Shown here piece after piece: positions 1-64,000 of a stretch of 64,000 nt of DNA. Numbering within the stretch: position 1 is the stretch's first letter; each line of letters opens with the position of its first letter. Under the pieces are notes generated by a model. That model was not told where the DNA came from, ran no database searches, and saw only the letters and a program-made list of their open reading frames with translations. The stretch comes from Cyanobium sp. FGCU6 (lineage in GTDB: Bacteria > Cyanobacteriota > Cyanobacteriia > PCC-6307 > Cyanobiaceae): the NCBI GenBank assembly GCA_024958655.1, contig JANWUR010000001.1, positions 124,001 to 188,000 on the forward strand, in the 5' to 3' direction. Position numbers and translations under genes: made by a program.

Positions 1-3000
1 ATCCAGGACCATGGCGGTCTGGAAGACCGGATCGTGAACGTGGAGATCGCCCGCATCGGCGCCGAGCTGGGTATTCCGCTGATCGCCACCAATGACGCCC
101 ACTACCTCAGCAGGAACGACGTGGAGGCCCACGACGCGCTGCTGTGCGTGCTCACCGGCAAGCTGATCAGCGACGAGAAGCGCCTGCGTTACACCGGCAC
201 CGAATACATCAGGAGCGAGCAGGAGATGCTCGGCCTGTTCGCCGACCACCTGCCGGCGGAGGTGATCGCCGAGGCGGTGGCCAACACCGCCCGGGTGGCC
301 GAGAAGGTGGAGGACTACGACATCCTCGGCCGCTACCAGATGCCGCGCTTCCCGATCCCCGACGGGCACACGCCGGTGAGCTACCTGCGCGAGGTGACCG
401 AGCAGGGGCTCAGGGCGCGGCTGGCGTTGGCGGAGGGGGCGCCGATCGAGGGCGAGTACGGCGAGCGCATGGCGTTCGAGCTGGAGGTGATGGAGCAGAT
501 GGGCTTCCCCACCTACTTCCTGGTGGTGTGGGACTACATCCGCTTCGCCCGCGAGAACGGCATCCCGGTGGGGCCGGGGCGGGGATCGGCGGCCGGGTCG
601 GTGGTGGCCTATGCCCTGGGGATCACCAACATCGATCCGGTGCGCCACGGCCTGCTGTTTGAGCGCTTCCTCAATCCCGAGCGCAAGTCGATGCCTGACA
701 TCGACACCGACTTCTGCATCGAGCGCCGCGGGGAGGTGATCGACTACGTGACCCAGCGCTACGGCGACGACAAGGTGGCCCAGATCATCACCTTCAACCG
801 CATGACCTCCAAGGCGGTGCTCAAAGACGTGGCGCGGGTGCTCGATATCCCCTACGGCGAGGCCGACCGGCTGGCGAAGCTGATCCCGGTGGTGCGCGGC
901 AAGCCGGCGAAGCTGAAGGAGATGATCGGCGAGGAGTCGCCCGTCCCTGAGTTCCGCGAGAAATACCAGAACGATCCGAAGGTGAAGCACTGGGTGGATC
1001 TGGCGATGCGGATCGAGGGCACCAACAAAACCTTCGGCGTTCATGCCGCCGGCGTGGTGATCGCCGCCGAGCCGCTCGATGAACTGGTGCCGCTTCAGCG
1101 CAACAATGACGGCCAGGTGATCACCCAGTACTTCATGGAGGACGTGGAGTCGATGGGGCTGCTGAAGATGGATTTCCTCGGCCTCAAGAACCTCACGATG
1201 ATCGAGAAGACCATTGATCTGGTGGAGCGCAGCGCTGGTGAGCGCATCGATCCCGACCGCCTGCCCGAGAACGATCCGGCCACCTATGGCCTGCTGGCCC
1301 GCGGCGATCTGGAGGGCATCTTCCAGCTGGAATCGAGTGGCATGCGCCAGATCGTGCGCGACCTGAAACCCTCCTCCCTGGAGGACATCTCCTCGATCCT
1401 GGCGCTCTACCGGCCGGGGCCACTCGATGCGGGCCTGATCCCGAAGTTCATCAACCGCAAACACGGCCGCGAGGCGATCGATTTCGCCCACGCCAAGCTG
1501 GAGCCGATCCTGCGGGAAACCTACGGAATCATGGTGTATCAGGAGCAGATCATGAAGATCGCCCAGGATCTTGCCGGTTATTCCCTCGGTGAGGCTGATC
1601 TGCTGCGGCGGGCGATGGGCAAGAAGAAGAAGAGTGAGATGGAGAAGCACCAGAGCGTGTTCGTGAAGGGGGCCAGCGAACGGGGCGTGGACCCGAAGAT
1701 CGCCGAGGCGCTGTTCGAGCAGATGGTGCTGTTCGCCGAATACTGCTTCAACAAGAGCCACTCCACCGCCTACGGGGCCGTCACCTATCAGACGGCTTAT
1801 CTCAAGGCCCATTACCCGGTGGCCTACATGGCGGCCCTGCTCACGGTGAATGCGGGCCAGACCGACCGGGTGCAGCGCTATATCGCCAACTGCAACGCCA
1901 TGGGGATCGAGGTGCTGCCCCCGGATGTGAATGCCTCCGGCATCGATTTCACGCCGGTGGGTGAGCGGATCCTGTTCGGCCTCTCGGCGGTGCGCAACCT
2001 CGGCGAGGGGGCGATCCGCCAGTTGATCGAGGCCCGCGGCAGCGATGGACCGTTCCGCTCGCTCGCCGATCTGTGCGACCGCATCCCCTCCCAGGCGCTC
2101 AACCGTCGGGCGCTGGAATCGCTGATCCACTGCGGCGCTCTCGATGCCCTCGAGCCCGGCGCCAACCGGGCCCAGCTGATGGCCGACCTCGATCTGGTGC
2201 TCGACTGGGCCGGATCACGGGCCAAGGACCGGGCCAGCGGCCAGGGGAACCTGTTCGATCTGCTGGCGGCTCCGGTCGCCGCGGGCGCGGAGGCGGGGCC
2301 CGCCGATCTCTCCACCGCCCCGCGGGCGGCGGCGGTGGCCGACTACCCGCCGGCGGAAAAGCTGAAGCTGGAGAAGGAGCTGCTGGGCTTCTATCTCTCC
2401 GATCACCCCCTGCGCCAGCTGGCCGGTTCGGTGCGGCTGCTCTCGCCGATCGCCCTGGCGAGCCTCGAGGAGCAGGCCGACAAGGCCAGGGTGAGCGCGG
2501 TGGTGATGGTGCCGGAGCTGCGCCAGGTGAGCACCCGCAAGGGCGACCGCATGGCTGTGCTGCAGCTCGAGGACCTCACCGGGTCGTGTGAGGCGGTGGT
2601 GTTCCCCAAGGCCTACGCGCGCCTGGCCGATCACCTGATGGTGGATGCGCGGCTCATGCTCTGGGCCTCGGTGGATCGCCGCGACGATCGGGTGCAGCTG
2701 ATCGTGGATGACTGCCGCAGCCTCGACGACCTGGAGCTCGTGCTGGTGGATCTGGCGCCGGAGCAGGCGGGCGACATCGCCGTGCAGCATCGCCTCAGGG
2801 AATGCCTCACCCGCCATCGCCCCGCCCAGGACGAGGTGGGCGTGCGGGTGCCGGTGGTGGCCCGGGTGAAGGGCCCGGCCGGGGGGTGCTTCGTGCGCCT
2901 GGGCCATCAGTTCTGCGTGGCTGATGCACCGGCCGCCGTGGCCACCCTGGCCTCGGCCGACTTCGCCGCCAGCCTGCGTTCGCCCCTGGCTGCGGCCTGA
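1..3000 (+). CDS. dnaE: DNA polymerase III alpha subunit, C-terminal part (5' end outside window)
   Basis: Replicative polymerase catalytic subunit. The reading frame is open from base 1, so the start lies upstream; the first in-window GTG at 34 is internal. The piece begins near the end of the PHP domain (TNDAHYLS). It then carries the C-family palm with the metal-binding PDIDTDFC and the MDFLGLKNL motif, followed by helix-hairpin-helix and OB-fold regions. The site AEY/CFNKSH at 1735-1758, which is split by an intein in many cyanobacteria, is uninterrupted here. The protein ends at TGA 2998-3000. The gene is convergent with the PAM68-family gene. Confidence 0.97.
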
Positions 3001-3032
3001 AGCATCGAATGCAGGCTGCGCGAGGGCTGATG

Positions 3033-3123
3033 CGCCTATCCTCAGACCGGCTCCGGCATCCTGGCCATGGCGGGACGGCTGTCATCCGGCGACGACAGTC
3101 TCGGGACGCTGGACGGATAGGCG
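3033..3123. repeat. 9-nt inverted repeat between dnaE and the PAM68-family gene
   Basis: CGCCTATCC at 3033-3041 is matched by its exact complement GGATAGGCG at 3115-3123, 73 nt apart, inside the 142-nt gap between two convergent genes. There is no T-run, so it is not a classic intrinsic terminator. It could shape the 3' ends of both transcripts. Chance is possible for arms this short. Confidence 0.35.
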
Positions 3124-3142
3124 ATAGGCAGGAGGCTTGTCC

Positions 3143-3538
3143 TCAGCCGCTGCGCATCTCGCGCACCGACTGGCGCAGGCGGCCGATGTTGAGCACGATC
3201 TGCTCGGTGCCGATCAGGCTGCCGGGCGAATCCTCCCAGCTGGCGGAGAGCACGCCGTAGCTCAGGCCCAGCAGGCCGAGCAGGAAACAGGTGCCGGAGG
3301 CCAGCAGGGTGACCACCGGGGGGATGTCGAGCAGGCCCCGGCTCACCAACAGATAGCTGCCCACAAACACTGCCATGCCCATCAGGCTGGGTATTCCGGT
3401 GGCGATGGCGATGCGGCGGGCCATCCGCTGGGCCACCGCCTCAGGGATCACGCGGGCGCGGGTCCTGCCGGCCTTCGGGCGCGGAGGAGGCGCCGGTGGC
3501 ACTGACCCGAAGGCCTTCGGCTTGGGCGGGCGAGCCAT
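3143..3538 (-). CDS. PAM68-family (DUF3464) photosystem II assembly protein
   Basis: 131 aa. The first 30 residues are rich in Pro, Arg and Lys, followed by two predicted membrane helices (about 43-66 and 72-96) and a short cytosolic tail. This is the layout of the DUF3464/PAM68 family, whose plant and cyanobacterial members help early photosystem II assembly at the thylakoid. The ATG at 3538 lies 9 nt after the rpsO stop, so it probably shares the ruvA-rpsO transcript. The family call rests on remembered sequence features (RVIPEAVAQRMARRIA) and topology; the function is inferred from the family. Confidence 0.82.
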   Translation of the reverse strand: MARPPKPKAFGSVPPAPPPRPKAGRTRARVIPEAVAQRMARRIAIATGIPSLMGMAVFVGSYLLVSRGLLDIPPVVTLLASGTCFLLGLLGLSYGVLSASWEDSPGSLIGTEQIVLNIGRLRQSVREMRSG

Positions 3539-3547
3539 CGGCCGGTC

Positions 3548-3817
3548 TCAGCCGCGGATGCCGAGCTTCTCGATCAGGGCGGCGTAGCGCTCCTGGCTCT
3601 GGGCGCGCAGATAGCCAAGCAGGCGCTTGCGGCGGCCGATCATCTTCAGCAGCCCCTGGCGGGAGGAGAAATCGTGGATGTTCTTCTGCAGGTGGCCGCT
3701 CAGCTGGTTGATCCGCTCGCTCAGCATCGCCACCTGCACCTCCACTGAACCGGTGTCGGTGCCGTGGGTCTGGTGGGAATTGATCAGTTCCTGCTTTTTG
3801 GTGGTGGTGAGCGGCAT
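3548..3817 (-). CDS. rpsO: 30S ribosomal protein S15
   Basis: 89 aa, the normal S15 length. S15 binds the central domain of 16S rRNA. Hallmarks include [37 protein letters not shown] and the [10 protein letters not shown] segment. The start is the ATG at 3817 (MPLTTTKKQ); the open frame runs nine codons further upstream but that extension is not S15-like. It lies 58 nt downstream of ruvA and 9 nt upstream of the PAM68-family gene, all on the minus strand. Confidence 0.97.
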
Positions 3818-3875
3818 GGACGGCCCCTTGGCCCTTGTGGTCAAACGGAGAGCCTACCGCCTGGGGTTCCCCCCC

Positions 3876-4535
3876 TCAGGCCGCGGGGCGCGACAGCCAG
3901 CGCAGGCCCTCGCGGATCCAGTCATCGACCGGGGCGTCGGCGGCCAGACCCGCGGCCGCCACCGCCCGCAGGGCGCGGTGCACCTCCAGGATCTCGTAGC
4001 CCAGGGCCTCCAGGGTGATCTGCACCTCGGCCCGCCCCTCTTCGCCGGGGCCTTCGCCGCCGGCAACGCCGCTCTCGAGGGCGATCACCTCGGCGCTCAC
4101 GGCCGCGGCGGCGGGGTAGCGCTCCTGCAGGCGGGTGCGGAGCTCCACCGCCAGCCGCTCGGCGGTGCGCTTGCCCACCCCCGGGGCCTGGCTGAGCCGC
4201 CGCAGGTCGGCCTGCACGATCGCGCGCACCAGCTCGGCACTCTCCAGTTCGCCCAGCAAGCCAAGGGCCATCTGCGGTCCCACCCCGCTCACGGCCACCA
4301 GCTCGCGGAACAGCTCCCGCTCCTCGCGCCGGGGGAAACCGAACAGGGTCCAGGCGTCCTCGCGCACGCTGTGGTGGATGTGCAGGCCGATCGTGCCGCC
4401 GGCCGCCGGCAGGGCCTCCCACTGGCGGCGGCCCAGCTGCACCTCGTAACCCACACCGCCGCAGATCAACAGCAGGCCGCAGCGGGGACGCGCCTGCCAG
4501 GGTTCGGCCACCGTTCCCTGCAGCCAGCCGATCAT
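3876..4535 (-). CDS. ruvA: Holliday junction DNA helicase subunit RuvA
   Basis: 219 aa. RuvA binds four-way junctions and loads RuvB for branch migration. It begins MIGWLQGTVAE, has an OB-fold N-terminus, helix-hairpin-helix motifs (VSGVGPQMAL about residue 82 and APGVGKRTAERL about residue 117), and a C-terminal domain (ALGYEILEVHRAL) of the type that contacts RuvB. The open frame continues far upstream (to 5204) only because GC-rich DNA lacks stops; the conserved start is the ATG at 4535. It is divergent from the lipoprotein gene, whose ATG options lie at 4534 or 4558. Confidence 0.95.
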   Translation of the reverse strand: MIGWLQGTVAEPWQARPRCGLLLICGGVGYEVQLGRRQWEALPAAGGTIGLHIHHSVREDAWTLFGFPRREERELFRELVAVSGVGPQMALGLLGELESAELVRAIVQADLRRLSQAPGVGKRTAERLAVELRTRLQERYPAAAAVSAEVIALESGVAGGEGPGEEGRAEVQITLEALGYEILEVHRALRAVAAAGLAADAPVDDWIREGLRWLSRPAA

Positions 4536-4557
4536 GGGGTCACGCGCGCCGTTCCCC

Positions 4558-5019
4558 ATGCTGCCTGCCCTGCCAACCCCCCCTGTGCTGCGCCGTGCGC
4601 TCCCTGCCCTGGCGCTGGCCCTGGTGCTGGCGCTGCCCCTGGGCCTGCTGGGCGGCTGCGGGCTGCTGCGCAGCCAGCCGCCCCAGCGGGTGCTGCTCGA
4701 TGCCCTGGCTCTGCAGATCCAGCTCACCCAGGGGGCGATCGCCCGGGCGCTGGAGCTCGAGACGGTGGGGCTGCCCCAGGTGAGCCGGGTGCGGGTGGAG
4801 GAGCAGGAGCCGGTGCGGATCGGCGAGGCCCGGGGCCTGCATCTGCGCGGCCGCTTCGACTGGCGGCTGGCGGGCGATCCGATCCGGGTCGACAGCCCGT
4901 TCGAGCTGTGGCTGGCCCAGGGGGAACGGGGCGAGAGCTGGAGGCTGGCGCTGCCCAGCGGCGCGGCGGCGGATGAGCGGCAGCAGTGGATCACCCATCC
5001 GCTGCCCCTGCCGGGGTAG
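4558..5019 (+). CDS. putative lipoprotein, cyanobacterial conserved hypothetical
   Basis: About 153 aa from the ATG at 4558. An in-frame ATG at 4534 would add eight residues and overlap the ruvA start, so I prefer 4558. An Arg-Arg N-region and a leucine-rich core are followed by LGLLGGCGLL, a plausible lipobox with Cys at about residue 34, so the mature protein would be lipid-anchored. The rest (LLDALALQIQLTQGAIARAL and similar) is a small soluble domain I do not recognise. No enzymatic motif is visible. Confidence 0.7.
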   Translation: MLPALPTPPVLRRALPALALALVLALPLGLLGGCGLLRSQPPQRVLLDALALQIQLTQGAIARALELETVGLPQVSRVRVEEQEPVRIGEARGLHLRGRFDWRLAGDPIRVDSPFELWLAQGERGESWRLALPSGAAADERQQWITHPLPLPG

Positions 5020-5098
5020 GGGCGAGCACAAGAGGAATCGTGGAAACTGTCTGTGTGATGGCCGATCACTGCCGACCCTTTACCCCACCCTGTTTTTG

Positions 5099-5514
5099 CC
5101 CCTGCGTACCCTGATTGTTGAGGATCAAGGCATGTTTGCCCAGTTCGTCTGCCCGCGGCGCTGCAGCCGATCGTGATCGCCGTCGTGGACAGGACCCAGG
5201 CCATGGATGTGCTGCTTGCACAGGTAGCGGCCTACGTCGAGAGCATCGGTACCGTCCCCCATCTGGTGTTCACCCCCGACAGGCTGAATGGCCTCATCGG
5301 CCGGGAGCGTGAGGTTCTGGGCCGGCTCGGGCTGGGTGAGGCCACCAAGACGATCGCCAGGCATCTCGACCTCAGCGTGAGCACCGTGGAGAGCCACCGG
5401 CGCAACATCGCCGCCAAGCTCGGGGTGAGCGGCGCCGAGCTGATCCGGCTGGCGGTGCTTCACAACCTCTCCATCCTTCCCCCGTCCGGCGGAGCCGAGC
5501 TGCCGCCCGCCTGA
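5099..5514 (+). pseudogene. LuxR/NarL-type response regulator with most of the receiver domain lost
   Basis: The 3' part, open from GTG 5173 to TGA 5514, encodes 113 aa with a clear LuxR helix-turn-helix (GREREVLGRLGLGEATKTIA followed by SVSTVESHRR) that would bind DNA as a dimer. Just upstream, in another frame (about 5102-5147), is LRTLIVEDQGMFAQFV, the start of a receiver domain with its acidic ED pair. The middle of the receiver, including the phosphorylated Asp and conserved Lys, is missing, and the two parts are out of frame around 5145. So this is a remnant, or a receiver-less DNA-binding protein made from GTG 5173. It converges on the kinase remnant that follows. Confidence 0.75.
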
Positions 5515-5518
5515 TCGC

Positions 5519-7310
5519 GCTCACCCGCAGCCGAGCCTGCCCGGTGGGCACCTCGCCCATGGCCTCGCTGGCGTTGTTGTTCAGGTTGTTGAGGGCGATC
5601 TGCAGCTGGGGGCCATCCCCCTGCACCGGCCATTCAGCCTCCAGAGCGGCCGTTTCCAGGCGGATGCCCCGGCCCTCCAGCCGGGGCCGCTGCTAGAGCA
5701 GGGTGCTGCGCACCACACTGCCCAGATCCAGGGGCACGGGTTCGGTGGGCACGCAGCGCAGCAGGGCGTTCATACGCTCGATCGTGTCCACCACCGTGCG
5801 GGCGTTCTGCTCGATGGTGGGGATCAGCGACGCCAGCGCCGCGGGGGGTGCCGAGGTTTCCGCCAGCTGCCGCTGGGCCAGCCTGCTGTGCAGCAGCAGC
5901 AGGCTCAGGGGCTTCTTGATCTCATGGGCGATCGCCGCCGCCGCCAGGCTGGTGTGCAGCTTGCGCTCCAGTTCCTCCCCCTTGCGCTCCAGCGCCTCCT
6001 GCGCCGCCCGGCGGTCGTCGATCAGGCGGCAGGAAAGCACCAGGCCTTCAACGGTCCCTCGGCGGCCGATATGGGGCGTGACATGGCTCTCCAGCCAGTG
6101 CAGGGAGCCGTCCGTCGCCCGGATCCGCTCTTCGCAATGCAGCGTCTGGCCGGCCAGGAGGTGGGGCCGGGTTTCCTGATAGCCGGGACAGGTGCCGCCG
6201 TGTTCGAGGACGTCGGTGCCGCGCCGCCCCAGCCACTGCTGCGGGTGAGCAGATCGATCGTTTCGCTCATCTCTCCGTTCAGTCATGTCACGCCAGGTGA
6301 CGACCAGGCCGTCGCCCAGCTTCACCAGCCGCAGGTCGTAGTGGCGCAGCGGCTGGCCCAGGGCCTCGGCGATCACCAGGTTGTCGATCGCCAGCGGCTC
6401 GCCGCTTTCCAGGGTATGCAGGAAGCGCCCGAACAGCTCCTGATCGTGCATGGCCGGAGCCAATGGCAGCATCCGTGCCCCCAGCAGCCGCTCCAGCGGC
6501 AACCCGATGGCCCGGCAGGCCGTCGCGTTCGCGGCCAGATAGCGGAAGTCCACCACCCCGCCCTGGGGATCGCGCACGGCCTCGATCACCACGTGGGGAT
6601 CGAGCAGGGAATCGAGGGTGGCCTGCAGCCGCTGCCGCTCGGCCGTCTCCCGCTGGCGGCTGCGGACCAGTTCGTCCACGTCCCGGAGGGCGTAGACGTA
6701 GCCGCTGATCAGGCTGTCGGCTCCCGAGGCGGCGCCGCCGTCACCGCCATCCAGCGGTAGCCCCCGGAGGCGGTGCGCATCCGCAGCCGGCAATCCCTGG
6801 GCCACTCCCCGCTGGCCAGCAGAGCGGTGGTGAGCTCCGCCACCCTCCGCCGGTCGTCGGGATGGACCCGTTGATCGAGGCAGACCCCCATCTCGGCGTC
6901 GAACGTCCAGCCGAGGGTGTTGCGGCCTTCGCTGTCGGCGCTCATCCAGACGGCCCGCAGGTTGGTGTCAAGCATCACCACCAGGTCGCTGCCCAGTTCG
7001 ACCAGCAGGCGGAGGCGCTCGCGCTCGTTCGCCAACTCCTGCCGTGCGCGCACCCTCTCGGTGGCATCCACCAACTGGAACAGGGCGCCCCAGAGCTGTC
7101 CCTCGGGATCCTTCACCGACGACACCGTGAGATCGCCCCAGATCACGCTGCCGTCGGCGTGGCGGTAGCGCTTGGTGAGGCGGTAGTGGTCGCACGCTCC
7201 CTCCAGCAGCCTGGAGTGTGTCTTCAGCGAGAGGGCGAGATCATCGGGATGGGTGAGGCTCTGCCAGTCGCTGTTCATCGCACCCTCGCTGGCACGGTTG
7301 CCGACGTCTC
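5519..7310 (-). pseudogene. PAS-domain sensor histidine kinase, multiply disrupted
   Basis: Reading 3' to 5' on the plus strand. The 5' part (about 7310-6720) encodes PAS/PAC sequence (SDWQSLTHPDDL, YRHADGSVIWGDLTVS, then a second PAS). A frameshift near 6720 separates GYRWMAVTAAP from its natural continuation ISGYVYALRDVDELV. The next segment (to 5693) holds further PAS sequence and the H-box AIAHEIKKPLSLLLLHSRLA. An in-frame TAG at 5695-5693 interrupts the frame, which then resumes with the ATPase N-box (QIALNNLNNNASEAM). The gene stops at about 5520 before any G-boxes. No start codon is found upstream of the first PAS. The lesions make a working kinase very unlikely. Confidence 0.85.
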
Positions 7311-7416
7311 CTGGTGGAACCTCACAGCCCCACGTCGGAGACCCTCATCCTGATGCGGAGGATTGGCCCTGCTGACTGAAGCGGCACCTCGGAACCGATC
7401 AGGCTCCGATCCGCTG

Positions 7417-7596
7417 CTAACGCTGGGCGGGTCCCCTCGAACCCGGGTCCTCCAGCAGGGCCGATTCGAGCAGGTAGGCGGCGAGATCGCTGAGGGACCG
7501 GCCCTGCTCGTCACTGCGTTGCACCAGCTCCTGATCGATGCGGTAGGGGATCGTGATGCTCACGCGGCGGGGGGCGCGAAGGACGTGGGCGGTCAT
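7417..7596 (-). CDS. small ribbon-helix-helix (CopG-like) protein
   Basis: 59 aa from the ATG at 7596. The segment RRVSITIPYRIDQELVQRSD followed by EQGRSLSDLAAYLLESAL fits a ribbon-helix-helix fold: a beta strand, a helix, a GRSLSDLA turn and a second helix. Such proteins bind DNA as dimers and often act as antitoxins or small repressors. No toxin gene adjoins it; the neighbours are the kinase remnant and the EamA exporter. Similar small proteins recur in marine Synechococcus genomes (from memory). Longer in-frame starts up to 7725 give non-conserved sequence. Confidence 0.75.
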   Translation of the reverse strand: MTAHVLRAPRRVSITIPYRIDQELVQRSDEQGRSLSDLAAYLLESALLEDPGSRGPAQR

Positions 7597-7696
7597 GGGG
7601 CAATCCTTTGACGTGTGCTGCGGTCTGGGGCCGGAATGCGGCATCGCGCCATCGTCCTGCAACTGCCACGCGGCGGAAATCCCCAGTTCTGGGGTG

Positions 7697-8572
7697 CTAC
7701 CGGTGGCACAGCGCCGCCGCTCCAAGGATCAGCGCTCCGCCCAGCAGCGTGGCCGGCGCCAGGCTCTCTCCGAACAGGCTCCAGCCCCACAGCGCGGCGA
7801 AGCCCACCTGGATGTAGCCCAGGGCCGTGGCCCGCCCGGCCGGCAGGCGGGTGAGGCCGTGGGTGAGCCCCAGCTGGCCCAGCTGGGTGAACAGGCCCAC
7901 CCCCAGCAGCCACAGCAGCTCGCTGGCGGTAGGCAGCACCGGATCGAACAGCACCAGCGGCAGGCTCAGCGGCACCGCCATGAGCGGGAACCAGAGCACG
8001 ATCACCAGCGGGTGTTCGCTGCGGCCCAGCTGGCGCACACTCACGTAGGCCACCGCGGTGAGCAGGGCGCCAGCCAGGGCCAGCACCACCCCGGCGGCGT
8101 GGCTGTCGCCACCGCCCACCGGTTGCAGCACCAGCACCACCCCCAGCCAGCCGAGGGCCAGGGCCAGCGCCATCCGCCTGCCGATCGGCTCCCCCAGCCA
8201 GCGCCAGGCGAGCAGTGCCGTGAGCGTGGGATACAGGTATTGCAACAGGGTGGCGGTGGCCAGCGGCAGCACCGCCAGGGCGGCGAACACGCAGAACAGC
8301 GCCACGCTGCCGGTGATCCCCCGCAACGCCAGCAGGCCCCGCCGCACCCCCCAGGGGCTCACGCCGGCGGCCCGCAGCATCCAGCCGCTCATCGCCACGT
8401 TGAGCAGGGCGCGGGCCAGCACGATCTCCGCCACCGGGATGCGCTGCACCACCCGCTTCACGCACACCGCCATCAGGCTGAAGGCCAGGGCGCCCAGCAG
8501 CAGGGCCAGCACGGCGCTCCGCTCCTCGGCGGCGGCGGTGACGCCGATTGCGGTGGCGGGACTGCGGCTCAC
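7697..8572 (-). CDS. EamA/DMT-family membrane transporter
   Basis: About 291 aa from the GTG at 8572, with roughly ten hydrophobic helices in two repeated EamA halves (ALLLGALAFSLMAVCVKRVV; LLQYLYPTLTALLAWRWLGE; then LALAGALLTAVAYVSVRQL). The PTLTALLAWRWLGE and second-half LFGESL segments are typical of the drug/metabolite transporter superfamily. The substrate cannot be read from sequence. The start is uncertain: other in-frame GTGs lie upstream at the same locus. It is divergent from dnaG, with about 150 nt between them. Confidence 0.87.
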   Translation of the reverse strand: MSRSPATAIGVTAAAEERSAVLALLLGALAFSLMAVCVKRVVQRIPVAEIVLARALLNVAMSGWMLRAAGVSPWGVRRGLLALRGITGSVALFCVFAALAVLPLATATLLQYLYPTLTALLAWRWLGEPIGRRMALALALGWLGVVLVLQPVGGGDSHAAGVVLALAGALLTAVAYVSVRQLGRSEHPLVIVLWFPLMAVPLSLPLVLFDPVLPTASELLWLLGVGLFTQLGQLGLTHGLTRLPAGRATALGYIQVGFAALWGWSLFGESLAPATLLGGALILGAAALCHR

Positions 8573-8722
8573 GGACCGATCGGCGGGCGCGTTCACCCTG
8601 GCAGGCGGTGGATCCGGCCGCTTCTCTCCCCCAGCCCTGGTGCCATGCACCACAATGGGGGTCAAAGGGGCCCCACTGCTGGTGTGCTCCCCGCCCTTCC
8701 CTTTTCTGTCTCCCCCGCCGCG

Positions 8723-10828
8723 TTGAGCACGCCCCGCCTCCACCCCCGCACGATCGAGGCCGTCAAGGAGCGGGCCGACATCGTCGAGGTGGTGGGCGAG
8801 CACGTGGTGCTGAAGAAGAAGGGCCGCGAGTTCGTGGGCCTCTGCCCCTTCCACGACGACCGCTCGCCGTCGATGACGGTGTCGCCGGCCAAGCAGTTCT
8901 ATTACTGCTTCTCCTGCGGCGCCGGCGGCAACGCGATCAAGTTCCTGATGGAACACCAGCGCGCCAGCTTCTCCGACGTGGTGCTGGAGCTGGCGCGCCG
9001 CTATCAGCTGCCCGTCGAGACCCTCGACGCCCCCCAGCAGGAGAGGCTGCGCCAGCAGCTCGGCCGCCGCGAGCGGCTCCACCGCGTGCTGGCCCTGGCC
9101 ACCGGCTGGTTCCAGGCCCAGCTGCGCTCGCCCGAGGGAGCCGAGGCCCTGGCCTACCTGCGCCAGAGCCGGCGGCTGAGCGAGAGCACGATCGATGCTT
9201 TCGCCCTCGGCTACGCCCCCGACCGCTGGGATGGCCTGCTCGCCCATCTCCAGCAGGTGGAGGGCTTCACGCCCGAGCTGCTGGAGGCGGCCGGCCTGGT
9301 GGTGCCCCGCAAGGGCGGCAGCGGCCACTACGACCGCTTCCGCCACCGGCTGATCGTGCCGATCCGCGACCGGCAGGGGCGGGTGATCGGCTTCGGCGGC
9401 CGCAGCCTCGACGGCGCCGAGCCCAAATACCTCAACTCACCGGAAACCGAGGTGTTCGAGAAGGGCCGCCATCTGTTCGGCCTCGACCGCGCCGCCGACG
9501 CCATCCGCCGCGAGGACCGCGCGGTGGTGGTGGAGGGCTACTTCGATGTGATCGCCCTGCACGCCGCCGGCATCACCCACGCGGTGGCGGCCCTGGGCAC
9601 CGCCCTCAGCAGCCGCCAGATCACCCAGCTGTGCCGCTGCTGTGACGGCAAGCGGCTGGTGCTCAACTTCGACGCCGATGCCGCCGGCGTGCGGGCCGCC
9701 CAGCGGGCGATCGGCGAGGTGGAGCAGCTGGCGCTCCAGGGCCAGCTGGAGCTGCGGGTGCTGCAGCTGCCCGCCGGCAAGGATCCCGACGAGTTCCTGC
9801 AGGAGCACGGCAGCGGCGAGTACCGCGCCCTGCTCGACGGCGCGCCCCTCTGGCTCGACTGGCAGATCGAGCAGGTGCTGGTCGGCCGCGATCTGGCCCG
9901 CGCCGACCAGTTCCAGCAGGCCGTTTCCGGCCTGGTGGCGCTGCTGGGCAAGCTGCCCCAGAGCGCCATACGCAGCCACTATCTGCAGCGGGTGGCCGAG
10001 CGCCTCTCCGGCGGCCAGGCCCGGCTGGCGCTGCAGCTCGAAGACGACCTGCGCCAGCAGGTGAAGGGCCAGCGCTGGCACGGGCGCTCCACCCGCTGGG
10101 AGCAGCCCGGCGACGCCGGCCTGCGCGAGCGCGCCGAGGCCGACCTGCTGCGCCTCTACCTCCACTGCCCCGAGCACCGGGGCGCCGTGCGTCAGGAGCT
10201 GCGAACCCGGGAGCTGGAGGACTTCGCCCTCCAGCACCACCGCCTGCTGTGGGCGATCGTCAGCGAGCTGGAGGAGGACAACCTCGGCGCCGGCCGGCTG
10301 GAGGCGATCGCCCGCGGCAGCGATCCCGGCCACGATCTGGCCGGCCTCGATCTGCCCCGCCTGCTCGGCGATCGCCTGCTGCTGGAGCGCAGCGATCTGC
10401 ACCAGCGGCTCACCCCCCTTCTCCATCCCAGCGAGGTGCAGCAGCTGGCCCTGCAGCAGCCGCTGCTGCAGCTGCGGGGTGCGGCCGCCGTGCTCGAGCG
10501 CCAGCGCACCCTGCGCCGCTGCCGCCACCTGCTCGACGCCTGGAGCGCCCAGCGGCTCGACACCCTGGAAACCTGCATCGCCCGGCTGCTGGAGGAGGAA
10601 GCCGATCCCGCCACCCCCGATCCCAGGCCTGCCGATCCCGGGGCTGGCGGCCCCCTCACCACCGCCGGGCTGGCGATGGAAGCCCGCGTCGACGCCCTGT
10701 TCGCCGCGCTCAACGGCGACGCCCTGCGCTTCCAGGACGCCTACTACAGCGAGCGTCGCTACCTGGGGGAGCTCGACCGCCGGCGCTGCGCCGCCATCGA
10801 CGAGCTGGTGATTCACCCGGCCGCCTGA
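8723..10828 (+). CDS. dnaG: DNA primase
   Basis: About 701 aa from a TTG at 8723 (STPRLHPRTIEAVKERADIV). A GTG at 8684 in the same frame is an alternative. DnaG makes RNA primers at the fork. Domains in order: a zinc ribbon (CPFHDDRSPSM ... YYCFSCGAGG), an RNA polymerase core with RFRHRLIVPI and GFGGRSL, a Toprim fold (VVVEGYFDVIALH ... LNFDADAAG) and a long helical C-terminus that would bind DnaB. The frame is open 390 codons further upstream, but that part is antisense to the EamA gene and not primase-like. Confidence 0.95.
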   Translation: MSTPRLHPRTIEAVKERADIVEVVGEHVVLKKKGREFVGLCPFHDDRSPSMTVSPAKQFYYCFSCGAGGNAIKFLMEHQRASFSDVVLELARRYQLPVETLDAPQQERLRQQLGRRERLHRVLALATGWFQAQLRSPEGAEALAYLRQSRRLSESTIDAFALGYAPDRWDGLLAHLQQVEGFTPELLEAAGLVVPRKGGSGHYDRFRHRLIVPIRDRQGRVIGFGGRSLDGAEPKYLNSPETEVFEKGRHLFGLDRAADAIRREDRAVVVEGYFDVIALHAAGITHAVAALGTALSSRQITQLCRCCDGKRLVLNFDADAAGVRAAQRAIGEVEQLALQGQLELRVLQLPAGKDPDEFLQEHGSGEYRALLDGAPLWLDWQIEQVLVGRDLARADQFQQAVSGLVALLGKLPQSAIRSHYLQRVAERLSGGQARLALQLEDDLRQQVKGQRWHGRSTRWEQPGDAGLRERAEADLLRLYLHCPEHRGAVRQELRTRELEDFALQHHRLLWAIVSELEEDNLGAGRLEAIARGSDPGHDLAGLDLPRLLGDRLLLERSDLHQRLTPLLHPSEVQQLALQQPLLQLRGAAAVLERQRTLRRCRHLLDAWSAQRLDTLETCIARLLEEEADPATPDPRPADPGAGGPLTTAGLAMEARVDALFAALNGDALRFQDAYYSERRYLGELDRRRCAAIDELVIHPAA

Positions 10829-10871
10829 ACTGAGGGGCTGAAGGATGCGGACATCGCCGGACGAGGGTCTT

Positions 10872-11429
10872 TCAGAGGGAGGGTGAGTCCACAAGCTCCC
10901 ACCGGCTCGCAAGGTCTTCCAAGGGCAGGGCATCGACCCCGTCGCCGAGGGGAAAGCGGTGGGGCGCCCGGCAGAACAGGGCCAGGCCAGTCACGCTGCC
11001 AGCCGGCAACAGCGTCGCCACCGGGTGGAGGCATCCCGCATCCGCCGGTCGGGGCAGTGCGCACCATTTGGCATCGCCGAGCCAGACGTCGCCTCCGCGC
11101 TCGAGCAGCACATCCGCTGCCGATCCACCTCCAGCGTGAGATGGCGGAACCACCCCGGCGCGTCCTGCACCTCATCAATGATCAGCAGCGCCGGATGTCG
11201 GGAAAGAAAGGCCTGGGGATCTCCCTCGGCCAGGGCCGCTTCGCCGGGCAGATCGGGCGTGACCAGGTGATGGTCCGGAAACAGCCGCCTTGTGAGAGCC
11301 GACTTACCGGGCTGGCGGGCGCCCGTGAGCAACCACCACCGGACGGGTGGCGGCCAGCTGCCGCAGGCGCGGCTCCATCAGGTGCGGGATCCACACGGGT
11401 TGATCCTGGTCTTCGATCCTGCTGATCAT
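10872..11429 (-). pseudogene. AAA ATPase/DUF4143-type protein, frameshifted with a large internal deletion
   Basis: Three frames together spell a broken member of the AAA_14/DUF4143 family. From the ATG at 11429: MISRIEDQ ... LAATRPVVV. A one-base shift near 11330 leads into LLTGARQPGKSALTRRLF (Walker A), LLIIDEVQDAPGWFRHL (Walker B) and LEVDRQR. At about 11112 the sequence jumps to DVLLERGGDVWLGDAKW ... GVDALPLEDL, the family's C-terminal nuclease-like end. Some 200 residues that normally lie between are gone. Intact homologs are often about 400 aa, so this is a relic. Confidence 0.8.
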
Positions 11430-11584
11430 TTGACGGTGTCGTGCCAATGATTCGAAAGCATCACAGGATTGGCAGCCATCGCTTCGCACCCGACTTCGAG
11501 CCCATGCGGGGTTGATCCCTGGGAGGTTGGGGTGCCTATTCCTGGCCCAGGTCCCTAGGGTCGGAAGAGAAGCAGGGGGATGCT

Positions 11585-12625
11585 TTGGCCCAGGACCCTG
11601 AATCGTTCGCCCCGGTCGCGGGAGCGGCGGCTGCCCCGCCGCCTTATCCCATCCCTGCCGACGAGGAGCAGCGCCTGCGCGAGCTCGAGCGGCTGGGCGT
11701 GTCGGCGATGGAAAGCGACGAGCACTTCGAGCGCATCCTTGATCTGGCCAGCTCGATCTTCGGCACCCCGATCGTGCTTATCTCCCTGGTGGAGCGGGAT
11801 CGCCAGTGGTTTCTCGGCCGCCGGGGGCTGGAGGTAAGCGAGACCCCGCGCGATGTGGCCTTCTGCGCCCACGCCATCGCCGGCGAGGGGGTGATGGTGG
11901 TGCCCGACGCCCTCGACGATCAGCGCTTCCGCGATAACCCCCTCGTGCGGGGCGACCCCCACATCCGCTTCTACGCCGGTGCTCCGCTGGTGAGTCCGGC
12001 CGGTCACAGCCTCGGCACCCTGTGCGTGATCGACCGCGATCCGCGCCGGCTGGAGCCTGCCCAGCAGCGCCAGTTGCAGTGGCTGGCGGATCTGGTGATG
12101 CGGGAGCTGGAGCTGCGCCGCCTGTCGCATCTCGATCCGATCACCGGCCTCTCCAGCCGCCGCACCTTTCTGGCGATCGGCGATCGGGAGTTCACCACCG
12201 CCCGCCGCGAAGGTCGGCCACTGGCTCTGTTCTGCTTCGACCTCGACCAGTTCCGGCGCATCAACGACCGCTGGGGCCACCACGTGGGCGATGAGCTGCT
12301 GGTGCGTCTGCGCCAGCTCCTCGATCGCCTCCGCCGCGAGCAGGATTTCGCCGGCCGGCTCGGCGATGGCGAGTTCGCCCTGCTGCTGCCCGGCCTCGAC
12401 GACGAGCGGGCGCTGGCGCTGGCGGAGCGGCTGCGGCGCGAGGTTGGGGTGCTGCCCGGACCCCATCGCCACTCCGATGTGGCGCTGCACATCAGCGGCG
12501 GCCTCACCAGCCTGGGCCTTTCGGATCGCAGCTTCTCGGATCTGCTGAGCCGCGCCGACCGCGCCCTGCAGCTGGCCAAGGCTAACGGCCGCGACCAGAT
12601 CGCCTGCCTGTTCGACGGCCGCTGA
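11585..12625 (+). CDS. GAF-GGDEF protein with degenerate GDGEF active site and intact I-site
   Basis: 346 aa from a TTG at 11585 preceded by a purine-rich AGGGGG about 6 nt upstream. Residues about 25-175 form a GAF sensor domain (FGTPIVLISLVERDRQWF, APLVSPAGHSLGTLCVID). Residues about 180-340 form a GGDEF domain: DPITGLSSRRTFL, CFDLDQFRRINDRWGHHVGD. At 12362-12376 the signature is GDGEF, so the usual acidic third position is Gly. REQD five residues earlier matches the RxxD inhibitory site that binds c-di-GMP. Synthesis of c-di-GMP is doubtful; ligand sensing is plausible. Confidence 0.9.
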   Translation: MAQDPESFAPVAGAAAAPPPYPIPADEEQRLRELERLGVSAMESDEHFERILDLASSIFGTPIVLISLVERDRQWFLGRRGLEVSETPRDVAFCAHAIAGEGVMVVPDALDDQRFRDNPLVRGDPHIRFYAGAPLVSPAGHSLGTLCVIDRDPRRLEPAQQRQLQWLADLVMRELELRRLSHLDPITGLSSRRTFLAIGDREFTTARREGRPLALFCFDLDQFRRINDRWGHHVGDELLVRLRQLLDRLRREQDFAGRLGDGEFALLLPGLDDERALALAERLRREVGVLPGPHRHSDVALHISGGLTSLGLSDRSFSDLLSRADRALQLAKANGRDQIACLFDGR

Positions 12626-12684
12626 GGCCCGCTTGGCTGGCCCCTGCCCCCCGCCCCCGCTGGCGGCCCTTCCCCCTTTCCTCC

Positions 12685-12933
12685 ATGACCTTCTACGAAG
12701 CCCTCTGGCACGGCGAGAGCATCGGCGACGGCGGCGACGCCGACGAGGCCCTCACCGCCTACCGGGCGGTGCGTCCCGAGGACGGCGACTGGCCCGCCGC
12801 CTGCGCCGCGCCGGGCTCCGATCCCCATCTGCTGCGCTACTCCTCCTTCGACGCTTACCTCGACAACGCCGACGCCCTGGAGACGATCCCGGTGTCGGCG
12901 GCGATGATCATCGCCGCCCTGGCCGCCGCCTGA
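12685..12933 (+). CDS. small conserved hypothetical protein
   Basis: 82 aa, acidic, soluble, beginning MTFYEALWHGESIGDGG. No domain is recognised. It is Asp/Ala-rich with a hydrophobic C-terminal stretch (SAAMIIAALAAA). It starts 59 nt after the GGDEF gene on the same strand and could be co-transcribed with it. It converges on umuC, whose stop is at 12950. Function unknown. Confidence 0.6.
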   Translation: MTFYEALWHGESIGDGGDADEALTAYRAVRPEDGDWPAACAAPGSDPHLLRYSSFDAYLDNADALETIPVSAAMIIAALAAA

Positions 12934-12949
12934 GCCAGGCGCGCCTGGC

Positions 12950-14227
12950 TCAGGTGAGCACGATCGGGATGTCCTCGATCCGGGTGGTGGCCGCCCGCGA
13001 GAGGCGGGAGCGGCGCATCGTCCAGCCCGGCCGCAGGCCGCAGGCCGCCCACTGCACGGTGTCGCGTCCGAAGCGATGGTTGAGGGCGTCGACGGCGGCC
13101 ATCAGCCGCTCGCGCCGCCGCTGCTGCTCCTCCGGCAGCGGCACCAGCAGATGGTGCTGCAGCATCCCCTCCGGCTGCAGGTCCTGCAGCAGCACCCCGG
13201 CCTTCTGCAGCGGCTTGTGGGGAAGGAACAGCCGCTCCACCAGCGGCAGGGCGGCGGCCAGCAGCACGGCGGTGTCGCTGCTGGCCACGGGCAGGGCCAC
13301 CGTGGCGGCATTGGCGTAGAAGCGGGTTCCGTTGAACGGGCTGCTGCGCACGAACACCGTGATCGCGCCGGCCCGCTGCCGCTGCCGCCGCAGCTTCTCG
13401 GCGGCGCGGCTGAGGTAGGTGGCCACCGCCTCGCGCAGGGCCTCGCGGCTGGTGACGGGTTCACCGAAGCTGCGGCTCACGCAGGTTTCCCGCTTCGCCG
13501 GCGGCTGCCGCACCAGCGGCAGCACGGCATGGCCGCGCAGTTCCTGCTGGAGCCGCAGCCCCACCACGCCGCAGCGCACCCGCAGTTCCCCCGCCGGCCG
13601 GTCGCGCAGCTGGCGGGCGTTGCCGATGCCCCGCAGGCGGCACCAGCGCGACAGGCGCCGGCCGATGCCCCAGACGTCCTCCACGGCGATGCCCTCCAGC
13701 CAGGGGGCGGGATCGGCCACGGCGCCGAGGTCGAACACGCCGCCGTGGCCGGGATCGCGCTTGGCGATGCGGTTGGCGATCTTGGCCAGCACCTTGCTGG
13801 GGGCGATGCCCACCGCCACCGGCAGGCCCAGCTGGCGGCGCACCTCCTGCCGCAGCCGCCTGCCCCAGGCGAGCAGATCCCCACTTGCGGGGCGGTGCAG
13901 GCGGCCGAAGGCCTCGTCGACCGAGTAGACCTCCAGCTCCTCCACCCACGGCTCGATCACGGCCATCAGCCGCTGGCTCATGTCGGCGTAGAGGCCGTAG
14001 TTGGAGCTGCGCACGATCACTCCGTGGCGCTCCAGCAGATGGCGCACCTGGAAGAAGGGGCTGCCCATCGGCAGGCCCAGGGCCCGGGCCTCGGCGCTGC
14101 GCGACACGATGCAGCCATCGTTGTTGGAGAGCACCACCAGCGGCCGGCCGCGCACGGCCGGATCCACCACGGCCTCGCAGGAGGCATAGAAGTTGTTGCC
14201 GTCGATCAGCACCAGTGCCGTGCTCAT
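12950..14227 (-). CDS. umuC: Y-family DNA polymerase V catalytic subunit UmuC
   Basis: 425 aa, normal for UmuC. Translesion polymerase acting with processed UmuD. Palm motifs: LVLIDGNNFYASCEAV near the N-terminus, NNDGCIVSRSAEARALG, YGLYADMSQRLM, and the catalytic YSVDEAF at about residue 100. The helix-hairpin-helix region (VEDVWGIGRRLSRW) and little-finger domain (TCVSRSFGEPVTS) are present. The start ATG at 14227 overlaps the umuD stop by 4 nt (ATGA), so the two are translationally coupled. Confidence 0.96.
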   Translation of the reverse strand: MSTALVLIDGNNFYASCEAVVDPAVRGRPLVVLSNNDGCIVSRSAEARALGLPMGSPFFQVRHLLERHGVIVRSSNYGLYADMSQRLMAVIEPWVEELEVYSVDEAFGRLHRPASGDLLAWGRRLRQEVRRQLGLPVAVGIAPSKVLAKIANRIAKRDPGHGGVFDLGAVADPAPWLEGIAVEDVWGIGRRLSRWCRLRGIGNARQLRDRPAGELRVRCGVVGLRLQQELRGHAVLPLVRQPPAKRETCVSRSFGEPVTSREALREAVATYLSRAAEKLRRQRQRAGAITVFVRSSPFNGTRFYANAATVALPVASSDTAVLLAAALPLVERLFLPHKPLQKAGVLLQDLQPEGMLQHHLLVPLPEEQQRRRERLMAAVDALNHRFGRDTVQWAACGLRPGWTMRRSRLSRAATTRIEDIPIVLT

Positions 14228-14595
14228 CGCCGACCCGGCAGTGTCCCGCCTGGCAGTGTCCCGCCTGGCAGGGTTCCGCCCGGCAGGGTGCGGATGGCGT
14301 GCAGGGCCACGCCCCAGGCCAGCCCGTCGCCCAGGGGCAGGGGCGGCCAGGCCGGATGGGCCGCTTCCAGCATCCAGCCGTGGGGACGGTGCATCAGCCG
14401 CTTGAGGGTGAAGCCGTCATCGAGGCGGGCCACCACGATCCGGCCGTGGCGGGGTTCGAGCGAGCGGTCGACCACGAGCAGGTCGCCGTGGTGGATGCCG
14501 GCGCCGACCATCGAGTCACCCCAGACCCGCAGGAGCACGGTATGGGCGGGCCGTGACACGAGGGCGGCATGCAGGTTCAGTCCGCAGGGGGCCAC
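14224..14595 (-). CDS. umuD: UmuD-like S24 family protein, short N-terminus
   Basis: 123 aa from a GTG at 14595. The catalytic dyad is visible: Ser in VWGDSMVGAGIHHGDLLVV and Lys in DDGFTLKRLMHR. UmuD normally self-cleaves a ~24-residue arm when bound to RecA filaments. Here only about 25 residues precede the GDSM motif, and much of the usual N-terminal arm is absent. No ATG, GTG or TTG was found in frame before the LexA-like box. The C-terminus has four copies of a TLPGG-type repeat encoded by a 15-bp tandem repeat. It is in an operon with umuC. Confidence 0.88.
   Translation of the reverse strand: MAPCGLNLHAALVSRPAHTVLLRVWGDSMVGAGIHHGDLLVVDRSLEPRHGRIVVARLDDGFTLKRLMHRPHGWMLEAAHPAWPPLPLGDGLAWGVALHAIRTLPGGTLPGGTLPGGTLPGRR
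14235..14290. repeat. 15-bp tandem repeat (3.7 copies) at the umuD 3' end
   Basis: Units at 14235-14249, 14250-14264, 14265-14279 and a partial 14280-14290 share CYGGCAGKGTYCCGC. In umuD they encode repeated TLPGG. A 15-bp unit keeps the frame, so copy-number change would lengthen or shorten the UmuD tail without a frameshift. Confidence 0.85.
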
Positions 14596-14622
14596 GGCGC
14601 AACGACGACTCCCTGTCAGGCT

Positions 14623-14636
14623 AGTACATATGTATT
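14623..14636. promoter_or_regulatory. LexA (SOS) box-like operator upstream of umuDC
   Basis: AGTACATATGTATT fits the cyanobacterial LexA consensus RGTACNNNDGTWCB with one mismatch (GTAT for GTWC). It lies 28-41 nt upstream of the umuD GTG on the minus strand, and between umuD and the divergent response regulator (GTG 14694), so it could affect either promoter. Confidence 0.6.
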
Positions 14637-14693
14637 GATGCGCAGGGATCGGGTGAGGCCAGGATTCGGAGGTGATGCAGATCGGAGGTCGGC

Positions 14694-15380
14694 GTGCGGC
14701 TGCTGTTGGTGGAGGACGACGCCCCCCTGTGCCAGGCCCTCGGCCGGCTGCTGCGCCAGTGGGGCTATGCCGTCGAGCTTGCCGCCGACGGACCCGCAGC
14801 CCTCAACTGGTGCGAGCGGGAGCCCTTCGACCTGGTGATCCTCGATCTGGGACTGCCGGGCTGCGATGGCCTGGAGGTGTGCCGCACGCTCCGCAGCGCC
14901 CGCGGACCCCAGCCGCTGATCCTGATGCTCACCGCCTGGGACTCCAGCGCCGACAGGGTGACGGGTCTGGACGAGGGGGCCGACGACTATGTGGTGAAGC
15001 CCTTCGACCCCGACGTGCTGCGCGCCCGGGTGCGGGCGCTGCTGCGCCGTTCCAGCCGGCCCCTCACCACCGAGCTGAACTGGGGCAGCGTGAGGCTGAC
15101 TCCCGGAGACACCCGCCTTAGCCTGGGCGATGGAGAGCTTGAGCTCACCCGCAAGGAGGCGCTGCTGCTGGAAACGCTGCTGCGCGCTGCCGGCCGGAGC
15201 TGCAGCAAGGCCGAGCTGCTCGAGGCCAGTGCCGCCGGCACGCGCGACGTGGGGGAGGAGACGATCAAGGCGCACATGCGCAACCTGCGCGTCAAGCTGG
15301 CCGCCGCCGGCGCACCCCCCGATCTGATCGAGACCGTCTACGGCATTGGCTATCGCCTCAACCCCGCCCACAGCACCTGA
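14694..15380 (+). CDS. OmpR/PhoB-family response regulator
   Basis: 228 aa from a GTG at 14694. The receiver domain spans residues 1-115: acidic pair LLVEDDAP, phosphoacceptor Asp in LVILDLGLPG, Thr in LMLTAWD, Lys in YVVKPFDPD. The winged-helix DNA-binding domain spans about residues 130-225 (LTRKEALLLETLLR, DVGEETIKAHMRNLRVKL, ETVYGIGYRL). It overlaps the following kinase gene by 35 nt, forming a classic two-component operon. The pair resembles RppA/RppB-type systems, but the signal cannot be read from sequence. Confidence 0.95.
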   Translation: MRLLLVEDDAPLCQALGRLLRQWGYAVELAADGPAALNWCEREPFDLVILDLGLPGCDGLEVCRTLRSARGPQPLILMLTAWDSSADRVTGLDEGADDYVVKPFDPDVLRARVRALLRRSSRPLTTELNWGSVRLTPGDTRLSLGDGELELTRKEALLLETLLRAAGRSCSKAELLEASAAGTRDVGEETIKAHMRNLRVKLAAAGAPPDLIETVYGIGYRLNPAHST

Positions 15381-16674
15381 TCCCCTGCGGCTGCGGCCCC
15401 GGCTGCTGGCCCGGGGCGGCGGCTTCGCCCTGCTGCTGTTGCTGGCCTTCGCCGGGGCCATGTACTGGGGGATCGCCGCCGATCGGGAGGAGGACCTGCA
15501 CCATCGGGTGGAGCAGCTCGCGACCGTGGCCAGCGGCCAGCTGCCGTTGCTGGTGCACGAGTTTCACGAGCAGAGCAACGCCAACAAGTTCCAGGGCGAC
15601 GGCGTGGTGGTGGAGGCGGTGGGCTCCTCTCACCAGCGGGTGCGCTGGTTCGACGGGCAGGGCCAGCTGGTGCGCCAGCAGGGCGATCTGCCGCTGCCGC
15701 CGCCACCGCCACCGGAACTCCGCCAGCAGGTGCAGTGGCGGCGCTGGCCCGGGGGGCTGCGGCTGTGGCAGCCGGTGCGCACGCGCTCCGGCGCCGCCGG
15801 TGGGGTGCTGCGCCACAGCGGCTACCTGGAGGTGGGCCTCTCCGATCAGGAACTGCAGACCGAGCTGGCCCGCATGCGGCGGGGGTTGCTGCTGGGCACC
15901 ATCGGTGCTGCCCTGGTGGCGTTGGCGCTGGGGCGGCGCATCCTGCGCAGCGCCCTGGCGCCCCTGCAGGCCCAGGTGGTGGCGATGCAGCGGTTCACAG
16001 CCGATGCCTCCCACGAACTGCGCCATCCGCTCACCATGATGCGCACCCTGGTGGCCACCACGTTGCCGGAGTCGACGAGTGGGGAGGCGCTGGGCCGCAT
16101 CGATGCGGTGGCCGCCCGCATGGGATGCCTGCTCGACGACCTGCTGCTGCTGGCCCGCCATGAGCAGGGCGCGGGCGAGGGTCGGGTGCTTCGCGGCCGC
16201 TGGCGCCGCTTCGACCTGCTCGACCTGCTCGACGACCTGCGCACCCTCCATGCCGCCGCCGCCGCGGAGCGGCAGCTGCAGCTCGTGCTGGAGGCGCCGG
16301 GACTGACGGCGGTGCCGGTGGAGGGCCAGCCCGATCAGCTGGAGCGGCTGTTCACCAACCTGCTGAGCAATGCCCTGCGCCACAGTCCTGCCGGCGGGGT
16401 GGTGCGACTGGCCGTGGAGGTGCAGGGCACGCGGGTGAAGGTGGAGGTGATGGATCAGGGTCCCGGCATTCCCGCCGCTCTGAAGGAGAAGGTGTTCGAG
16501 CGCTTCTGGCAGGGAGGCGGCGCCTCGCGCGAAGGCAGCGCCGGCCTGGGGTTGGCGATCGCCAGGGCCATCGCCCATGCCCACGATGGCGATCTGAGGG
16601 TGGCCGACGGGCGGTCCGGCCGCTGCAGCCTGGAGGTGCAGCTGCCGCTGGGGAGGGGAGAGGAGGCCGGCTGA
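15346..16674 (+). CDS. sensor histidine kinase, partner of the upstream OmpR-type regulator
   Basis: 442 aa from a TTG at 15346, overlapping the regulator gene. A first membrane helix at about 25-45, a roughly 130-residue periplasmic sensor (with a run of six or more prolines) and a second helix at about 185-205 are followed by the H-box FTADASHELRHPLTMMRTLV. The catalytic domain has the N-box (LFTNLLSNALRHSP), G1 (DQGPGIP), F-box and G2 (GSAGLGLAIARAI). All the elements needed for autophosphorylation are present, in contrast to the kinase remnant at 5.5-7.3 kb. Confidence 0.94.
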   Translation: MAIASTPPTAPDPLRLRPRLLARGGGFALLLLLAFAGAMYWGIAADREEDLHHRVEQLATVASGQLPLLVHEFHEQSNANKFQGDGVVVEAVGSSHQRVRWFDGQGQLVRQQGDLPLPPPPPPELRQQVQWRRWPGGLRLWQPVRTRSGAAGGVLRHSGYLEVGLSDQELQTELARMRRGLLLGTIGAALVALALGRRILRSALAPLQAQVVAMQRFTADASHELRHPLTMMRTLVATTLPESTSGEALGRIDAVAARMGCLLDDLLLLARHEQGAGEGRVLRGRWRRFDLLDLLDDLRTLHAAAAAERQLQLVLEAPGLTAVPVEGQPDQLERLFTNLLSNALRHSPAGGVVRLAVEVQGTRVKVEVMDQGPGIPAALKEKVFERFWQGGGASREGSAGLGLAIARAIAHAHDGDLRVADGRSGRCSLEVQLPLGRGEEAG

Positions 16675-16744
16675 CCTGGCCTCACGCGGGGGGATCCAGC
16701 TCCAACGGTTCGGCAGCCGGGGATGAAGGCCGGCTCGGTTCGCC

Positions 16745-17143
16745 TCAGCTGTCCTCGTCGTCTTCCAGCAACAGCTGGGTGAAGGCGGTGTAAAACGCAT
16801 CGCGCAGGCGGGCGTCGGGATCGGCGTCGCTGCCTCCGCGGCCGTTGCGCCGGCGCTTGCCGGGGTTGGCGCCTCGGGGGGGGGCGCTCGGGCCGGCAGG
16901 GTTTGGTTGCTGCTCCAGCCCCTTGAGGCGATCCATCAGATGCGCGGGCACAGTGCCGTCGCGGCTGGCATCCATCAGGTCGTGGAACAGCCGCCCGGGG
17001 TCCTGCTCGGTTTCCACCCGATGGCGCCGGTCGACCGCCCGCGGTGGTGGTGCGGCTTCGGCGGGGGTGGGCATGGGCAGCTTGCTCGGCAGGGTGCGGC
17101 CGAGGGCTTCCAGTCGTTCACGGCTGCGGGCGTCGAAGCTCAT
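16745..17143 (-). CDS. conserved hypothetical protein, low-complexity linkers
   Basis: 132 aa, charged, without membrane segments. It begins MSFDARSRERLEALGRTLP, has a central DPGRLFHDLMDASRDGTVP helix, a Pro/Gly/Arg-rich linker and an acidic C-terminus (LLLEDDEDS). The ATG at 17143 overlaps the stop of the pentapeptide-repeat gene by 4 nt, implying coupled translation. No family with known function recognised. Confidence 0.72.
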   Translation of the reverse strand: MSFDARSRERLEALGRTLPSKLPMPTPAEAAPPPRAVDRRHRVETEQDPGRLFHDLMDASRDGTVPAHLMDRLKGLEQQPNPAGPSAPPRGANPGKRRRNGRGGSDADPDARLRDAFYTAFTQLLLEDDEDS

Positions 17144-17694
17144 GGGCGGCTCAGGGTTCCGTCACAGACGAGGGTCTCACGCGTGCTGCGGCCCGTGGCG
17201 GGATTGGTGCCGCCGGCCAGGGCGCAGAGGCGCTTGTGGGCGTCGGCCCGCACGGGCACGTTGCTGAAGTCGGCTCCTTCGATCCGCAGCTCGCCCTCGA
17301 AACGGGTGTTGAAGGCGAAGGCATCCTCCAGCCGGGCGTCGCGCAGGTCGGTGCCATCGAAGACAGCGCCGTCGAGGGTGGCCTCCCGCAGGTCGGCGCC
17401 ATGCAGGTCGGCGTCCTGAAGCTTGGCGCCGAACAGGCTGGCGCCGCGCAGATCGGCTCCGGAGAGATCGGCGTCGCGCAGGTTGGTGAGGTTGAAGGTC
17501 ACGCCCCGCAGGTCGGCGCCGTGGAAGTCGGCGCCGATCAGCACCTGTTTGGCGTAGTCCATCGCGGCCACGGCCGGCTGCGGTGCCGCCAGGGGCAGGC
17601 CGAGCACCGCCAGCAGGAGCATCAGGGCGGTCCCCAGACGGTCCCAGGAGATGGCCCTCAGGCGGGTGAGGGCGGAGGGGCGGGGACGGTGCAT
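17140..17694 (-). CDS. pentapeptide-repeat protein with signal peptide (probably thylakoid lumen)
   Basis: 184 aa from the ATG at 17694 (MHRPRPSALT); a TTG eight codons upstream is less likely. A signal-type segment (LGTALMLLLAVLGLPLAAPQPAVAA) is followed by MDYAKQVLIGADFHGADLRG and about ten A(D/N)Lxx pentapeptides forming a right-handed beta-helix. A short C-terminal region with two Cys (KRLCALAGGTNPATG ... LVCDG) could form a disulfide. Lumenal pentapeptide proteins with this start are common in cyanobacteria; their function is unknown. Confidence 0.85.
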   Translation of the reverse strand: MHRPRPSALTRLRAISWDRLGTALMLLLAVLGLPLAAPQPAVAAMDYAKQVLIGADFHGADLRGVTFNLTNLRDADLSGADLRGASLFGAKLQDADLHGADLREATLDGAVFDGTDLRDARLEDAFAFNTRFEGELRIEGADFSNVPVRADAHKRLCALAGGTNPATGRSTRETLVCDGTLSRP

Positions 17695-17789
17695 CGGCGG
17701 CGCGGCATGGGGTCCCAACCTAGAAACGGGGTTGGGGTCACCGGTCAGGCCGCCTAGCCTTCAGATTTGCGTCCCGGCGGAGGGCTCCC

Positions 17790-19439
17790 ATGTCGGCGCA
17801 CCTTCCCTCCACTGAGCCCGCTGACCTCCCTCCGGGCCCATGGCTGAGCCTGCTGGAGCAACAGGGTCGCCCGGCTGCTCTGGCCGACCGACAGGGCGAT
17901 CTCCAGGTGGTGAGTGAGGCCTTCGCTCGCCGCCTCGGCCATTCCACGGCTGAGCTCAGGGGCCTGGCGATCGCCGAACTGATCCCGCTGGCTCGGCGGC
18001 AGGAGCTGGACGGGCTGCTGCAGGAGTTCCTCCAGGGCCAGCTCCCGGAGCTGAAGCTGCCGATCGATGCCGAAGCGCCGGCTCTGCGGTTGGCCTGGCT
18101 CCAGGAGGCCGATGGCGCTCCTGCCTCCTGGCTGCTGCTGGAGCTGCCTGAACGCCGTCTCGAGCGCCGTGCCTTTGAGGAGTTGCTGCGCGAGCACGGC
18201 GGTGCCGTGGCCCTGCTGCATCTGCATCTGCAGCAGCTGGATCTGGTGCAGGGCAAGCTCGGTCTGGAGGCCGGCGAGGCCCTGCTGGAGGTTCTGGCCC
18301 ATCGCCTCGCCGGTTGCCTGCCCCCCGCCGGCCTGTTCTGCCGGGAGGGTGGCGATCGCTTCCTGGCGCTCCTGCCCGGCCGTTGGAGTCGGGAGGCGGT
18401 GCTCCAGGCGGTTGACGGGCTGCTCGCCGGCCTCGAGCAACCGCTCACGCTCACGCAGCACGTCCTCGAGCCCGCCTTCCACGTGGGGGTGGCCCGTTCG
18501 CCCGCGGATGGCACCGCCTTCGCTGCGCTCCACCGCGCCGCCACCCGCGCGCTTGAGCTCAGCCATCAGCCTCCGGTGAGCGCCTGCCGCCTGGCGGAAC
18601 CGCCCGAGCGGGGGATGCAGCTGAGGGAGCGGCTCGCTGGCCCCCTGGCCATCGCCCTGGCGGGGGAGGGGCTGGAGTTGGCTTTCCAGCCGATCCTGGA
18701 GCTCGAAACCTCCAGGCTGGTGGGGGCCGAGGTGCTCTGCCGATGGGACGACCCTGTGCTGGGGCGCCAGGTTCCCAGCGACTTCATCAACGTGGCCGTG
18801 GCCACCGAGCAGATCTCCGCCCTGGGGCGTTGGGTGGTGGAGGCGGCCCTGGCCACCCTCGCCGCCTGGGATCGGGCCGGTCACCACCTGGAGCAGATCG
18901 GCATCAATATCTCTGCCCTCCAGCTGGAGGATCCGCAGGGCATGCCCTTCCTGCGGCAGGCGCTGGTGCGACACGGTCTCCTTGCCGACCGGGTGGTGCT
19001 GGAGCTGGCGGAGGCCGACGTGATCGCCCTCAGTGCGCGAGCCGGTGACCACCTCAGGGATCTGCATCACCAGGGCTTCCGGCTGGCGATGGATGATTTC
19101 GGTACCGGCTATTCCGGGCTCAAGCGCCTCAGCCAGCTGCCGTTCGCCCAGGTGAAGGTGGATCGCAGCCTGATCGCCGCCATCGACTACGACCCGATGC
19201 AGCAGGCGATGCTGCTGGCGCTGGTCACCACCGCCGCCGGCAGCGGCGTGGAACTGGTGGCGGAGGGCATCGAACGTTCACGCCAGCTGCAGATGCTCCA
19301 GAGCCTGGGCTGCCGCTATGGCCAGGGCTTCCACCTGGCTCCTCCGCTGAGCGTGGCGGAGATGGAGGCGTCCATGGCCGAACCCTCCGGCCGCTGGCGC
19401 GCCGATGCCGCAGGTCGCGTCAGGCTGGGGGAAGGCTGA
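17790..19439 (+). CDS. PAS-(degenerate GGDEF)-EAL cyclic-di-GMP phosphodiesterase
   Basis: 549 aa. A PAS-like N-terminus (about 20-120) precedes a degenerate GGDEF domain (REGGDRFLALLPG at about residue 190) and an EAL domain (about 280-530). The signature is EVL within GAEVLCRWDDP. The other metal and catalytic residues are present: NISALQLED, ELAEADVI, DDFGTGYSGLKRL, QVKVDRSL, VAEGIER, GCRYGQGF. Hydrolysis of c-di-GMP is therefore plausible despite EAL to EVL. With the GGDEF protein 5 kb away it may form a local c-di-GMP module. Confidence 0.9.
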   Translation: MSAHLPSTEPADLPPGPWLSLLEQQGRPAALADRQGDLQVVSEAFARRLGHSTAELRGLAIAELIPLARRQELDGLLQEFLQGQLPELKLPIDAEAPALRLAWLQEADGAPASWLLLELPERRLERRAFEELLREHGGAVALLHLHLQQLDLVQGKLGLEAGEALLEVLAHRLAGCLPPAGLFCREGGDRFLALLPGRWSREAVLQAVDGLLAGLEQPLTLTQHVLEPAFHVGVARSPADGTAFAALHRAATRALELSHQPPVSACRLAEPPERGMQLRERLAGPLAIALAGEGLELAFQPILELETSRLVGAEVLCRWDDPVLGRQVPSDFINVAVATEQISALGRWVVEAALATLAAWDRAGHHLEQIGINISALQLEDPQGMPFLRQALVRHGLLADRVVLELAEADVIALSARAGDHLRDLHHQGFRLAMDDFGTGYSGLKRLSQLPFAQVKVDRSLIAAIDYDPMQQAMLLALVTTAAGSGVELVAEGIERSRQLQMLQSLGCRYGQGFHLAPPLSVAEMEASMAEPSGRWRADAAGRVRLGEG

Positions 19440-19824
19440 GGCGGGTCCTCGCCACGCTTCGGTGCCGCGCACTCCCCAGCAGCGCAGCGGCGACTTCGCC
19501 GAACAGCGGGCCCTGCGCCTGCTGCAGCAGCGGGGCTGGCGGCTGCTCTCGCGGCAGTGGCGCTGCCGCTGGGGCGAACTCGATCTGGTGATGGCCAAGC
19601 CGGGAAGGCTGCTGGTGGTGGAGGTGAAGGGGCGCCGCCCGCGCCGGGGCGGCTGGGGCAGCGATGGTCTCGATCGTCGTAAGGGCCTGCGGATCGCTCG
19701 GGCCTGGGCCTGCTGGTGTGCCGCCCATCCCGACTGGGCGGAACGGCCGGTGGAACTGGTGGCGGCACTGGTGCCCCTGCCACCGCAGAGCGGCCCGGTG
19801 CGCTGGATCCGCCTCATGGGCTGA
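19405..19824 (+). CDS. YraN/UPF0102 family nuclease-fold protein
   Basis: 139 aa if started at the ATG 19405, overlapping the EAL gene by 35 nt; a GTG at 19462 is an alternative start closer to the family's usual beginning. Core motifs: SGDFAEQRALRLLQQRGWRLL, RWGELDLVM (the E-x-D of the restriction-nuclease fold) and LLVVEVKGRR. The fold suggests a nuclease acting on branched or incoming DNA, but the cellular role of the family is not settled. Confidence 0.88.
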   Translation: MPQVASGWGKAEAGPRHASVPRTPQQRSGDFAEQRALRLLQQRGWRLLSRQWRCRWGELDLVMAKPGRLLVVEVKGRRPRRGGWGSDGLDRRKGLRIARAWACWCAAHPDWAERPVELVAALVPLPPQSGPVRWIRLMG

Positions 19825-19834
19825 GCCTCTGGGA

Positions 19835-20137
19835 TCAGGGGGAGCCGGCGGGAGCCGCTGCGGGGGGCGTCGCCGCCGGGGCGGTGTCGAAAAAGACCGT
19901 GCAGCGGTAGCGGTCGTTATTGCCCGACATCCCGATGTCCTCGCACATGGTGCGGGTGACCGTGGCACCCTTCGGGACTCCTTCCATGGCTCGCTGCTGG
20001 GCAGCGTTGCGGTCCCAGGTGGATTCAGCTGTGGAACTCCCCGCCCGCGCGGCTCCGGCCGTCAGTGCCAGGGTCAGCAGAGGCGCCAGGATCGCAGCCC
20101 GGGCGCAGCGATGCAAGGAAGGCAACGAAGCACCCAT
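19835..20137 (-). CDS. small secreted hypothetical protein
   Basis: About 100 aa from the ATG at 20137. The signal peptide MGASLPSLHRCARAAILAPL ends near AGAARA. The mature part has two Cys (RTMCEDIG and RYRCTVFF) likely to form a disulfide, and a Pro/Ala tail. Upstream in-frame ATGs at 20164 and 20191 would place residues before the signal sequence. Function unknown. Convergent with the YraN-type gene and divergent from rsmA. Confidence 0.65.
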   Translation of the reverse strand: MGASLPSLHRCARAAILAPLLTLALTAGAARAGSSTAESTWDRNAAQQRAMEGVPKGATVTRTMCEDIGMSGNNDRYRCTVFFDTAPAATPPAAAPAGSP

Positions 20138-20225
20138 GGCGGCAGAGCACAGATCCGTGTCCATGCTGGCCAGGGCGGCCGCCATTGCCACGGACCTGCA
20201 ATCTGGAGCCAGTCGAAGGCCGTAA

Positions 20226-21095
20226 ATGGCGTTCCAGGGTCATCGGGCGCGCAAGCGCTTCGGTCAGCACTGGCTCACCGATGCCGCCGTGCTGGATCGG
20301 ATCGTGGCGGCCGCCGAGCTGGCGGAGGGCGAGCGGGTGCTGGAAGTGGGCCCCGGCCGGGGGGCCCTCACCGAGCGCCTCCTGGCGGCGCCGATCGGCG
20401 CTCTGCGGGCCGTGGAGCTCGACCGCGACCTGGTGCCGGGGCTGCGGGCCCGTTTCGGCGGCGATCCCCGCTTCACTCTGGTGGAGGGAGACGCCCTGGA
20501 GGTTCCGCTGATCCCGGAGCAAGGGCCCGTCCCCCGCACCGTGGTGGCCAACATCCCGTACAACATCACCGGCCCGCTGCTGGAGCGCCTGGTGGGCCGC
20601 CTCGACCGGCCCCACGACCCTCCCTACCGGCGGCTGGTGCTGCTGGTGCAACAGGAGGTGGGGGAGCGGATCCGGGCCCGGCCGGGCAGCAGCTCCTTCT
20701 CGGCCCTGAGCGTGCGCCTGCAGCTGCTGGCCCGCTGCACCCCGGTGTGCGCCGTCCCTCCCCGCTGCTTCCAGCCGCCGCCGAAGGTGATGTCGGAGGT
20801 GGTGCGGCTCGATCCGCTGCCCCCCCACGAGCGGCCTGAGCCGGAGCTGGCCCGCACGGTGGAGCAACTGCTGCGCCGCTGCTTTGCCGCCCGCCGCAAG
20901 ATGCTGCGCAACACCCTGGCGGGCCTTCTGCCCACCTCTGAGCTGCTGCTGGTGGCAGAGGCCGCCGGGGTGCAGCTGGAGCAGCGGCCCCAGGAGCTGG
21001 CGCCGGAGCGCTGGCTGGCCCTGGCGGCCGGCTTGAATCGGGCCACTTCTGCCGCCACCGCCCCGGCGGCGGCCTCCGCCCTTCCCCATGCCTGA
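20226..21095 (+). CDS. rsmA: 16S rRNA dimethyladenosine transferase (KsgA/RsmA)
   Basis: 289 aa. Dimethylates two adjacent adenines near the 3' end of 16S rRNA during small-subunit maturation, using S-adenosylmethionine. Motifs: RKRFGQHWL at the start, SAM-binding [12 protein letters not shown], acidic AVELDRDL, and the adenine-pocket [11 protein letters not shown], followed by [13 protein letters not shown]. The C-terminal helical domain is [14 protein letters not shown]. It overlaps ispE by 8 nt. Confidence 0.96.
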
Positions 21096-22047
21096 TCTGC
21101 GCGTCACCGCCCCCGCCAAGATCAACCTCCACCTCGAGGTGCTCGGCCTGCGTCCCGACGGCTTCCATGAGCTGGCGATGGTGATGCAGACCCTCGATCT
21201 GGCCGACACCCTCGTGATGGCGCCCACGGCCGACGGCGCCATCAGCCTCCGCACCGACGCTCCCGACCTGCCCACGGGTGCCGAGAACCTGATCGTGCGG
21301 GCGGCCGAGCAGCTGCGGCAGCGTGTGGGCCTGCCCGAGCTCGGTGCCGCGATTCAGCTCGAGAAGCGCATTCCCATCGGCGCTGGCCTGGCCGGCGGCT
21401 CCAGCGACGCCGCCGCCGCCCTGGTGGGCCTCAACGAACTCTGGGGTTGCGGCCTGGAGGCGGCCGAGCTGCACGCCATCGCCGCCTCCCTGGGCTCCGA
21501 CGTGCCCTACTGCCTGGAGGGCGGTCCTCGGCTGTGCTTCGGGCGGGGCGAGATCCTCGAGCCGCTGCCGGGGGCCGCTCCTGGTGAGACCCCAGGCCTG
21601 GGCGTGTTGCTGATCAAGCATCCTCAGGCCAGTGTCTCCACCCCCTGGGCCTATGGCCGCTGCCGCGAGCTGCGCAGCGACTTCTACCTCGAGAGCGAGG
21701 CCGACTTCGCCCAGCGCCGCGACGCCCTGCGCGCCGGCCCCCTGGCGGCGGCCCTGCGGGGCCATGGATCGCTGCCGAGTCTGCGCAACGACCTGCAGGC
21801 GGTGGTGGAGTCGGAGGTGGCGAGCGTGCGCGAAGGGCTGCTCCTGCTGCACCGCGCTGATGGGGCCCTGGCGGTGGCGATGAGCGGCTCGGGGCCGAGC
21901 CTGTTCGCCCTCTTCGCCGATCCCGCGGCGGCGGCAGCGGCACAGCGGCAGCTGGTGGCCGAGCTCAATGCAGCAGGATTCGAGGCCTGGTGCTGCCGCT
22001 GCAGCGGCTCCGGTGCCAGCCTGCTGCCAGATGCCCCGCAGCCGTGA
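21088..22047 (+). CDS. ispE: 4-diphosphocytidyl-2-C-methyl-D-erythritol kinase
   Basis: 319 aa GHMP kinase of the MEP isoprenoid pathway, supplying precursors for carotenoids and the chlorophyll phytyl tail. Motif 1 is [14 protein letters not shown], with KINL near the start. Motif 2 is the ATP loop [20 protein letters not shown]. The C-terminal motif is [15 protein letters not shown]. It is translationally coupled to rsmA (8 nt overlap) and to the DUF3082 gene (GTGA overlap). Confidence 0.96.
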
Positions 22048-22397
22048 GCGACGCCTCGAGCCCCAGCGACCTGCCGAGCCTCGGCGGGGATGCCGGAACC
22101 ACCGCCGCCCAGATTGAAGCCCCCCGCAAGGGGCCTCTCAGCTTCCTCAGCGGTGCCCTCACCAGCGGCCTGCTGGCCTGGCTGTGCTTCGGCATGAGCG
22201 GGCGGGTGGTGCACCACTACGCCCTGCATCCGCCCCACTACAGCTCCCAGGTGGCCCAGAGCATCGCCACGGCGGTGAAGACGCTGGTCGTGGGCATGTG
22301 CTTTCTGGCCACCTTCAGCTTCGCTTTCATCGGCCTCGGGCTGCTGCTCACCTTCTTCCGCAGCCTGCTGCGGGCACGGCCCACCGACCCGCCCTAA
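22044..22397 (+). CDS. DUF3082 family two-helix membrane protein
   Basis: 117 aa from a GTG at 22044 that overlaps the ispE stop (GTGA). The N-terminal 40 residues are polar. Two membrane helices follow ([20 protein letters not shown] and [19 protein letters not shown]). DUF3082 is a cyanobacterial/plastid family of unknown function; the call rests on the [20 protein letters not shown] linker and topology. It closes the rsmA-ispE run. Confidence 0.8.
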
Positions 22398-22421
22398 CAT
22401 GGGCGCCCATCCCCCTTGGCG

Positions 22422-22517
22422 ATGACTCCCCACGACCTGGGCCTGCTGGTCACCCTGCTCCTGCCGGGGATGCTGCTCTCGGTGCTGCTGCTCAGCACCT
22501 TCGCCGCCGGGGGCTGA
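22422..22517 (+). CDS. 31-residue single-helix membrane protein (putative)
   Basis: ATG at 22422, TGA at 22515-22517. MTPHDLGLLV is followed by a leucine-rich membrane segment ending STFAAGG. It sits 24 nt after the DUF3082 gene and 74 nt before pdhB, in the same direction. Size and layout recall small photosystem or cytochrome b6f subunits, but it does not match PsaI, PsaM, PetN, PetL or Psb30 as I remember them. The coding call rests on position, start and clean hydrophobic profile only. Confidence 0.5.
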   Translation: MTPHDLGLLVTLLLPGMLLSVLLLSTFAAGG

Positions 22518-22591
22518 GATAGGTTGGCCGCGCGGCGGTCTGTGCGGTTCCGCCGATCCGAGTCCCGCGACGCCCTCTTACGCCCTACGAC

Positions 22592-23575
22592 GTGGCCGAA
22601 ACCCTGCTGTTCAACGCTCTGCGCGATGCCATCGATGAAGAGATGGCTCGCGATCCGCACGTCTGCGTGATGGGAGAGGACGTGGGGCAGTACGGCGGGT
22701 CCTACAAGGTCACCAAGGATCTCTACGAGAAGTATGGCGAGCTCCGCGTTCTCGATACCCCGATCGCGGAGAACAGTTTCACCGGCATGGCGGTGGGCGC
22801 GGCGATGACCGGCCTGCGGCCGATCGTCGAAGGCATGAACATGGGCTTTCTGCTGCTGGCCTTCAACCAGATCTCCAACAACATGGGGATGCTTCGCTAC
22901 ACCAGCGGTGGCAACTACACCATCCCCGCGGTGGTTCGCGGCCCCGGTGGTGTGGGCCGGCAGCTGGGGGCGGAGCACAGCCAGCGCCTCGAGGCCTACT
23001 TCCATGCGGTGCCCGGCATCAAGATCGTGGCGGTCAGCACCCCCACCAACGCCAAAGGCCTGATGAAGGCTGCCATCCGCGATAACAACCCTGTGCTGTT
23101 CTTCGAGCATGTTCTGCTCTACAACCTCACTGAAGACATCCCCGAAGGCGACTACATCTGTGCCCTCGATCAGGCTGAGGTGGTGCGTGAAGGCAGCGAT
23201 GTCACGATCCTCACCTATTCGCGCATGCGCCACCACTGCCTCAAGGCCGTGCAGCAGCTTGAGCAGCAGGGTGTGGATGTGGAGCTGATCGACCTGATCA
23301 GCCTCAAGCCGTTCGACATGGACACCATCCGCCGCTCGATCCGTAAGACCCACCGGGTGATCGTCGTGGAGGAATGCATGAAGACCGGCGGCATCGGCGC
23401 CGAACTCATCGCTCTGATCACCGAGGAATGCTTCGACGATCTCGACGCACGGCCCGTGCGCCTCTCCTCCCAGGACATCCCCACGCCCTACAACGGCAAC
23501 CTGGAGAACCTCACAATCATCCAGCCCCATCAGATCGTGGACGCCGCCCTCAAGATCAAGGCCGGGCAGCTCTGA
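22592..23575 (+). CDS. pdhB: pyruvate dehydrogenase E1 component beta subunit
   Basis: 327 aa from a GTG at 22592 ([20 protein letters not shown]). Partner of E1 alpha in thiamine-diphosphate-dependent decarboxylation of pyruvate to feed acetyl-CoA synthesis. Conserved segments: [59 protein letters not shown] and [16 protein letters not shown]. Length is typical of the cyanobacterial/plastid form. secD begins 1 nt after the stop, so both are likely on one transcript. Confidence 0.97.
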
Positions 23576-23576
23576 A

Positions 23577-25109
23577 ATGGCACGTCAACAGGGGTGGTTC
23601 GCCCTGATCCTGGCCCTGGCGATCGCCGCTGGCGCCCTGCTGGCCACCTACGGCCTCCAACTCGGCCTCGACCTGCGCGGCGGCAGCCAGCTCACCCTGC
23701 AGGTGCTGCCGAATGCCGAGATCCGCTCGGTGGGCCGCGAGCAGCTCGAGGCTGTGAAGGAAGTGCTCGAACGCAGGATCAACGGCCTCGGGGTCGCCGA
23801 GTCCACCCTCCAGACCGTGGGCGACGACCAACTGGTCCTCCAGCTTCCCGGTGAGCAGGATCCCGCCCGGGCGGCGAAGGTGCTCGGCAGCACTGCGCTG
23901 CTTGAGTTCCGCTCCCAGCGTCCGGGAACCGAGAAGGAGATGGAGGGCCTGCTGCCGCTCAAGCGCCAGCTGGAGGCTGTGATCGCCTCCCGCGATCCCG
24001 CCCATGCCGCGGCGGCGGCCGAGGACGCCGCCACCCCGACCGGCCAGGCCAAGCCCCCCAAGCCCACCTTCTCCGACGAGGAGCGGGGTAAGGCCTTCCG
24101 GGCCCTTGGCCTCTCGATCCCGGAAGGCAGCAACGAAGCCACCCAGCTCGAGGCCCTCAGCAACGAGGTGAACCGGCGGGTCGTTGCCCTGTTCGGTCCC
24201 ACCCTGATCACCGGCAAGGATCTGGTCACGGCCGGGCGTCAACAGCAGCAGAGCGGTCAGGACTGGGAGGTGACCCTCAACTTCACCCGCGCCGGCGGTG
24301 AGAAGTTCGCCGCCCTCACCCAGGGCATCGCCGGCACCGGGCGCGTGCTCGGGATCGTGCTGGATGGCCGCAGCATCAGCGAGGCCACGGTGGGCCCTGA
24401 GTTCAAGGCGGCGGGCATCACCGGCGGGGCGGCGACGATCTCCGGCCGCTTCACCGCCGAGGAGGCTCGCGATCTCGAGGTGCAGCTGCGCGGTGGCTCC
24501 CTGCCGTTGCCGGTGAAGATCATCGAGCAGCGCACCGTTGGTCCGTCGCTCGGGGCCGAGAACATCCGCCGCAGCCTGGCGGCCGCTCTGGCCGGCCTGG
24601 CCCTGGTGGCCGTCTTCATGGTGCTGGTCTACCGCCTGCCAGGGATGGTGGCGGTGCTGGCACTCAGCCTCTACGCGCTCTTCAACCTCGCCCTCTATTC
24701 CCTGATCCCCGTCACCCTCACCCTGCCGGGGATCGCCGGCTTCATCCTCTCGGTGGGCATGGCGGTGGATGCCAACGTGCTGATTTTCGAGCGGGTGAAG
24801 GAAGAACTGCGTTCAGGCAACACCCTGATCCGCTCGATCGACACCGGCTTCTCCCTGGCCTTCTCCTCCATCATCGATGGCCACGTCACCGGCCTGATCA
24901 GCTGCGCCGCCCTCTTCTTCCTCGGCACGGGCCTGGTGAAGGGCTTCGCCGTCACCCTGGCGATCGGCCTGCTGCTGAGCCTCTTCACTGCGCTCACCTG
25001 CACCCGCTCCCTGCTGCGGCTGCTGATGAGCTACCCGGCCCTGCGTCGCGTCACCTACTTCCTGCCGGCCCGCGAGCTGCCCTCCTCCATCCCCTCCCCG
25101 GCGGCCTGA
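23577..25109 (+). CDS. secD: protein translocase subunit SecD
   Basis: 510 aa. With SecF it uses the proton motive force to pull exported proteins through SecYEG. An N-terminal helix (residues 7-28) is followed by the diagnostic LGLDLRGGSQLTLQV, a large lumenal/periplasmic P1 domain with an Ala-rich insert (about 140-165), and five C-terminal helices with GIAGFILSVGMAVDANVLIFERVKEE. ATG at 23577, one base after the pdhB stop. Confidence 0.97.
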   Translation: MARQQGWFALILALAIAAGALLATYGLQLGLDLRGGSQLTLQVLPNAEIRSVGREQLEAVKEVLERRINGLGVAESTLQTVGDDQLVLQLPGEQDPARAAKVLGSTALLEFRSQRPGTEKEMEGLLPLKRQLEAVIASRDPAHAAAAAEDAATPTGQAKPPKPTFSDEERGKAFRALGLSIPEGSNEATQLEALSNEVNRRVVALFGPTLITGKDLVTAGRQQQQSGQDWEVTLNFTRAGGEKFAALTQGIAGTGRVLGIVLDGRSISEATVGPEFKAAGITGGAATISGRFTAEEARDLEVQLRGGSLPLPVKIIEQRTVGPSLGAENIRRSLAAALAGLALVAVFMVLVYRLPGMVAVLALSLYALFNLALYSLIPVTLTLPGIAGFILSVGMAVDANVLIFERVKEELRSGNTLIRSIDTGFSLAFSSIIDGHVTGLISCAALFFLGTGLVKGFAVTLAIGLLLSLFTALTCTRSLLRLLMSYPALRRVTYFLPARELPSSIPSPAA

Positions 25110-25127
25110 GCTCCTTTTCCCCAGACC

Positions 25128-26093
25128 GTGACTCCCACTTCCCTTCCCTCCATCCGCTTCCTTCGCATCAACCGGTACCGCCGGCTTGCCTGGATCGGCT
25201 CGGGCCTGGCCTGTTCCCTCAGCGTGCTCGGTCTGGTGCTGTCCTGGTTGAATCCCTCCATCGGCCTGCCGCTCAAGCCCGGCCTCGACTTCACCGGCGG
25301 TACCCAGATCCAGCTCGAGCGCCGCTGCGCGGCCGACTGCGGCACCCTCACCGCTCCCCAGGTTCAGGAGAAGGTGGCCGCGATCCGGCTGCCTGCGCCT
25401 GAGAGCGGGCCTGCTCCCAACCTGTCCGGCGCCTCCGTGCAGGTGCTGGATGGCGGACGCTCCCTCACCATGAGGCTGCCGGCTCTCGATCCCGATGAGA
25501 GTGCGGCCGTGGTTCAGGCTCTCTCCGGCGCGATTGGCCCCCTTGAGCCCTCGGGCACCTCCGTATCCACCATCGGACCCACCCTCGGCTCCCAGCTCCT
25601 GCGCAGCAGCATCCTTTCGCTGATCGTGAGCTTCGCGGCGATCGCCGCCTACATCAGCTTCTCCTACAACGGCGTCTTCGCCGTGCTGGCCCTGGTGGCC
25701 CTCGCCCACGATGTGCTGATCACCTGCGGGGTGTTCGCCTGGCTGGGCCTTCTGTTCGGGATCGAGGTGGACAGCCTCTTCGCCGTTTCTCTGATCACCG
25801 TGGCTGGCTATTCGGTCACAGACACGGTCGTGGTCTACGACCGCATCCGCGAACAGCGCAAGCACCTGGTGGATCTCCCCCTTGCCGACCAGGTGGATGT
25901 GGCGGTGGATGCCACGCTCACCCGCTCTCTTTACACCTCCCTCACCACCCTGCTGCCGCTGCTGGGCCTGATCTTCTTCGGTGGTTCGAGCCTGTTCTGG
26001 TTCGCGGTGGCCCTCACCGTGGGCATCGGGGTCGGCAGCTGGTCGAGCATCGGTCTGGCACCCACCCTGCTGCCGGTGCTGTCCCGCCGATGA
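25128..26093 (+). CDS. secF: protein translocase subunit SecF
   Basis: 321 aa from a GTG at 25128, 18 nt after secD. Hallmarks: the Tyr/Arg-rich N-terminus, PGLDFTGGTQIQLE after the first helix, the P4 domain, and C-terminal helices with AGYSVTDTVVVYDRIREQRK and LTRSLYTSLTTLLPLLGL. It completes the SecDF motor with the upstream gene and overlaps the next gene by 4 nt (ATGA). Confidence 0.97.
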   Translation: MTPTSLPSIRFLRINRYRRLAWIGSGLACSLSVLGLVLSWLNPSIGLPLKPGLDFTGGTQIQLERRCAADCGTLTAPQVQEKVAAIRLPAPESGPAPNLSGASVQVLDGGRSLTMRLPALDPDESAAVVQALSGAIGPLEPSGTSVSTIGPTLGSQLLRSSILSLIVSFAAIAAYISFSYNGVFAVLALVALAHDVLITCGVFAWLGLLFGIEVDSLFAVSLITVAGYSVTDTVVVYDRIREQRKHLVDLPLADQVDVAVDATLTRSLYTSLTTLLPLLGLIFFGGSSLFWFAVALTVGIGVGSWSSIGLAPTLLPVLSRR

Positions 26094-26359
26094 GTTCACC
26101 CAGCCCATCGCAGGATGCCGCGGCGTCTGAAGCTTCCCGTTCCAGCCCCTGGCCGCTGGTTCCCCTGCTGCTCCTGTTCCTGGCCCTCGGGGATCTGCGG
26201 GTGGAGTTCCAGCTTCTGGCCGATCGTTTCACCATCACGTCGTTGGTCGAGGCCCTGCGCACCCATCCGCTGGCGATCGCCGTTCTGGTCGCCCAACCCT
26301 CCCTCTGGCGGCGCTACCGCACCGCCCGGCGCCGGCAACCGCGTCCGCAGCAGCCCTGA
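26090..26359 (+). CDS. small membrane-associated hypothetical protein downstream of secF
   Basis: 89 aa. A Ser-rich N-terminus, a hydrophobic segment (WPLVPLLLLFLALGDLRVEF), a second weaker one (LAIAVLVAQPSLWRRY) and an Arg-rich tail. The ATG overlaps the secF stop by 4 nt, so translation is probably coupled to SecDF. No recognised family. Convergent with the AI-2E gene that ends at 26402. Confidence 0.7.
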   Translation: MSSPSPSQDAAASEASRSSPWPLVPLLLLFLALGDLRVEFQLLADRFTITSLVEALRTHPLAIAVLVAQPSLWRRYRTARRRQPRPQQP

Positions 26360-26401
26360 AGCCGCGGGGTGCTCCTGCACTGCATTCCGCCCTTGGCTTG
26401 C

Positions 26402-27406
26402 TCAGTGTTCCCAGCGATCCATGACGTCGCGGACCAGCACCTCCTGTCCGATCACCTGCAGCACCACCACCAGCGGCAGGGCCAGAAGGATCCCCGGCAG
26501 CCCCAGCAGCGCCCCCAGGCACAACTGCGACATCAGGGCCACCGTGGGCAGCAGATTCACCGTGCGGCTCAACAGCATCGGCGTGAGCAGGAAGGCCTCG
26601 CCGTTCTGCAGCACCAGCCGCAGCACCAGCACCTGCAGCACCTTGGCGGGGGACACCAGCAGCGCCACCGCCAGGGGCAGGAGCGTGGCGGCTGTGGGCC
26701 CGATCGTGGGGACGAAGGTGAGCACGCCGCAGACCAGCGCGCTGAGCAGGGCCAGGGGCACCTTCAGCAGGGCGAGGCCCGCCCAGGTGCTGAGAAAGAC
26801 CACCACGGCCGAGAGGGTCATTCCGGCCAGCCAGCCTCCCAGGGCCTCGCGGCATTCCGTGAGCAGCGTCTGCATCCGCGGCCGGTAGAAGCGGGGAGTG
26901 GCGGCGATCACCAGTCGCTGGTGGCTGCGGGGATCGAGGGCCAGCAGGATCGCCAGCAACACCATCAGCAGCAGCTGCACCGTGCTGTTCGCCGCACCGC
27001 CGGCCACCCCGAGCAGCTGACTGCCCAGGGGCTGGAGCCGCTCCCAGGGCTGCTCGTTGAGCAGGCGACTGTCGATCTTCGGCAGCCCAGGCAACGATCC
27101 GAGCAGGTCGGTGAGCCGGTGGCCGAGGATCGGCAGCAGCAGGGAGAACTGCCGGGCCTGTTCCACCACCTCGGGCAGCAGCAGACTGCCCAGCCAGCCC
27201 CCCAGCACCACCAGCACGCTGAGCACCAGCAGCAGAGCGCTGGGACGGTTGAAAGGCAGCAGTCGACGCACCAGGCTGATCGGCACGTCGAGTGCCACCG
27301 CCAGGACCACGGCTCCGAAGAGCACCAGCAGCACCCAGCGCAGCTCCCACACCAACAGCCCAAGCACCACCAGGGCCAGGGTGCCCAGCAGGGTGCGGGC
27401 GCTCAT
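26402..27406 (-). CDS. AI-2E family (PerM-type) membrane permease, copy 2
   Basis: 334 aa from the ATG at 27406. About eight helices with the family's FNRPSALLLVLSVLVVLGGW, LTFVPTIGPTAATLLPLAVAL and LLALPLVVVLQVIGQEVLVRD. It ends VRDVMDRWEH, closely matching the end of the upstream copy ([10 protein letters not shown]), so the two arose by tandem duplication. The ATG overlaps the stop of copy 1 by 4 nt. The substrate of this family is mostly unknown; the AI-2E name does not establish autoinducer transport. Confidence 0.88.
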   Translation of the reverse strand: MSARTLLGTLALVVLGLLVWELRWVLLVLFGAVVLAVALDVPISLVRRLLPFNRPSALLLVLSVLVVLGGWLGSLLLPEVVEQARQFSLLLPILGHRLTDLLGSLPGLPKIDSRLLNEQPWERLQPLGSQLLGVAGGAANSTVQLLLMVLLAILLALDPRSHQRLVIAATPRFYRPRMQTLLTECREALGGWLAGMTLSAVVVFLSTWAGLALLKVPLALLSALVCGVLTFVPTIGPTAATLLPLAVALLVSPAKVLQVLVLRLVLQNGEAFLLTPMLLSRTVNLLPTVALMSQLCLGALLGLPGILLALPLVVVLQVIGQEVLVRDVMDRWEH

Positions 27407-28482
27407 CGCGACAACCGCCGAGGTTTCCAGCGATCGAGAATGTCGTGGATCAGCAGCTCGCGCACGATCACCTGCAGACACACCGCCAGGGGGAGGGCAA
27501 GGAGCAGCCCGAGAGGTCCGAACAGGAGCGTGAACAGCAACTGGGCCGAGAGGGTGAGTCCTGGTAGCAGCTTCAGCTGGTGATGCATCACCGAGGGGGT
27601 GATCAGGTAGCTCTCGAGGTTCTGCACCACCACGTAGAGCACCAGGACGGCGCCCGCCTTCCAGGGGGCATCCAGCAGAGCCACCGACATCGGGAACAGG
27701 GTGCTGAGGGTGGGGCCCACGTTGGGGATCACATTCAGCAGCCCTGCCAGCACCGCATTGGCCGCCACCAGTTTGACCCCCAGCAGCGACAGGCCGATCG
27801 CCGCCAGGGTGCCGACGCAGAGCGAACTGATCAGCACGCCGCCCATCCAGGCGCTGAGGGCCTCGCCGCACTGCAGCAGCACCTGGCGGGCCCGGCGGCG
27901 ATAGAACGAGGGCAGCAGCAGCAGCAGCACCTCCCGGTAGTCGGTGGGCTGCACGGCGATCATCAGCGCCACCGCCACCACAAACAGGGTCTGCAACAGG
28001 GCGGTGCCGAGGTTGCCGGCCCAGCCCACCAGCCGCAGCGCACCTTCGCCGAGGCTGGTGGCCAGGGCGCCTCGTTCATCCCCGAGGCTGCTCGGGCTGA
28101 GGTTGCTGCGCAGCCAGTCGAGGCCGCCGTCGCTGCTGCCGTACAGCATGCGCGAGCCCGCCTCCAGCGCCTGCCGCAGCAGCTTCAGCACCAACGCCCC
28201 CGCCTCCGGCAGCTTCTGCAGGAGCTGGCCGAACTGGTCGATGAAGGGGGGAACGATCGCGGTGGCCGCCACCAGCACCACCACCAGCACCGCAAGCAGC
28301 GACAGCAGCAGGGCCAGGGGCCGGGGGCAGTCGAGCCGCCGCCGCACCGTGCCCACCAGGGTGCAGAGCGCCATCGCCAGCACCACGGCGGCGAACAGCA
28401 GCACCACCGTCTCGCGCAGGCTCCACAGCAGCAGCAGCGCGGCGACGAGGGCGAGCAGACCCAGCCAGCGTCCGAAGGTCAC
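27403..28482 (-). CDS. AI-2E family (PerM-type) membrane permease, copy 1
   Basis: 359 aa from a GTG at 28482. It has the same topology as copy 2: two N-terminal helices, a helical soluble stretch (residues about 80-150), and six further helices with [24 protein letters not shown] and [21 protein letters not shown]. The GTG overlaps the psb28 stop (GTGA) and the stop overlaps copy 2 (ATGA), giving a three-gene coupled operon psb28-permease-permease. Confidence 0.88.
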
Positions 28483-28850
28483 CCTTCCGTCGCTTCGTCG
28501 GTGTCCTCCTCCTCCTTGCCCGCGAAGCCGAGGTCGTGGCTGTCGGCGTACCGCTGGGCGAAGCGCATGAAGCGCTCGAAATCCGCCGTGCTCTTCCAGG
28601 TGTAGGTGGCCTCCAGTGCCGAGGCCTTGCCGTTCACAAAGCGTGCTTTCACCTCCCGCGTCACCAGCTCGCCCTCCTCATCGACCATGAACATGCCGGT
28701 GATGTCGCCCATCGCCTCGGGGGCCAGGGCATCGGGCTCCTCGAATACGAACATCGCCTGGCCGGTGCGGCCGTCGCGGGAACGGGTGAGACGGATGTCG
28801 GGCACGACCGGCTCGTCGGTGCCGCGGAAGAACTGGATGGCGGCGGCCAT
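28479..28850 (-). CDS. psb28: photosystem II assembly protein Psb28
   Basis: 123 aa from the ATG at 28850 ([20 protein letters not shown]), the conserved Psb28 start; the open frame extends 27 codons upstream without similarity. Conserved [29 protein letters not shown] and [20 protein letters not shown]. Psb28 binds assembly intermediates of photosystem II at the cytosolic side. The tail is acidic ([12 protein letters not shown]) and slightly longer than usual. First gene of the operon with the two permeases. Confidence 0.95.
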
Positions 28851-28966
28851 GGCGATCCTCGAAAGCCGGATCCTAGGCAGAGCCCGCTTCCCGGTCCGCA
28901 GGCCCGCCTCCGGCCCTGTCCTGCCTGACATAGTGGGCCGAAGCTGACTGCTGCGGCGGCTTGTCC

Positions 28967-29704
28967 ATGCTCTCCGGCCCTCCGGTCACCGGCACCCTGG
29001 CACCCGACCAGCTGCTTGATCGCTTCCTCGCTGCTCCCCCCCGCCAGCGTCGTCCGCTGCTGCGACAGATCGATCAGCGGGTCGAGGATCTGATCCCCCT
29101 GATCCCCGACCGCCTCGACGCTCTCGACGCCACCGGCGACGACTGGGGGGCCGGTTGTCTGATTCAGCTGCTCGCCGCTTCGCCTGACGGAACCCAGCGC
29201 CAAGCCCTGCTGCAACGCTACCCGGGGGGCTGGCTGGCCACCAGCAGCGGCGCAGCGATCGACTACGCGCCGTTGCAGCGGCACCTGATCCTGCAGGAGT
29301 ACGAGCAGGCCGACCGGCTCACCAGCTCCCTGCTGCGTCGTCTGGCCGGTGCTGATGCCGAGAAACGCGGCTATGTGTACTACAGCGAGGTGGCGGTGAT
29401 GCCGGCGGTGGATCTGGAGACCCTCGATCGGCTCTGGGTGTGCTTTTCCCGTGGCCGCTTCGGCTTCTCGGTGCAGGGACGCCTGCTGGAGGCCTGCGGC
29501 GGCCAGTGGGAGCGCCTCTGGCCACGGCTGGGCTGGAAGCAGGACGGCATCTGGACCCGCTACCCCGGCTCCTTCACCTGGAGCCTGGAAGCTCCCGAGG
29601 GGCACATGCCCCTGATCAACCAGCTCCGCGGCGTGCGCCTGATGGATGCCCTGCTGCACCATCCTGCCCTGGCTGCCCGCATCGCCAGCGGCGGTCTAGG
29701 TTGA
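28967..29704 (+). CDS. GUN4-domain protein
   Basis: About 245 aa from the ATG at 28967 (a TTG two codons earlier is possible). A helical N-terminal part (about 1-110) is followed by a GUN4 domain (about 110-230): [62 protein letters not shown]4 proteins bind porphyrins and stimulate Mg-chelatase. Cyanobacteria carry several GUN4-domain paralogs, so I do not assign this as the genuine Mg-chelatase cofactor. Divergent from psb28. Confidence 0.87.
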
Positions 29705-29777
29705 ATTCAAACGGTCGGCGCCCCGGGATCTGCCACGACAAGGCCAGGGCAAGACCAAACCAAGGGACCACCACGGG

Positions 29778-30197
29778 ATGACGCTTCGCAGCATGACGCT
29801 TCGCTGGGCCGACTTCATCACCCCGTCCACCCTGCAGCTCGCTCCGCTTCTGGAGGTGCTGCTGGAGCCGATCGACTGTGCCCTCCGCCAGGCGGAACTG
29901 CAGCTGGGCCTGCACGAGGCGCTGGTGAACGCGGTGCGCCATGGCAACGGCTGCGATCCCGGCAAGTGTCTGCGGGTTCGTCGCATCGTGACGCCGCGCT
30001 GGGTGGTGTGGCAGGTGCAGGATGAAGGCCCCGGAGTGCCGAGCCATGCCCGAGGCCGCTGTCTGCCCGAGCGCCAGGACGCGATCTCGGGCCGGGGTCT
30101 GTTCCTGATCCATCACTGCTTCGATGACGTGCGCTGGAGTTCCCGCGGCAACCGGCTGCAACTGGCGGCTCGGCGGGCGGCGCCTCAACGGCCGTGA
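29778..30197 (+). CDS. stand-alone HATPase (RsbW-like anti-sigma/serine kinase fold)
   Basis: 139 aa, only a GHKL ATPase domain: LGLHEALVNAVRHGNG is the N-box, QVQDEGPGVPSHARG the G1 box, and SGRGLFLIHHCFDDVRW the G2 box. No phosphoacceptor His domain is present. This is the layout of RsbW/SpoIIAB-type anti-sigma kinases, which bind a sigma factor or phosphorylate an anti-anti-sigma protein. No such partner lies nearby. It converges on the hypothetical gene ending at 30185 (13 nt overlap). Confidence 0.8.
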   Translation: MTLRSMTLRWADFITPSTLQLAPLLEVLLEPIDCALRQAELQLGLHEALVNAVRHGNGCDPGKCLRVRRIVTPRWVVWQVQDEGPGVPSHARGRCLPERQDAISGRGLFLIHHCFDDVRWSSRGNRLQLAARRAAPQRP

Positions 30198-30544
30198 TCC
30201 GGGCAGGCCGGGGCGCTGAGGTCGGCCCGCAGCCAGCCCAGGGCATGCTCGGTGAGGGCGATCGCCCGTTCCCGCGCCGCGGTGGCGGCCACCTGGCCCG
30301 GCTGGTCGGCGGCCAGCAGCTGCACCAGGGCCGCCGCCAGCTGCTCCGCCGCCCGGCGCGGGCGCTGGTTCTTGAGCCGATGCCACTCCCGGTCACCGAT
30401 CACCAGGGCGCGCTGCAGGGCCTCCGCCTGCTCCCGTGCTCCTGCCGGCCACTCCCGCCCGTTCGATGAGGAGGGTGCGATGGCCTGGGGAGAGGTCGAT
30501 GGGGAAGGGGCCTCCACTGGACGTTCGGCTGCGGTCGGGCCCAT
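30185..30544 (-). CDS. cyanobacterial conserved hypothetical protein
   Basis: 119 aa from the ATG at 30544. The N-terminus is Ser/Pro-rich; the conserved helical part is ALVIGDREWHRLKNQRPRRA through ERAIALTEHALGWLRADL, ending CPDHGR. No enzymatic motif. It overlaps the HATPase gene end-to-end by 13 nt and is divergent from the next gene. Function unknown; I recall similar proteins throughout picocyanobacteria. Confidence 0.75.
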   Translation of the reverse strand: MGPTAAERPVEAPSPSTSPQAIAPSSSNGREWPAGAREQAEALQRALVIGDREWHRLKNQRPRRAAEQLAAALVQLLAADQPGQVAATAARERAIALTEHALGWLRADLSAPACPDHGR

Positions 30545-30595
30545 CCTGGCGACAACCAACCCCCCTCCGGGCCACCGGAGCACGCCCTTTCCCCC

Positions 30596-30934
30596 ATGGC
30601 GCGCCGCAGCAGCTCCCCCCGGCCTTCCCGCCGCCTGGCTCCGCGTTCGCCGGCCGCCGGCTCCGGACCGCTGGTGCAGCATCTGCCGCTGAGTTCCCGG
30701 CCTTCGCTGCTTCACCACATGGTGGCAGTGCTGGATCTGGCGGGCCGGCAGCGGTCCGACGCCGAACGCTCGGCCCCCCAGCGGCGACGCCGCCAGCGGC
30801 TGGCTCTGGCCCAGCAGCTGTTCGATCCGCTGCCCCCAGCCCTCCGCCCGGCCAACGAGGGCGCGGAGCGGTTCTGGCATGCCTTGCGCTGGGGTGGACT
30901 GGGCCTGCTGATCGCCTGGTGGCTCAGCCGTTGA
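30596..30934 (+). CDS. conserved hypothetical protein with C-terminal membrane helix
   Basis: 112 aa. A basic, Ser/Pro/Arg-rich N-terminus, a helical middle with SSRPSLLHHMVAVLDLAGRQ, RRRRQRLALAQQLFDPLPPA, and one C-terminal hydrophobic stretch (ALRWGGLGLLIAWWLSR), a possible tail anchor. No family recognised. Divergent from the hypothetical gene starting at 30544, 51 nt apart. Confidence 0.65.
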   Translation: MARRSSSPRPSRRLAPRSPAAGSGPLVQHLPLSSRPSLLHHMVAVLDLAGRQRSDAERSAPQRRRRQRLALAQQLFDPLPPALRPANEGAERFWHALRWGGLGLLIAWWLSR

Positions 30935-31057
30935 CCCTCGTCTGAAGAGCTGTGAACCGGGTTCTGTTCCCCCACTGAACCCACGCACCCCAGTCTCAGA
31001 ATGACGGAGTCCGGTCCGTGTGCCAGCGGTCCGGCCGCGTTCGTCGCTCCCGGTGCC

Positions 31058-31321
31058 ATGTCCGATCCCTCCCTGCCCGCTCCCGCTTCCGCCACTCCGG
31101 AGCCCGCGGCTCACGAATTCGTTGCCTGGGCTGCCGAGCACCAGCGGGAGCAGCGTCTGCATGCGGCGGAGCTGGCCCAGATCACCGAGCATCCCGATCC
31201 CGATCCCACCCACGACGCGATCGGCCAGCAGCAGGCCTGGGCCCGCCGGCAGGAGCACGAGAAGCGCCTGCACGACAGCGCCATTGCCCAGATGAAGCCC
31301 CAGCCGCCCACCGGCCCCTGA
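31058..31321 (+). CDS. small conserved hypothetical protein
   Basis: About 87 aa from the ATG at 31058 (MSDPSLPAPA); an ATG at 31001 would add 19 unconvincing residues. Two related segments with HEFVAWAAEHQREQRLHAAELAQI and ARRQEHEKRLHDSAIAQMK suggest a duplicated helix pairing E-x2-RLH-x-A-x-(I/L)AQ. Hydrophilic, without membrane or signal sequences. Function unknown. It ends inside the palindrome before glnA. Confidence 0.65.
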   Translation: MSDPSLPAPASATPEPAAHEFVAWAAEHQREQRLHAAELAQITEHPDPDPTHDAIGQQQAWARRQEHEKRLHDSAIAQMKPQPPTGP

Positions 31322-31359
31322 TCGCTCCGGCCCCGGGCTTCCCGGGGCCCGAGCGATCA
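31319..31359. terminator. long GC-rich palindrome between convergent small ORF and glnA
   Basis: TGATCGCTC at 31319-31327 pairs with GAGCGATCA at 31351-31359, and an inner GCCCCGGG/CCCGGGGC helix closes on a short CTT loop. The stem begins at the stop codon of the small plus-strand gene and lies about 20 nt past the glnA stop. Symmetry suits a bidirectional transcription barrier, though neither side has a strong T-run. Confidence 0.6.
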
Positions 31360-31379
31360 GGCCTGCGGATTCACTGCCA

Positions 31380-32798
31380 TCAGGCGTCGTAGTACATCGT
31401 GAACTCGTGCGGATGGGGCCGCTGGCGCAGCTGCTGCACCTCCTCGTACTTCATGGCGATCCAGTTGCTGATGAAGTCCTCAGTGAACACCCCGCCGGCA
31501 AGCAGGTAGTCCTTGTCGGCATCGAGGGCCTCGAGGGCTCCGTTGAGAGAGGCCGGCACGGTGGAGATCCTGGCCAGTTCCTCCGCTGACAGTTCAAACA
31601 GGTCGACGTCGGTGCCGTCGCCAGGATCGATCTGGTTGTGGATGCCGTCGATGCCGGCCATCAGCATCGCCGCGAAGCCGAGGTAAGGGTTGGAGAGGGC
31701 GTCGCCGGAGCGGAACTCCAGACGCTTGGCCTTCGGGCTCGGGCCCGTGAGCGGGATACGCACGGCGGCCGAACGGTTGCCCTGGGAATACACCAGGTTC
31801 ACCGGTGCTTCAAAGCCCGGCACCAGCCGCTTATAGCTGTTGGTCGTGGGGTTGGTGAAAGCCAGAAAGCTGGGGGCGTGCTTCAGCAGGCCGCCGATGT
31901 ACCAGCGGGCGGTCTGGGAGAGGTTGGCGTAGGTGCCCTCGCCGAAGAACAGGGGAGCTCCGCCCTTCCAGAGGCTCTGGTGCACGTGCATGCCAGTGCC
32001 GTTGTCGCCGAAGACGGGCTTGGGCATGAACGTGGCGGTTTTGCCGTATTTGCGAGCGATATTGCGCACCACGTACTTGTAAATCATCACGTTGTCGGCC
32101 GCGCTGATCAGCTCGGCGAACTTCATGCCGAGTTCGTGCTGGGCGGTGGCCACCTCGTGGTGATGCTTCTCGATCGGCACCCCGAGGGAGGCCATGGTGA
32201 GGATCATCTCGGTGCGCATGTCCTGCAGCGTGTCGTTCGGCGCCACAGGGAAATAGCCTTCCTTCAGCTGGATCTTGTAGGCGAGGTTGCCACCGTGCTC
32301 CACCCGATCGGTGTTCCAGGGGGCTTCCACCGAATCCACCTGATAGAAGCAGCCCCCGTTGCCACTGTTGTAGCGCACGTCGTCAAAGACGAAGAACTCT
32401 GGCTCCGGTCCGAAGTAGGCCGTATCGGCGATGCCGGTGGTGGAGAGATAGTCGAGGGCCTTCTGGGCGAGGGCGCGGGGGCAGCGGCCGTAGGGCTGGC
32501 CGCTGCGGGGCTCCTGGATCGAGCAGATCAGGCTGAGGGTCTTGTGGCTGTAGAAAGGGTCGATCCAGGCGGTGGCCGGATCCGGCACCATGGCCATGTC
32601 GGATTCGTTGATCGCCTTCCAGCCGCGGATCGAGGAACCGTCGAAGGCCACGCCGTCGGAGAAGGCGTCGGCGTCGATCAGGTCCCTGCAGACTGTGAGG
32701 TGCTGCCACTTGCCGTGCAGATCGACGAACTTGAGGTCGATCAGTTCGATGCCGTCGTCCTGGATCTGACGCAGGACGTCCTGGGCGGTCTTGGGCAT
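31380..32798 (-). CDS. glnA: glutamine synthetase type I
   Basis: 472 aa, the normal GSI length. Makes glutamine from glutamate and ammonium, the entry point of nitrogen assimilation. Conserved: [33 protein letters not shown] (metal-binding Glu), [14 protein letters not shown]-type region ([18 protein letters not shown]), [29 protein letters not shown], and [10 protein letters not shown]. It starts at ATG 32798 and ends MYYDA. Upstream lies an NtcA-type promoter. Confidence 0.98.
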
Positions 32799-32848
32799 GA
32801 CAGAAGGGGTCGGGGGTGCGCCGCCGCGGAGGGGACGCGTCAGGCGGG

Positions 32849-32891
32849 AAGGTACGGAGCGATACCGACCCTACTTTGTAGCGGTTGCAAC
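32849..32891 (-). promoter_or_regulatory. NtcA-activated promoter of glnA with two NtcA boxes
   Basis: On the minus strand a near-consensus box GTTgcaaccgcTAC (plus 32878-32891) is followed after exactly 23 nt by TACCTT (plus 32849-32854), a TAN3T -10 element. This is the class II NtcA layout. A second, perfect palindrome GTAcggagcgaTAC (32852-32865) overlaps the -10. The first box should recruit polymerase under nitrogen limitation; the second could bind NtcA as a repressor or alternative activator site. About 51 nt separate the -10 from the glnA ATG. Confidence 0.75.
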
Positions 32892-33070
32892 AGATCCGCC
32901 GGTTGGCCCCGGGAGTCCCGGCACCGCTGGCCTCTGCTCCCGCCGGTGGAACGGCGGTGATGAGCGTGCGTAACCGTTTCTGTCAGATCGCCGGAATCCA
33001 CGCTGGGGACAGGAATCTGAAGGTTCACAAGTGCTACCTTCCCGTTCAGGTGCGTCGATCCGACCCTTCC

Positions 33071-33589
33071 ATGCGCGATGCCATCACCGGCCTGATCGGC
33101 CGGTACGACCAGCTCGGCCGCTATCTCGATCGGGCAGCGATCGACCGGATCGACACCTACTACGCCCAGTCCGCCGTGCGGCTGGCGGCGGTGGAGCTGA
33201 TCAACCGCGAGGCGGCCGCGATCGTGCGCGAAGCCTCTCAGTTGCTCTGGCTCGAGGATCCCGAACTGATCCTTCCCGGCGGCAACGCCTACACCACCCG
33301 TCGCCTGGCGGCCTGCCTGCGCGACATGGATTACTTCCTGCGCTACGCCAGCTACGCCCTGCTCGCCGACGATCTGACGATCCTCGATGAGCGGGTGCTG
33401 AACGGACTCGACGACACCTACAAGAGTCTGGGGGTACCGACAGGCCCCACCGTGCGCAGCATCGCCCTCATGGCGGAGGTGATCAGCGACAAGCTTGCTG
33501 AAGAGGGCATCGGCGACACCGCCGTGGTGAGGGTGCCCTTTGACCATCTCTGCCGCGGTCTGGCCGCCACCAACGTCCGCGCCCGCTGA
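33071..33589 (+). CDS. apcF: allophycocyanin beta-18 subunit (phycobilisome core)
   Basis: 172 aa from the ATG at 33071 (MRDAITGLIGRYD). Core-cylinder subunit near the terminal emitter ApcE. GRYLDRAAIDRIDTYY, PELILPGGNAYTTRRLAACL with the bilin-binding Cys in ACLRDMDYFLRYASYALL, and LNGLDDTYKSLGVPTGPTVR match ApcF better than ApcB. The open frame extends 62 codons upstream into the glnA promoter region, which is not phycobiliprotein sequence. A possible -10 TACCTT lies at 33035-33040. Confidence 0.93.
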   Translation: MRDAITGLIGRYDQLGRYLDRAAIDRIDTYYAQSAVRLAAVELINREAAAIVREASQLLWLEDPELILPGGNAYTTRRLAACLRDMDYFLRYASYALLADDLTILDERVLNGLDDTYKSLGVPTGPTVRSIALMAEVISDKLAEEGIGDTAVVRVPFDHLCRGLAATNVRAR

Positions 33590-33679
33590 CTGCCGGAGGC
33601 TCCCGCCCCGGGGCTCCTCCTGCGACACGTCGGCCCAACCCCGTTCCCTAATCTCAGCTCCAGCACCGCCGCCCCGCCC

Positions 33680-34870
33680 TTGTCCGCTCCCGTCCCGCCC
33701 ACCGTTTCCACCACCCATCGCCTCGGGCTGGACCCCATCGCCACGCCGGATCGGCTGCTGCTCGGACCCGGGCCTTCCAATGCCCACCCCACGGTGCTGC
33801 AGGCCCTGGCCCGCACGCCGATCGGTCACCTCGATCCGCTGTACGTGGAGCTGATGGGCGAGGTGCAGGAGCTCCTGCGGTACACCTGGCAGACCGACAA
33901 CCGGCTCACCATCCCGATGAGCGGCACCGGCAGCGCCGCGATGGAGGCCACCCTGGCCAACACCATCGAACCGGGCGACAAGGTGCTGGTGGCGGTGAAG
34001 GGCTACTTCGGCCACCGCCTGGTGGACATGGCCGGCCGCTACCGGGCTGAGGTGGTCACGATCGAGCGCCCCTGGGGCGAGGCCTTCTCGCTGCAGGAGA
34101 TCGAGGAGGCCCTGATCACACATCGGCCGACCATCCTGGCGATCGTGCACGCCGAAACCTCCACCGGGGTGCTTCAGCCGATGGAGGGTATCGGCGAGCT
34201 CTGCCGCCTCCACGACTGCCTGCTGCTGCTCGATACCGTCACCTCCCTGGGGGCCGTTCCCCTCTTCCTCGATGACTGGAAGGTGGATCTTGCCTACAGC
34301 TGCAGCCAGAAGGGCCTGAGCTGCCCTCCGGGCCTGGGCCCCTTCACCATGGGTCCACGGGCCGAGGCCAAGATGATGGCGCGCCAGGACAAGGTGCCCA
34401 ACTGGTATCTGGATGTCACCTTGCTCAACCAGTACTGGGGCAGTGACCGCGTGTACCACCACACAGCTCCGGTGAATATGAACTTCGGCATGCGTGAGGC
34501 CCTGCGCCTGCTGGCCGAGGAAGGTCTGGAGAACGCCTGGGCCCGCCATCGCCGCAACGCCGAGGCCCTCTGGAGCGGCCTGGAGAGCCTGGGGCTGGAG
34601 CTGCACGTTCCCGAAGAGCTGCGCCTGCCCACCCTCACCACCGTGCGCATCCCGGAGGGGGTGGACGGCAAGGCCTTCAGCCTTCACCTGCTCGACCGCC
34701 ACGGCATCGAGGTGGGCGGCGGCCTCGGGGCTCTGGCCGGCAAGGTGTGGCGCATCGGTCTGATGGGCTACAACAGCACCCCCGAGAACGTTGAGCGGCT
34801 GCTCAATCTGTTCGCCACCGAGCTTCCGGCCTTCCGTCCTTCAGCTCCCGTGGCTGCCGCCGTCGGCTGA
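33680..34870 (+). CDS. serine/alanine-glyoxylate aminotransferase family enzyme
   Basis: 396 aa from a TTG at 33680. Class V PLP aminotransferase: LLGPGPSNAHPTVLQAL at the start, PMSGTGSAAMEATLANT, LDTVTSLGAVPLFLDDW with the cofactor Asp, and the Schiff-base Lys in YSCSQKGLSCPPGLG. In cyanobacteria such enzymes transaminate glyoxylate with Ser or Ala in photorespiration. The substrate cannot be fixed from sequence. Its 3' end overlaps the convergent tadA gene by 68 nt. Confidence 0.93.
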   Translation: MSAPVPPTVSTTHRLGLDPIATPDRLLLGPGPSNAHPTVLQALARTPIGHLDPLYVELMGEVQELLRYTWQTDNRLTIPMSGTGSAAMEATLANTIEPGDKVLVAVKGYFGHRLVDMAGRYRAEVVTIERPWGEAFSLQEIEEALITHRPTILAIVHAETSTGVLQPMEGIGELCRLHDCLLLLDTVTSLGAVPLFLDDWKVDLAYSCSQKGLSCPPGLGPFTMGPRAEAKMMARQDKVPNWYLDVTLLNQYWGSDRVYHHTAPVNMNFGMREALRLLAEEGLENAWARHRRNAEALWSGLESLGLELHVPEELRLPTLTTVRIPEGVDGKAFSLHLLDRHGIEVGGGLGALAGKVWRIGLMGYNSTPENVERLLNLFATELPAFRPSAPVAAAVG

Positions 34871-35321
34871 GCTGCTCGCGCCGCCGGCGGAACCATGCCT
34901 CCAGCTGGCGGCGTGCTTCGGCTTCCCGCACCCCGCCCAACACCTGCAAACGGTGATGGGCGCTCGGGTTCGCCGCGAGATCCAGGCATCCCCCCAGGGC
35001 GCCTCGCTTGAGGTCAGGTGCGCCGAACACCACCGTGCCCACGCGGGCCTGGATCAGGGCGCCGGCACACATCGGGCACGGCTCCAGGGTCACCAGCAGG
35101 ATGCAGTCGTTGAAGCGCCAGTCGCCACGCAAGGCGGCGGCCTGACGAAGGGCCACCAGTTCGGCATGGCCAAGCGGGTCTGAGGCCCGTTCCCGCCGGT
35201 TGCTGCCCCAGCCGAGGGCCCGGCCCCGTCCGTCGAGCAGCACCGCCGCCACCGGGATCTCACCGCCCTCTCCCACACGCGCTGCCCGGCGCAGCAGACG
35301 GTCCATCCAGGTGTGGAGCAC
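34803..35321 (-). CDS. tadA: tRNA-specific adenosine deaminase
   Basis: About 172 aa from a GTG at 35321; the ATG at 35306 is also possible, and the open frame runs on to 35588. Makes the wobble inosine in arginine tRNA. Zinc and catalytic motif GHAELVALRQAA plus LEPCPMCAGALIQARV are complete. The C-terminus (AWFRRRREQLSRRRQPREL) is an Arg-rich extension that lies antisense to the aminotransferase gene end, a 68-nt convergent overlap. Confidence 0.9.
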   Translation of the reverse strand: MLHTWMDRLLRRAARVGEGGEIPVAAVLLDGRGRALGWGSNRRERASDPLGHAELVALRQAAALRGDWRFNDCILLVTLEPCPMCAGALIQARVGTVVFGAPDLKRGALGGCLDLAANPSAHHRLQVLGGVREAEARRQLEAWFRRRREQLSRRRQPRELKDGRPEARWRTD

Positions 35322-35422
35322 CGCATCCGGCGGCAGAGGAGGGGGCTGCACCGGCGGCCGGGGAGCAGATTCCACCCTCGCAGACCTGGGGGCCGTGCGA
35401 CATCGGCGGGCAGAATGCGACG

Positions 35423-36862
35423 ATGCCGCTCTCGCCGTTGGCCACCTCCTTCCCTGCAACTCAGGGTGTGCTGGGTGCGGAGCCCCTGGCGCCCTTCCCC
35501 GATCCCCATCGCCACGATCCAGAGCTGGAGCGCTTCCTGCATGACGCCTCCTCCCAGCTCTGCCGCTGGCTGGGATCCGCGTCGGCAACCAGCCCCCTGC
35601 CCGGCCTGAGCGTGCTGCCGGCCGTGGAGCCCGAACCGACCGGCCTCACGCCCGATCGCCTGCTCGCCGATCTCCAGCTGGTGATGGAGGGTGCTTACAA
35701 CCCGGGCCATCCCGGTGCGATCGCCCACCTGGATCCGCCGCCGCTGGCAGCTTCTGTGGCGGCCGACCTGATCTGCGCGGGCCTGAACAACAACCTGCTG
35801 GCGGAGGAGCTCTCGCCCTCCCTCAGCCGTCTGGAGCGGAGCCTCTGCGGCTGGCTGGCGGAGCGGCTGGGTCTCCCCGCCGGCGCCGGCGGCGTGGCCG
35901 CCAGCGGCGGCAGCCTCAGCAACCTGATGGCCCTGGTGGTCGCCCGCCATCACCGCGGCCTGCTCGAGCGGCGTGACGCGGTGGTGGTGGCCAGTGAGGA
36001 GGCCCATGTGTCGCTGGCCAAGGCGCTGGTGGTGATGGGTCTGCCCCCCTCCGCCCTGGTCGCGGTCCCCACCGACGCCGGCGGCCGTCTCGATGCCGCT
36101 GCCCTGGATCTCGTGCTCTCCGATCTGGAGCGGGCCGGGCGGCCCGTGATCGCCGTGGTGGCCACCGCCGGCACCACGGTGCGCGGCGCGGTCGATCCGC
36201 TGCCCGAGGTCGCCACCCTCTGCCGCCGCCACGGCCACTGGCTGCATGTCGACGGGGCGATCGGGGCGGTGTTCGCCCTGGCCCCCGCCCACGCGGGGCG
36301 GGTGGAGGGTCTGGGGCTGGCGGATTCGCTCACCGTCAATCCCCAGAAGCTGCTGGGCATCACCAAGACCTCCTCCCTGCTGCTGCTGGCCCGGCCTGCC
36401 CTGCTGCTCGACACCTTCCACACCGGTCTGCCCTACATGGAGCTCAGCTGGGGCGGCGGCCACGGCGGTGAGACCGGACTGCAGGGCACGCGTCCGGCCG
36501 AGATCCTCAAGCTCTGGCTGGGCCTGCGCCAGCTCGGGGAGACGGGCATCGCGGCGCTGATCCAGGGAGCGATCGAGCGGCGTCGGCACCTCGAGCGGCT
36601 GCTGTGCCCGCTGGCCGACCTGGAGCTGGTTCAGGGATCGCTGCACCTGCTGGCCTTCCGGCCGGCGGGCCTGTCCCCCGAGGTGAGCGAGCGCTGGAGC
36701 CAGGACACCCGCCAGGCCCTGCTGGCCCGCCAGCTGATGCTCTCGCGGCCCCTGTACCGCGGCCATCACCACCTCAAGGCCGTGCTCGGCAATCCCCATA
36801 CCGCTCAGGCCGAGCTCGCAGCGGTGGCCGAGGTGGTGGGCCGCAGCCTGCCATCGCCCTGA
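35423..36862 (+). CDS. PLP-dependent decarboxylase (group II family)
   Basis: 479 aa. Fold-type I decarboxylase related to diaminobutyrate/aromatic amino acid decarboxylases: GHPGAIAHLDPPP-type N-terminal substrate loop (NPGHPGAIAHLDPPPLAAS), GVAASGGSLSNLMALVVAR, TAGTTVRGAVDPL, and HVDGAIGAVFALAPAH. The Lys in VNPQKLLGITKTSS is the likely Schiff-base residue, replacing the usual HKW context. The substrate cannot be assigned. The next ORF starts 3 nt after its stop. Confidence 0.9.
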   Translation: MPLSPLATSFPATQGVLGAEPLAPFPDPHRHDPELERFLHDASSQLCRWLGSASATSPLPGLSVLPAVEPEPTGLTPDRLLADLQLVMEGAYNPGHPGAIAHLDPPPLAASVAADLICAGLNNNLLAEELSPSLSRLERSLCGWLAERLGLPAGAGGVAASGGSLSNLMALVVARHHRGLLERRDAVVVASEEAHVSLAKALVVMGLPPSALVAVPTDAGGRLDAAALDLVLSDLERAGRPVIAVVATAGTTVRGAVDPLPEVATLCRRHGHWLHVDGAIGAVFALAPAHAGRVEGLGLADSLTVNPQKLLGITKTSSLLLLARPALLLDTFHTGLPYMELSWGGGHGGETGLQGTRPAEILKLWLGLRQLGETGIAALIQGAIERRRHLERLLCPLADLELVQGSLHLLAFRPAGLSPEVSERWSQDTRQALLARQLMLSRPLYRGHHHLKAVLGNPHTAQAELAAVAEVVGRSLPSP

Positions 36863-36865
36863 TCC

Positions 36866-37174
36866 ATGCCCATGCCCGATCCCACCTCGTCAACAACCCC
36901 AACCTCGGCCCCCAGCCGCCGCTCCCGTTGGGTGGCGATCCTCACGGGCGCTCTTTCGATCCTGATCGGCCTGCTCTATCTGGCCCTGGTCACCGTGCTC
37001 GATCGCTCCGGCCCCCTGCTGCCCCCGCCTCCGGAGGCTCTGGTGGGCGCACCGGCCGCCGGGGGCCCGCCGGTCTCGGCGGCAACCGCAGCCCGCGACC
37101 CCGCTGCAGGGGCTCCACCACCCGCTGGAGCGCTGCCGCCAGGAAGGCCTGCAGCGCCCCTTCGCGCCGGTTGA
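36866..37174 (+). CDS. small single-helix membrane protein, overlapping the GTPase gene tail
   Basis: Up to 102 aa from the ATG at 36866 (alternative ATG 36872). SRRSRWVAILTGALSILIGL followed by LYLALVTVLDRSGPLLPPP resembles a short conserved picocyanobacterial membrane protein of about 60-70 aa. The rest, from about 36990 on, is Pro/Ala/Gly-rich and antisense to the 3' end of the DUF697 GTPase gene (185 nt overlap), so it may be non-conserved read-on. It follows the decarboxylase by 3 nt. Confidence 0.6.
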   Translation: MPMPDPTSSTTPTSAPSRRSRWVAILTGALSILIGLLYLALVTVLDRSGPLLPPPPEALVGAPAAGGPPVSAATAARDPAAGAPPPAGALPPGRPAAPLRAG

Positions 37175-38612
37175 GCTCGTACTCCTTCTGCAGCACCTCC
37201 GCCAGTCCGCCGTCACCCCAGTCCTGGTCCTGGCGGAAATAGGTGATGAAGCTGCGGCCCGCCACCCGGGTGAGCCAGGCCACGCTCACCGCCTGGATCG
37301 CCCGGCCCACCACCACCGCCGGCAGGGACAGGCTCAGGGCACTGCCGAGCAGGGCGACACCTCCCTTGATCAGCCCCAGCCCCGCCAGCGTGCGCCCCAC
37401 GGACACCGCCAGATCCTGGGCGGCGGGGCGGCTGAGGGTGACGCCGTAGATGCGGCCGATTTCGAGCACCATCTGGGCATGCACCGCCGCCGTGCCGAGC
37501 AGGTCGACCCCGGGCAGGGGGGTCACCATCACCACGCCGGCGCCGATCCACATGAAGCGTTCCACCACCGTCTCCGCATCGCTGCGGCGCTGCCGATCCA
37601 GCAGCTCCCGGCTCGCCTCCCCCAGTCGCCGGCACTGCAGCAGCAGGTTGTCGGCGATCAGCTCCTCCCCATCGGCATGCAGCACCGCGGCCATTCTGCG
37701 CACCAGGGCCTCCACCTCGGCCGGCGGCTGCAGCGGACGGCCCCCGGGCATCGGCACGCTCTGGGGAGCGGCGGCGGCGGGGATCACGTCCTCGGCGGCG
37801 ATGCGGGCGCCGCCACGGCCCCGCAGCAGCGCCAGCAGGCGCTCCTCCTCCCGCTCGCCGCGCAGGTCGCACTTGTTGAGCACCAGCAGCAGCCGCTTGC
37901 CCAACGAGGCCAGGGTGTCGAGCACCTCCTGTTCGGAGGCCCGCAGATCGCCGTCCACCACCAGGAGCAGCAGGTCGGCCCGGGCGGCCTGGCGGCGGGC
38001 CTGTTCCTCCCGCTCCCGCCCCTCCTGGCCGGCCTCGAGGATGCCGGGGGTGTCCTCCAGGAGCACCGCCCGCTCCAGGCCCCTGAGCCGCAGCCGGTAG
38101 CGGGCGGTGCTGCGCGTGGAGCCCATGGGTGCGCCCACCTCGCCCACCAGCTCGTTGAGCAGGGCCCGGATCAGGGATGTCTTGCCGGCAGAGCCGGTGC
38201 CGAAGACCACGATCCGCAGATCACCGCGCTCCAGTTCCGCCTGCACCCGCTCCCGTTCCTGGCGCAGGGCTTCGGCGTCCACGGCGTCTCGCACCCGCTC
38301 CAGGGTGCGGTCGATCGCCTCCAGATTGCGGGCGGCCGCCTCCCGCCGGCTGGTGGGAGGCCGGATCGCTGTCGCCGCGCTGCCGCCCGCCCTGCCGCCG
38401 CGCCGCAGGGCCTGCCACCAGGGGAGACCCAGCTGCACCAGGGCCACCAGCAGGGCGGCCACCACCGCCAGCAGCAGCGGGCCCACCAGCCACCCCGGCA
38501 ACCAGTAGCTCAGCTGCCAGAGCAGCTGGTTCACCGCCTGCAGCACCAGCCCCACGGCCAGCAGGCCGGCGAGGGCCAGCCCGATCCAGAGCCAGAGGCG
38601 GCGGCCGGGCAT
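36990..38612 (-). CDS. membrane-associated GTPase with DUF697 domain
   Basis: 540 aa. Two N-terminal membrane helices (about 7-28 and 40-65) precede a Ras-like GTPase domain: P-loop FGTGSAGKTSLIRALL, switch region GSTRSTARYRLRL, G3 LLEDTPGI, G4 LNKCDL. A C-terminal DUF697 region has further hydrophobic segments (WIGAGVVMVTPLPGVDLLGT). Its ATG overlaps the penicillin-binding protein stop by 1 nt (TGATG), making it the last gene of bioY-lspA-PBP-GTPase. The function of such GTPases is unknown; membrane remodelling or envelope assembly is a guess. The Pro/Arg-rich tail overlaps the opposite ORF. Confidence 0.88.
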   Translation of the reverse strand: MPGRRLWLWIGLALAGLLAVGLVLQAVNQLLWQLSYWLPGWLVGPLLLAVVAALLVALVQLGLPWWQALRRGGRAGGSAATAIRPPTSRREAAARNLEAIDRTLERVRDAVDAEALRQERERVQAELERGDLRIVVFGTGSAGKTSLIRALLNELVGEVGAPMGSTRSTARYRLRLRGLERAVLLEDTPGILEAGQEGREREEQARRQAARADLLLLVVDGDLRASEQEVLDTLASLGKRLLLVLNKCDLRGEREEERLLALLRGRGGARIAAEDVIPAAAAPQSVPMPGGRPLQPPAEVEALVRRMAAVLHADGEELIADNLLLQCRRLGEASRELLDRQRRSDAETVVERFMWIGAGVVMVTPLPGVDLLGTAAVHAQMVLEIGRIYGVTLSRPAAQDLAVSVGRTLAGLGLIKGGVALLGSALSLSLPAVVVGRAIQAVSVAWLTRVAGRSFITYFRQDQDWGDGGLAEVLQKEYELNRREGALQAFLAAALQRVVEPLQRGRGLRLPPRPAGPRRPVRPPEPPEAGAAGGRSDRAR

Positions 38613-40792
38613 CAGTCGGCGGCCGGGGCGGAGCGCATGATCTCGCCCCAGAGGGAGGCCGCCAAGGCGCTGGTGGCCTGGGTGGGGCGGTTGTCGTCAT
38701 TCCCCAGCCAGATGCCCATCACCCAGTGGCTGCGGGGATCGAAACCCACGAACACCAGGTCGCGGGCGTCGTTGGTGGTGCCCGTCTTGCCGCCGGCGCC
38801 GCCGGGAATCCATGCCGCCGTGCCTGTGCCCCCGTTCACCACCGCCTGGAGCATCGCCTGCATCTGCTTCGCGGAGGTGGGCTTCACCACCCGGCGCCCG
38901 GGTGCGAGGGCGCTGCGCTGCCCCGAAGGGCCCGGGCGGCAGTCGCCACGGCCGCCGGCGGTTGCCCCTGGACGGCCGCAGCTCTCGGCGTCGGTGAGCC
39001 GGCGGATGGTGGTGGGCGCATGCCAGACCCCGTCGGCCGCCACGGCGCCGTAGGCGGCGGTCAGTTCGAGCAGGGTCACCTCGCTCTGGCCCAGGGCCAG
39101 GCCCGGAACGGGGTTGAGCGGGCTGGTGATCCCCAGCTCCCTGGCTTTCTGCACCACCGCCTCCAGGCCCACCTGGCGGGCGGTGCGCAGGGCGGCGGTG
39201 TTGCTGCTGATCGCCAGGGCCTGGCGCAGGCTGAGACTGCCGCCGCAGCCGCTGTCGAAGAACTGGCCCTGCCAGCGCAGGGGAGCGCAGCTCACCGGAT
39301 CCGTGGGCCTGGCTCCCCGTTCCAGGGCCACGAGATAGGGGATCAGCTTGAAGGTGCTGCCGGGCTGGCGCAGCGCCATCGTGGCCCGGTTGAACTGGCT
39401 GCTGCCGTAGTCGCGGCCGCCGGCGATCGCCAGCACCCCGCCGGTGCGGCTGTCGAGCACCACCACCGCTCCCTGGCTGACGCCGGCGCCGCGGTTGAGG
39501 TCGATGCGCTGGCGCAGCAGCCGCTGCACCAGCTCCTGCAGGGCGGGATCGAGGTGGGTATCGACGAGGAAGTTGCCCTCGGCCGCCACATCCGGCCCCA
39601 CCAGGGCATCCAGATCCCGCCGCACCTGATCGCTGTAGAAGGGGGCGGCCTTCCTTTCGCTGCTGCGGCAGGCGCCGCCCGCCAGACGGATCGGCCGGCG
39701 GCGGGCGGCGCGGGCGGCATCGGCGGAGACGCGGCCGGTATCGGCCATCTTCGCCAGCACCTGATTGCGTGAGCGCAGGGCCTCCTGAGGGGCGATGCAG
39801 GGGTCGAAACCGTTGGGGGAGGGCAGCAGCCCCACCAGCAGGGCCGCCTCCTCGAGATCGAGTTGTGCCGCAGGCTTGGCGAACAGCCGCCGGGAGGCAT
39901 CTTCGAAGCCCCAGCCGGCGCCGAGATAGGCGCGGTTCAGGTAGCTGAGCAACAGGTCGTGCTTGCTGAAGCGCGCCTCCAATTGCAGGGCCACCAGAAG
40001 CTCGCGCCATTTCCGGCCCAGGGTCTCCCCCTGACCCACCTGCTCGGGATAGAGGCTCCGGGCCAGCTGCTGGGTGAGCGTGCTGCCGCCCTCCAGCACC
40101 CGTCCGCCCATCAGATTCACCACCAGGGCACGGGCCGTGCCGATCGGATCCACTCCGGGATGCTGCCAGAAGCGGCTGTCCTCGCTGGCCAGCAGGGCAT
40201 CGACCAACACCTTCGGGTAGCCGTCGAGACGCGCCAGCTCCCGGTGGCGGCGATCATCGGCCGAGGCGATCGGCCGGTCCTGCCGGTCGTAGAGCACCAG
40301 CGGACCCCGCACCGTGGCGAGACTGCCGCGGATCGGCAGGCTGAGCAAGGAAAGCGCCAGCAGCAGCAGTCCCCCGGCCGAAATCCCTCCCAGGGCCAGG
40401 GCCGGTACCGTCAGCAGCCGGGGCAGCCAGGGCCGCGGATGCTGCACGAAGCTGAACTCCGGCACGCCGGCTTCGGCCTCGGGGCCGAAGCGCACCCGGT
40501 CGCCGTCGCGCAGCACCAGCTCCCTCACCCGCCGGCCCTGCCACCAGAGACCGTTGGTCGAGTCGTTGTCGCGCAGCAGCCAGCTGCCGCCGCGGCGTTC
40601 CAGCAGGGCATGGCGACGGCTCACCGCCCCGTGGTCGATCACGATGTCGCTGGAGGGATCGCGGCCGATCCGGTAGCAGGCTCCCGGCAGGGCCTGCCGG
40701 CGATCCGGCGCCTGCGGCTGGTGCACCACCACTTCGGCTGGTTCGGCCACCGCCCCCCCCGACCGGAACCGACGCTCGAGACTGTCAAGCAT
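38612..40792 (-). CDS. class A penicillin-binding protein with N-terminal FHA domain
   Basis: 726 aa from the ATG at 40792. An FHA phosphothreonine-binding domain (about 35-115: YRIGRDPSSDIVIDHGAVSR, DNDSTNGLWW) precedes a membrane helix (about 135-160). A GT51 glycosyltransferase follows, with catalytic Glu in LLASEDSRFWQHPGVDPIG and GGSTLTQQLARSLYPEQ. The transpeptidase domain has STFK in RQPGSTFKLIPY, SSN in AISSNTAALR, and KTG in GGKTGTTNDA. It polymerises and crosslinks peptidoglycan; the FHA domain suggests control by Ser/Thr phosphorylation. Overlaps lspA by 8 nt. Confidence 0.95.
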   Translation of the reverse strand: MLDSLERRFRSGGAVAEPAEVVVHQPQAPDRRQALPGACYRIGRDPSSDIVIDHGAVSRRHALLERRGGSWLLRDNDSTNGLWWQGRRVRELVLRDGDRVRFGPEAEAGVPEFSFVQHPRPWLPRLLTVPALALGGISAGGLLLLALSLLSLPIRGSLATVRGPLVLYDRQDRPIASADDRRHRELARLDGYPKVLVDALLASEDSRFWQHPGVDPIGTARALVVNLMGGRVLEGGSTLTQQLARSLYPEQVGQGETLGRKWRELLVALQLEARFSKHDLLLSYLNRAYLGAGWGFEDASRRLFAKPAAQLDLEEAALLVGLLPSPNGFDPCIAPQEALRSRNQVLAKMADTGRVSADAARAARRRPIRLAGGACRSSERKAAPFYSDQVRRDLDALVGPDVAAEGNFLVDTHLDPALQELVQRLLRQRIDLNRGAGVSQGAVVVLDSRTGGVLAIAGGRDYGSSQFNRATMALRQPGSTFKLIPYLVALERGARPTDPVSCAPLRWQGQFFDSGCGGSLSLRQALAISSNTAALRTARQVGLEAVVQKARELGITSPLNPVPGLALGQSEVTLLELTAAYGAVAADGVWHAPTTIRRLTDAESCGRPGATAGGRGDCRPGPSGQRSALAPGRRVVKPTSAKQMQAMLQAVVNGGTGTAAWIPGGAGGKTGTTNDARDLVFVGFDPRSHWVMGIWLGNDDNRPTQATSALAASLWGEIMRSAPAAD

Positions 40793-41288
40793 CGGAGGTC
40801 TGCTGGGGCCTGAGCAGGTCGACCAGGAAGCAGAGCACGGCCATGTTGATGGCCACGTCGGCGAGGTTGAAGATCGGGAAGTGCACCGGTACGAACTCGA
40901 GGAAATCCACCACCCAGCCGAGGCGCCAGCGATCGAGACCGTTGCCGAGGGTGCCTCCGAGCAGAAACCCCGCCCCCAGCGACAGCCACAGGCCGGCGGG
41001 TGGGCGCAGCAGCAGCCAGGCCGCCACCCCGATGGCCGCCAGGGCACTGACGAGCCCCAGCAGGGCGGTGTTGCCGCTGAGCAAACTGAAGGCAGCTCCG
41101 GTGTTCGCCACGCGGCGCAACTGCAGCAGTCCGGGCAGAAAGGGTTGCACCACTCCGTCCGCCAGGTGTCGGCTGGCCCAGAGCTTGCTGGCCTGATCCA
41201 GCAGCACGACGGCGATGGCCACGGCCCAGGCCATCAGCTCGCGGCGGCGGGGAGGAAGCGGCCGCCGGCGACTGGCGATGCCCCTCAC
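40785..41288 (-). CDS. lspA: lipoprotein signal peptidase (SPase II)
   Basis: 167 aa from a GTG at 41288 that overlaps the bioY stop (GTGA). Four membrane helices. The conserved blocks include LLDQASKLWA, RRVANTGAAFSLL, GGTLGNGLDRWRLGWVVDFL and FPIFNLADVAINMAV, whose two Asp residues form the catalytic dyad. It removes signal peptides from prolipoproteins at the plasma membrane. The frame is open upstream through bioY antiphase, which I exclude. Confidence 0.95.
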   Translation of the reverse strand: MRGIASRRRPLPPRRRELMAWAVAIAVVLLDQASKLWASRHLADGVVQPFLPGLLQLRRVANTGAAFSLLSGNTALLGLVSALAAIGVAAWLLLRPPAGLWLSLGAGFLLGGTLGNGLDRWRLGWVVDFLEFVPVHFPIFNLADVAINMAVLCFLVDLLRPQQTSDA

Positions 41289-41854
41289 GACTCGATCAGC
41301 AGCAACCGCCGCATCAGCCAGGCCAGAACTCCCACCGCGCAGCAGAGCAGCAGCTGGGGCAACAGGGCCAGGCTGTAGCGCAGCAGCAGAGGCAGCAGAC
41401 CGGTGCCCCATCGACCGGCAAGGCCTCCCAGCAGCAGGTTCACAAGGCCCGTGAGGTGGAGGACCAGCAGGCCCACGGCCGCTGCCGCCGCCAGGCTGAG
41501 GGGATCGTCGAGGCGGCCCTGGCGGGCCAGGCGCCCGGTGAGCCATGCCGCCGGCACGAAGCCCGCGAGGTAGCCGAAGCCGGGGTCGAGCAGGTAGCCC
41601 AGCCCTCCCCCTTCATGGAACACAGGCAGCTGGAACAGGCCGATGCTCAGGTAGGCCACGGCAGCGAGCATGGCGCTGCGGGGGCCGCAGACCAGGGCCG
41701 TGAGCAGCAGGGCCGGGACCTGGAGGGTGATGCCCAGGGGCCGGATCGACCAGCCGGCGGCGTCGTGGAAGGGCAGGGCGGCGGGCACCAGCCCACCCAC
41801 CACGATCAGCAAGAGACCGGCGATGGCGCCGCTCCAGGTGGCAAGGGCCCGCAA
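41285..41854 (-). CDS. bioY: BioY-family biotin transporter substrate-binding subunit
   Basis: 189 aa from a TTG at 41854. Five to six helices with the BioY pattern ITLQVPALLLTALVCGPRSA, AYLSIGLFQLPVF, GGGLGYLLDPGFGYLAGF and LLVLHLTGLVNLLLGG. BioY is the S-component of energy-coupling factor transporters and can bind biotin alone; no ECF ATPase genes are nearby. First gene of the coupled envelope operon. Co-transcription with lspA is commonly seen in cyanobacteria (recollection). Confidence 0.88.
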   Translation of the reverse strand: MRALATWSGAIAGLLLIVVGGLVPAALPFHDAAGWSIRPLGITLQVPALLLTALVCGPRSAMLAAVAYLSIGLFQLPVFHEGGGLGYLLDPGFGYLAGFVPAAWLTGRLARQGRLDDPLSLAAAAAVGLLVLHLTGLVNLLLGGLAGRWGTGLLPLLLRYSLALLPQLLLCCAVGVLAWLMRRLLLIES

Positions 41855-41949
41855 ACCGCAGTGTCCAGACTGGCGACCATCCTGCTGCAGCTAGGGTCGG
41901 CTGAGAAGGGTGCAGTGGGGTTACCGGTGTTGTTCATGTTGTGGTGGCG

Positions 41950-42225
41950 ATGACGGCAGTGGCGAGCGAAAGCGCCGACGACTGGCAGACCCCCGGCTTC
42001 GCTGTGGGCGATCCGGTGGTTCTGGCGGCATCCCTCCCTTATCTCAAAACCGCCGATCCGATGCCGATGTTGCGGCCCCCGGATCTGGTGGTTGCCGATG
42101 AGGTGGGCCGGGTGGTGGAGATCCGCCCGCGTGGGTGGTTCGCCGTGGCCTTCCGGCGGGGCACCTTTCTGATCGCCGCGGCCAACCTTCGCTCCGCTGT
42201 CACCGGATCCACGCCGACGGCCTAG
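41950..42225 (+). CDS. sipA: SipA-type (DUF3148) regulator of the NblS/Hik33 kinase
   Basis: About 91 aa from the ATG at 41950 (an in-frame GTG at 41941 is possible). The diagnostic block is LPYLKTADPMPMLRPPDLV, then DEVGRVVEIRPRGWFAVAFR and GTFLIAAANL, an SH3-like barrel. In Synechococcus elongatus SipA binds the histidine kinase NblS and tunes its response to light and nutrient stress. The stop TAG lies in a CTAG shared with the oppositely oriented M16 gene's stop. Confidence 0.85.
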   Translation: MTAVASESADDWQTPGFAVGDPVVLAASLPYLKTADPMPMLRPPDLVVADEVGRVVEIRPRGWFAVAFRRGTFLIAAANLRSAVTGSTPTA

Positions 42226-43544
42226 GGACTGACGCCGAGCGCGTGACGCTCCCAGGCCCCGCAGGCGGCAGCCAGGGCCGCCTGCGGGCCCACCAGGCTC
42301 AGGCAGGGGGGCGCGAGGCAGCGACGGGCCGCCGCCCGCAGGGCCCCTGCATCCAGGCCCGGCGCCTGGGCCAGCATCCGCTCCATATGGTCGGCCGGCA
42401 GGCCGTGGCTGAGCACCAGGGCGTCGCGCTCGGCGATCTGGGAGCAGGTCTGGCGGCCCATCGCCTCCTGGCCCACCAGCTTGGCCAGCGCCAGCTGCCG
42501 TTCCTCCTCCGTCAGGAGCTCCTCCTGCAGTCTCTGCCACTCGTCGAGCAGACAGGTGGTGGCCTCGGCGGCCCGATCGGCGGAGGTGGAGAGGTGCAGC
42601 ACGAAAGGGGCGGCTCCGCAGCGGGCCGGCAGATGGACCCCCACGTCGTAGGCCAGGCCCCGCTCCTCCCGCATCACCACGAACAGCCGGCACGACATCC
42701 CCATGCCGAGATGGGTCTGGAGCAGTCGCAGGGCCAGGGCATCGGGGTGGCCCATGGGAATGGTGGCGCTGCCCAGCATCAGCACCAGCTGCTCGGTGTC
42801 CTGCGCCTCCGTCGCCAGGCGTGGCCCGTGCGGGGGCGGCGCGGCACTGCGGGCTGAGGACTCCCAGGCTTCGGGCGCCCCCGGCAGATGGGTGCTCCAG
42901 GCCTCGGCTTCAGCGCCGGTCACCAGCAGCTGCTCCACCCCGGAGGGCACTTCACCGCACAGCACCAGCACGGCGCCGTCCTGGCCCAGGCGGCGCTGCA
43001 GCGGTCTGAGATCGGTGGCCTCCAGCGTGGCCAGCTCGTCCTCCACCCCCAGGGGGTCGTGGCCGTAGGGCCCGTGGCCATAGAGCTGGTGGCGCAGCTG
43101 GTCGTGAGCCAGTTGGAAGGGGTCCTCCCGCTGGCGCTGCAGGGTCTGGAGATTGAGCTGTCGCTCCAGCTCCACCTGATCGGAAGCGAGGGTGGGCCGC
43201 ACCACCATCTCCAGCAGCAGGGGCAGCAGCTCTGCCGCATCGGCGGCGGCGCACTTGAGACCGATCACCAGGCCGTCCTCATGGGCCTCGGCCCGCAGAG
43301 CGGCGCCGGCGCCCTCCACGCGATCGGCCAGAGCCTCGGCGTCGAGATCGCCGCAGCCGCGGGTCATCAGGCCCGCCAGCAGCTGGTGGGCGCCGCGGGC
43401 GCCGGCCGGATCGCGGCTGCTGCCCCCGCGGATCACCAGGCGGGCGGCGAGGATCGCCGGGCCGCGGCGGGGATGGATCACCAGGGGCAGCCCGCCGGCG
43501 AGGGTCAGCCGTTCGGTCGCGGAGGGGGAGTGCGGCAGGCTCAT
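42222..43544 (-). CDS. M16 peptidase family protein, non-catalytic subunit
   Basis: 440 aa. Two M16 half-domains, with FVVMREERGLAYDVGVHLPA near the C-terminal half as in pitrilysin-like proteins. Where the zinc motif HxxEH should be, it reads GAHQLLAGLMTRG, so the Glu and second His are missing. It should therefore pair with the catalytic protein encoded immediately upstream, as in heterodimeric processing peptidases. The ATG at 43544 overlaps the stop of that gene by 4 nt. Confidence 0.9.
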   Translation of the reverse strand: MSLPHSPSATERLTLAGGLPLVIHPRRGPAILAARLVIRGGSSRDPAGARGAHQLLAGLMTRGCGDLDAEALADRVEGAGAALRAEAHEDGLVIGLKCAAADAAELLPLLLEMVVRPTLASDQVELERQLNLQTLQRQREDPFQLAHDQLRHQLYGHGPYGHDPLGVEDELATLEATDLRPLQRRLGQDGAVLVLCGEVPSGVEQLLVTGAEAEAWSTHLPGAPEAWESSARSAAPPPHGPRLATEAQDTEQLVLMLGSATIPMGHPDALALRLLQTHLGMGMSCRLFVVMREERGLAYDVGVHLPARCGAAPFVLHLSTSADRAAEATTCLLDEWQRLQEELLTEEERQLALAKLVGQEAMGRQTCSQIAERDALVLSHGLPADHMERMLAQAPGLDAGALRAAARRCLAPPCLSLVGPQAALAAACGAWERHALGVSP

Positions 43545-44815
43545 GCGGGCAGGGCCTCCAGCACGCTGGCCCGCGTCGGATCGAGCAGGTTCAGGGTTTC
43601 GCGCTTCAGCCGGCCCGGATCCCAGCGTTCCAGCAGCTGCAGGGGGCGCTCCAGAGCGTGATGGCGGCCCCACAGCTGGCAGTTGCCGATCAGACCGGCG
43701 ACGGCGCCGGCGGATTCGAGGCCGAAGCGGTAGCTGTTGGCCACCAGCCGCCGGCTGCGCTCCCACTCGCTGGCCTCGATCGGGCCCGCCATCAGCTCCT
43801 CCCACACCTCCGTCACGGAGTGCCGCACCCGGGGGAGCTCCTCCGGTTCGCAGACGGCCTCCAGCAGGGCGAGGCTGCCGAACTCCATGGCATGCAGATC
43901 GAGATCGATGCTCTCCACGATCCGCAGCTGTTCCCGCAGCCGTTCCACCAACCGGCTGCGGCGGCCTTCAGCCAGCAGGGTGGTGGCCAGATCGGCCCCC
44001 ATCACCGCCTCCAGATCACGGGCCGGCGGCAGCCACCAGGCCATCAGCAGCCGGGCGGCCTCCAGCCGCGGGAGTTCAAGCTGTTCCTCCCCCGCCTCGA
44101 TCTGCAGCAGCGGGGGATCGTTGATCCCCTCGGCCGGTGCGAGTGTGGCCAGCGGGCTTTCAGCGGCGCGGCGCAGCAGGTTGCCGTCGCCGATCGCACC
44201 GCCGAGGGCGAGCACGCAGCGGTCGGCGGCATAGAGCCGGCGATGGAAGGCCGCCATGGCGTCCGGATTGTGGGTCTGAAGCGCCGGGCGGCGGCCCAGG
44301 ATCGGCAGGCCGTAGGGGTGATCCGGGCAGGCCCGCTCCAGCAGACGCTGCAGGGCCACCTCCTCGGGCTGGTCCTCGCTCTGGGCCAGCTCCTCAAGCA
44401 CCACCTGACGCTCCATGGCGAAGGCCTCCGCCTCCAGGCGGGGGGCCAGCACCAGATCCAGCAGCAGGTCGAGGGCCTCGCCCGCCGCCTGGGGGGGAAT
44501 CAGCACGTGGTAGTGAACGTCGTCGAAGCCGGTGGCGGCGTTGCTGTTGCCGCCAAGGGCCTCGATGCGCCGATCGAACTCGCCCGCCTCCAGCCGCTCG
44601 CTGCCCTTGAACACCATGTGTTCAAGGAAGTGGGCCATGCCGCTCTCCGACGCCGACTCGAAAACGCTGCCGGCCCGGCACCAGAAGTCGATGCACACCA
44701 CCGGTGCCTCGGCCATCGGCAGGGCCACCACGTTCACGCCATTGGTGAGGCGCTGCCGCTGCGGTTCGGCCAGCCCCGGCAGCAACGGCTCACAACGGGT
44801 CTCGGTTTTGCTCAT
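43541..44815 (-). CDS. M16 zinc metallopeptidase, catalytic subunit
   Basis: 424 aa. The inverted zinc motif is HFLEH in SESGMAHFLEHMVFKGSERL at about residue 60. The distal Glu of the M16 family lies about 75 residues later, within RQVVLEELAQSEDQPEEVAL. Related to processing peptidases that degrade signal or transit peptides and small peptides. It is upstream of and coupled to the non-catalytic partner (ATGA overlap). Divergent from pcyA, 43 nt apart. Confidence 0.94.
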   Translation of the reverse strand: MSKTETRCEPLLPGLAEPQRQRLTNGVNVVALPMAEAPVVCIDFWCRAGSVFESASESGMAHFLEHMVFKGSERLEAGEFDRRIEALGGNSNAATGFDDVHYHVLIPPQAAGEALDLLLDLVLAPRLEAEAFAMERQVVLEELAQSEDQPEEVALQRLLERACPDHPYGLPILGRRPALQTHNPDAMAAFHRRLYAADRCVLALGGAIGDGNLLRRAAESPLATLAPAEGINDPPLLQIEAGEEQLELPRLEAARLLMAWWLPPARDLEAVMGADLATTLLAEGRRSRLVERLREQLRIVESIDLDLHAMEFGSLALLEAVCEPEELPRVRHSVTEVWEELMAGPIEASEWERSRRLVANSYRFGLESAGAVAGLIGNCQLWGRHHALERPLQLLERWDPGRLKRETLNLLDPTRASVLEALPA

Positions 44816-44858
44816 GCACCCATGGCAGGATCTGCATTCTGCTGGCCCCAAGGCCGCG

Positions 44859-45608
44859 ATGAGTTCGAGCGCGTCCCCTGCCCCTCCCGTGAGCGGCGGC
44901 ATCCATCCGCTGGTGGATGCCCTCGCCCAGCGCATCCGCCAGCGCTGGAGTGAGCTGCCGGAACTGGAACCCCTGGCGATCGATCCGGAGCTGGAAGCCA
45001 TCTGCGGCAGCCTCGACGGCGAAGACCTCTTCATCCGCAATGAAGTGCACCGCTGCCGCGGGCTGCGCAAGCTGCACCTGGAAACCGCGCGGCTGGGGGC
45101 GGGGCTGCAGATCCTGCACTGTGTCTTCTTCCCCGACCCCCGCTACGACCTGCCGGTCTTCGGGGCTGACATCGTCGCCGGCCGGGGGGTGGTGTCGGCG
45201 GCGATCGTCGACCTCTCACCGGTGACGGAGCAGCTGCCGGCCCCGATCGAGGCCGCCCTGGCGGCTCGCGACGTGGGGCCCTTCGCTCAGCGCCGCGAGC
45301 TGCCGGCCTGGGGATCGATCTTCTCCCGCCATGTGCTGTTCGTGCGGCCCGCCGATGCGGAGGAGGAGCAGGCCTTCATCGAGCAGGTGGATACCTTCCT
45401 GGCGGTTCTGGCGGCGGCGGTGGCGGCGGCGCAACCGCAGGCCCCCGACGACCCGGCTACGGTGATGCGCCTGGAGGGGCAGCTCCGCTATTGCAAGCAA
45501 CAGAAACAGAACGACAAGACCCGGCGGGTGCTGGAGAAGGCGTTCAACCCCATCTGGGCGGATCGCTACATCGAGGAGCTCCTTTTCGACGACCCCGTCG
45601 CCCCCTGA
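44859..45608 (+). CDS. pcyA: phycocyanobilin:ferredoxin oxidoreductase
   Basis: 249 aa from the ATG at 44859. Four-electron reduction of biliverdin IXalpha to phycocyanobilin, the chromophore of ApcF and other phycobiliproteins. Residues equivalent to the catalytic Glu76, His88 and Asp105 of the Synechocystis enzyme are visible in KLHLETARLG, QILHCVFFPDPRYDLPVFGAD. The C-terminus has KQQKQNDKTRRVLEKAFNPI and ADRYIEELLF. Its 3' end overlaps the next gene if that starts at TTG 45491. Confidence 0.97.
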   Translation: MSSSASPAPPVSGGIHPLVDALAQRIRQRWSELPELEPLAIDPELEAICGSLDGEDLFIRNEVHRCRGLRKLHLETARLGAGLQILHCVFFPDPRYDLPVFGADIVAGRGVVSAAIVDLSPVTEQLPAPIEAALAARDVGPFAQRRELPAWGSIFSRHVLFVRPADAEEEQAFIEQVDTFLAVLAAAVAAAQPQAPDDPATVMRLEGQLRYCKQQKQNDKTRRVLEKAFNPIWADRYIEELLFDDPVAP

Positions 45609-46504
45609 TTCTCGCGGTCGGGGCCGCCGCCCTTGCCACCCTGGGGCTCGGGGTTGTGCTGGTGCGGGCACCCTGGCGCCGGCCCGTCACCCCTCCACGT
45701 GCCGCGGTAACCCCTCAGGCCCAGCCCGCCCGGCAGGCCGTGGCCGCCCTCGGGCGGCTCGACCCCGCCGGTGATATCCGCGTGCTGGCGGCCCCGATCA
45801 CCGGCATCGGCGGCAGCCCGCGCATCACCCGTCTGCTGGTGAGGGAGGGCGACCGTGTGCAGGCGGGGCAGCTGCTGGCCACGTTCGACAACGCCCCCAA
45901 CCATCGGGCTGAGGAGCGGCTGCTGCTCACACGCATCGCCAACCTGGATCGGCGGCTGCGCCTGCAGGTGCGCGATCTCGAACGCTACCGCCGGCTGGCG
46001 GCGGCCGGCGCCTTCGCTGCCAGCGAACTCGACATCCTCGAGCAGCGCACCCTTGAGTTGCAGGGTCAGCTGCAGGAGTCCCGGGCCGAGCTGGCGCGCG
46101 TGCGCACCGATCTGGTGAACACCGAGCTCCGGGCTCCGATCGATGGCACCGTGCTGCGCATCCATGCCCGCACCGGCGAGCGGCCGGGGGATGACGGCAT
46201 CCTCGAGCTGGGCAACAGCGAGCGGATGGAGGCCCTGGTGGAGGTGTACGAGAGCGACATCGGCCGGGTTCGCCTCGGCCAGACCGTACGCCTCACCAGC
46301 GAGAACGGCGGCTTCGACGGCACCCTCACCGGCCGGGTCAGCCGCATCAGCCCCCAGGTGCGCCAGCGGGAACTGCTCTCCACCGACCCCACCGGCGATG
46401 CCGACGCTCGCATCGTCGAGGTGCGGGTGCGGCTCGATGCCGCTGATGCCCGGCGGGTCCAGGAGCTCACGGGCCTGAAGGTGATCGCCAAACTGGAGCC
46501 CTGA
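45491..46504 (+). CDS. devB: DevB-type membrane fusion protein (HlyD family)
   Basis: 337 aa if started at the TTG 45491, inside pcyA (118 nt overlap). No ATG or GTG precedes the membrane helix (PLILAVGAAALATLGLGVVL) in this frame, and RRPRRP just before it fits a positive-inside anchor. Then follow a lipoyl/barrel domain (ALGRLDPAGDIRVLAAP, LLVREGDRVQAGQLLATFD), a coiled-coil hairpin (about 150-205) and RAPIDGTVLRIHARTGER. It links the DevCA transporter to an outer-membrane channel for glycolipid or protein export. Confidence 0.9.
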   Translation: MQATETERQDPAGAGEGVQPHLGGSLHRGAPFRRPRRPLILAVGAAALATLGLGVVLVRAPWRRPVTPPRAAVTPQAQPARQAVAALGRLDPAGDIRVLAAPITGIGGSPRITRLLVREGDRVQAGQLLATFDNAPNHRAEERLLLTRIANLDRRLRLQVRDLERYRRLAAAGAFAASELDILEQRTLELQGQLQESRAELARVRTDLVNTELRAPIDGTVLRIHARTGERPGDDGILELGNSERMEALVEVYESDIGRVRLGQTVRLTSENGGFDGTLTGRVSRISPQVRQRELLSTDPTGDADARIVEVRVRLDAADARRVQELTGLKVIAKLEP

Positions 46505-46512
46505 GGCTGGCC

Positions 46513-47682
46513 ATGCTCTCCTTCTGGCAGTCGCGACGCATCCCTCTCTCCTGGCTGTTGCTCACACGCCAGCCGGCCCGCCTGGCGGTGGCCCTCGCGG
46601 GCATCGCCTTCGCCGGCATCCTCATGTTCATGCAGCTGGGCTTCCGCGACGGGCTGTTCGATGCCAGCGTCACGATCCACAAGCTCTTCGATGCGGATCT
46701 GGTGCTGATGAGCCCCCGCACGATGAGCTCGATCGGCATGGCCGGCTTCCCGAGGCGCCGTCTGATCCAGGCGATGGCTGATCCCCAGGTGGAGGGCACC
46801 ACGCCTGTGCACTGGAACCTGTTGCTCTGGCGCAACCCCCAGACGCGTTCCACGCGCTCGATTCTGGCGCTGGGATTCGAGCCTGGCGATCCCCTGTTCA
46901 TCGATCCCGGCCTGGCCGCCAAGGCGCAGGTGCTCAACCAGCGCGGCCGCGTTCTGTTCGATGAACTCTCCCGCCCCGAGTTCGGCCCGATCGCCGAATG
47001 GTTCCGCCAGGGCAAGGTGGTGGAAACCGAGGTGGCCGGCAAGCGGGTGCGGGTGGCCGGGCTGGTGGCGCTGGGTCCCTCCTTCGGCGCTGATGGCAAC
47101 ATCATCACCAGCCGCGAAACCTTCCTGCGGCTGATGCCGAATACCCCTCCCGGCAGCATTGAACTGGGCCTGATCCGGCTCACAACGGGCTCTGATCCCG
47201 CTGCGGTGGCGGCACGTCTGAAGCGCCAGTTGCCCGACGACGTGAGCATCTACACCAAGAAGGGCTTTGAGGAGTTTGAGAAGAACTACTGGCGCAGCAG
47301 CACGGCCATCGGTTTCATCTTCACCCTCGGCGCCGCGATGGGCTTCGTGGTGGGCTGCGTGATCGTGTACCAGATCCTCTACTCCGATGTCAGTGATCAC
47401 CTGCCGGAGTACGCCACCCTGATGGCGATGGGCTATCGCTTACTCACCCTGCTGGGGGTTGTGGCCCGTGAGGGCTTCATCCTGGCGGTGCTCGGCTACG
47501 TGCCGGCCTGGCTGGCCGGGCAGGGGCTCTACGCCCTGGTGCGCTCCGGCACACGCCTGCCCGTGTCGATGGACGGCCAGCGCTCCCTGCTGGTGTTCGC
47601 CATGATCTTCGCCATGTGCATGGGTTCGGCGTTCATGGCCATGCGCAAGTTGGCCGACGCCGATCCCGCCGAGATTTTCTGA
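46513..47682 (+). CDS. devC: DevC-type ABC transporter permease
   Basis: 389 aa from the ATG at 46513, 8 nt after devB. MacB/FtsX-like: one N-terminal helix (RLAVALAGIAFAGILMFMQL) with LGFRDGLFDASVTIHKLFDAD, a large extracytoplasmic domain, then three C-terminal helices beginning TAIGFIFTLGAAMGFVVGCV and VYQILYSDVSDHLPEYATL. The DevC signature is clear. It works with DevA (ATPase) and DevB. Confidence 0.94.
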   Translation: MLSFWQSRRIPLSWLLLTRQPARLAVALAGIAFAGILMFMQLGFRDGLFDASVTIHKLFDADLVLMSPRTMSSIGMAGFPRRRLIQAMADPQVEGTTPVHWNLLLWRNPQTRSTRSILALGFEPGDPLFIDPGLAAKAQVLNQRGRVLFDELSRPEFGPIAEWFRQGKVVETEVAGKRVRVAGLVALGPSFGADGNIITSRETFLRLMPNTPPGSIELGLIRLTTGSDPAAVAARLKRQLPDDVSIYTKKGFEEFEKNYWRSSTAIGFIFTLGAAMGFVVGCVIVYQILYSDVSDHLPEYATLMAMGYRLLTLLGVVAREGFILAVLGYVPAWLAGQGLYALVRSGTRLPVSMDGQRSLLVFAMIFAMCMGSAFMAMRKLADADPAEIF

Positions 47683-47686
47683 CGGC

Positions 47687-48430
47687 ATGACCCTCCCCCA
47701 TGCCGATCCCGATGCCAGCGTGGCTGTCTTCGACCTCTGCCATTGGTATGGCAGCGGCATCAATCGGCGCCAGGTGCTGCAGGGGATCGACCTGGGGATC
47801 CGCCCGGGCGAGGTGGTGCTGCTGACAGGGCCCTCCGGCTGCGGCAAGACCACCCTGCTCACCCTGGTGGGAGCCCTGCGCCAGGTGCAGCAGGGCTCGG
47901 TGCGGGTGTTCGGCCGCGAGCTGGCGGGCTCCACCCGGGCCGAGCGCCAGCAGCTGCGGCGGAGCATCGGCATGATCTTCCAGGGCCACAACCTGTTGCG
48001 CTGCCTCACCGCCGAGCAGAACGTGCAGATGGGAGCCGACCTTCTGGAGGGGCTGAGCTACCGGGCCCGGCGCGATCTGGCCCGCGAGTGGCTGAGGGCG
48101 GTGGGGCTGTCCGACCACCTGGGCAAGCTGCCCCACGATCTTTCCGGTGGCCAGAAGCAGCGGGTGGCGATCGCCAGGGCTCTGGCGGCCGAGCCCCGCC
48201 TGCTGCTGGCCGATGAGCCCACCGCCGCCCTCGACAAGACCACCGGCCGCGAGGTGGTGGAGCTGCTGCAGCGGCTGGCTCGGGAACAGGGCTGCAGCGT
48301 GCTGATGGTCACCCACGATCCCCGCATCCTCGATGTGGCCGACCGGCTCGTGCAGATGGAGGATGGACGCCTCTGGGACGCCCCGGTGCCGCGGGCGCAA
48401 ACCGGCCAGGTCCTGGTGAGCAGCGATTGA
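47687..48430 (+). CDS. devA: DevA-type ABC transporter ATPase
   Basis: 247 aa, starting 4 nt after devC. Walker A LLTGPSGCGKTTLLTLVGAL, Q-loop IGMIFQGHNLL, signature LSGGQKQRVAIARAL, Walker B LLLADEPTAALD, and the switch His in VTHDPRILD. It provides energy for the DevBC export complex. In heterocyst formers DevBCA exports envelope glycolipids; in unicellular species the cargo is not established. Confidence 0.96.
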   Translation: MTLPHADPDASVAVFDLCHWYGSGINRRQVLQGIDLGIRPGEVVLLTGPSGCGKTTLLTLVGALRQVQQGSVRVFGRELAGSTRAERQQLRRSIGMIFQGHNLLRCLTAEQNVQMGADLLEGLSYRARRDLAREWLRAVGLSDHLGKLPHDLSGGQKQRVAIARALAAEPRLLLADEPTAALDKTTGREVVELLQRLAREQGCSVLMVTHDPRILDVADRLVQMEDGRLWDAPVPRAQTGQVLVSSD

Positions 48431-48470
48431 GTAAGGTGAATCCTCACGACTCTCCCTCAACGCCTCTCGC

Positions 48471-48626
48471 ATGGCCAAGCGCAGGAATCTCAAGAAGGAA
48501 AAACAGGAGCGGAACCGCGCCTACGCCCGCAAGTTCAAGAAGCGCAAGCTGCGTAACGACGGTCGCGGTGAAGGCGCCGGCAATGGCGTCACCGGCACGG
48601 CCAACAATGGCGGCGCCGCCGACTGA
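48471..48626 (+). CDS. 51-residue highly basic conserved protein
   Basis: ATG 48471 to TGA 48624-48626. MAKRRNLKKEKQERNRAYAR then KFKKRKLRNDGR gives about half Lys/Arg, followed by a Gly/Asn/Ala tail. This resembles a small basic protein found in picocyanobacteria, possibly RNA- or ribosome-associated; no function is known to me. It sits 40 nt after devA and is followed directly by a strong intrinsic terminator, which supports it as a real final gene. Confidence 0.75.
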   Translation: MAKRRNLKKEKQERNRAYARKFKKRKLRNDGRGEGAGNGVTGTANNGGAAD

Positions 48627-48653
48627 GGCAGGATCCACCCTGCTGGCGTTGCG

Positions 48654-48679
48654 GGGGACCCTGGAGGGGTCCCCTTTTT
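48654..48679 (+). terminator. intrinsic terminator after the pcyA/devBCA/basic-protein run
   Basis: GGGGACC (48654-48660) pairs with GGTCCCC (48668-48674) around a 7-nt loop, followed by TTTTT at 48675-48679. It closes the transcript of the preceding plus-strand genes before the glycosyltransferase. Confidence 0.88.
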
Positions 48680-48716
48680 GCTGACCGCCCGCTTCCCATC
48701 AGCCCGATCGCCCCGG

Positions 48717-49649
48717 ATGTTCCTCACCGTCGTCATCCCCACCTACAACCGGCTGCCGATCCTCCGCCAGTGCCTCGAGGCCCTCGAGCAGCAGCAGCTG
48801 GAACTCCCGATCGAGCGGTATGAGGTGGTGCTGGTCGATGACGGTTCCACCGACGACACGGTGCACTGGCTCGACACCCACGCCACCGCCTTCCCTCACG
48901 TGCGCCTGATCCGCCAGGACCACGGCGGACCGGCTGAGGGCCGCAACCGGGGGGTGGAGCATGCCCACGGCGACGTGATCGTGTTCATCGACAGCGATCT
49001 GGTGGTGACTCCCACCTTCCTGCTGTGCCATGCCCGGGCGCTGGAGGCCGGCTGGCGGCGGCGCGGCGACCGCCTCTGCTTCACCTACGGGGCGGTGATC
49101 AACACCGCTGATTTCGAGGCTCCCACCAGCGAGCCCCACAAGCTGCGCGACCTCTCCTGGGCCTATTTCGCCACCGGCAACGTGGCGATCGATCGCCAGG
49201 TGCTCGAGCGTGCCGGTCTGTTTGACACCGGCTTCCGGCTCTATGGCTGGGAAGACCTGGAGCTGGGCGAGCGGCTGCGGCGGATGGGTGTGGAACTGCT
49301 GCGCTGTCCCGAAGCGGTGGGCTACCACTGGCATCCCCCCCTGCGGCTCGAGCAGATCCCTGATCTGGTGCGGGTGGAGCGGGAGCGGGCCAAGATGGGT
49401 CTGGTCTTCTATCGCAAACACCCCACCCGCCGGGTGCGGTTCATCATCCAGTTCACCTGGCTGCACCGGTTGCTCTGGGAGCTGCTGACGCTGGGCGGCC
49501 TGCTGAATGAGCGCAGCCTGAGGCCCCTGCTCGGCTGGCTGATCCGCAGCGGCCGTCCGGGCCTGGCGATGGAGGTGCTGCGGCTGCCGCTGAACCGCAT
49601 CGGCGTGCGCGCCCTGTTCGCCGAAGCCCGGGAGGCGGGCCTCACCTGA
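48717..49649 (+). CDS. family 2 glycosyltransferase
   Basis: 310 aa from the ATG at 48717 (MFLTVVIPTYNRLPILRQCL); an earlier in-frame start at 48678 falls in the terminator. GT-A fold: VVLVDDGSTDDT binds the nucleotide sugar, FIDSDLVV is the DxD, and FRLYGWEDLELGERLRR is the acceptor-side ED motif. C-terminal helices follow with a hydrophobic patch (FTWLHRLLWELLTLGGL) that may touch the membrane. Sugar and acceptor unknown. Confidence 0.9.
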   Translation: MFLTVVIPTYNRLPILRQCLEALEQQQLELPIERYEVVLVDDGSTDDTVHWLDTHATAFPHVRLIRQDHGGPAEGRNRGVEHAHGDVIVFIDSDLVVTPTFLLCHARALEAGWRRRGDRLCFTYGAVINTADFEAPTSEPHKLRDLSWAYFATGNVAIDRQVLERAGLFDTGFRLYGWEDLELGERLRRMGVELLRCPEAVGYHWHPPLRLEQIPDLVRVERERAKMGLVFYRKHPTRRVRFIIQFTWLHRLLWELLTLGGLLNERSLRPLLGWLIRSGRPGLAMEVLRLPLNRIGVRALFAEAREAGLT

Positions 49650-49737
49650 GGCGGGCCTCGGCTGAGGCGTGTCCGGGCTGAGCAGGGAAACACCATTTGA
49701 TAGGTTGGGAGGGTTCACCCACACCGCACACCTGCGC

Positions 49738-49820
49738 GTTTCGGGTGATTCGTGACCCCGCCCCTTCTCCGGAGGATCGGCGAGGCTCGGATCCCTGGCA
49801 GGTGGAGGCAAACCCGAAAC
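49738..49820 (+). promoter_or_regulatory. structured 5' leader of rpsB (candidate autoregulatory RNA)
   Basis: GTTTCGGGT at 49738-49746 is matched by its exact complement ACCCGAAAC at 49812-49820, 14 nt before the rpsB ATG. Inside, GGATC (49774-49778) can pair with GATCC (49790-49794). The nested fold spans most of the gap between the glycosyltransferase and rpsB, and its base abuts the translation start region, as expected of ribosomal-protein feedback leaders. Confidence 0.45.
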
Positions 49821-49833
49821 CCTCAACACAATC

Positions 49834-50547
49834 ATGGCTGTCGTCACTCTCGCCGAGATGATGGAGGCTGGTGCCCACTTCGGGCACCAGACCCGGCGCT
49901 GGAACCCGAAGATGTCGCGCTACATCTACTGCGCGCGCAACGGCGTTCACATCATCGACCTCGTGCAGACCGCTGTCTGCATGAACAACGCCTACAAGTG
50001 GGTGCGCAGCGCCGCCCGCAGCGGCAAGCGCTTCCTGTTCGTGGGCACCAAGAAGCAGGCCTCCGAGGTCATCGCCATCGAGGCCACCCGCTGCGGCGCC
50101 TCCTACGTGAACCAGCGCTGGCTGGGCGGCATGCTCACCAACTGGACCACGATGCGCGCCCGCATCGACCGCCTCAAGGATCTCGAGCGGATGGAGTCCT
50201 CCGGGGCCATTGCCATGCGCCCGAAGAAGGAAGCGGCCGTGCTGCGCCGTGAACTCGATCGCCTGCAGAAGTACCTGGGCGGCCTCAAGAACATGCGGCG
50301 CCTGCCGGATGTGGTGATCCTGGTGGATCAGCGCCGCGAAACCAACGCCGTGCTCGAAGCCCGCAAGCTCGACATCCCCCTGGTGTCCATGCTCGACACC
50401 AACTGCGATCCCGACCTCTGCGACGTGCCCATCCCCTGCAATGACGACGCCGTGCGCTCGGTGCAACTGGTGCTGGGTCGCCTGGCCGATGCCATCAACG
50501 AAGGCCGCCACGGCGCCCAGGATCGCCCGGCCGACGACGAGGGCTGA
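49834..50547 (+). CDS. rpsB: 30S ribosomal protein S2
   Basis: 237 aa. [20 protein letters not shown] is the S2 start; [56 protein letters not shown] and [20 protein letters not shown] follow. It binds the small subunit late in assembly. rpsB-tsf is the widespread bacterial arrangement, here separated by a hairpin. Confidence 0.98.
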
Positions 50548-50582
50548 GCCCACCCCTCATGGGGATCCTCCCCCTGACCCCT

Positions 50583-50606
50583 CCGGTCGGCCTTCGCGCC
50601 GACCGG
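50583..50606 (+). terminator. rpsB-tsf intergenic hairpin
   Basis: CCGGTCGGC (50583-50591) pairs perfectly with GCCGACCGG (50598-50606) around a 6-nt loop, followed by CTTGTTCT rather than a full T-run. It may act as a partial terminator or mRNA-stability element that sets the S2 to EF-Ts ratio. Confidence 0.6.
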
Positions 50607-50648
50607 CTTGTTCTCACCGACGTTTCCCCCTCCCTCCCCCGCTGACCG

Positions 50649-51305
50649 ATGGCTGAGATCTCCGCCAAGCTCGTCAAGGACCTGCGCGACAAGACCGGCG
50701 CGGGCATGATGGATTGCAAGAAAGCCCTTACCGAAGCCAAGGGCGACACTGAAAAGGCGATTGAGTGGCTGCGGCAGAAGGGCATTGCCAGCGCCGAGAA
50801 GAAAGCCGGTCGCACCGCCGCGGAGGGAGCCATCGGCAGCTACATCCACACCGGCGCCCGGGTGGGTGTATTGGTGGAGGTGAACTGCGAGACCGACTTC
50901 GTGGCCCGCGGCGAGATCTTCCAGGAACTGCTGCGCAACGTGGCCATGCAGATCGCCGCCTGCCCCGGGGTGGAGTATGTGAGCACGGACCAGATTCCTG
51001 CTGCGGTGGCCGAGCGCGAGAAGCAGATCGAGATGGGACGCGACGACCTGGCCGGAAAGAAGGAGGAGATGAAGGAGAAGATCGTGGCCGGACGCATCGG
51101 CAAGCGGCTGAAGGAACTGGCACTGATGGATCAGCCCTTCATCAAGGACAGCACCGTCACCGTGGCCGAACTGGTGAAGCAGGTGGCCGGCAAGGTTGGC
51201 GAGAACATCCAGGTGCGTCGCTTCACCCGTTACACCCTCGGTGAGGGCATTGAGGTCGAGCAGTCTGATTTCGCCGCCGAGGTGGCGGCGATGAAGGCCG
51301 CCTGA
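50649..51305 (+). CDS. tsf: elongation factor Ts
   Basis: 218 aa, the short cyanobacterial/plastid form. Exchanges GDP on EF-Tu. [20 protein letters not shown] with [12 protein letters not shown] (UBA domain), then [20 protein letters not shown] and [15 protein letters not shown] (the EF-Tu-contacting TDFV), and [14 protein letters not shown] at the end. ATG at 50649. Confidence 0.97.
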
Positions 51306-51322
51306 TCTCCCGTTTCCCTTCC

Positions 51323-52444
51323 GTGGTGCCGGTGTCCGACCAGCCCGGTTCCGACCTTCCCGGGGCCATCGAGGCGATCACGCAGAGCGTGGCTGCCTCC
51401 AACCCCCAGCTCTACCGCCACGTCGCCCTCTACCTGCAGGTGCTGCGTGAGGTGCTGATCCACCGGCTCGAGCAGACCGTTTTCCACCTGGTCACCCGGG
51501 TCCATGCACCCCGCTATGTGGCCCTGGAGGCCCACGAGCGTCGCCATCTCCGTCAGCGCCTGGCGGTGCTGGGGCAGCGCTGCGGCAGCCTGCTCACCGT
51601 TGAGCAGCTTGCGGCGCTGGCTGCCCAGATGGCCCGCGAATCCGCCCGGCGCCGCCGACAGGCCGAGCGCCGACTGCTCGAACGACTCACAGAGGGGGCC
51701 GCCGAGCTCGCTGAAGCTGCCATTCCTCCCGCACCGCAGGGTTCGGTTCATCTCGATCGCAGCCCGAGGCTTCCCTTCGCCTTCCCCTTCAGCCTCAGCG
51801 TCGGGGACAGCCAGGATCCCCCCCAGGAACCGTCGGAGTCCGCTGGGCCTGAGGGGCCAACCACCGGCCCGGCGGATGGCGGTGAGGGCGCTGCTTTCCA
51901 GCCCTCAGCCGCGCTTGAGGCCGCCGACGATGACGACCAGCAGGAGTTCGACTTCGAGGGCGGTGATCCAGCTCCCTGGCAGCTGGGAAGTCTGCCCACC
52001 GATCCGGTGGAGTTGCTGCGCTGGCTCGACGGCATGGATCATGCCCTGCAGCGGCGCCTGCGCAATCTCTCCCATGCCGTGAACGTGGAGCTGCTGCGGG
52101 CCGGTGTCAGTCCCACCCTGCTGCCGGTGAGCCTGCTGGATGCCGCCCTGTATGGCCGCGTGGACAGTGCCCCGGCCCCGCCCCATCTGTTGCGGCTCCC
52201 CCTCCCCGGCTCCCTGCCGGGGCTGCCGCCTGGTTTCCCGGCGATCGCCGTGCTGCTACGCCGCAGCGACCTTGAGATCGAGGAGCCCAGGCTGCGCACC
52301 TGCCGCCGCCGGCTGCAGCAGCATCGCCAGGAGCTGCGCAGAATGGCAGGCCAATTCCGTCGCCTGCAGCGGCGGCTTGCCATCCACCAGGCCGAACGCC
52401 TTTGGCTGCAGGATCTGCCCCCTCCCCACCTCCCGGCGGACTGA
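51323..52444 (+). CDS. cyanobacterial conserved hypothetical protein
   Basis: 373 aa from the start at 51323. N-terminal helical part (about 1-130, Arg/Gln/Leu-rich, coiled-coil-like), a low-complexity acidic/Pro linker (about 140-215), and a C-terminal domain beginning LPTDPVELLRWLDGMDHALQ with another Arg-rich coiled coil near the end (RRRLQQHRQELRRMAGQFRR). No membrane segment or known domain. It lies between tsf and recG, overlapping the likely recG start. Confidence 0.75.
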   Translation: MVPVSDQPGSDLPGAIEAITQSVAASNPQLYRHVALYLQVLREVLIHRLEQTVFHLVTRVHAPRYVALEAHERRHLRQRLAVLGQRCGSLLTVEQLAALAAQMARESARRRRQAERRLLERLTEGAAELAEAAIPPAPQGSVHLDRSPRLPFAFPFSLSVGDSQDPPQEPSESAGPEGPTTGPADGGEGAAFQPSAALEAADDDDQQEFDFEGGDPAPWQLGSLPTDPVELLRWLDGMDHALQRRLRNLSHAVNVELLRAGVSPTLLPVSLLDAALYGRVDSAPAPPHLLRLPLPGSLPGLPPGFPAIAVLLRRSDLEIEEPRLRTCRRRLQQHRQELRRMAGQFRRLQRRLAIHQAERLWLQDLPPPHLPAD

Positions 52445-54939
52445 GCCCGACCCCTGCGCCGGCGGCCCCGTCGCCGCAGGCCTGGTGCACCCCGCTGCAG
52501 CAGGCCGCTCGCCTGGAGGCGGAGCGTGGCTTTGTGGACCTGGCTGGACGGCGGGAGACCTTCAGCCGCTTCGTGAGCCGGAGCCTGGAGGATCTGCCGC
52601 CGTGGCTGCCGGAGCAGCAGCGGCAGCCTCTGGCCGCCCTGCAGGCGGGCTTCGCTGCCTACCCCCAGCAGTCCCTGGCTCAACGCCAGCGCCTGGTGCA
52701 GAGCCTGCGTCAGATCCTGCACGGGGTGCGCCGGGCCCAGGAGCCGCCGCAGCCGGTGGCGCCACCGCGCCTGCGGCTGGCCGACACCACGGTCGGCGCC
52801 CCGGCCGGATCGGGGTCGGCGGCCGGCCGGTTGGCGCCCGACGATCCTCTGGGTGCCGTTCCCGGCATCGGTCCGCGCACCGCCACCCGCCTGGCGGCGC
52901 TGGGTCTGCTGGTGGTGCGCGACCTGCTCCACCACTTCCCCCGCGACTACCTCGACTACGCCCATCGTGTGCGCATCGCCTCCCTGGAGCCGGGCCGCAC
53001 CGCCACGATCGTGGCCACGGTGCGCCGCTGCCACGCGTTCACCAGTCCGCGCAATCCCCAGCTCTCGATCCTCGAACTGCACCTCCAGGACATCACCGGT
53101 CGCCTGCGGGTCAGCCGTTTCTTCGCCGGCCGCCGCTTCTCCTCCCCGGGCTGGCTGAAGTCCCAGCAGCGCCAGTTTCCCCTCGGCGCCACGGTGGCGG
53201 TGAGCGGCCTGGTGAAGGAGAGCCCCTACGGCCCCGGTTTCAGCGACCCCCTGATCGAGGTGCTCGATTCGCCGGGAGCGGCGGTGCGCTCCCAGCAGAT
53301 CGGTCGTCTGGTGCCGGTGTACGCCCTCACCGAGGGCCTCACCGCCGACCGACTGCGCCAGGCCGTGCAGGCGCTGCTGCCCGCCGTCCGCCACTGGCCC
53401 GACCCCCTGCCTGCTCCGCTGGTGGCCCGGTTGGGGTTGCCATCGCGGGCTGAGGCTCTGGTGGGCATCCACCAGCCCGCCGACCGTGAGGGGCTGCAGC
53501 GCTGGCGTCATCGCCTGGTGTTCGACGAGTTTCTGCTGCTGCAGCTGGCCCTGGGCCTGAGGCGCGAGCGGCTGCGGCGCCGGCCGGCGCCCCCCCTCAC
53601 CCTGGCCGGTGAGGCCGACGACCTGGTGGCCCGCTTCCTCGACCTGCTCCCCTTCGCCCTCACCGGGGCCCAGCAGCGGGTGCTGGCGGAGATCCGCGCC
53701 GACCTGGCCCGCCCCCAGCCGATGGCCCGACTGGTGCAGGGGGACGTGGGCAGCGGCAAGACCGTGGTGGCCTTGGCGGCCCTGCTCACGGCGATCGCCG
53801 CCGGCTGCCAGGGGGCCCTGATGGCTCCCACCGAGGTGCTGGCGGAGCAGCACTTCGCCAAGCTCGCCGCCTGGCTGCCCCGGCTGCATGTGAGCTGCGC
53901 CCTGCTCACCGGTTCCACGCCCGCCCGGCGCCGCCGGGAACTGCTGCAGGATCTGGCCAACGGCCAGCTGCAACTGCTGGTGGGTACCCATGCCCTGCTG
54001 GAGGACCCGGTGCAGTTCGAGCGGCTGGGGCTGGTGGTGGTGGACGAGCAGCACCGCTTCGGCGTGCGCCAGCGCAATCGCCTGCTGGCCAAGGGGCTGC
54101 AGCCCCATCTGCTCACGATGACCGCGACACCGATTCCCCGCACCCTGGCCCTTTCGGTCCATGGCGATCTGGATGTCAGCCAGATCGACGAGCTGCCCCC
54201 CGGCCGCACGCCCGTGCGCACCGAGCTGCTGCGGGGCTCCGAGCGGGCCAGGGCCTGGCAGCTGGTGCGCGAGCAGGTGGCGCTGGGCCAGCGGGCCTAC
54301 GTGGTGCTGCCGCTGGTGGAGGAGTCGGAGAAGCTGGATCTGCATTCGGCCGTGGAGGTGCATCGCCACCTGGCCGAGGAGGAGTTTCCGGAGCTGGCGG
54401 TGGGGCTGCTGCACGGGCGGCTGAGCAGTGAGCAGAAGCAGCGGGCCATCGGCGCCTTCGCCCGGGGGGAGAGCCAGATCCTGGTGAGCACCACCGTGGT
54501 GGAGGTGGGGGTGGATGTGCCGGAGGCGAGCGTGATGGTGATCGAGCACGCTGAGCGCTTCGGGCTGGCCCAGCTGCACCAGCTGCGCGGCCGGGTGGGC
54601 CGTGGCGCGGCCGCCTCCCACTGCCTGCTCCTCCACGACGGCGACAACGCCCTGGCGCGCCAGCGGCTGGAGGTGCTGGCCCGCAGCAGCGACGGCTTCG
54701 AGATCGCTGAGATGGATCTGCGCCTGCGGGGGCCCGGCCAGGTGCTGGGCACCCGCCAGTCGGGGCTGCCGGATCTGGCCCTCGCCAGCCTCGCCGATGA
54801 CGGGGCGGTGCTGGAGGAGGCCCGGGAGCAGGCCCGGGAGCTGCTGGCGGAGGATCCGGATCTCAGCTGCCATCCAGGTCTGCTCCAGGCGCTGGCAGAG
54901 CAGCGCCGCCGTCAGGTGGATGCGGCCCGGCTGAACTGA
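52402..54939 (+). CDS. recG: ATP-dependent DNA helicase RecG
   Basis: 845 aa from a TTG at 52402, overlapping the previous gene by 43 nt; the exact start is uncertain. RecG remodels stalled forks and Holliday junctions. An N-terminal cyanobacterial extension (about 150 aa) precedes the wedge/OB domain (GIGPRTATRLAALGLLVVRD, FPRDYLDY). Helicase motifs: LVQGDVGSGKTVVALAAL (I), MAPTEVLAEQHF (Ia), VVVDEQHRFGVRQR (II), TMTATPIPRTLAL (III), STTVVEVGVDVPEA (V), QLRGRVGRG (VI). Confidence 0.96.
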   Translation: MAAGSAPSPPPGGLSPTPAPAAPSPQAWCTPLQQAARLEAERGFVDLAGRRETFSRFVSRSLEDLPPWLPEQQRQPLAALQAGFAAYPQQSLAQRQRLVQSLRQILHGVRRAQEPPQPVAPPRLRLADTTVGAPAGSGSAAGRLAPDDPLGAVPGIGPRTATRLAALGLLVVRDLLHHFPRDYLDYAHRVRIASLEPGRTATIVATVRRCHAFTSPRNPQLSILELHLQDITGRLRVSRFFAGRRFSSPGWLKSQQRQFPLGATVAVSGLVKESPYGPGFSDPLIEVLDSPGAAVRSQQIGRLVPVYALTEGLTADRLRQAVQALLPAVRHWPDPLPAPLVARLGLPSRAEALVGIHQPADREGLQRWRHRLVFDEFLLLQLALGLRRERLRRRPAPPLTLAGEADDLVARFLDLLPFALTGAQQRVLAEIRADLARPQPMARLVQGDVGSGKTVVALAALLTAIAAGCQGALMAPTEVLAEQHFAKLAAWLPRLHVSCALLTGSTPARRRRELLQDLANGQLQLLVGTHALLEDPVQFERLGLVVVDEQHRFGVRQRNRLLAKGLQPHLLTMTATPIPRTLALSVHGDLDVSQIDELPPGRTPVRTELLRGSERARAWQLVREQVALGQRAYVVLPLVEESEKLDLHSAVEVHRHLAEEEFPELAVGLLHGRLSSEQKQRAIGAFARGESQILVSTTVVEVGVDVPEASVMVIEHAERFGLAQLHQLRGRVGRGAAASHCLLLHDGDNALARQRLEVLARSSDGFEIAEMDLRLRGPGQVLGTRQSGLPDLALASLADDGAVLEEAREQARELLAEDPDLSCHPGLLQALAEQRRRQVDAARLN

Positions 54940-54982
54940 GCCGCTGACGTAGCAGGCTGGGTCCGTTGCAGCGTCCGCCGCT

Positions 54983-55705
54983 ATGGCCGCCCCCCGCCCC
55001 TGGAGTGCGATCCCGATCCACGACGCCGCCGACCCGCTGGTGGAGTTGCCGCCCGAGCTGCTGCGTCTGGAGCCCCATCCCTACGCCAGCCTCGGAGCCC
55101 CCTACGGCGAGGGCGCCAGCCCCTTCCGCCTCCGCAGCGGGGTGATCCGCCGGCTGCTGGCGGCCCAGGACGCGCTGCAACGAGGGGAAGGCGGCTGGCG
55201 GCTGGCGATCTTCGACGCGTGGCGACCGGTGGCCGTCCAGCGCTTCATGGTGGCGGCCAGCATCGAGGCCGAATGCCGGGCCAGGGGATTCGATCCGGCC
55301 GGCGCCTCAGCCGCCGCCCTGCGGGAGGTGAAGGAGGCCGTCGCCAGGTTCTGGGCGCCCCCGAGCACCGATCCGGCCACGCCGCCCCCCCACAGCACCG
55401 GTGGGGCCGTGGACCTCACCCTGGCCGATGCCGATGGCCGGCCGCTGGCGATGGGCGGGGCGATCGATGCGATCGGGCCGGTCTCCGAGCCGAATCACTA
55501 CGCCGCTGCCGCCGCAGCCGATCCGGCTTCCACTGCCGCGCTCTGGCAGGGGCGGCGTGATCGGCTCGCGGCCGTGATGGCCCATGCCGGTTTCGTCCGC
55601 CACCCCAACGAGTGGTGGCACTTCAGCCACGGCGACCAGCTCTGGGCCTGGAGCTGCGGCGAACCCTCGGCCCGCTACGGGCGGGCCGGAGAGCCGCTGG
55701 ACTGA
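54983..55705 (+). CDS. D-alanyl-D-alanine dipeptidase (VanX/DdpX family)
   Basis: 240 aa. Zinc LAS-type peptidase. PHSTGGAVDLTL supplies the first His and Asp, and EWWHFSHGDQLWAW the catalytic Glu and second His. FDAWRPVAVQRFM is the conserved Arg motif. It may recycle D-Ala-D-Ala in peptidoglycan turnover; no van-type resistance genes are nearby. Its 3' end overlaps the convergent small gene by 31 nt. Confidence 0.93.
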   Translation: MAAPRPWSAIPIHDAADPLVELPPELLRLEPHPYASLGAPYGEGASPFRLRSGVIRRLLAAQDALQRGEGGWRLAIFDAWRPVAVQRFMVAASIEAECRARGFDPAGASAAALREVKEAVARFWAPPSTDPATPPPHSTGGAVDLTLADADGRPLAMGGAIDAIGPVSEPNHYAAAAAADPASTAALWQGRRDRLAAVMAHAGFVRHPNEWWHFSHGDQLWAWSCGEPSARYGRAGEPLD

Positions 55706-56055
55706 GGTGTCGGCGGCCCGGCAGGGCTGAGGCCGAGGCGCACCTCCACCTCCTTCACCTGCTCCGCGCTCATCAGGCCCTTCTGGCGGCAGCGCTCCAG
55801 GGTGCTGCGCGTCAGTTCACCCTGAAGGATGCGCAGGCGCAGCTGCACCGCTTCGGGCTGATCGGCCCAGGGGGCCAGATGGCTGCGGAAGGCGGCCTCG
55901 ATCACCGCCGGTCGGCAGGTGAGCGGGTCCGCGTCGTAGATCCTCACCCGCGAGCGGGGGGGGTCCGGCCGATCCGGGTCGGCCCGGAGGGCAGGAGCGG
56001 CTGCTGCAACGACCAGCAGGAGGGCCAGGGGAGGGAGGAAGGTTCCGCGGCTCAC
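55675..56055 (-). CDS. small secreted hypothetical protein downstream of sir
   Basis: 126 aa from a GTG at 56055 that overlaps the sir stop (GTGA). A signal peptide (TFLPPLALLLVVAAAAPALRA) is followed by RVRIYDADPLTCRPAVIEAA, RILQGELTRSTLERCRQKGL and a Pro-rich end. Two Cys in the mature part may pair. Probably periplasmic; function unknown. The gene's 3' end overlaps the dipeptidase gene on the other strand. Confidence 0.7.
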   Translation of the reverse strand: MSRGTFLPPLALLLVVAAAAPALRADPDRPDPPRSRVRIYDADPLTCRPAVIEAAFRSHLAPWADQPEAVQLRLRILQGELTRSTLERCRQKGLMSAEQVKEVEVRLGLSPAGPPTPQSSGSPARP

Positions 56056-57851
56056 GCCACCTCCAGAAGGGCGCGCAGACAATCCTCCTTGAGGCCGGCC
56101 ACGAAGTCACCGAAGCTGCTTCGGACCCCACCCTCGTGCTTCCAGGCCAGCAACAGGGGTTCGAGGGTGGATTCCAGCGATTCCAGCGGCATCTTCTCCA
56201 GCCAGGGGCGGGCCAGGCGGGTCAGCCCAGGGCTGCCCCCCAGCCAGAGCTGGTACTGATCCACGCCGCTGCCCACCAGCCCGATCTCAGCCATGTAGGG
56301 GCGTGCGCAGCCATTGGGGCAACCGGTCATGCGCACCAGCACAGGCTTCTCGATCTCCAGCCGCGCCATCAGCGCCTCGAGCCGCTCCAGCACCGACGGC
56401 AGGATGCGCTCCGATTCGGTGATCGCCAGCCCGCAGGTGGGCAGCGCCGGACAGGCGATCGCATGGCGGGCCAGTGGGGCAGGCGCCTCGGGGGAATCGA
56501 ACCCCAGGGCCGCCAGGGCGTCCCGCAGACCCCGTCGCTGGTTGCTGCCGACATTGGCCAGCAGCAGGTCCTGGTTGGGGGTGAGCAGCACCTCCAGCTG
56601 GTAGGTCTCGACCAGTCGACGCAATCCCGCCTTGCACTCGCCCTCCAGACGCCCGCAGAGCAGTGGCAGTCCCACGAACCAGAGGCCGTTCTCCTGGCGA
56701 TGCCAACCCAGGTAATCCTGCAGCTTCGGCTTCGGTTCGCGGCGCATCCGCCCGATCGGGTGGGGGAAGTAGCGGCCCAGTTCCTGGCGGAACCAGTCCA
56801 CACCGCGGTCGTGGATCAGGTACTTCATGCGGGCATGCCGCCGTTGCTCCCGATCGCCGTGGTCGCGCTGAAGAGCGGCGATCGCCTGCACCAGATCGAG
56901 CACATGGTCGGCCGCCACCCAGCCGAGGGGGTCGGCTGTGCGGGCGAAGGTGTCTTCCTTGTTGTGGGTACGGCCCATGCCACCACCCACGTACACGTTG
57001 CAGCCCTGGGGCCGGCCGCTGCCATCACAGAAGAGAACGAGGCCGATGTCCTGGGTGAGCAGATCCACTGAGTTGTCGCCCGGCACCGTGACCGCGACCT
57101 TGAACTTCCGAGGTAAGTAGGTGGTGCCGTAGAGGGGTTCGGCGGCATCGCCGCTGAACAGTGACCCTTCCTTCTGCCGTTGCTTCACCCGCCGCACCGC
57201 CGCTTCGGGCTTGATGCGGTAGCTGAGGTCGCCATCGACCCACAGATCGAGGTAAGAGCCCTGGGCGGCCTCGGGCGTGAGCAGATCGGCGATCCGATCG
57301 GCCAGCCGCCGGGCCTCGGGATACCCCCCCGAGCCGAACGGGGCGGCCGGGGCCATGACGTTGCGGTTGATGTCGCCGCACGCGGCCAGCGTGGAGCCCA
57401 GCGAGCGCACGATCGTGCCGATCACCTCCTTCAGATCGGCCTTCGCCACCCCGTGCAGCTGGAACGCCTGGCGGGTGGTGGCGCGCATCGTGCCGTTGCC
57501 GAGGCGGTCGGCGAGTTCATCGATGGCCAGATACAGCGAGGCCGGAATGCGCCCTCCGGGGCTGCGCAGTCGCAGCATCATCTGCCAGTCCTTTTCCTCA
57601 CCCTTGCGCCGGTTGTCGCGGTTGTCCTGTTGATAACTGCCGTGAAACTTCAGGATCTGAACCGCACTTTCGGTGAAATTCGGTCGGTCGTTCAGCAGTT
57701 CACTGGCCAGGGGTTCCCGGAGGTGGCCGCTGGCCGCCTTGAGCTGCTCGAACTTTGTTGGTGGCTTGCGCCCATCCTGGCCGCCGGAGCCAACGCTGTC
57801 CCCGGATTCCCTGGCGGGCGTGGAACGGCCGGCGACGGTCGGCGATGCCAT
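56052..57851 (-). CDS. sir: ferredoxin-sulfite reductase
   Basis: 599 aa from the ATG at 57851; the open frame extends further, antisense to glyS, and I exclude that part. Reduces sulfite to sulfide with six electrons from ferredoxin. Two homologous halves; MMLRLRSPGGRIPASLYLAI and TTRQAFQLHGVAKADL early, and siroheme/4Fe-4S Cys in CPALPTCGLAITESE and MTGCPNGCARPYMAEI. The NRNVMAPAAP motif suits SiR/NiR enzymes, and the KFHGSYQQDNRDNRR segment indicates sulfite rather than nitrite reductase. Confidence 0.95.
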   Translation of the reverse strand: MASPTVAGRSTPARESGDSVGSGGQDGRKPPTKFEQLKAASGHLREPLASELLNDRPNFTESAVQILKFHGSYQQDNRDNRRKGEEKDWQMMLRLRSPGGRIPASLYLAIDELADRLGNGTMRATTRQAFQLHGVAKADLKEVIGTIVRSLGSTLAACGDINRNVMAPAAPFGSGGYPEARRLADRIADLLTPEAAQGSYLDLWVDGDLSYRIKPEAAVRRVKQRQKEGSLFSGDAAEPLYGTTYLPRKFKVAVTVPGDNSVDLLTQDIGLVLFCDGSGRPQGCNVYVGGGMGRTHNKEDTFARTADPLGWVAADHVLDLVQAIAALQRDHGDREQRRHARMKYLIHDRGVDWFRQELGRYFPHPIGRMRREPKPKLQDYLGWHRQENGLWFVGLPLLCGRLEGECKAGLRRLVETYQLEVLLTPNQDLLLANVGSNQRRGLRDALAALGFDSPEAPAPLARHAIACPALPTCGLAITESERILPSVLERLEALMARLEIEKPVLVRMTGCPNGCARPYMAEIGLVGSGVDQYQLWLGGSPGLTRLARPWLEKMPLESLESTLEPLLLAWKHEGGVRSSFGDFVAGLKEDCLRALLEVA

Positions 57852-57948
57852 CGGCACGAAGCGAAGGGAAGTCACCGAAGCTAGCGAACGGGACGGGGAC
57901 CTCCGTTTCCATACAGTCGTGCGCATTCGCCCACACGTCGGCTCCCCC

Positions 57949-60114
57949 ATGGCCACCTTTCTGCTGGAGATCGGCACCGAGGAGCTGCCCGCGGATTTCG
58001 CCCGGCTGGCCCTGCCCCAGCTGGAACGGAAGGTGGCCGCCGATCTGCAGGCGGCCCGGCTCCCCTGCACGGGCATCCATGCCACCAGCACGCCCCGGAG
58101 GCTCGCTCTCAGTGTGGAGGGTCTGCTGGAGCAGCAGGGCGACCGGGCCGAGGAGCGCAAGGGACCACCGGCGGCCCAGGCCTTCAGGGACGGTGTGCCC
58201 ACCGGCGCCGCCGTCGGCTTCGCCCGCCGCTGCGGTGTCGATCCCACCGCCCTCCATGTGCGGGACACCCCGAAGGGTCCGTTCGTGTTCGCCTCGATCC
58301 TCGAGCCGGGTCGCCCCGCCCTGGCGGTGCTCAGCGAGCTGATCCCTGTCTGGATCGGTGGCCTCCAGGGGCGGCGCTTCATGCGCTGGGGTGAGGGCGA
58401 GGCCCGTTTCAGTCGTCCCGTGCGCTGGCTCGTGGCCCTGCTGGATCAGCAGGTGGTGCCGGTGCTGCTCGACGACTGCGACCCCCCGCTGGCGGCCGAC
58501 CGCCTGAGCCGTGGCCACCGCCTGCAGAGCGAGCCGGTGGCGATCGAGGATGCGGGCCTCTATGCCGCCACCCTGGCAGCGGTGGATGTGCAGGTGGAGC
58601 GCAGCGCCCGGGCCGAATGGATCCGGCGTCAGCTGGGTGAGGCCGCCGCGGAGGCCGGTGCCGGTGTGGATCTGCCGGCGGAGCTGTTCGAGGAGCTGGT
58701 CGATCTGGTGGAGTCACCCCAACTGATTGAAGGGAGGCTGGAGGAGCGTTTCCTCGCTCTGCCACCCGAGGTGCTGAGCACCGTGATGCGCGCCCACCAG
58801 CGCTATGTGCCCCTGCTGCGCCGCGACGCCGACAGCGACCCGCTCACTCTGGATGCCCGCAGCACCCTGCTGCCCCGCTTCCTCTGCATCGGCAACGGCC
58901 GGGCCGAGGCGGCGGACACCATCCGGCGCGGCAACGAGCGGGTCCTGCGGGCCCGGCTGGCCGATGCGGAGTTCTTTGTCGACGCCGATCGTGCCGTGGC
59001 CAGCATCGATCGCCGCGACCAGCTCGAGCGGGTGACCTTCGCCGAGGGACTCGGCAGCCTGCGCGACCGTTGCGAGCGTCTGGAGTGGTTCACCGATGTG
59101 TTGATCGAGGCCCTCCATCTCGCGGAGCCCACCGCTTCGGCAGCCCGGCGGGCGGCCCACCTCTGCAAGCACGATCTTGTGAGTCAGATGGTGGGCGAGT
59201 TCCCTGAGCTCCAGGGGGTGATGGGAGGAAAGTATCTGCTGGCCGAGGGCGAACCCAGGGCAGTGGCTCTGGCGGTGCTGGAGCACTATTTTCCCCGCGG
59301 CGCCGGCGACCAGCTGCCCGGCTCGGAGGCCGGAGCGGTGGTGGCCCTGGCGGAGCGGCTGGAACTGCTGCTGAGCATCTTCGCCAAGGGGGAGCGTCCG
59401 AGCGGCTCCTCCGATCCCTATGCCCTGCGCCGTGCCGGCAACGGCCTGCTGCAGATCCTCTGGAATCGCAACTGGGCCCTGGATCTGGTGGCGGTGCTCG
59501 ACCGGGCCACCCGCCACTGGGCCGATCTCTTCCCGGCCTTTGCTGTGCAGTCGGCTGAACTCGCCGGCGAGCTGGTCGAGTTCCTGCGCCAGCGGCTGGT
59601 GAGCCTGTTGGAGGAGGAGGGGATCGATGCCGACCTGGTGCAGGCCGTGGCCGGTGAGGGGCTCGATGCCACCAGGGTGCTGCGGGATCCCGCCGACGCG
59701 CGCCGGCGTGTGGCGCTGCTGGAATCGCTACGACGCAGCGGCGAGCTGGCGCCCCTGCAGGCGGTGGTCCAGCGGGCGTCCCGGCTGGCGGAGAAGGGTG
59801 ATCTCGCCACGGCGGTTCTCAGCCCCGTTGGGCTGGTGGATCAGGCACTGTTCGAGAAGCCCTCGGAGGCGGCCATGCTCACCGTGCTGCAGCAGCTCGA
59901 GCCGATCGCCGCCGGACAGGGACCGGAGCGCTACGGCGAGCTCGCCCGCGGTCTGAGCGCCAGCGCCGAGGCCCTGGCAGCCTTCTTCGACGGTGAGGGC
60001 AGTGTGATGGTGATGGCGGAGCAGCCGGCCGTGCGGCGCAACCGCCTTAATCTGCTGGCTCTGCTGCGCAACCAGGCCTCCGTTCTGGCCGACTTCAGCC
60101 GCATCGAGGGTTGA
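57949..60114 (+). CDS. glyS: glycyl-tRNA synthetase beta subunit
   Basis: 721 aa from the ATG at 57949 (MATFLLEIGTEELPADFARL). Half of the bacterial alpha2beta2 enzyme; glyQ is not in the window. Key segments: RRFMRWGEGEARFSRPVRWL, LPPEVLSTVMRAHQRYVPL, FLCIGNGRAEAADTIRRGNERVLRA-type block, HD-domain CKHDLVSQMVGEFPELQGVM and SSDPYALRRAGNGLLQIL. The ORF is open 92 codons upstream into the sir promoter region, which is not synthetase-like. Confidence 0.96.
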   Translation: MATFLLEIGTEELPADFARLALPQLERKVAADLQAARLPCTGIHATSTPRRLALSVEGLLEQQGDRAEERKGPPAAQAFRDGVPTGAAVGFARRCGVDPTALHVRDTPKGPFVFASILEPGRPALAVLSELIPVWIGGLQGRRFMRWGEGEARFSRPVRWLVALLDQQVVPVLLDDCDPPLAADRLSRGHRLQSEPVAIEDAGLYAATLAAVDVQVERSARAEWIRRQLGEAAAEAGAGVDLPAELFEELVDLVESPQLIEGRLEERFLALPPEVLSTVMRAHQRYVPLLRRDADSDPLTLDARSTLLPRFLCIGNGRAEAADTIRRGNERVLRARLADAEFFVDADRAVASIDRRDQLERVTFAEGLGSLRDRCERLEWFTDVLIEALHLAEPTASAARRAAHLCKHDLVSQMVGEFPELQGVMGGKYLLAEGEPRAVALAVLEHYFPRGAGDQLPGSEAGAVVALAERLELLLSIFAKGERPSGSSDPYALRRAGNGLLQILWNRNWALDLVAVLDRATRHWADLFPAFAVQSAELAGELVEFLRQRLVSLLEEEGIDADLVQAVAGEGLDATRVLRDPADARRRVALLESLRRSGELAPLQAVVQRASRLAEKGDLATAVLSPVGLVDQALFEKPSEAAMLTVLQQLEPIAAGQGPERYGELARGLSASAEALAAFFDGEGSVMVMAEQPAVRRNRLNLLALLRNQASVLADFSRIEG

Positions 60115-60175
60115 GGAACGGCTCGAGGGTGCAGGAGGCGCGTGATAGCGTCCGGATTCGATTCACCGCTCGAGC

Positions 60176-61507
60176 GTGACATCTCTGCTGGTTGAGAGTG
60201 CTCTTATCCTGGTGCTGATCGTTGCCAACGGAATCTTTTCCGGCTCGGAGATCGCGATCGTTTCGGCTCGGAAATTGCGGCTGGAACAGCTGGCCACACG
60301 TGGCAATCGACGTGCTGCCACGGCCCTGCGGCTGGCCTCTTCTCCCAACGATTTTCTCTCCACCGTCCAGATCGGCATCACCCTGATCGGGATTCTGAGC
60401 GGTGCGGTCGGTGGTGCCACCGTGGCTCAGCGCCTTCGACCTCTGCTGGCCTCCGTGCCGCCCCTGGAGCCCTGGAGCGAGCTGCTGAGCGTGGTGATCG
60501 TGGTGAGCGCGATCACCTATCTCTCCCTGGTGATCGGAGAGCTGGTGCCCAAGCGAATCGCCCTCAACAACCCGGAGGCGATCGCCTGCCAGGTGGCCCC
60601 GCCCATGCGCCTGCTCTCGCGCTGGGCGGCCCCGCTGGTGCAGCTGCTCGGCGGCTCCACCGATGCCCTGCTGGCCATGCTGGGGGTCAAGGCCTCCGAT
60701 GAGCCCGACATCACCGAGGAGGAGATCAAGGCGATGATCCGCCAGGGCGCCGAATCGGGTGTGTTCGAGGAGGCGGAGCACGACATCGTGCAACGGGTGC
60801 TGCGGCTGGGCGATCGCACCACCCGCTCGCTGATGACCCCACGCACCGAAGTGTGCTGGCTGGATCTGGAGGCGCCGCTCGAGGAGAACGTGCAGCGGGT
60901 GATGGCCAGCCCCCACTCCCGCTTCCCGGTGGCCAGGGGTGCCCTCGATGACTGTCAGGGAGTGGTGCTCGGTCGAAGCCTGCTGGCAGCACGCCTCTCC
61001 GGTGACATGGTCGACCTTGAGGCCTTGATCCAGGCCCCCCTCTATGTCACCGAGAGCACGCGGGCGCTGAACGTGATCGAGCGCTTCAAACGCACGGGTG
61101 TGCATATCGCTCTGGTCACCGATGAGTTCGGCGGCATCGAGGGGCTGGTGACCCTCAACGACGTGATGGAGGGAATCGTGGGAGACCTCCCCTCCCAGGA
61201 GGAGAAGGAGGATCCGCCGATCATCCGCCGCGACGACGGCTCCTGGCTGCTTGATGGCGCCCTTGACGTGGGCGATTTCAAGGAGCTGGTCGGCTGCGGT
61301 GTGCTGCCCGGTGAGGCCAGTGCCGGCTATCACACGCTTGGTGGCCTGGTGTTACACGTCCTCGAGCGGGTGCCCCACGCCGGGGAGCATTTCGACTGGA
61401 ACGGCCTGCGCTTCGAGGTGGTGGACATGGACGGCAAGCGCATCGACAAGCTGCTGGTCTCCCGCCTCGCGGAGGGGCAGGCGGCGACCAGGTCGCAGGG
61501 ATCATGA
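60176..61507 (+). CDS. CNNM/HlyC-CorC family membrane protein (DUF21-CBS)
   Basis: 443 aa from a GTG at 60176. The DUF21 membrane domain has four hydrophobic segments (VESALILVLIVANGIFSGSE, LSTVQIGITLIGILSGAVGG). A paired CBS domain follows (RSLMTPRTEVCWLDLEAPLE, HIALVTDEFGGIEGLVTLND), then a C-terminal CorC_HlyC domain (AGYHTLGGLVLHVLERVPHA). Family members are linked to Mg or other divalent-cation export; the old hemolysin label is misleading. It ends just before the chlP terminator. Confidence 0.92.
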   Translation: MTSLLVESALILVLIVANGIFSGSEIAIVSARKLRLEQLATRGNRRAATALRLASSPNDFLSTVQIGITLIGILSGAVGGATVAQRLRPLLASVPPLEPWSELLSVVIVVSAITYLSLVIGELVPKRIALNNPEAIACQVAPPMRLLSRWAAPLVQLLGGSTDALLAMLGVKASDEPDITEEEIKAMIRQGAESGVFEEAEHDIVQRVLRLGDRTTRSLMTPRTEVCWLDLEAPLEENVQRVMASPHSRFPVARGALDDCQGVVLGRSLLAARLSGDMVDLEALIQAPLYVTESTRALNVIERFKRTGVHIALVTDEFGGIEGLVTLNDVMEGIVGDLPSQEEKEDPPIIRRDDGSWLLDGALDVGDFKELVGCGVLPGEASAGYHTLGGLVLHVLERVPHAGEHFDWNGLRFEVVDMDGKRIDKLLVSRLAEGQAATRSQGS

Positions 61508-61537
61508 AAAAAGCCCGGAAAGACCAACCTCCGGGCT
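61506..61537 (-). terminator. intrinsic terminator of chlP (possibly bidirectional)
   Basis: On the minus strand AGCCCGGA (61537-61530) pairs with TCCGGGCT (61519-61512) around a 10-nt loop and runs into a T-tract (A6 on the plus strand, 61507-61512). It lies 18 nt past the chlP stop and directly after the stop of the CNNM-family gene. Confidence 0.9.
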
Positions 61538-61555
61538 CCATCGCCACCTACGGCA

Positions 61556-62971
61556 TCACTTGCCGGCGAGCGCCGGCTCCCGCTCCTCTTCCTGGGTTCC
61601 GGTGACGATCGTCACCGAGGACGTTTCTGGCACAGGAACGGAGGGGCGGGCAGTCTGGGGGGTGCGAATGCCGCCCTTGATCGCGGCACCCACAGCCTCC
61701 ATCGCCTCCACTTCCGCTGCGCTGCGCACTGCGCTGGGAACCGGCCGGTAGCCGGAGGGTGCCAGGGCCTGACCCCGAAGCACCGCCCCGAGGGTGAGGC
61801 AGGTGAGCTTGAGCTGCTGCCAGGGGTTCATCGTCACCACCCGCTTGTAGAGGTAGCTGTCGAAGGTGAGCCGCTGCACGTCCTTGTCGTCGCACATCTC
61901 GACGAACGCCTCGCGTGCGGCGTCGTTGCTGTAGAAGATGTTCTGCAGGATCTCCAGCACCTTGTAGGTGGGGCCGTAGAGCTTGTCCCACTTCTTGATG
62001 TAGACCTTCAGATCGGCTTCAGTGGGAATGCGGCTGCCGCCGGCGCTGCTGGCCACGATCTGCTCGGCGCACATCCGACCGCTCTTGGCGGCGAAGTAGA
62101 TGCCTTCGCCGGAGCTCTTGGTGACATAGCCCGCCGCATCACCCACGAGGGCCATGCGGCCCACGACGCGGCGGGGGCGGGGATGTTCGGGGATCGGGTG
62201 GGCTTCCACCTTGATCACCTCACCCTTGAGCAGGCGTTTGGCGGCGCGCTCGCGGATGCCCTGCTGCAGCCCCTTGATCAGCGACTGGTTCTTCTGCATG
62301 GTGCCGGTTCCCACGGCCACGTGGTCGAACTTGGGAAACACCCAGGCGTAGAAGTCGGGGGAGACGTCGGTGCCGACGTACATCTCCGCCAGATCTTCGT
62401 AATAGGCCATCTCCTCAGGCGGCAGCTTGATGCGCTCCTGGAAAGCGATGGCCACGTTGTAGTCGCCGGCATCCATGGCCCTGGCCACACGGCTGTTGGC
62501 ACCGTCGGCTCCCACGATCAGATCCACCTCCAGAGTGCGCGGCTCACCGGTGGCTTCACCGCTGCTGTAGTCGGTGTAGTGAAGGGTGTATGGACCCTGG
62601 CGGGCGGTGCCGGTATCGATCTTTGTCACCAGACCATTCACCAGATGGGCGCCGAGGTCGGCGGCCCGGTTGCGCAGGAAGGCATCCAACACCTCCCGGC
62701 GGCACATGCCGATGTACTCGTCCTGGTTGTCGAGATGGATGTCCACCTCGCGGTTGGAGGGGGAGATCATCCGCATGTTCCTCACCTTGCGGTCGATGAT
62801 CGACTCGGGCAGGTCGAATTCGGCGACCATGCACAGAGGGATCGCGCCACCACAGGGCTTGGCGTTGTCGAGCTTGCGCTCGAACAGCCAGGTTTCGATG
62901 CCGGCCTTGGCGAGCACTTCAGCAGCACAGGAACCGCTGGGGCCGCCACCCACAACCGCGACTCGCAACAT
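61556..62971 (-). CDS. chlP: geranylgeranyl reductase (chlorophyll phytyl tail)
   Basis: 471 aa from the ATG at 62971 (MLRVAVVGGGPSGSCAAEVL); the open frame continues upstream without similarity. Flavoprotein reducing geranylgeranyl to phytyl groups for chlorophyll and tocopherol. FAD-binding GGGPSG, KPCGGAIPLCMVAEFDLP, VDLIVGADGANSRVARAM, and LVGDAAGYVTKSSGEGIYFA are all present. The C-terminus carries an extra Thr/Val/Pro-rich tail. Divergent from the carboxypeptidase gene. Confidence 0.96.
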   Translation of the reverse strand: MLRVAVVGGGPSGSCAAEVLAKAGIETWLFERKLDNAKPCGGAIPLCMVAEFDLPESIIDRKVRNMRMISPSNREVDIHLDNQDEYIGMCRREVLDAFLRNRAADLGAHLVNGLVTKIDTGTARQGPYTLHYTDYSSGEATGEPRTLEVDLIVGADGANSRVARAMDAGDYNVAIAFQERIKLPPEEMAYYEDLAEMYVGTDVSPDFYAWVFPKFDHVAVGTGTMQKNQSLIKGLQQGIRERAAKRLLKGEVIKVEAHPIPEHPRPRRVVGRMALVGDAAGYVTKSSGEGIYFAAKSGRMCAEQIVASSAGGSRIPTEADLKVYIKKWDKLYGPTYKVLEILQNIFYSNDAAREAFVEMCDDKDVQRLTFDSYLYKRVVTMNPWQQLKLTCLTLGAVLRGQALAPSGYRPVPSAVRSAAEVEAMEAVGAAIKGGIRTPQTARPSVPVPETSSVTIVTGTQEEEREPALAGK

Positions 62972-63086
62972 CTTGAAACCTGCTCCACCAAAGGGATCTC
63001 GGCCGGACGCTAACACCGCAGACCGGGGCTTCGCTGGATCTTTCGGCAGGCGGGATACCATCAGCCGGCTTCGTCGCCGCCGGGGT

Positions 63087-63854
63087 TTGGCGTCCCGTTC
63101 CACCAGCAGGTCTTCCGGACGGCGAGGCGCACGGGCAGCGGCACGGGCGCCTGTCGACGACATCCCCCTGGCGCGGCGCTCCCAGCCGTCGGGGAGATCC
63201 GGTTCCGCCAGGCCCGCGCGATGGCGCCTGCCACTCCTGGCCGTGGGCCTGCTGGCGCTCGGCACCGCCTTCGTTGTGTTTGGAACGCTCCGTCGCACCG
63301 CTTCGCCGCCGGTGGCTGGCCTCGACGCCCGACCCAGCGAGGATGGGCGTCTGCTCGGCCACTTTCCCTATCCGGAAGCTCGTCCCGAGCAACTGGCCGC
63401 CATCGCTCCCGGCCTGCAGCTGCGGCCGGAGGCGGCCGAGAGCCTGCGGGCGCTGCAGCGCGATGCCCAGGCCGATGGTGTTCGCATCCAGGTGCTCAGC
63501 GCCTTCCGGCCGGTGGAGCTGCAGCGCAGACTCTTCTTCGATGTGAAGGCAGAGCGCAACCAGAGCGCCCGGACCCGAGCCCAGGTGAGTGCTCCCCCCG
63601 GCTATTCCGAGCACAGCACCGGCTACGCGGTCGATCTCGGCGATGCGACCCGACCGGATCTCCATCTCAACCCTGACTTCGACGCTACGGCAGCCTTCCG
63701 CTGGCTCAAGGCCAACGCCCACCGCTACCACTTCCAGATGTCCTTCCCCCGCAGCAATCCCCAGGGGGTGAGCTATGAGCCCTGGCACTGGCGCTATGAG
63801 GGATCGACCACAGCCCTGCGGCTGTTCGAGCCAGCCCAGCGCTTCACGCGCTGA
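63087..63854 (+). CDS. membrane-anchored D-alanyl-D-alanine carboxypeptidase (VanY family)
   Basis: About 255 aa from a TTG at 63087; no ATG or GTG suits between the chlP start and the membrane helix, so the start is uncertain. A basic N-terminus (ARRSQPSGRSGSARPARW) leads to one helix (LLAVGLLALGTAFVVFG). The LAS-type peptidase domain has LSAFRPVELQRRLFF, YSEHSTGYAVDLGD (zinc His and Asp) and YEPWHWRYEG (Glu-free WHW variant with the second zinc His). It trims the terminal D-Ala of peptidoglycan precursors or sacculus. Confidence 0.88.
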   Translation: MASRSTSRSSGRRGARAAARAPVDDIPLARRSQPSGRSGSARPARWRLPLLAVGLLALGTAFVVFGTLRRTASPPVAGLDARPSEDGRLLGHFPYPEARPEQLAAIAPGLQLRPEAAESLRALQRDAQADGVRIQVLSAFRPVELQRRLFFDVKAERNQSARTRAQVSAPPGYSEHSTGYAVDLGDATRPDLHLNPDFDATAAFRWLKANAHRYHFQMSFPRSNPQGVSYEPWHWRYEGSTTALRLFEPAQRFTR

Positions 63855-64000
63855 GCGTTCAGCGGACGCGCAGAGGGGGATCGGGTGGGTGCTGGGATAA
63901 GATCAAGATTCGCATCAGCCTGCCGGCAAGCCAGAGCCGCTTTCTCCAACCGCAACCTGCGCACCAGCCTTTCGCGCCCCCTGCGGCGCCCGGGCCCGGC

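Follow-up and report, generated by a model that had tools for sequence, protein, structure and literature searches.

A class A penicillin-binding protein (PBP) that carries its own FHA domain is encoded in a row of four overlapping genes in Cyanobium sp. FGCU6, within the 64,000-nucleotide stretch of DNA analyzed here (the window). Based on sequence comparisons, we see an even chance that this synthase docks on the phosphorylated juxtamembrane segment of a PknB-like kinase encoded elsewhere in the genome, and that the GTPase sharing its operon has a separate, PBP-independent function. To our knowledge, the tuning of wall growth in cyanobacteria is poorly understood.

Gene organization and linkage of the PBP-GTPase pair

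The four genes lie on the minus strand in the order bioY, lspA, FHA-PBP, and DUF697 GTPase, and the overlaps of 4, 8, and 1 nt described in the initial annotation of this DNA were confirmed. The first gene, bioY (41285–41854, TTG start), matches PF02632 (93.9 bits, cut-off 25) and encodes the membrane protein that binds the substrate in biotin uptake, and lspA (40785–41288, GTG start) encodes lipoprotein signal peptidase II (TIGR00077, 95.8 against a cut-off of 73.95; PF01252). The 4-nt overlap between them hinges on the GTG start of lspA, as an alternative ATG at 41234 abolishes it. The PBP gene follows at 38612–40792 (726 aa; PF00498, PF00912, and PF00905), and the row ends with the GTPase gene at 36990–38612 (540 aa), which encodes MMR_HSR1 (PF01926, 62 bits) and DUF697 (PF05128, 176.1 bits, passing its cut-off of 27.7) domains. 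Two conserved neighbors stand outside the operon on the plus strand: a gene for a SipA-like or CRR42-like small protein (41941–42225; PF11347 over cut-off, with the NCBIfam model RegSipA at 76.6 bits and below its cut-off of 100), which is divergent from bioY, and a pyridoxal-dependent decarboxylase gene (35423–36862; PF00282), which is convergent with the GTPase gene. A scan of ten proteins from the operon and its surroundings found no kinase domain.

Within the host's own family, the Cyanobiaceae, the PBP gene sits between lspA and the GTPase gene on the same strand at all 27 FHA-PBP-bearing loci fetched, the window included. At 19 of these loci the GTPase start nearest the PBP stop is found at −4 or −1, and at all 27 it is no more than 37 nt away; these distances use the start closest to the stop and are therefore biased toward overlap. 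The pairing is also conserved across the class Cyanobacteriia, where it was checked in the 120 genomes ranking highest by PBP match, all of which carry the GTPase: the two genes lie no more than 10 kb apart in 20 of them, spread across seven families, with the same strand in 20/20 and the PBP-then-GTPase order in 19/20. The linkage is real and old. In the remaining 100 class genomes the pair is not within 10 kb, including 68 with the genes on different contigs, a placement that is not always judgeable in draft assemblies. An apparent fusion of the two proteins (a 1270-aa frame in G035) was rejected as a spurious out-of-frame extension; the two genes share a 1-nt overlap in that genome as well.

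A serious possibility, which we place somewhat short of even, is that the row merely lets genes for membrane proteins share expression, with no direct functional link between the PBP and the GTPase. The row combines unrelated functions (biotin uptake and lipoprotein processing). With or without the PBP, the wider block SipA-bioY-lspA-(PBP)-GTPase-decarboxylase-tadA-spt is almost invariant across the 55 own-family loci read. Of the 16 linked loci outside the family, 15 have an RNA-binding-protein-like gene separating the PBP gene from the GTPase gene. Such a purely practical arrangement sits less easily with the recurrence of the linkage across seven families, gene order in this class being otherwise heavily rearranged, or with the placement of the 17 other PBP copies listed, of which eight share a contig with the GTPase, none of these within 10 kb, and nine lie on other contigs (judged by eye).

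The FHA-PBP protein

The PBP consists of an FHA domain, a hydrophobic stretch that we read as an anchor, a GT51 transglycosylase domain, and a transpeptidase domain. The FHA domain (PF00498, 74.1 bits) spans residues 40–103 (40484–40675, minus strand), and a separate FHA census gave this match at the same place in the genome. Phosphothreonine-binding FHA domains share a pattern of conserved Gly-Arg, Ser, His, and Asn-Gly; in the PBP, G43, R44, S58, H61, N80, and G81 are invariant in 52/52 orthologues, 26 from the own family and 26 from elsewhere in the class (26/26 in each set). The same holds in 52/52 for E204, D205, Q241, K261, and E264 of the GT51 domain (PF00912, 172.2 bits) and for S479, K482, S529, N531, K669, and G671 of the transpeptidase, in which the SxxK, SxN, and KTG motifs are present. 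Compared to the PBP1A family (TIGR02074), with which it has the GT51 and transpeptidase domains and all checked motif residues in common, the window PBP carries an extra N-terminal FHA domain and scores below the cut-off (445.3 against 508.75). Judged by these residues, the PBP looks like an active peptidoglycan synthase of class A.

In the FHA census (E ≤ 1e-6), the PBP was the sole FHA match in 14 of 23 PBP-bearing own-family genomes, and 22 of 26 PBP-lacking ones had zero FHA matches. Genomes G091 and G167 each yield a single Pkinase match (E ≤ 1e-10) and a single FHA match. The host genome also encodes a second FHA-PBP, a paralogue with 40–43% identity to the window PBP, whose neighbors are a Ser/Thr kinase, a PP2C phosphatase, and an FHA protein, an assembly that we take to resemble TerY-P systems. 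This kinase cluster, at C47, was rejected as the partner of the window PBP, since it belongs to the paralogue; it likewise includes an FHA-PBP, but its kinase lies inside the cluster and is of another type than the candidate described below.

A candidate partner kinase

The candidate partner is a PknB-like membrane Ser/Thr kinase of 711 aa (G000:C53), encoded on a contig other than that of the operon; a general Pfam scan of this protein reported no PASTA domain. Among 151 own-family genomes, the FHA-PBP (called at E ≤ 1e-150) was present in 67, and the kinase gene, or any part of it (called at E ≤ 1e-20), was found in 66 of these 67 vs. 16 of the 84 PBP-lacking genomes. The catalytic residues (the D and N of the catalytic loop and the D of DFG) are retained in all 27 readable PBP-bearing genomes (28 of the 67 were fetched, one of them truncated at the end of a contig) and are gone in 14 of the 15 PBP-lacking genomes that were fetched from the 16 with part of the gene left. 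The site is kept in one genome without the PBP (G256). The Phe of DFG is substituted in the kinases of a few PBP-bearing genomes. The VAIK lysine is replaced by Arg in the readable own-family kinases with an intact site, so that kinase activity is not certain.

The same division is seen at close range. Genus g31 includes three PBP-bearing species in which the kinase domain is present (judged from residues in G233 and G297 and from the match range alone in G313) and three PBP-lacking species in which it is broken, with the remainder of the protein kept; within g31 and genus g32, the split follows the PBP except in G256. Independent losses are few (four to five), and in the four supported independent pairs the kinase goes in the same direction in 3.9 on average, giving p = 0.125 in a sign test that requires at least six such pairs. 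The initial annotation had proposed wall synthesis under kinase control, and this part of the proposal gains support from the discovery of a PknB-like kinase that, in most cases, no longer has its catalytic site in genomes that have lost the FHA-PBP. The unlinked membrane kinase is likely the partner of the FHA-PBP and has a tendency to decay with loss of the PBP.

Genome streamlining alone could account for the joint decay, which would then be uninformative on function, and we regard this as somewhat unlikely. PBP-lacking genomes are mostly smaller, and both losses could stem from streamlining, by which marine picocyanobacteria shed signalling genes; yet the decaying kinases lose their catalytic half and keep the other, and the split tracks the PBP even within genera, with the one exception given above.

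A conserved juxtamembrane motif

A juxtamembrane R-T-x-x-L is present in 28/28 kinases of PBP-bearing genomes and is also kept in the PBP-lacking genomes G256 and G103. The broader pattern T-[VLI]-x-[VLIM] occurs in 25 of 27 readable own-family stretches (the copy in G205 being at a different place), compared to 2.5 expected from shuffling. Of the 20 class kinases, 10 were automatically readable at this stretch, and 7 of these carry the pattern, compared to 1.5 expected. The likeness within the own family may reflect common descent. We regard the conserved Arg-Thr-x-x-Leu as a candidate docking site for the FHA domain.

Under a different assignment, the FHA domain would bind another phosphoprotein, such as a division or elongation protein, and the kinase would merely be the writer. 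FHA proteins frequently read the substrates of kinases, and in larger genomes the kinase matches run into the tens (50 in G087) and more than one FHA match is present (six in G048 and seven in G130). Such a ligand nevertheless seems unlikely, as the Thr-x-x-hydrophobic motif recurs within an otherwise low-complexity juxtamembrane stretch, and the FHA protein FhaA of Mycobacterium tuberculosis has been linked to the juxtamembrane domain of PknB in its phosphorylated form (PMC12077195).

The GTPase and its retention without the PBP

The GTPase has two N-terminal helices, an Era-like G domain, and a C-terminal DUF697 domain. Its Era-like (TRAFAC) motifs, checked at the P-loop (G143 and K144), DxxG (here DxPG; D187, P189, and G190), and NKxD (N246, K247, and D249), are invariant in 20/20 aligned sequences. 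The order of G domain and then DUF697 is common to the slr1306 family (NF049994) and to other DUF697 GTPases; the score of 221.9 against the NF049994 cut-off of 490 makes the protein a relative, and not a member, of the slr1306 family. E. coli YcjF is a DUF697 protein that is not known to carry a G domain of its own. An AlphaFold model (mean pLDDT 69.8, pTM 0.51) gave IRG, IniA, Era, and EHD as the top Foldseek rows against solved structures, with TM-scores by query length of only 0.2–0.3 and rmsd of 12–24 over long alignments, values too poor for us to draw a structural conclusion, and in a phmmer search against solved structures the aligned region was the G domain. The Dynamin_N profile scored 27.3 against a cut-off of 27, without any stretch passing.

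The GTPase is present in 95/95 good own-family genomes, vs. 52/95 for the FHA-PBP, and it still adjoins lspA in 28/28 own-family loci read without the PBP, some of them in genomes of 1.7–1.9 Mb. Co-loss of the GTPase with the PBP was sought in the own family and not found; two PBP-bearing assemblies without a GTPase match (G268 and G276) are 88% and 77% complete. Because the GTPase occurs throughout the family and beside lspA without the PBP, it has a task independent of the PBP, and it is probably not a dedicated regulator of its neighbor. Eleven class genomes lack the GTPase: in nine, the listed PBP rows start at query residue 139 or later and thus are without the FHA part, and the other two are not listed.

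Direct regulation of the PBP by the GTPase, which would put wall synthesis under combined kinase and GTP control, is distinctly unlikely: the old same-strand linkage, the tight spacing at all 27 own-family loci, the GTPase in all 120 strongest-PBP genomes, and the FHA-less PBP rows of nine GTPase-lacking genomes speak for it, but the GTPase keeps its place beside lspA where the PBP is missing, the pair lies beyond 10 kb or on different contigs in most class genomes, and no fusion was seen. The GTP half of the original proposal is thereby weakened.

Proposed mechanism

In the docking mechanism that we favor, the N-terminal FHA domain of the PBP would read phosphothreonine, and its likeliest ligand would be the R-T-x-x-L segment of kinase G000:C53 once phosphorylated. 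Control would run from kinase to synthase, with docking recruiting the synthase to, or activating it at, the site of envelope sensing by the kinase's other half. The GTPase would be a separate, near-universal cyanobacterial membrane GTPase whose own function persists without the PBP, and the two genes would stand in one coupled, presumably co-transcribed row for long-standing reasons, be it co-expression or assembly at one place.

More tentatively, and with less than even confidence in the whole, the system may be read as a minimal phospho-relay to the wall, in which the juxtamembrane phosphothreonine of the kinase docks the FHA domain of the synthase and the adjacent GTPase serves the building of envelope or thylakoid membranes. 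On the same joint reading, some picocyanobacteria would have this synthase and this kinase as their only FHA protein and only Hanks-type kinase, at the thresholds used, and the lineages lacking the GTPase, probably those without thylakoids at the base of the class, would also be without the FHA-PBP.

Actinobacteria control their walls through a module of PknB, FhaA/FhaB, and PBP. Both systems would combine a membrane Ser/Thr kinase with a wall synthase and an FHA domain that reads phosphothreonine, but in cyanobacteria the FHA domain is fused to the synthase itself and the kinase is unlinked, so that they are not encoded together. The candidate juxtamembrane docking resembles that discussed for PknB and FhaA (PMC12077195). 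Our searches of open-licence papers turned up none on the GTPase or on the function of the FHA-PBP.

Implications for wall growth in cyanobacteria

A coupled operon need not signify a regulator and its target, as the retention of the GTPase where the PBP has been lost illustrates. With a predicted phosphothreonine reader built into the synthase, a named candidate kinase, and a candidate docking Thr, what had been a vague "phospho-sensor" becomes directly testable in a laboratory strain, and genomes in which a single FHA match accompanies a single kinase match may offer about the simplest setting for studying FHA-directed wall synthesis.

The four-gene row and its products

The four genes at window 36990-41854 lie on the minus strand and overlap by 4, 8 and 1 nt, as the initial annotation had described. 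Its reading of an FHA domain fused to a bifunctional penicillin-binding protein (PBP) and followed by a membrane GTPase is borne out by Pfam, which assigns FHA, transglycosylase and transpeptidase domains to the PBP and MMR_HSR1 and DUF697 to the GTPase; bioY and lspA encode BioY and signal peptidase II, respectively. With the window copy as reference, all GT51 and transpeptidase motif residues checked, together with the Gly-Arg, Ser, His and Asn-Gly of the FHA domain, are kept in 26/26 orthologues from the window's own family (Cyanobiaceae) and 26/26 from other families of the class (Cyanobacteriia).

The GTPase carries P-loop, DTPG and NKCD motifs, with key positions invariant among 20 aligned sequences. 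It scores 221.9 against the slr1306 family, below that family's curated cut-off of 490, and by this measure is not a member. Its closest named match among those listed, which may omit near-identical records, is from Cyanobium sp. FGCU52 (91%), followed by other Cyanobium, Synechococcus and uncultured cyanobacteria. In the predicted model, two long helices at the N-terminus precede a G domain and the C-terminal part is helical; structure comparison indicates only weak resemblance to IRG, IniA and EHD proteins.

Two adjoining M16 peptidase-family genes (window 42222-44863; M16 scores of 102.7, strong, and 30.4 bits, weak) are found beside a SipA-like gene. An aminotransferase gene (33680-34870, plus strand) and tadA (ending at 34803, minus strand) overlap tail-to-tail by 68 nt (34803-34870) and are still neighbours in most family loci read.

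Linkage of PBP and GTPase across the class

PBP and GTPase matches were compared in 145 class genomes; the GTPase reaches E<=1e-60 in 134 of them. It is present in all 120 genomes of the linkage subset (best listed PBP match at E<=3.4e-129, starting within or past the FHA part in nine). In 20 of the 120, no more than 10 kb separates PBP and GTPase, on the same strand in 20/20 and with the PBP first in 19/20, in families f1 (the window's own), f2, f10, f18, f19, f24 and f28. The pair is not within 10 kb in the other 100, although the genes sit on separate contigs in 68/120, a situation that draft assemblies do not always allow one to judge.

Of the 16 linked loci outside f1, 15 (L039, L057-L069 and L071) have the two genes separated by one whose product, 100-135 aa long, looks from its sequence like an RRM-type RNA-binding protein, with other frames also present in the gap; the order is reversed in the sixteenth. 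Within the own family, the PBP directly adjoins the GTPase in 27/27 PBP-bearing loci. Locus L069 has the full row bioY-lspA-PBP-RRM-GTPase, and L082 and L091 have bioY-lspA-PBP, but the 15 kb read there gave no GTPase match. The window row is thus a tightened form of an old cluster.

Retention of the GTPase without the PBP

Each gene was searched in 151 own-family genomes. All 95 good ones (>=90% complete, <=5% contaminated) have the GTPase at E<=1e-50, and 52 of them have the FHA-PBP at E<=1e-150. The order is bioY-lspA-PBP-GTPase in 27 and bioY-lspA-GTPase in 28 of 55 family loci, which were fetched around either gene and so inform on order, not presence. Flanking genes are near-identical throughout, except in G185 (partial decarboxylase; tadA and spt absent from the stretch), G220 (likewise without spt), and G060 and G114 (lacking a SipA match). 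Because loci with and without the PBP share these flanks, the PBP was dropped from the row and the GTPase remained. Of the proposal that the GTPase regulates the PBP, the old linkage stands and a dedicated link probably does not. At least one class A-type transglycosylase match is retained in nine of ten PBP-lacking family genomes searched, and none was found in the tenth (G077).

Of the 11 class genomes without the GTPase, nine have listed PBP matches starting at query residue 139 or later, hence without the FHA part, and two are absent from the PBP matches listed. Six belong to f13 and two to f33 (G048, G069, G083, G108, G119, G150, G130 and G140, none of them with a GTPase match at E<=1e-60, and G048 without a DUF697 match either), families that we take to be perhaps relatives of Gloeobacter and Anthocerotibacter. 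Possession of DUF697 GTPases may characterize those cyanobacteria that have thylakoids.

A candidate kinase that tends to decay with the PBP

Two Pkinase matches reach E<=1e-10 in the own genome, and a weaker third adjoins a second FHA-PBP. The informative one is a PknB-like kinase of 711 aa on another contig (C53:212501-217500, locus L097, 560-2695), with a hydrophobic stretch between its halves as judged from sequence, and it provides a candidate for the Ser/Thr kinase that the initial annotation had supposed. Any part of its gene (E<=1e-20) occurs in 82/151 family genomes, namely 66/67 PBP-bearing versus 16/84 PBP-lacking ones; the sole PBP-bearing exception is a 73% complete assembly. Copies were fetched for 28 of these 67 PBP-bearing genomes and for 15 of those 16 lacking the PBP, G291 (78% complete) being left out. 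All 27 readable PBP-bearing copies keep the Asp and Asn of the catalytic loop and the Asp of DFG (24 read automatically, three by eye; one further copy is cut by a contig end), whereas these residues are lost or absent in 14/15 PBP-lacking copies, G256 being intact. What remains of decayed copies is the non-catalytic half.

The same pattern recurs within genera. In g31, three species have PBP and kinase domain (residues read in G233 and G297, match range only in G313), and three others lack both the PBP and a working kinase site. In g32, PBP and kinase occur together in G310, and among five PBP-lacking species the site is broken in two, the kinase domain absent in two and the site intact in G256. 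On a flanking-gene tree, the PBP changes five times and the kinase six, and in four supported independent pairs the kinase goes in the same direction in 3.9/4 on average (p 0.125, significance being unreachable with this number). The position of the ATP-binding Lys is Arg in PBP-bearing own-family kinases read, and the N-lobe shows no obvious lysine.

The initial annotation holds at gene level and its interpretation is half right: the kinase link to the PBP has a firmer basis than a sequence-only reader could know, and the GTPase-as-regulator link less so.

The juxtamembrane segment

The kinase domain is joined to the hydrophobic stretch by a low-complexity segment in which a single element is conserved, mostly P-[ED]-S-T-G-P-x-x-R-A-D-R-T-V-x-L-V-P in the own family. 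Its R-T-x-x-L occurs in 28/28 PBP-bearing kinases read, and the first Thr (S-T-G-P) is substituted in G023 and G207. Among PBP-lacking copies, R-T-x-x-L is kept in G256 and G103, its Thr is Pro in G239, and it was not found on reading the others. FHA domains commonly prefer a hydrophobic residue at +3 of phosphothreonine. T-[VLI]-x-[VLIM] is present in 25/27 readable PBP-bearing segments versus 2.5 expected from shuffling (away from R-T in G205), and in 7/10 readable class segments versus 1.5 expected (10/20 being unreadable); the motif is weaker as independent evidence because own-family sequences are close. The phosphorylated PknB juxtamembrane domain and the FHA protein FhaA of Mycobacterium tuberculosis are given as an example in PMC12077195.

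FHA domains in the family

FHA domains were scanned in 52 genomes (E<=1e-6). The only match lies within this PBP in 14/23 PBP-bearing family genomes, and the other nine have three or four; the matches of the own genome correspond to the window PBP, to the second FHA-PBP and to the FHA protein adjacent to the latter. FHA matches are absent from 22 of the 26 family genomes without the PBP, and G103 and three further genomes carry two apiece. A single FHA match and a single kinase match (E<=1e-10) occur in each of G091 and G167. As already published, the occurrence of FHA proteins across bacteria is near-perfectly correlated with that of Ser/Thr kinases and phosphatases, and several marine picocyanobacteria are without kinases (PMC2176072).

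The two matches of G103 (C6:5072-5590, L096) fall in one 785-aa frame, with a kinase gene ~5 kb away and a trypsin-TPR gene nearby. A cluster in the own genome (C47:14001-33000, locus L092, 4051-10806) contains the second FHA-PBP (762 aa) and, diverging from it, genes for an FHA protein, a PP2C phosphatase and a Ser/Thr kinase whose C-terminus has zinc-ribbon-like cysteines; similar clusters exist in G161 (L094) and G009 (L095), and the arrangement resembles TerY-P type kinase systems.

Proposed mechanism

The architecture adds a new version to the known kinase-FHA-wall-synthase theme. The FHA-PBP itself is widespread in the class sample, so its domain composition is presumably already present in family databases. 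The second half of the kinase would sense the envelope, and the kinase, if active with Arg in place of the usual lysine as found in own-family copies, would phosphorylate its own juxtamembrane Thr. Residue conservation and co-decay suggest that the FHA domain of the PBP would bind this phosphorylated Thr, and binding would place or activate the synthase. The GTPase, retained where the PBP is gone, would work at the membrane in a process that goes on without this PBP, which may, speculatively, be envelope or thylakoid building.
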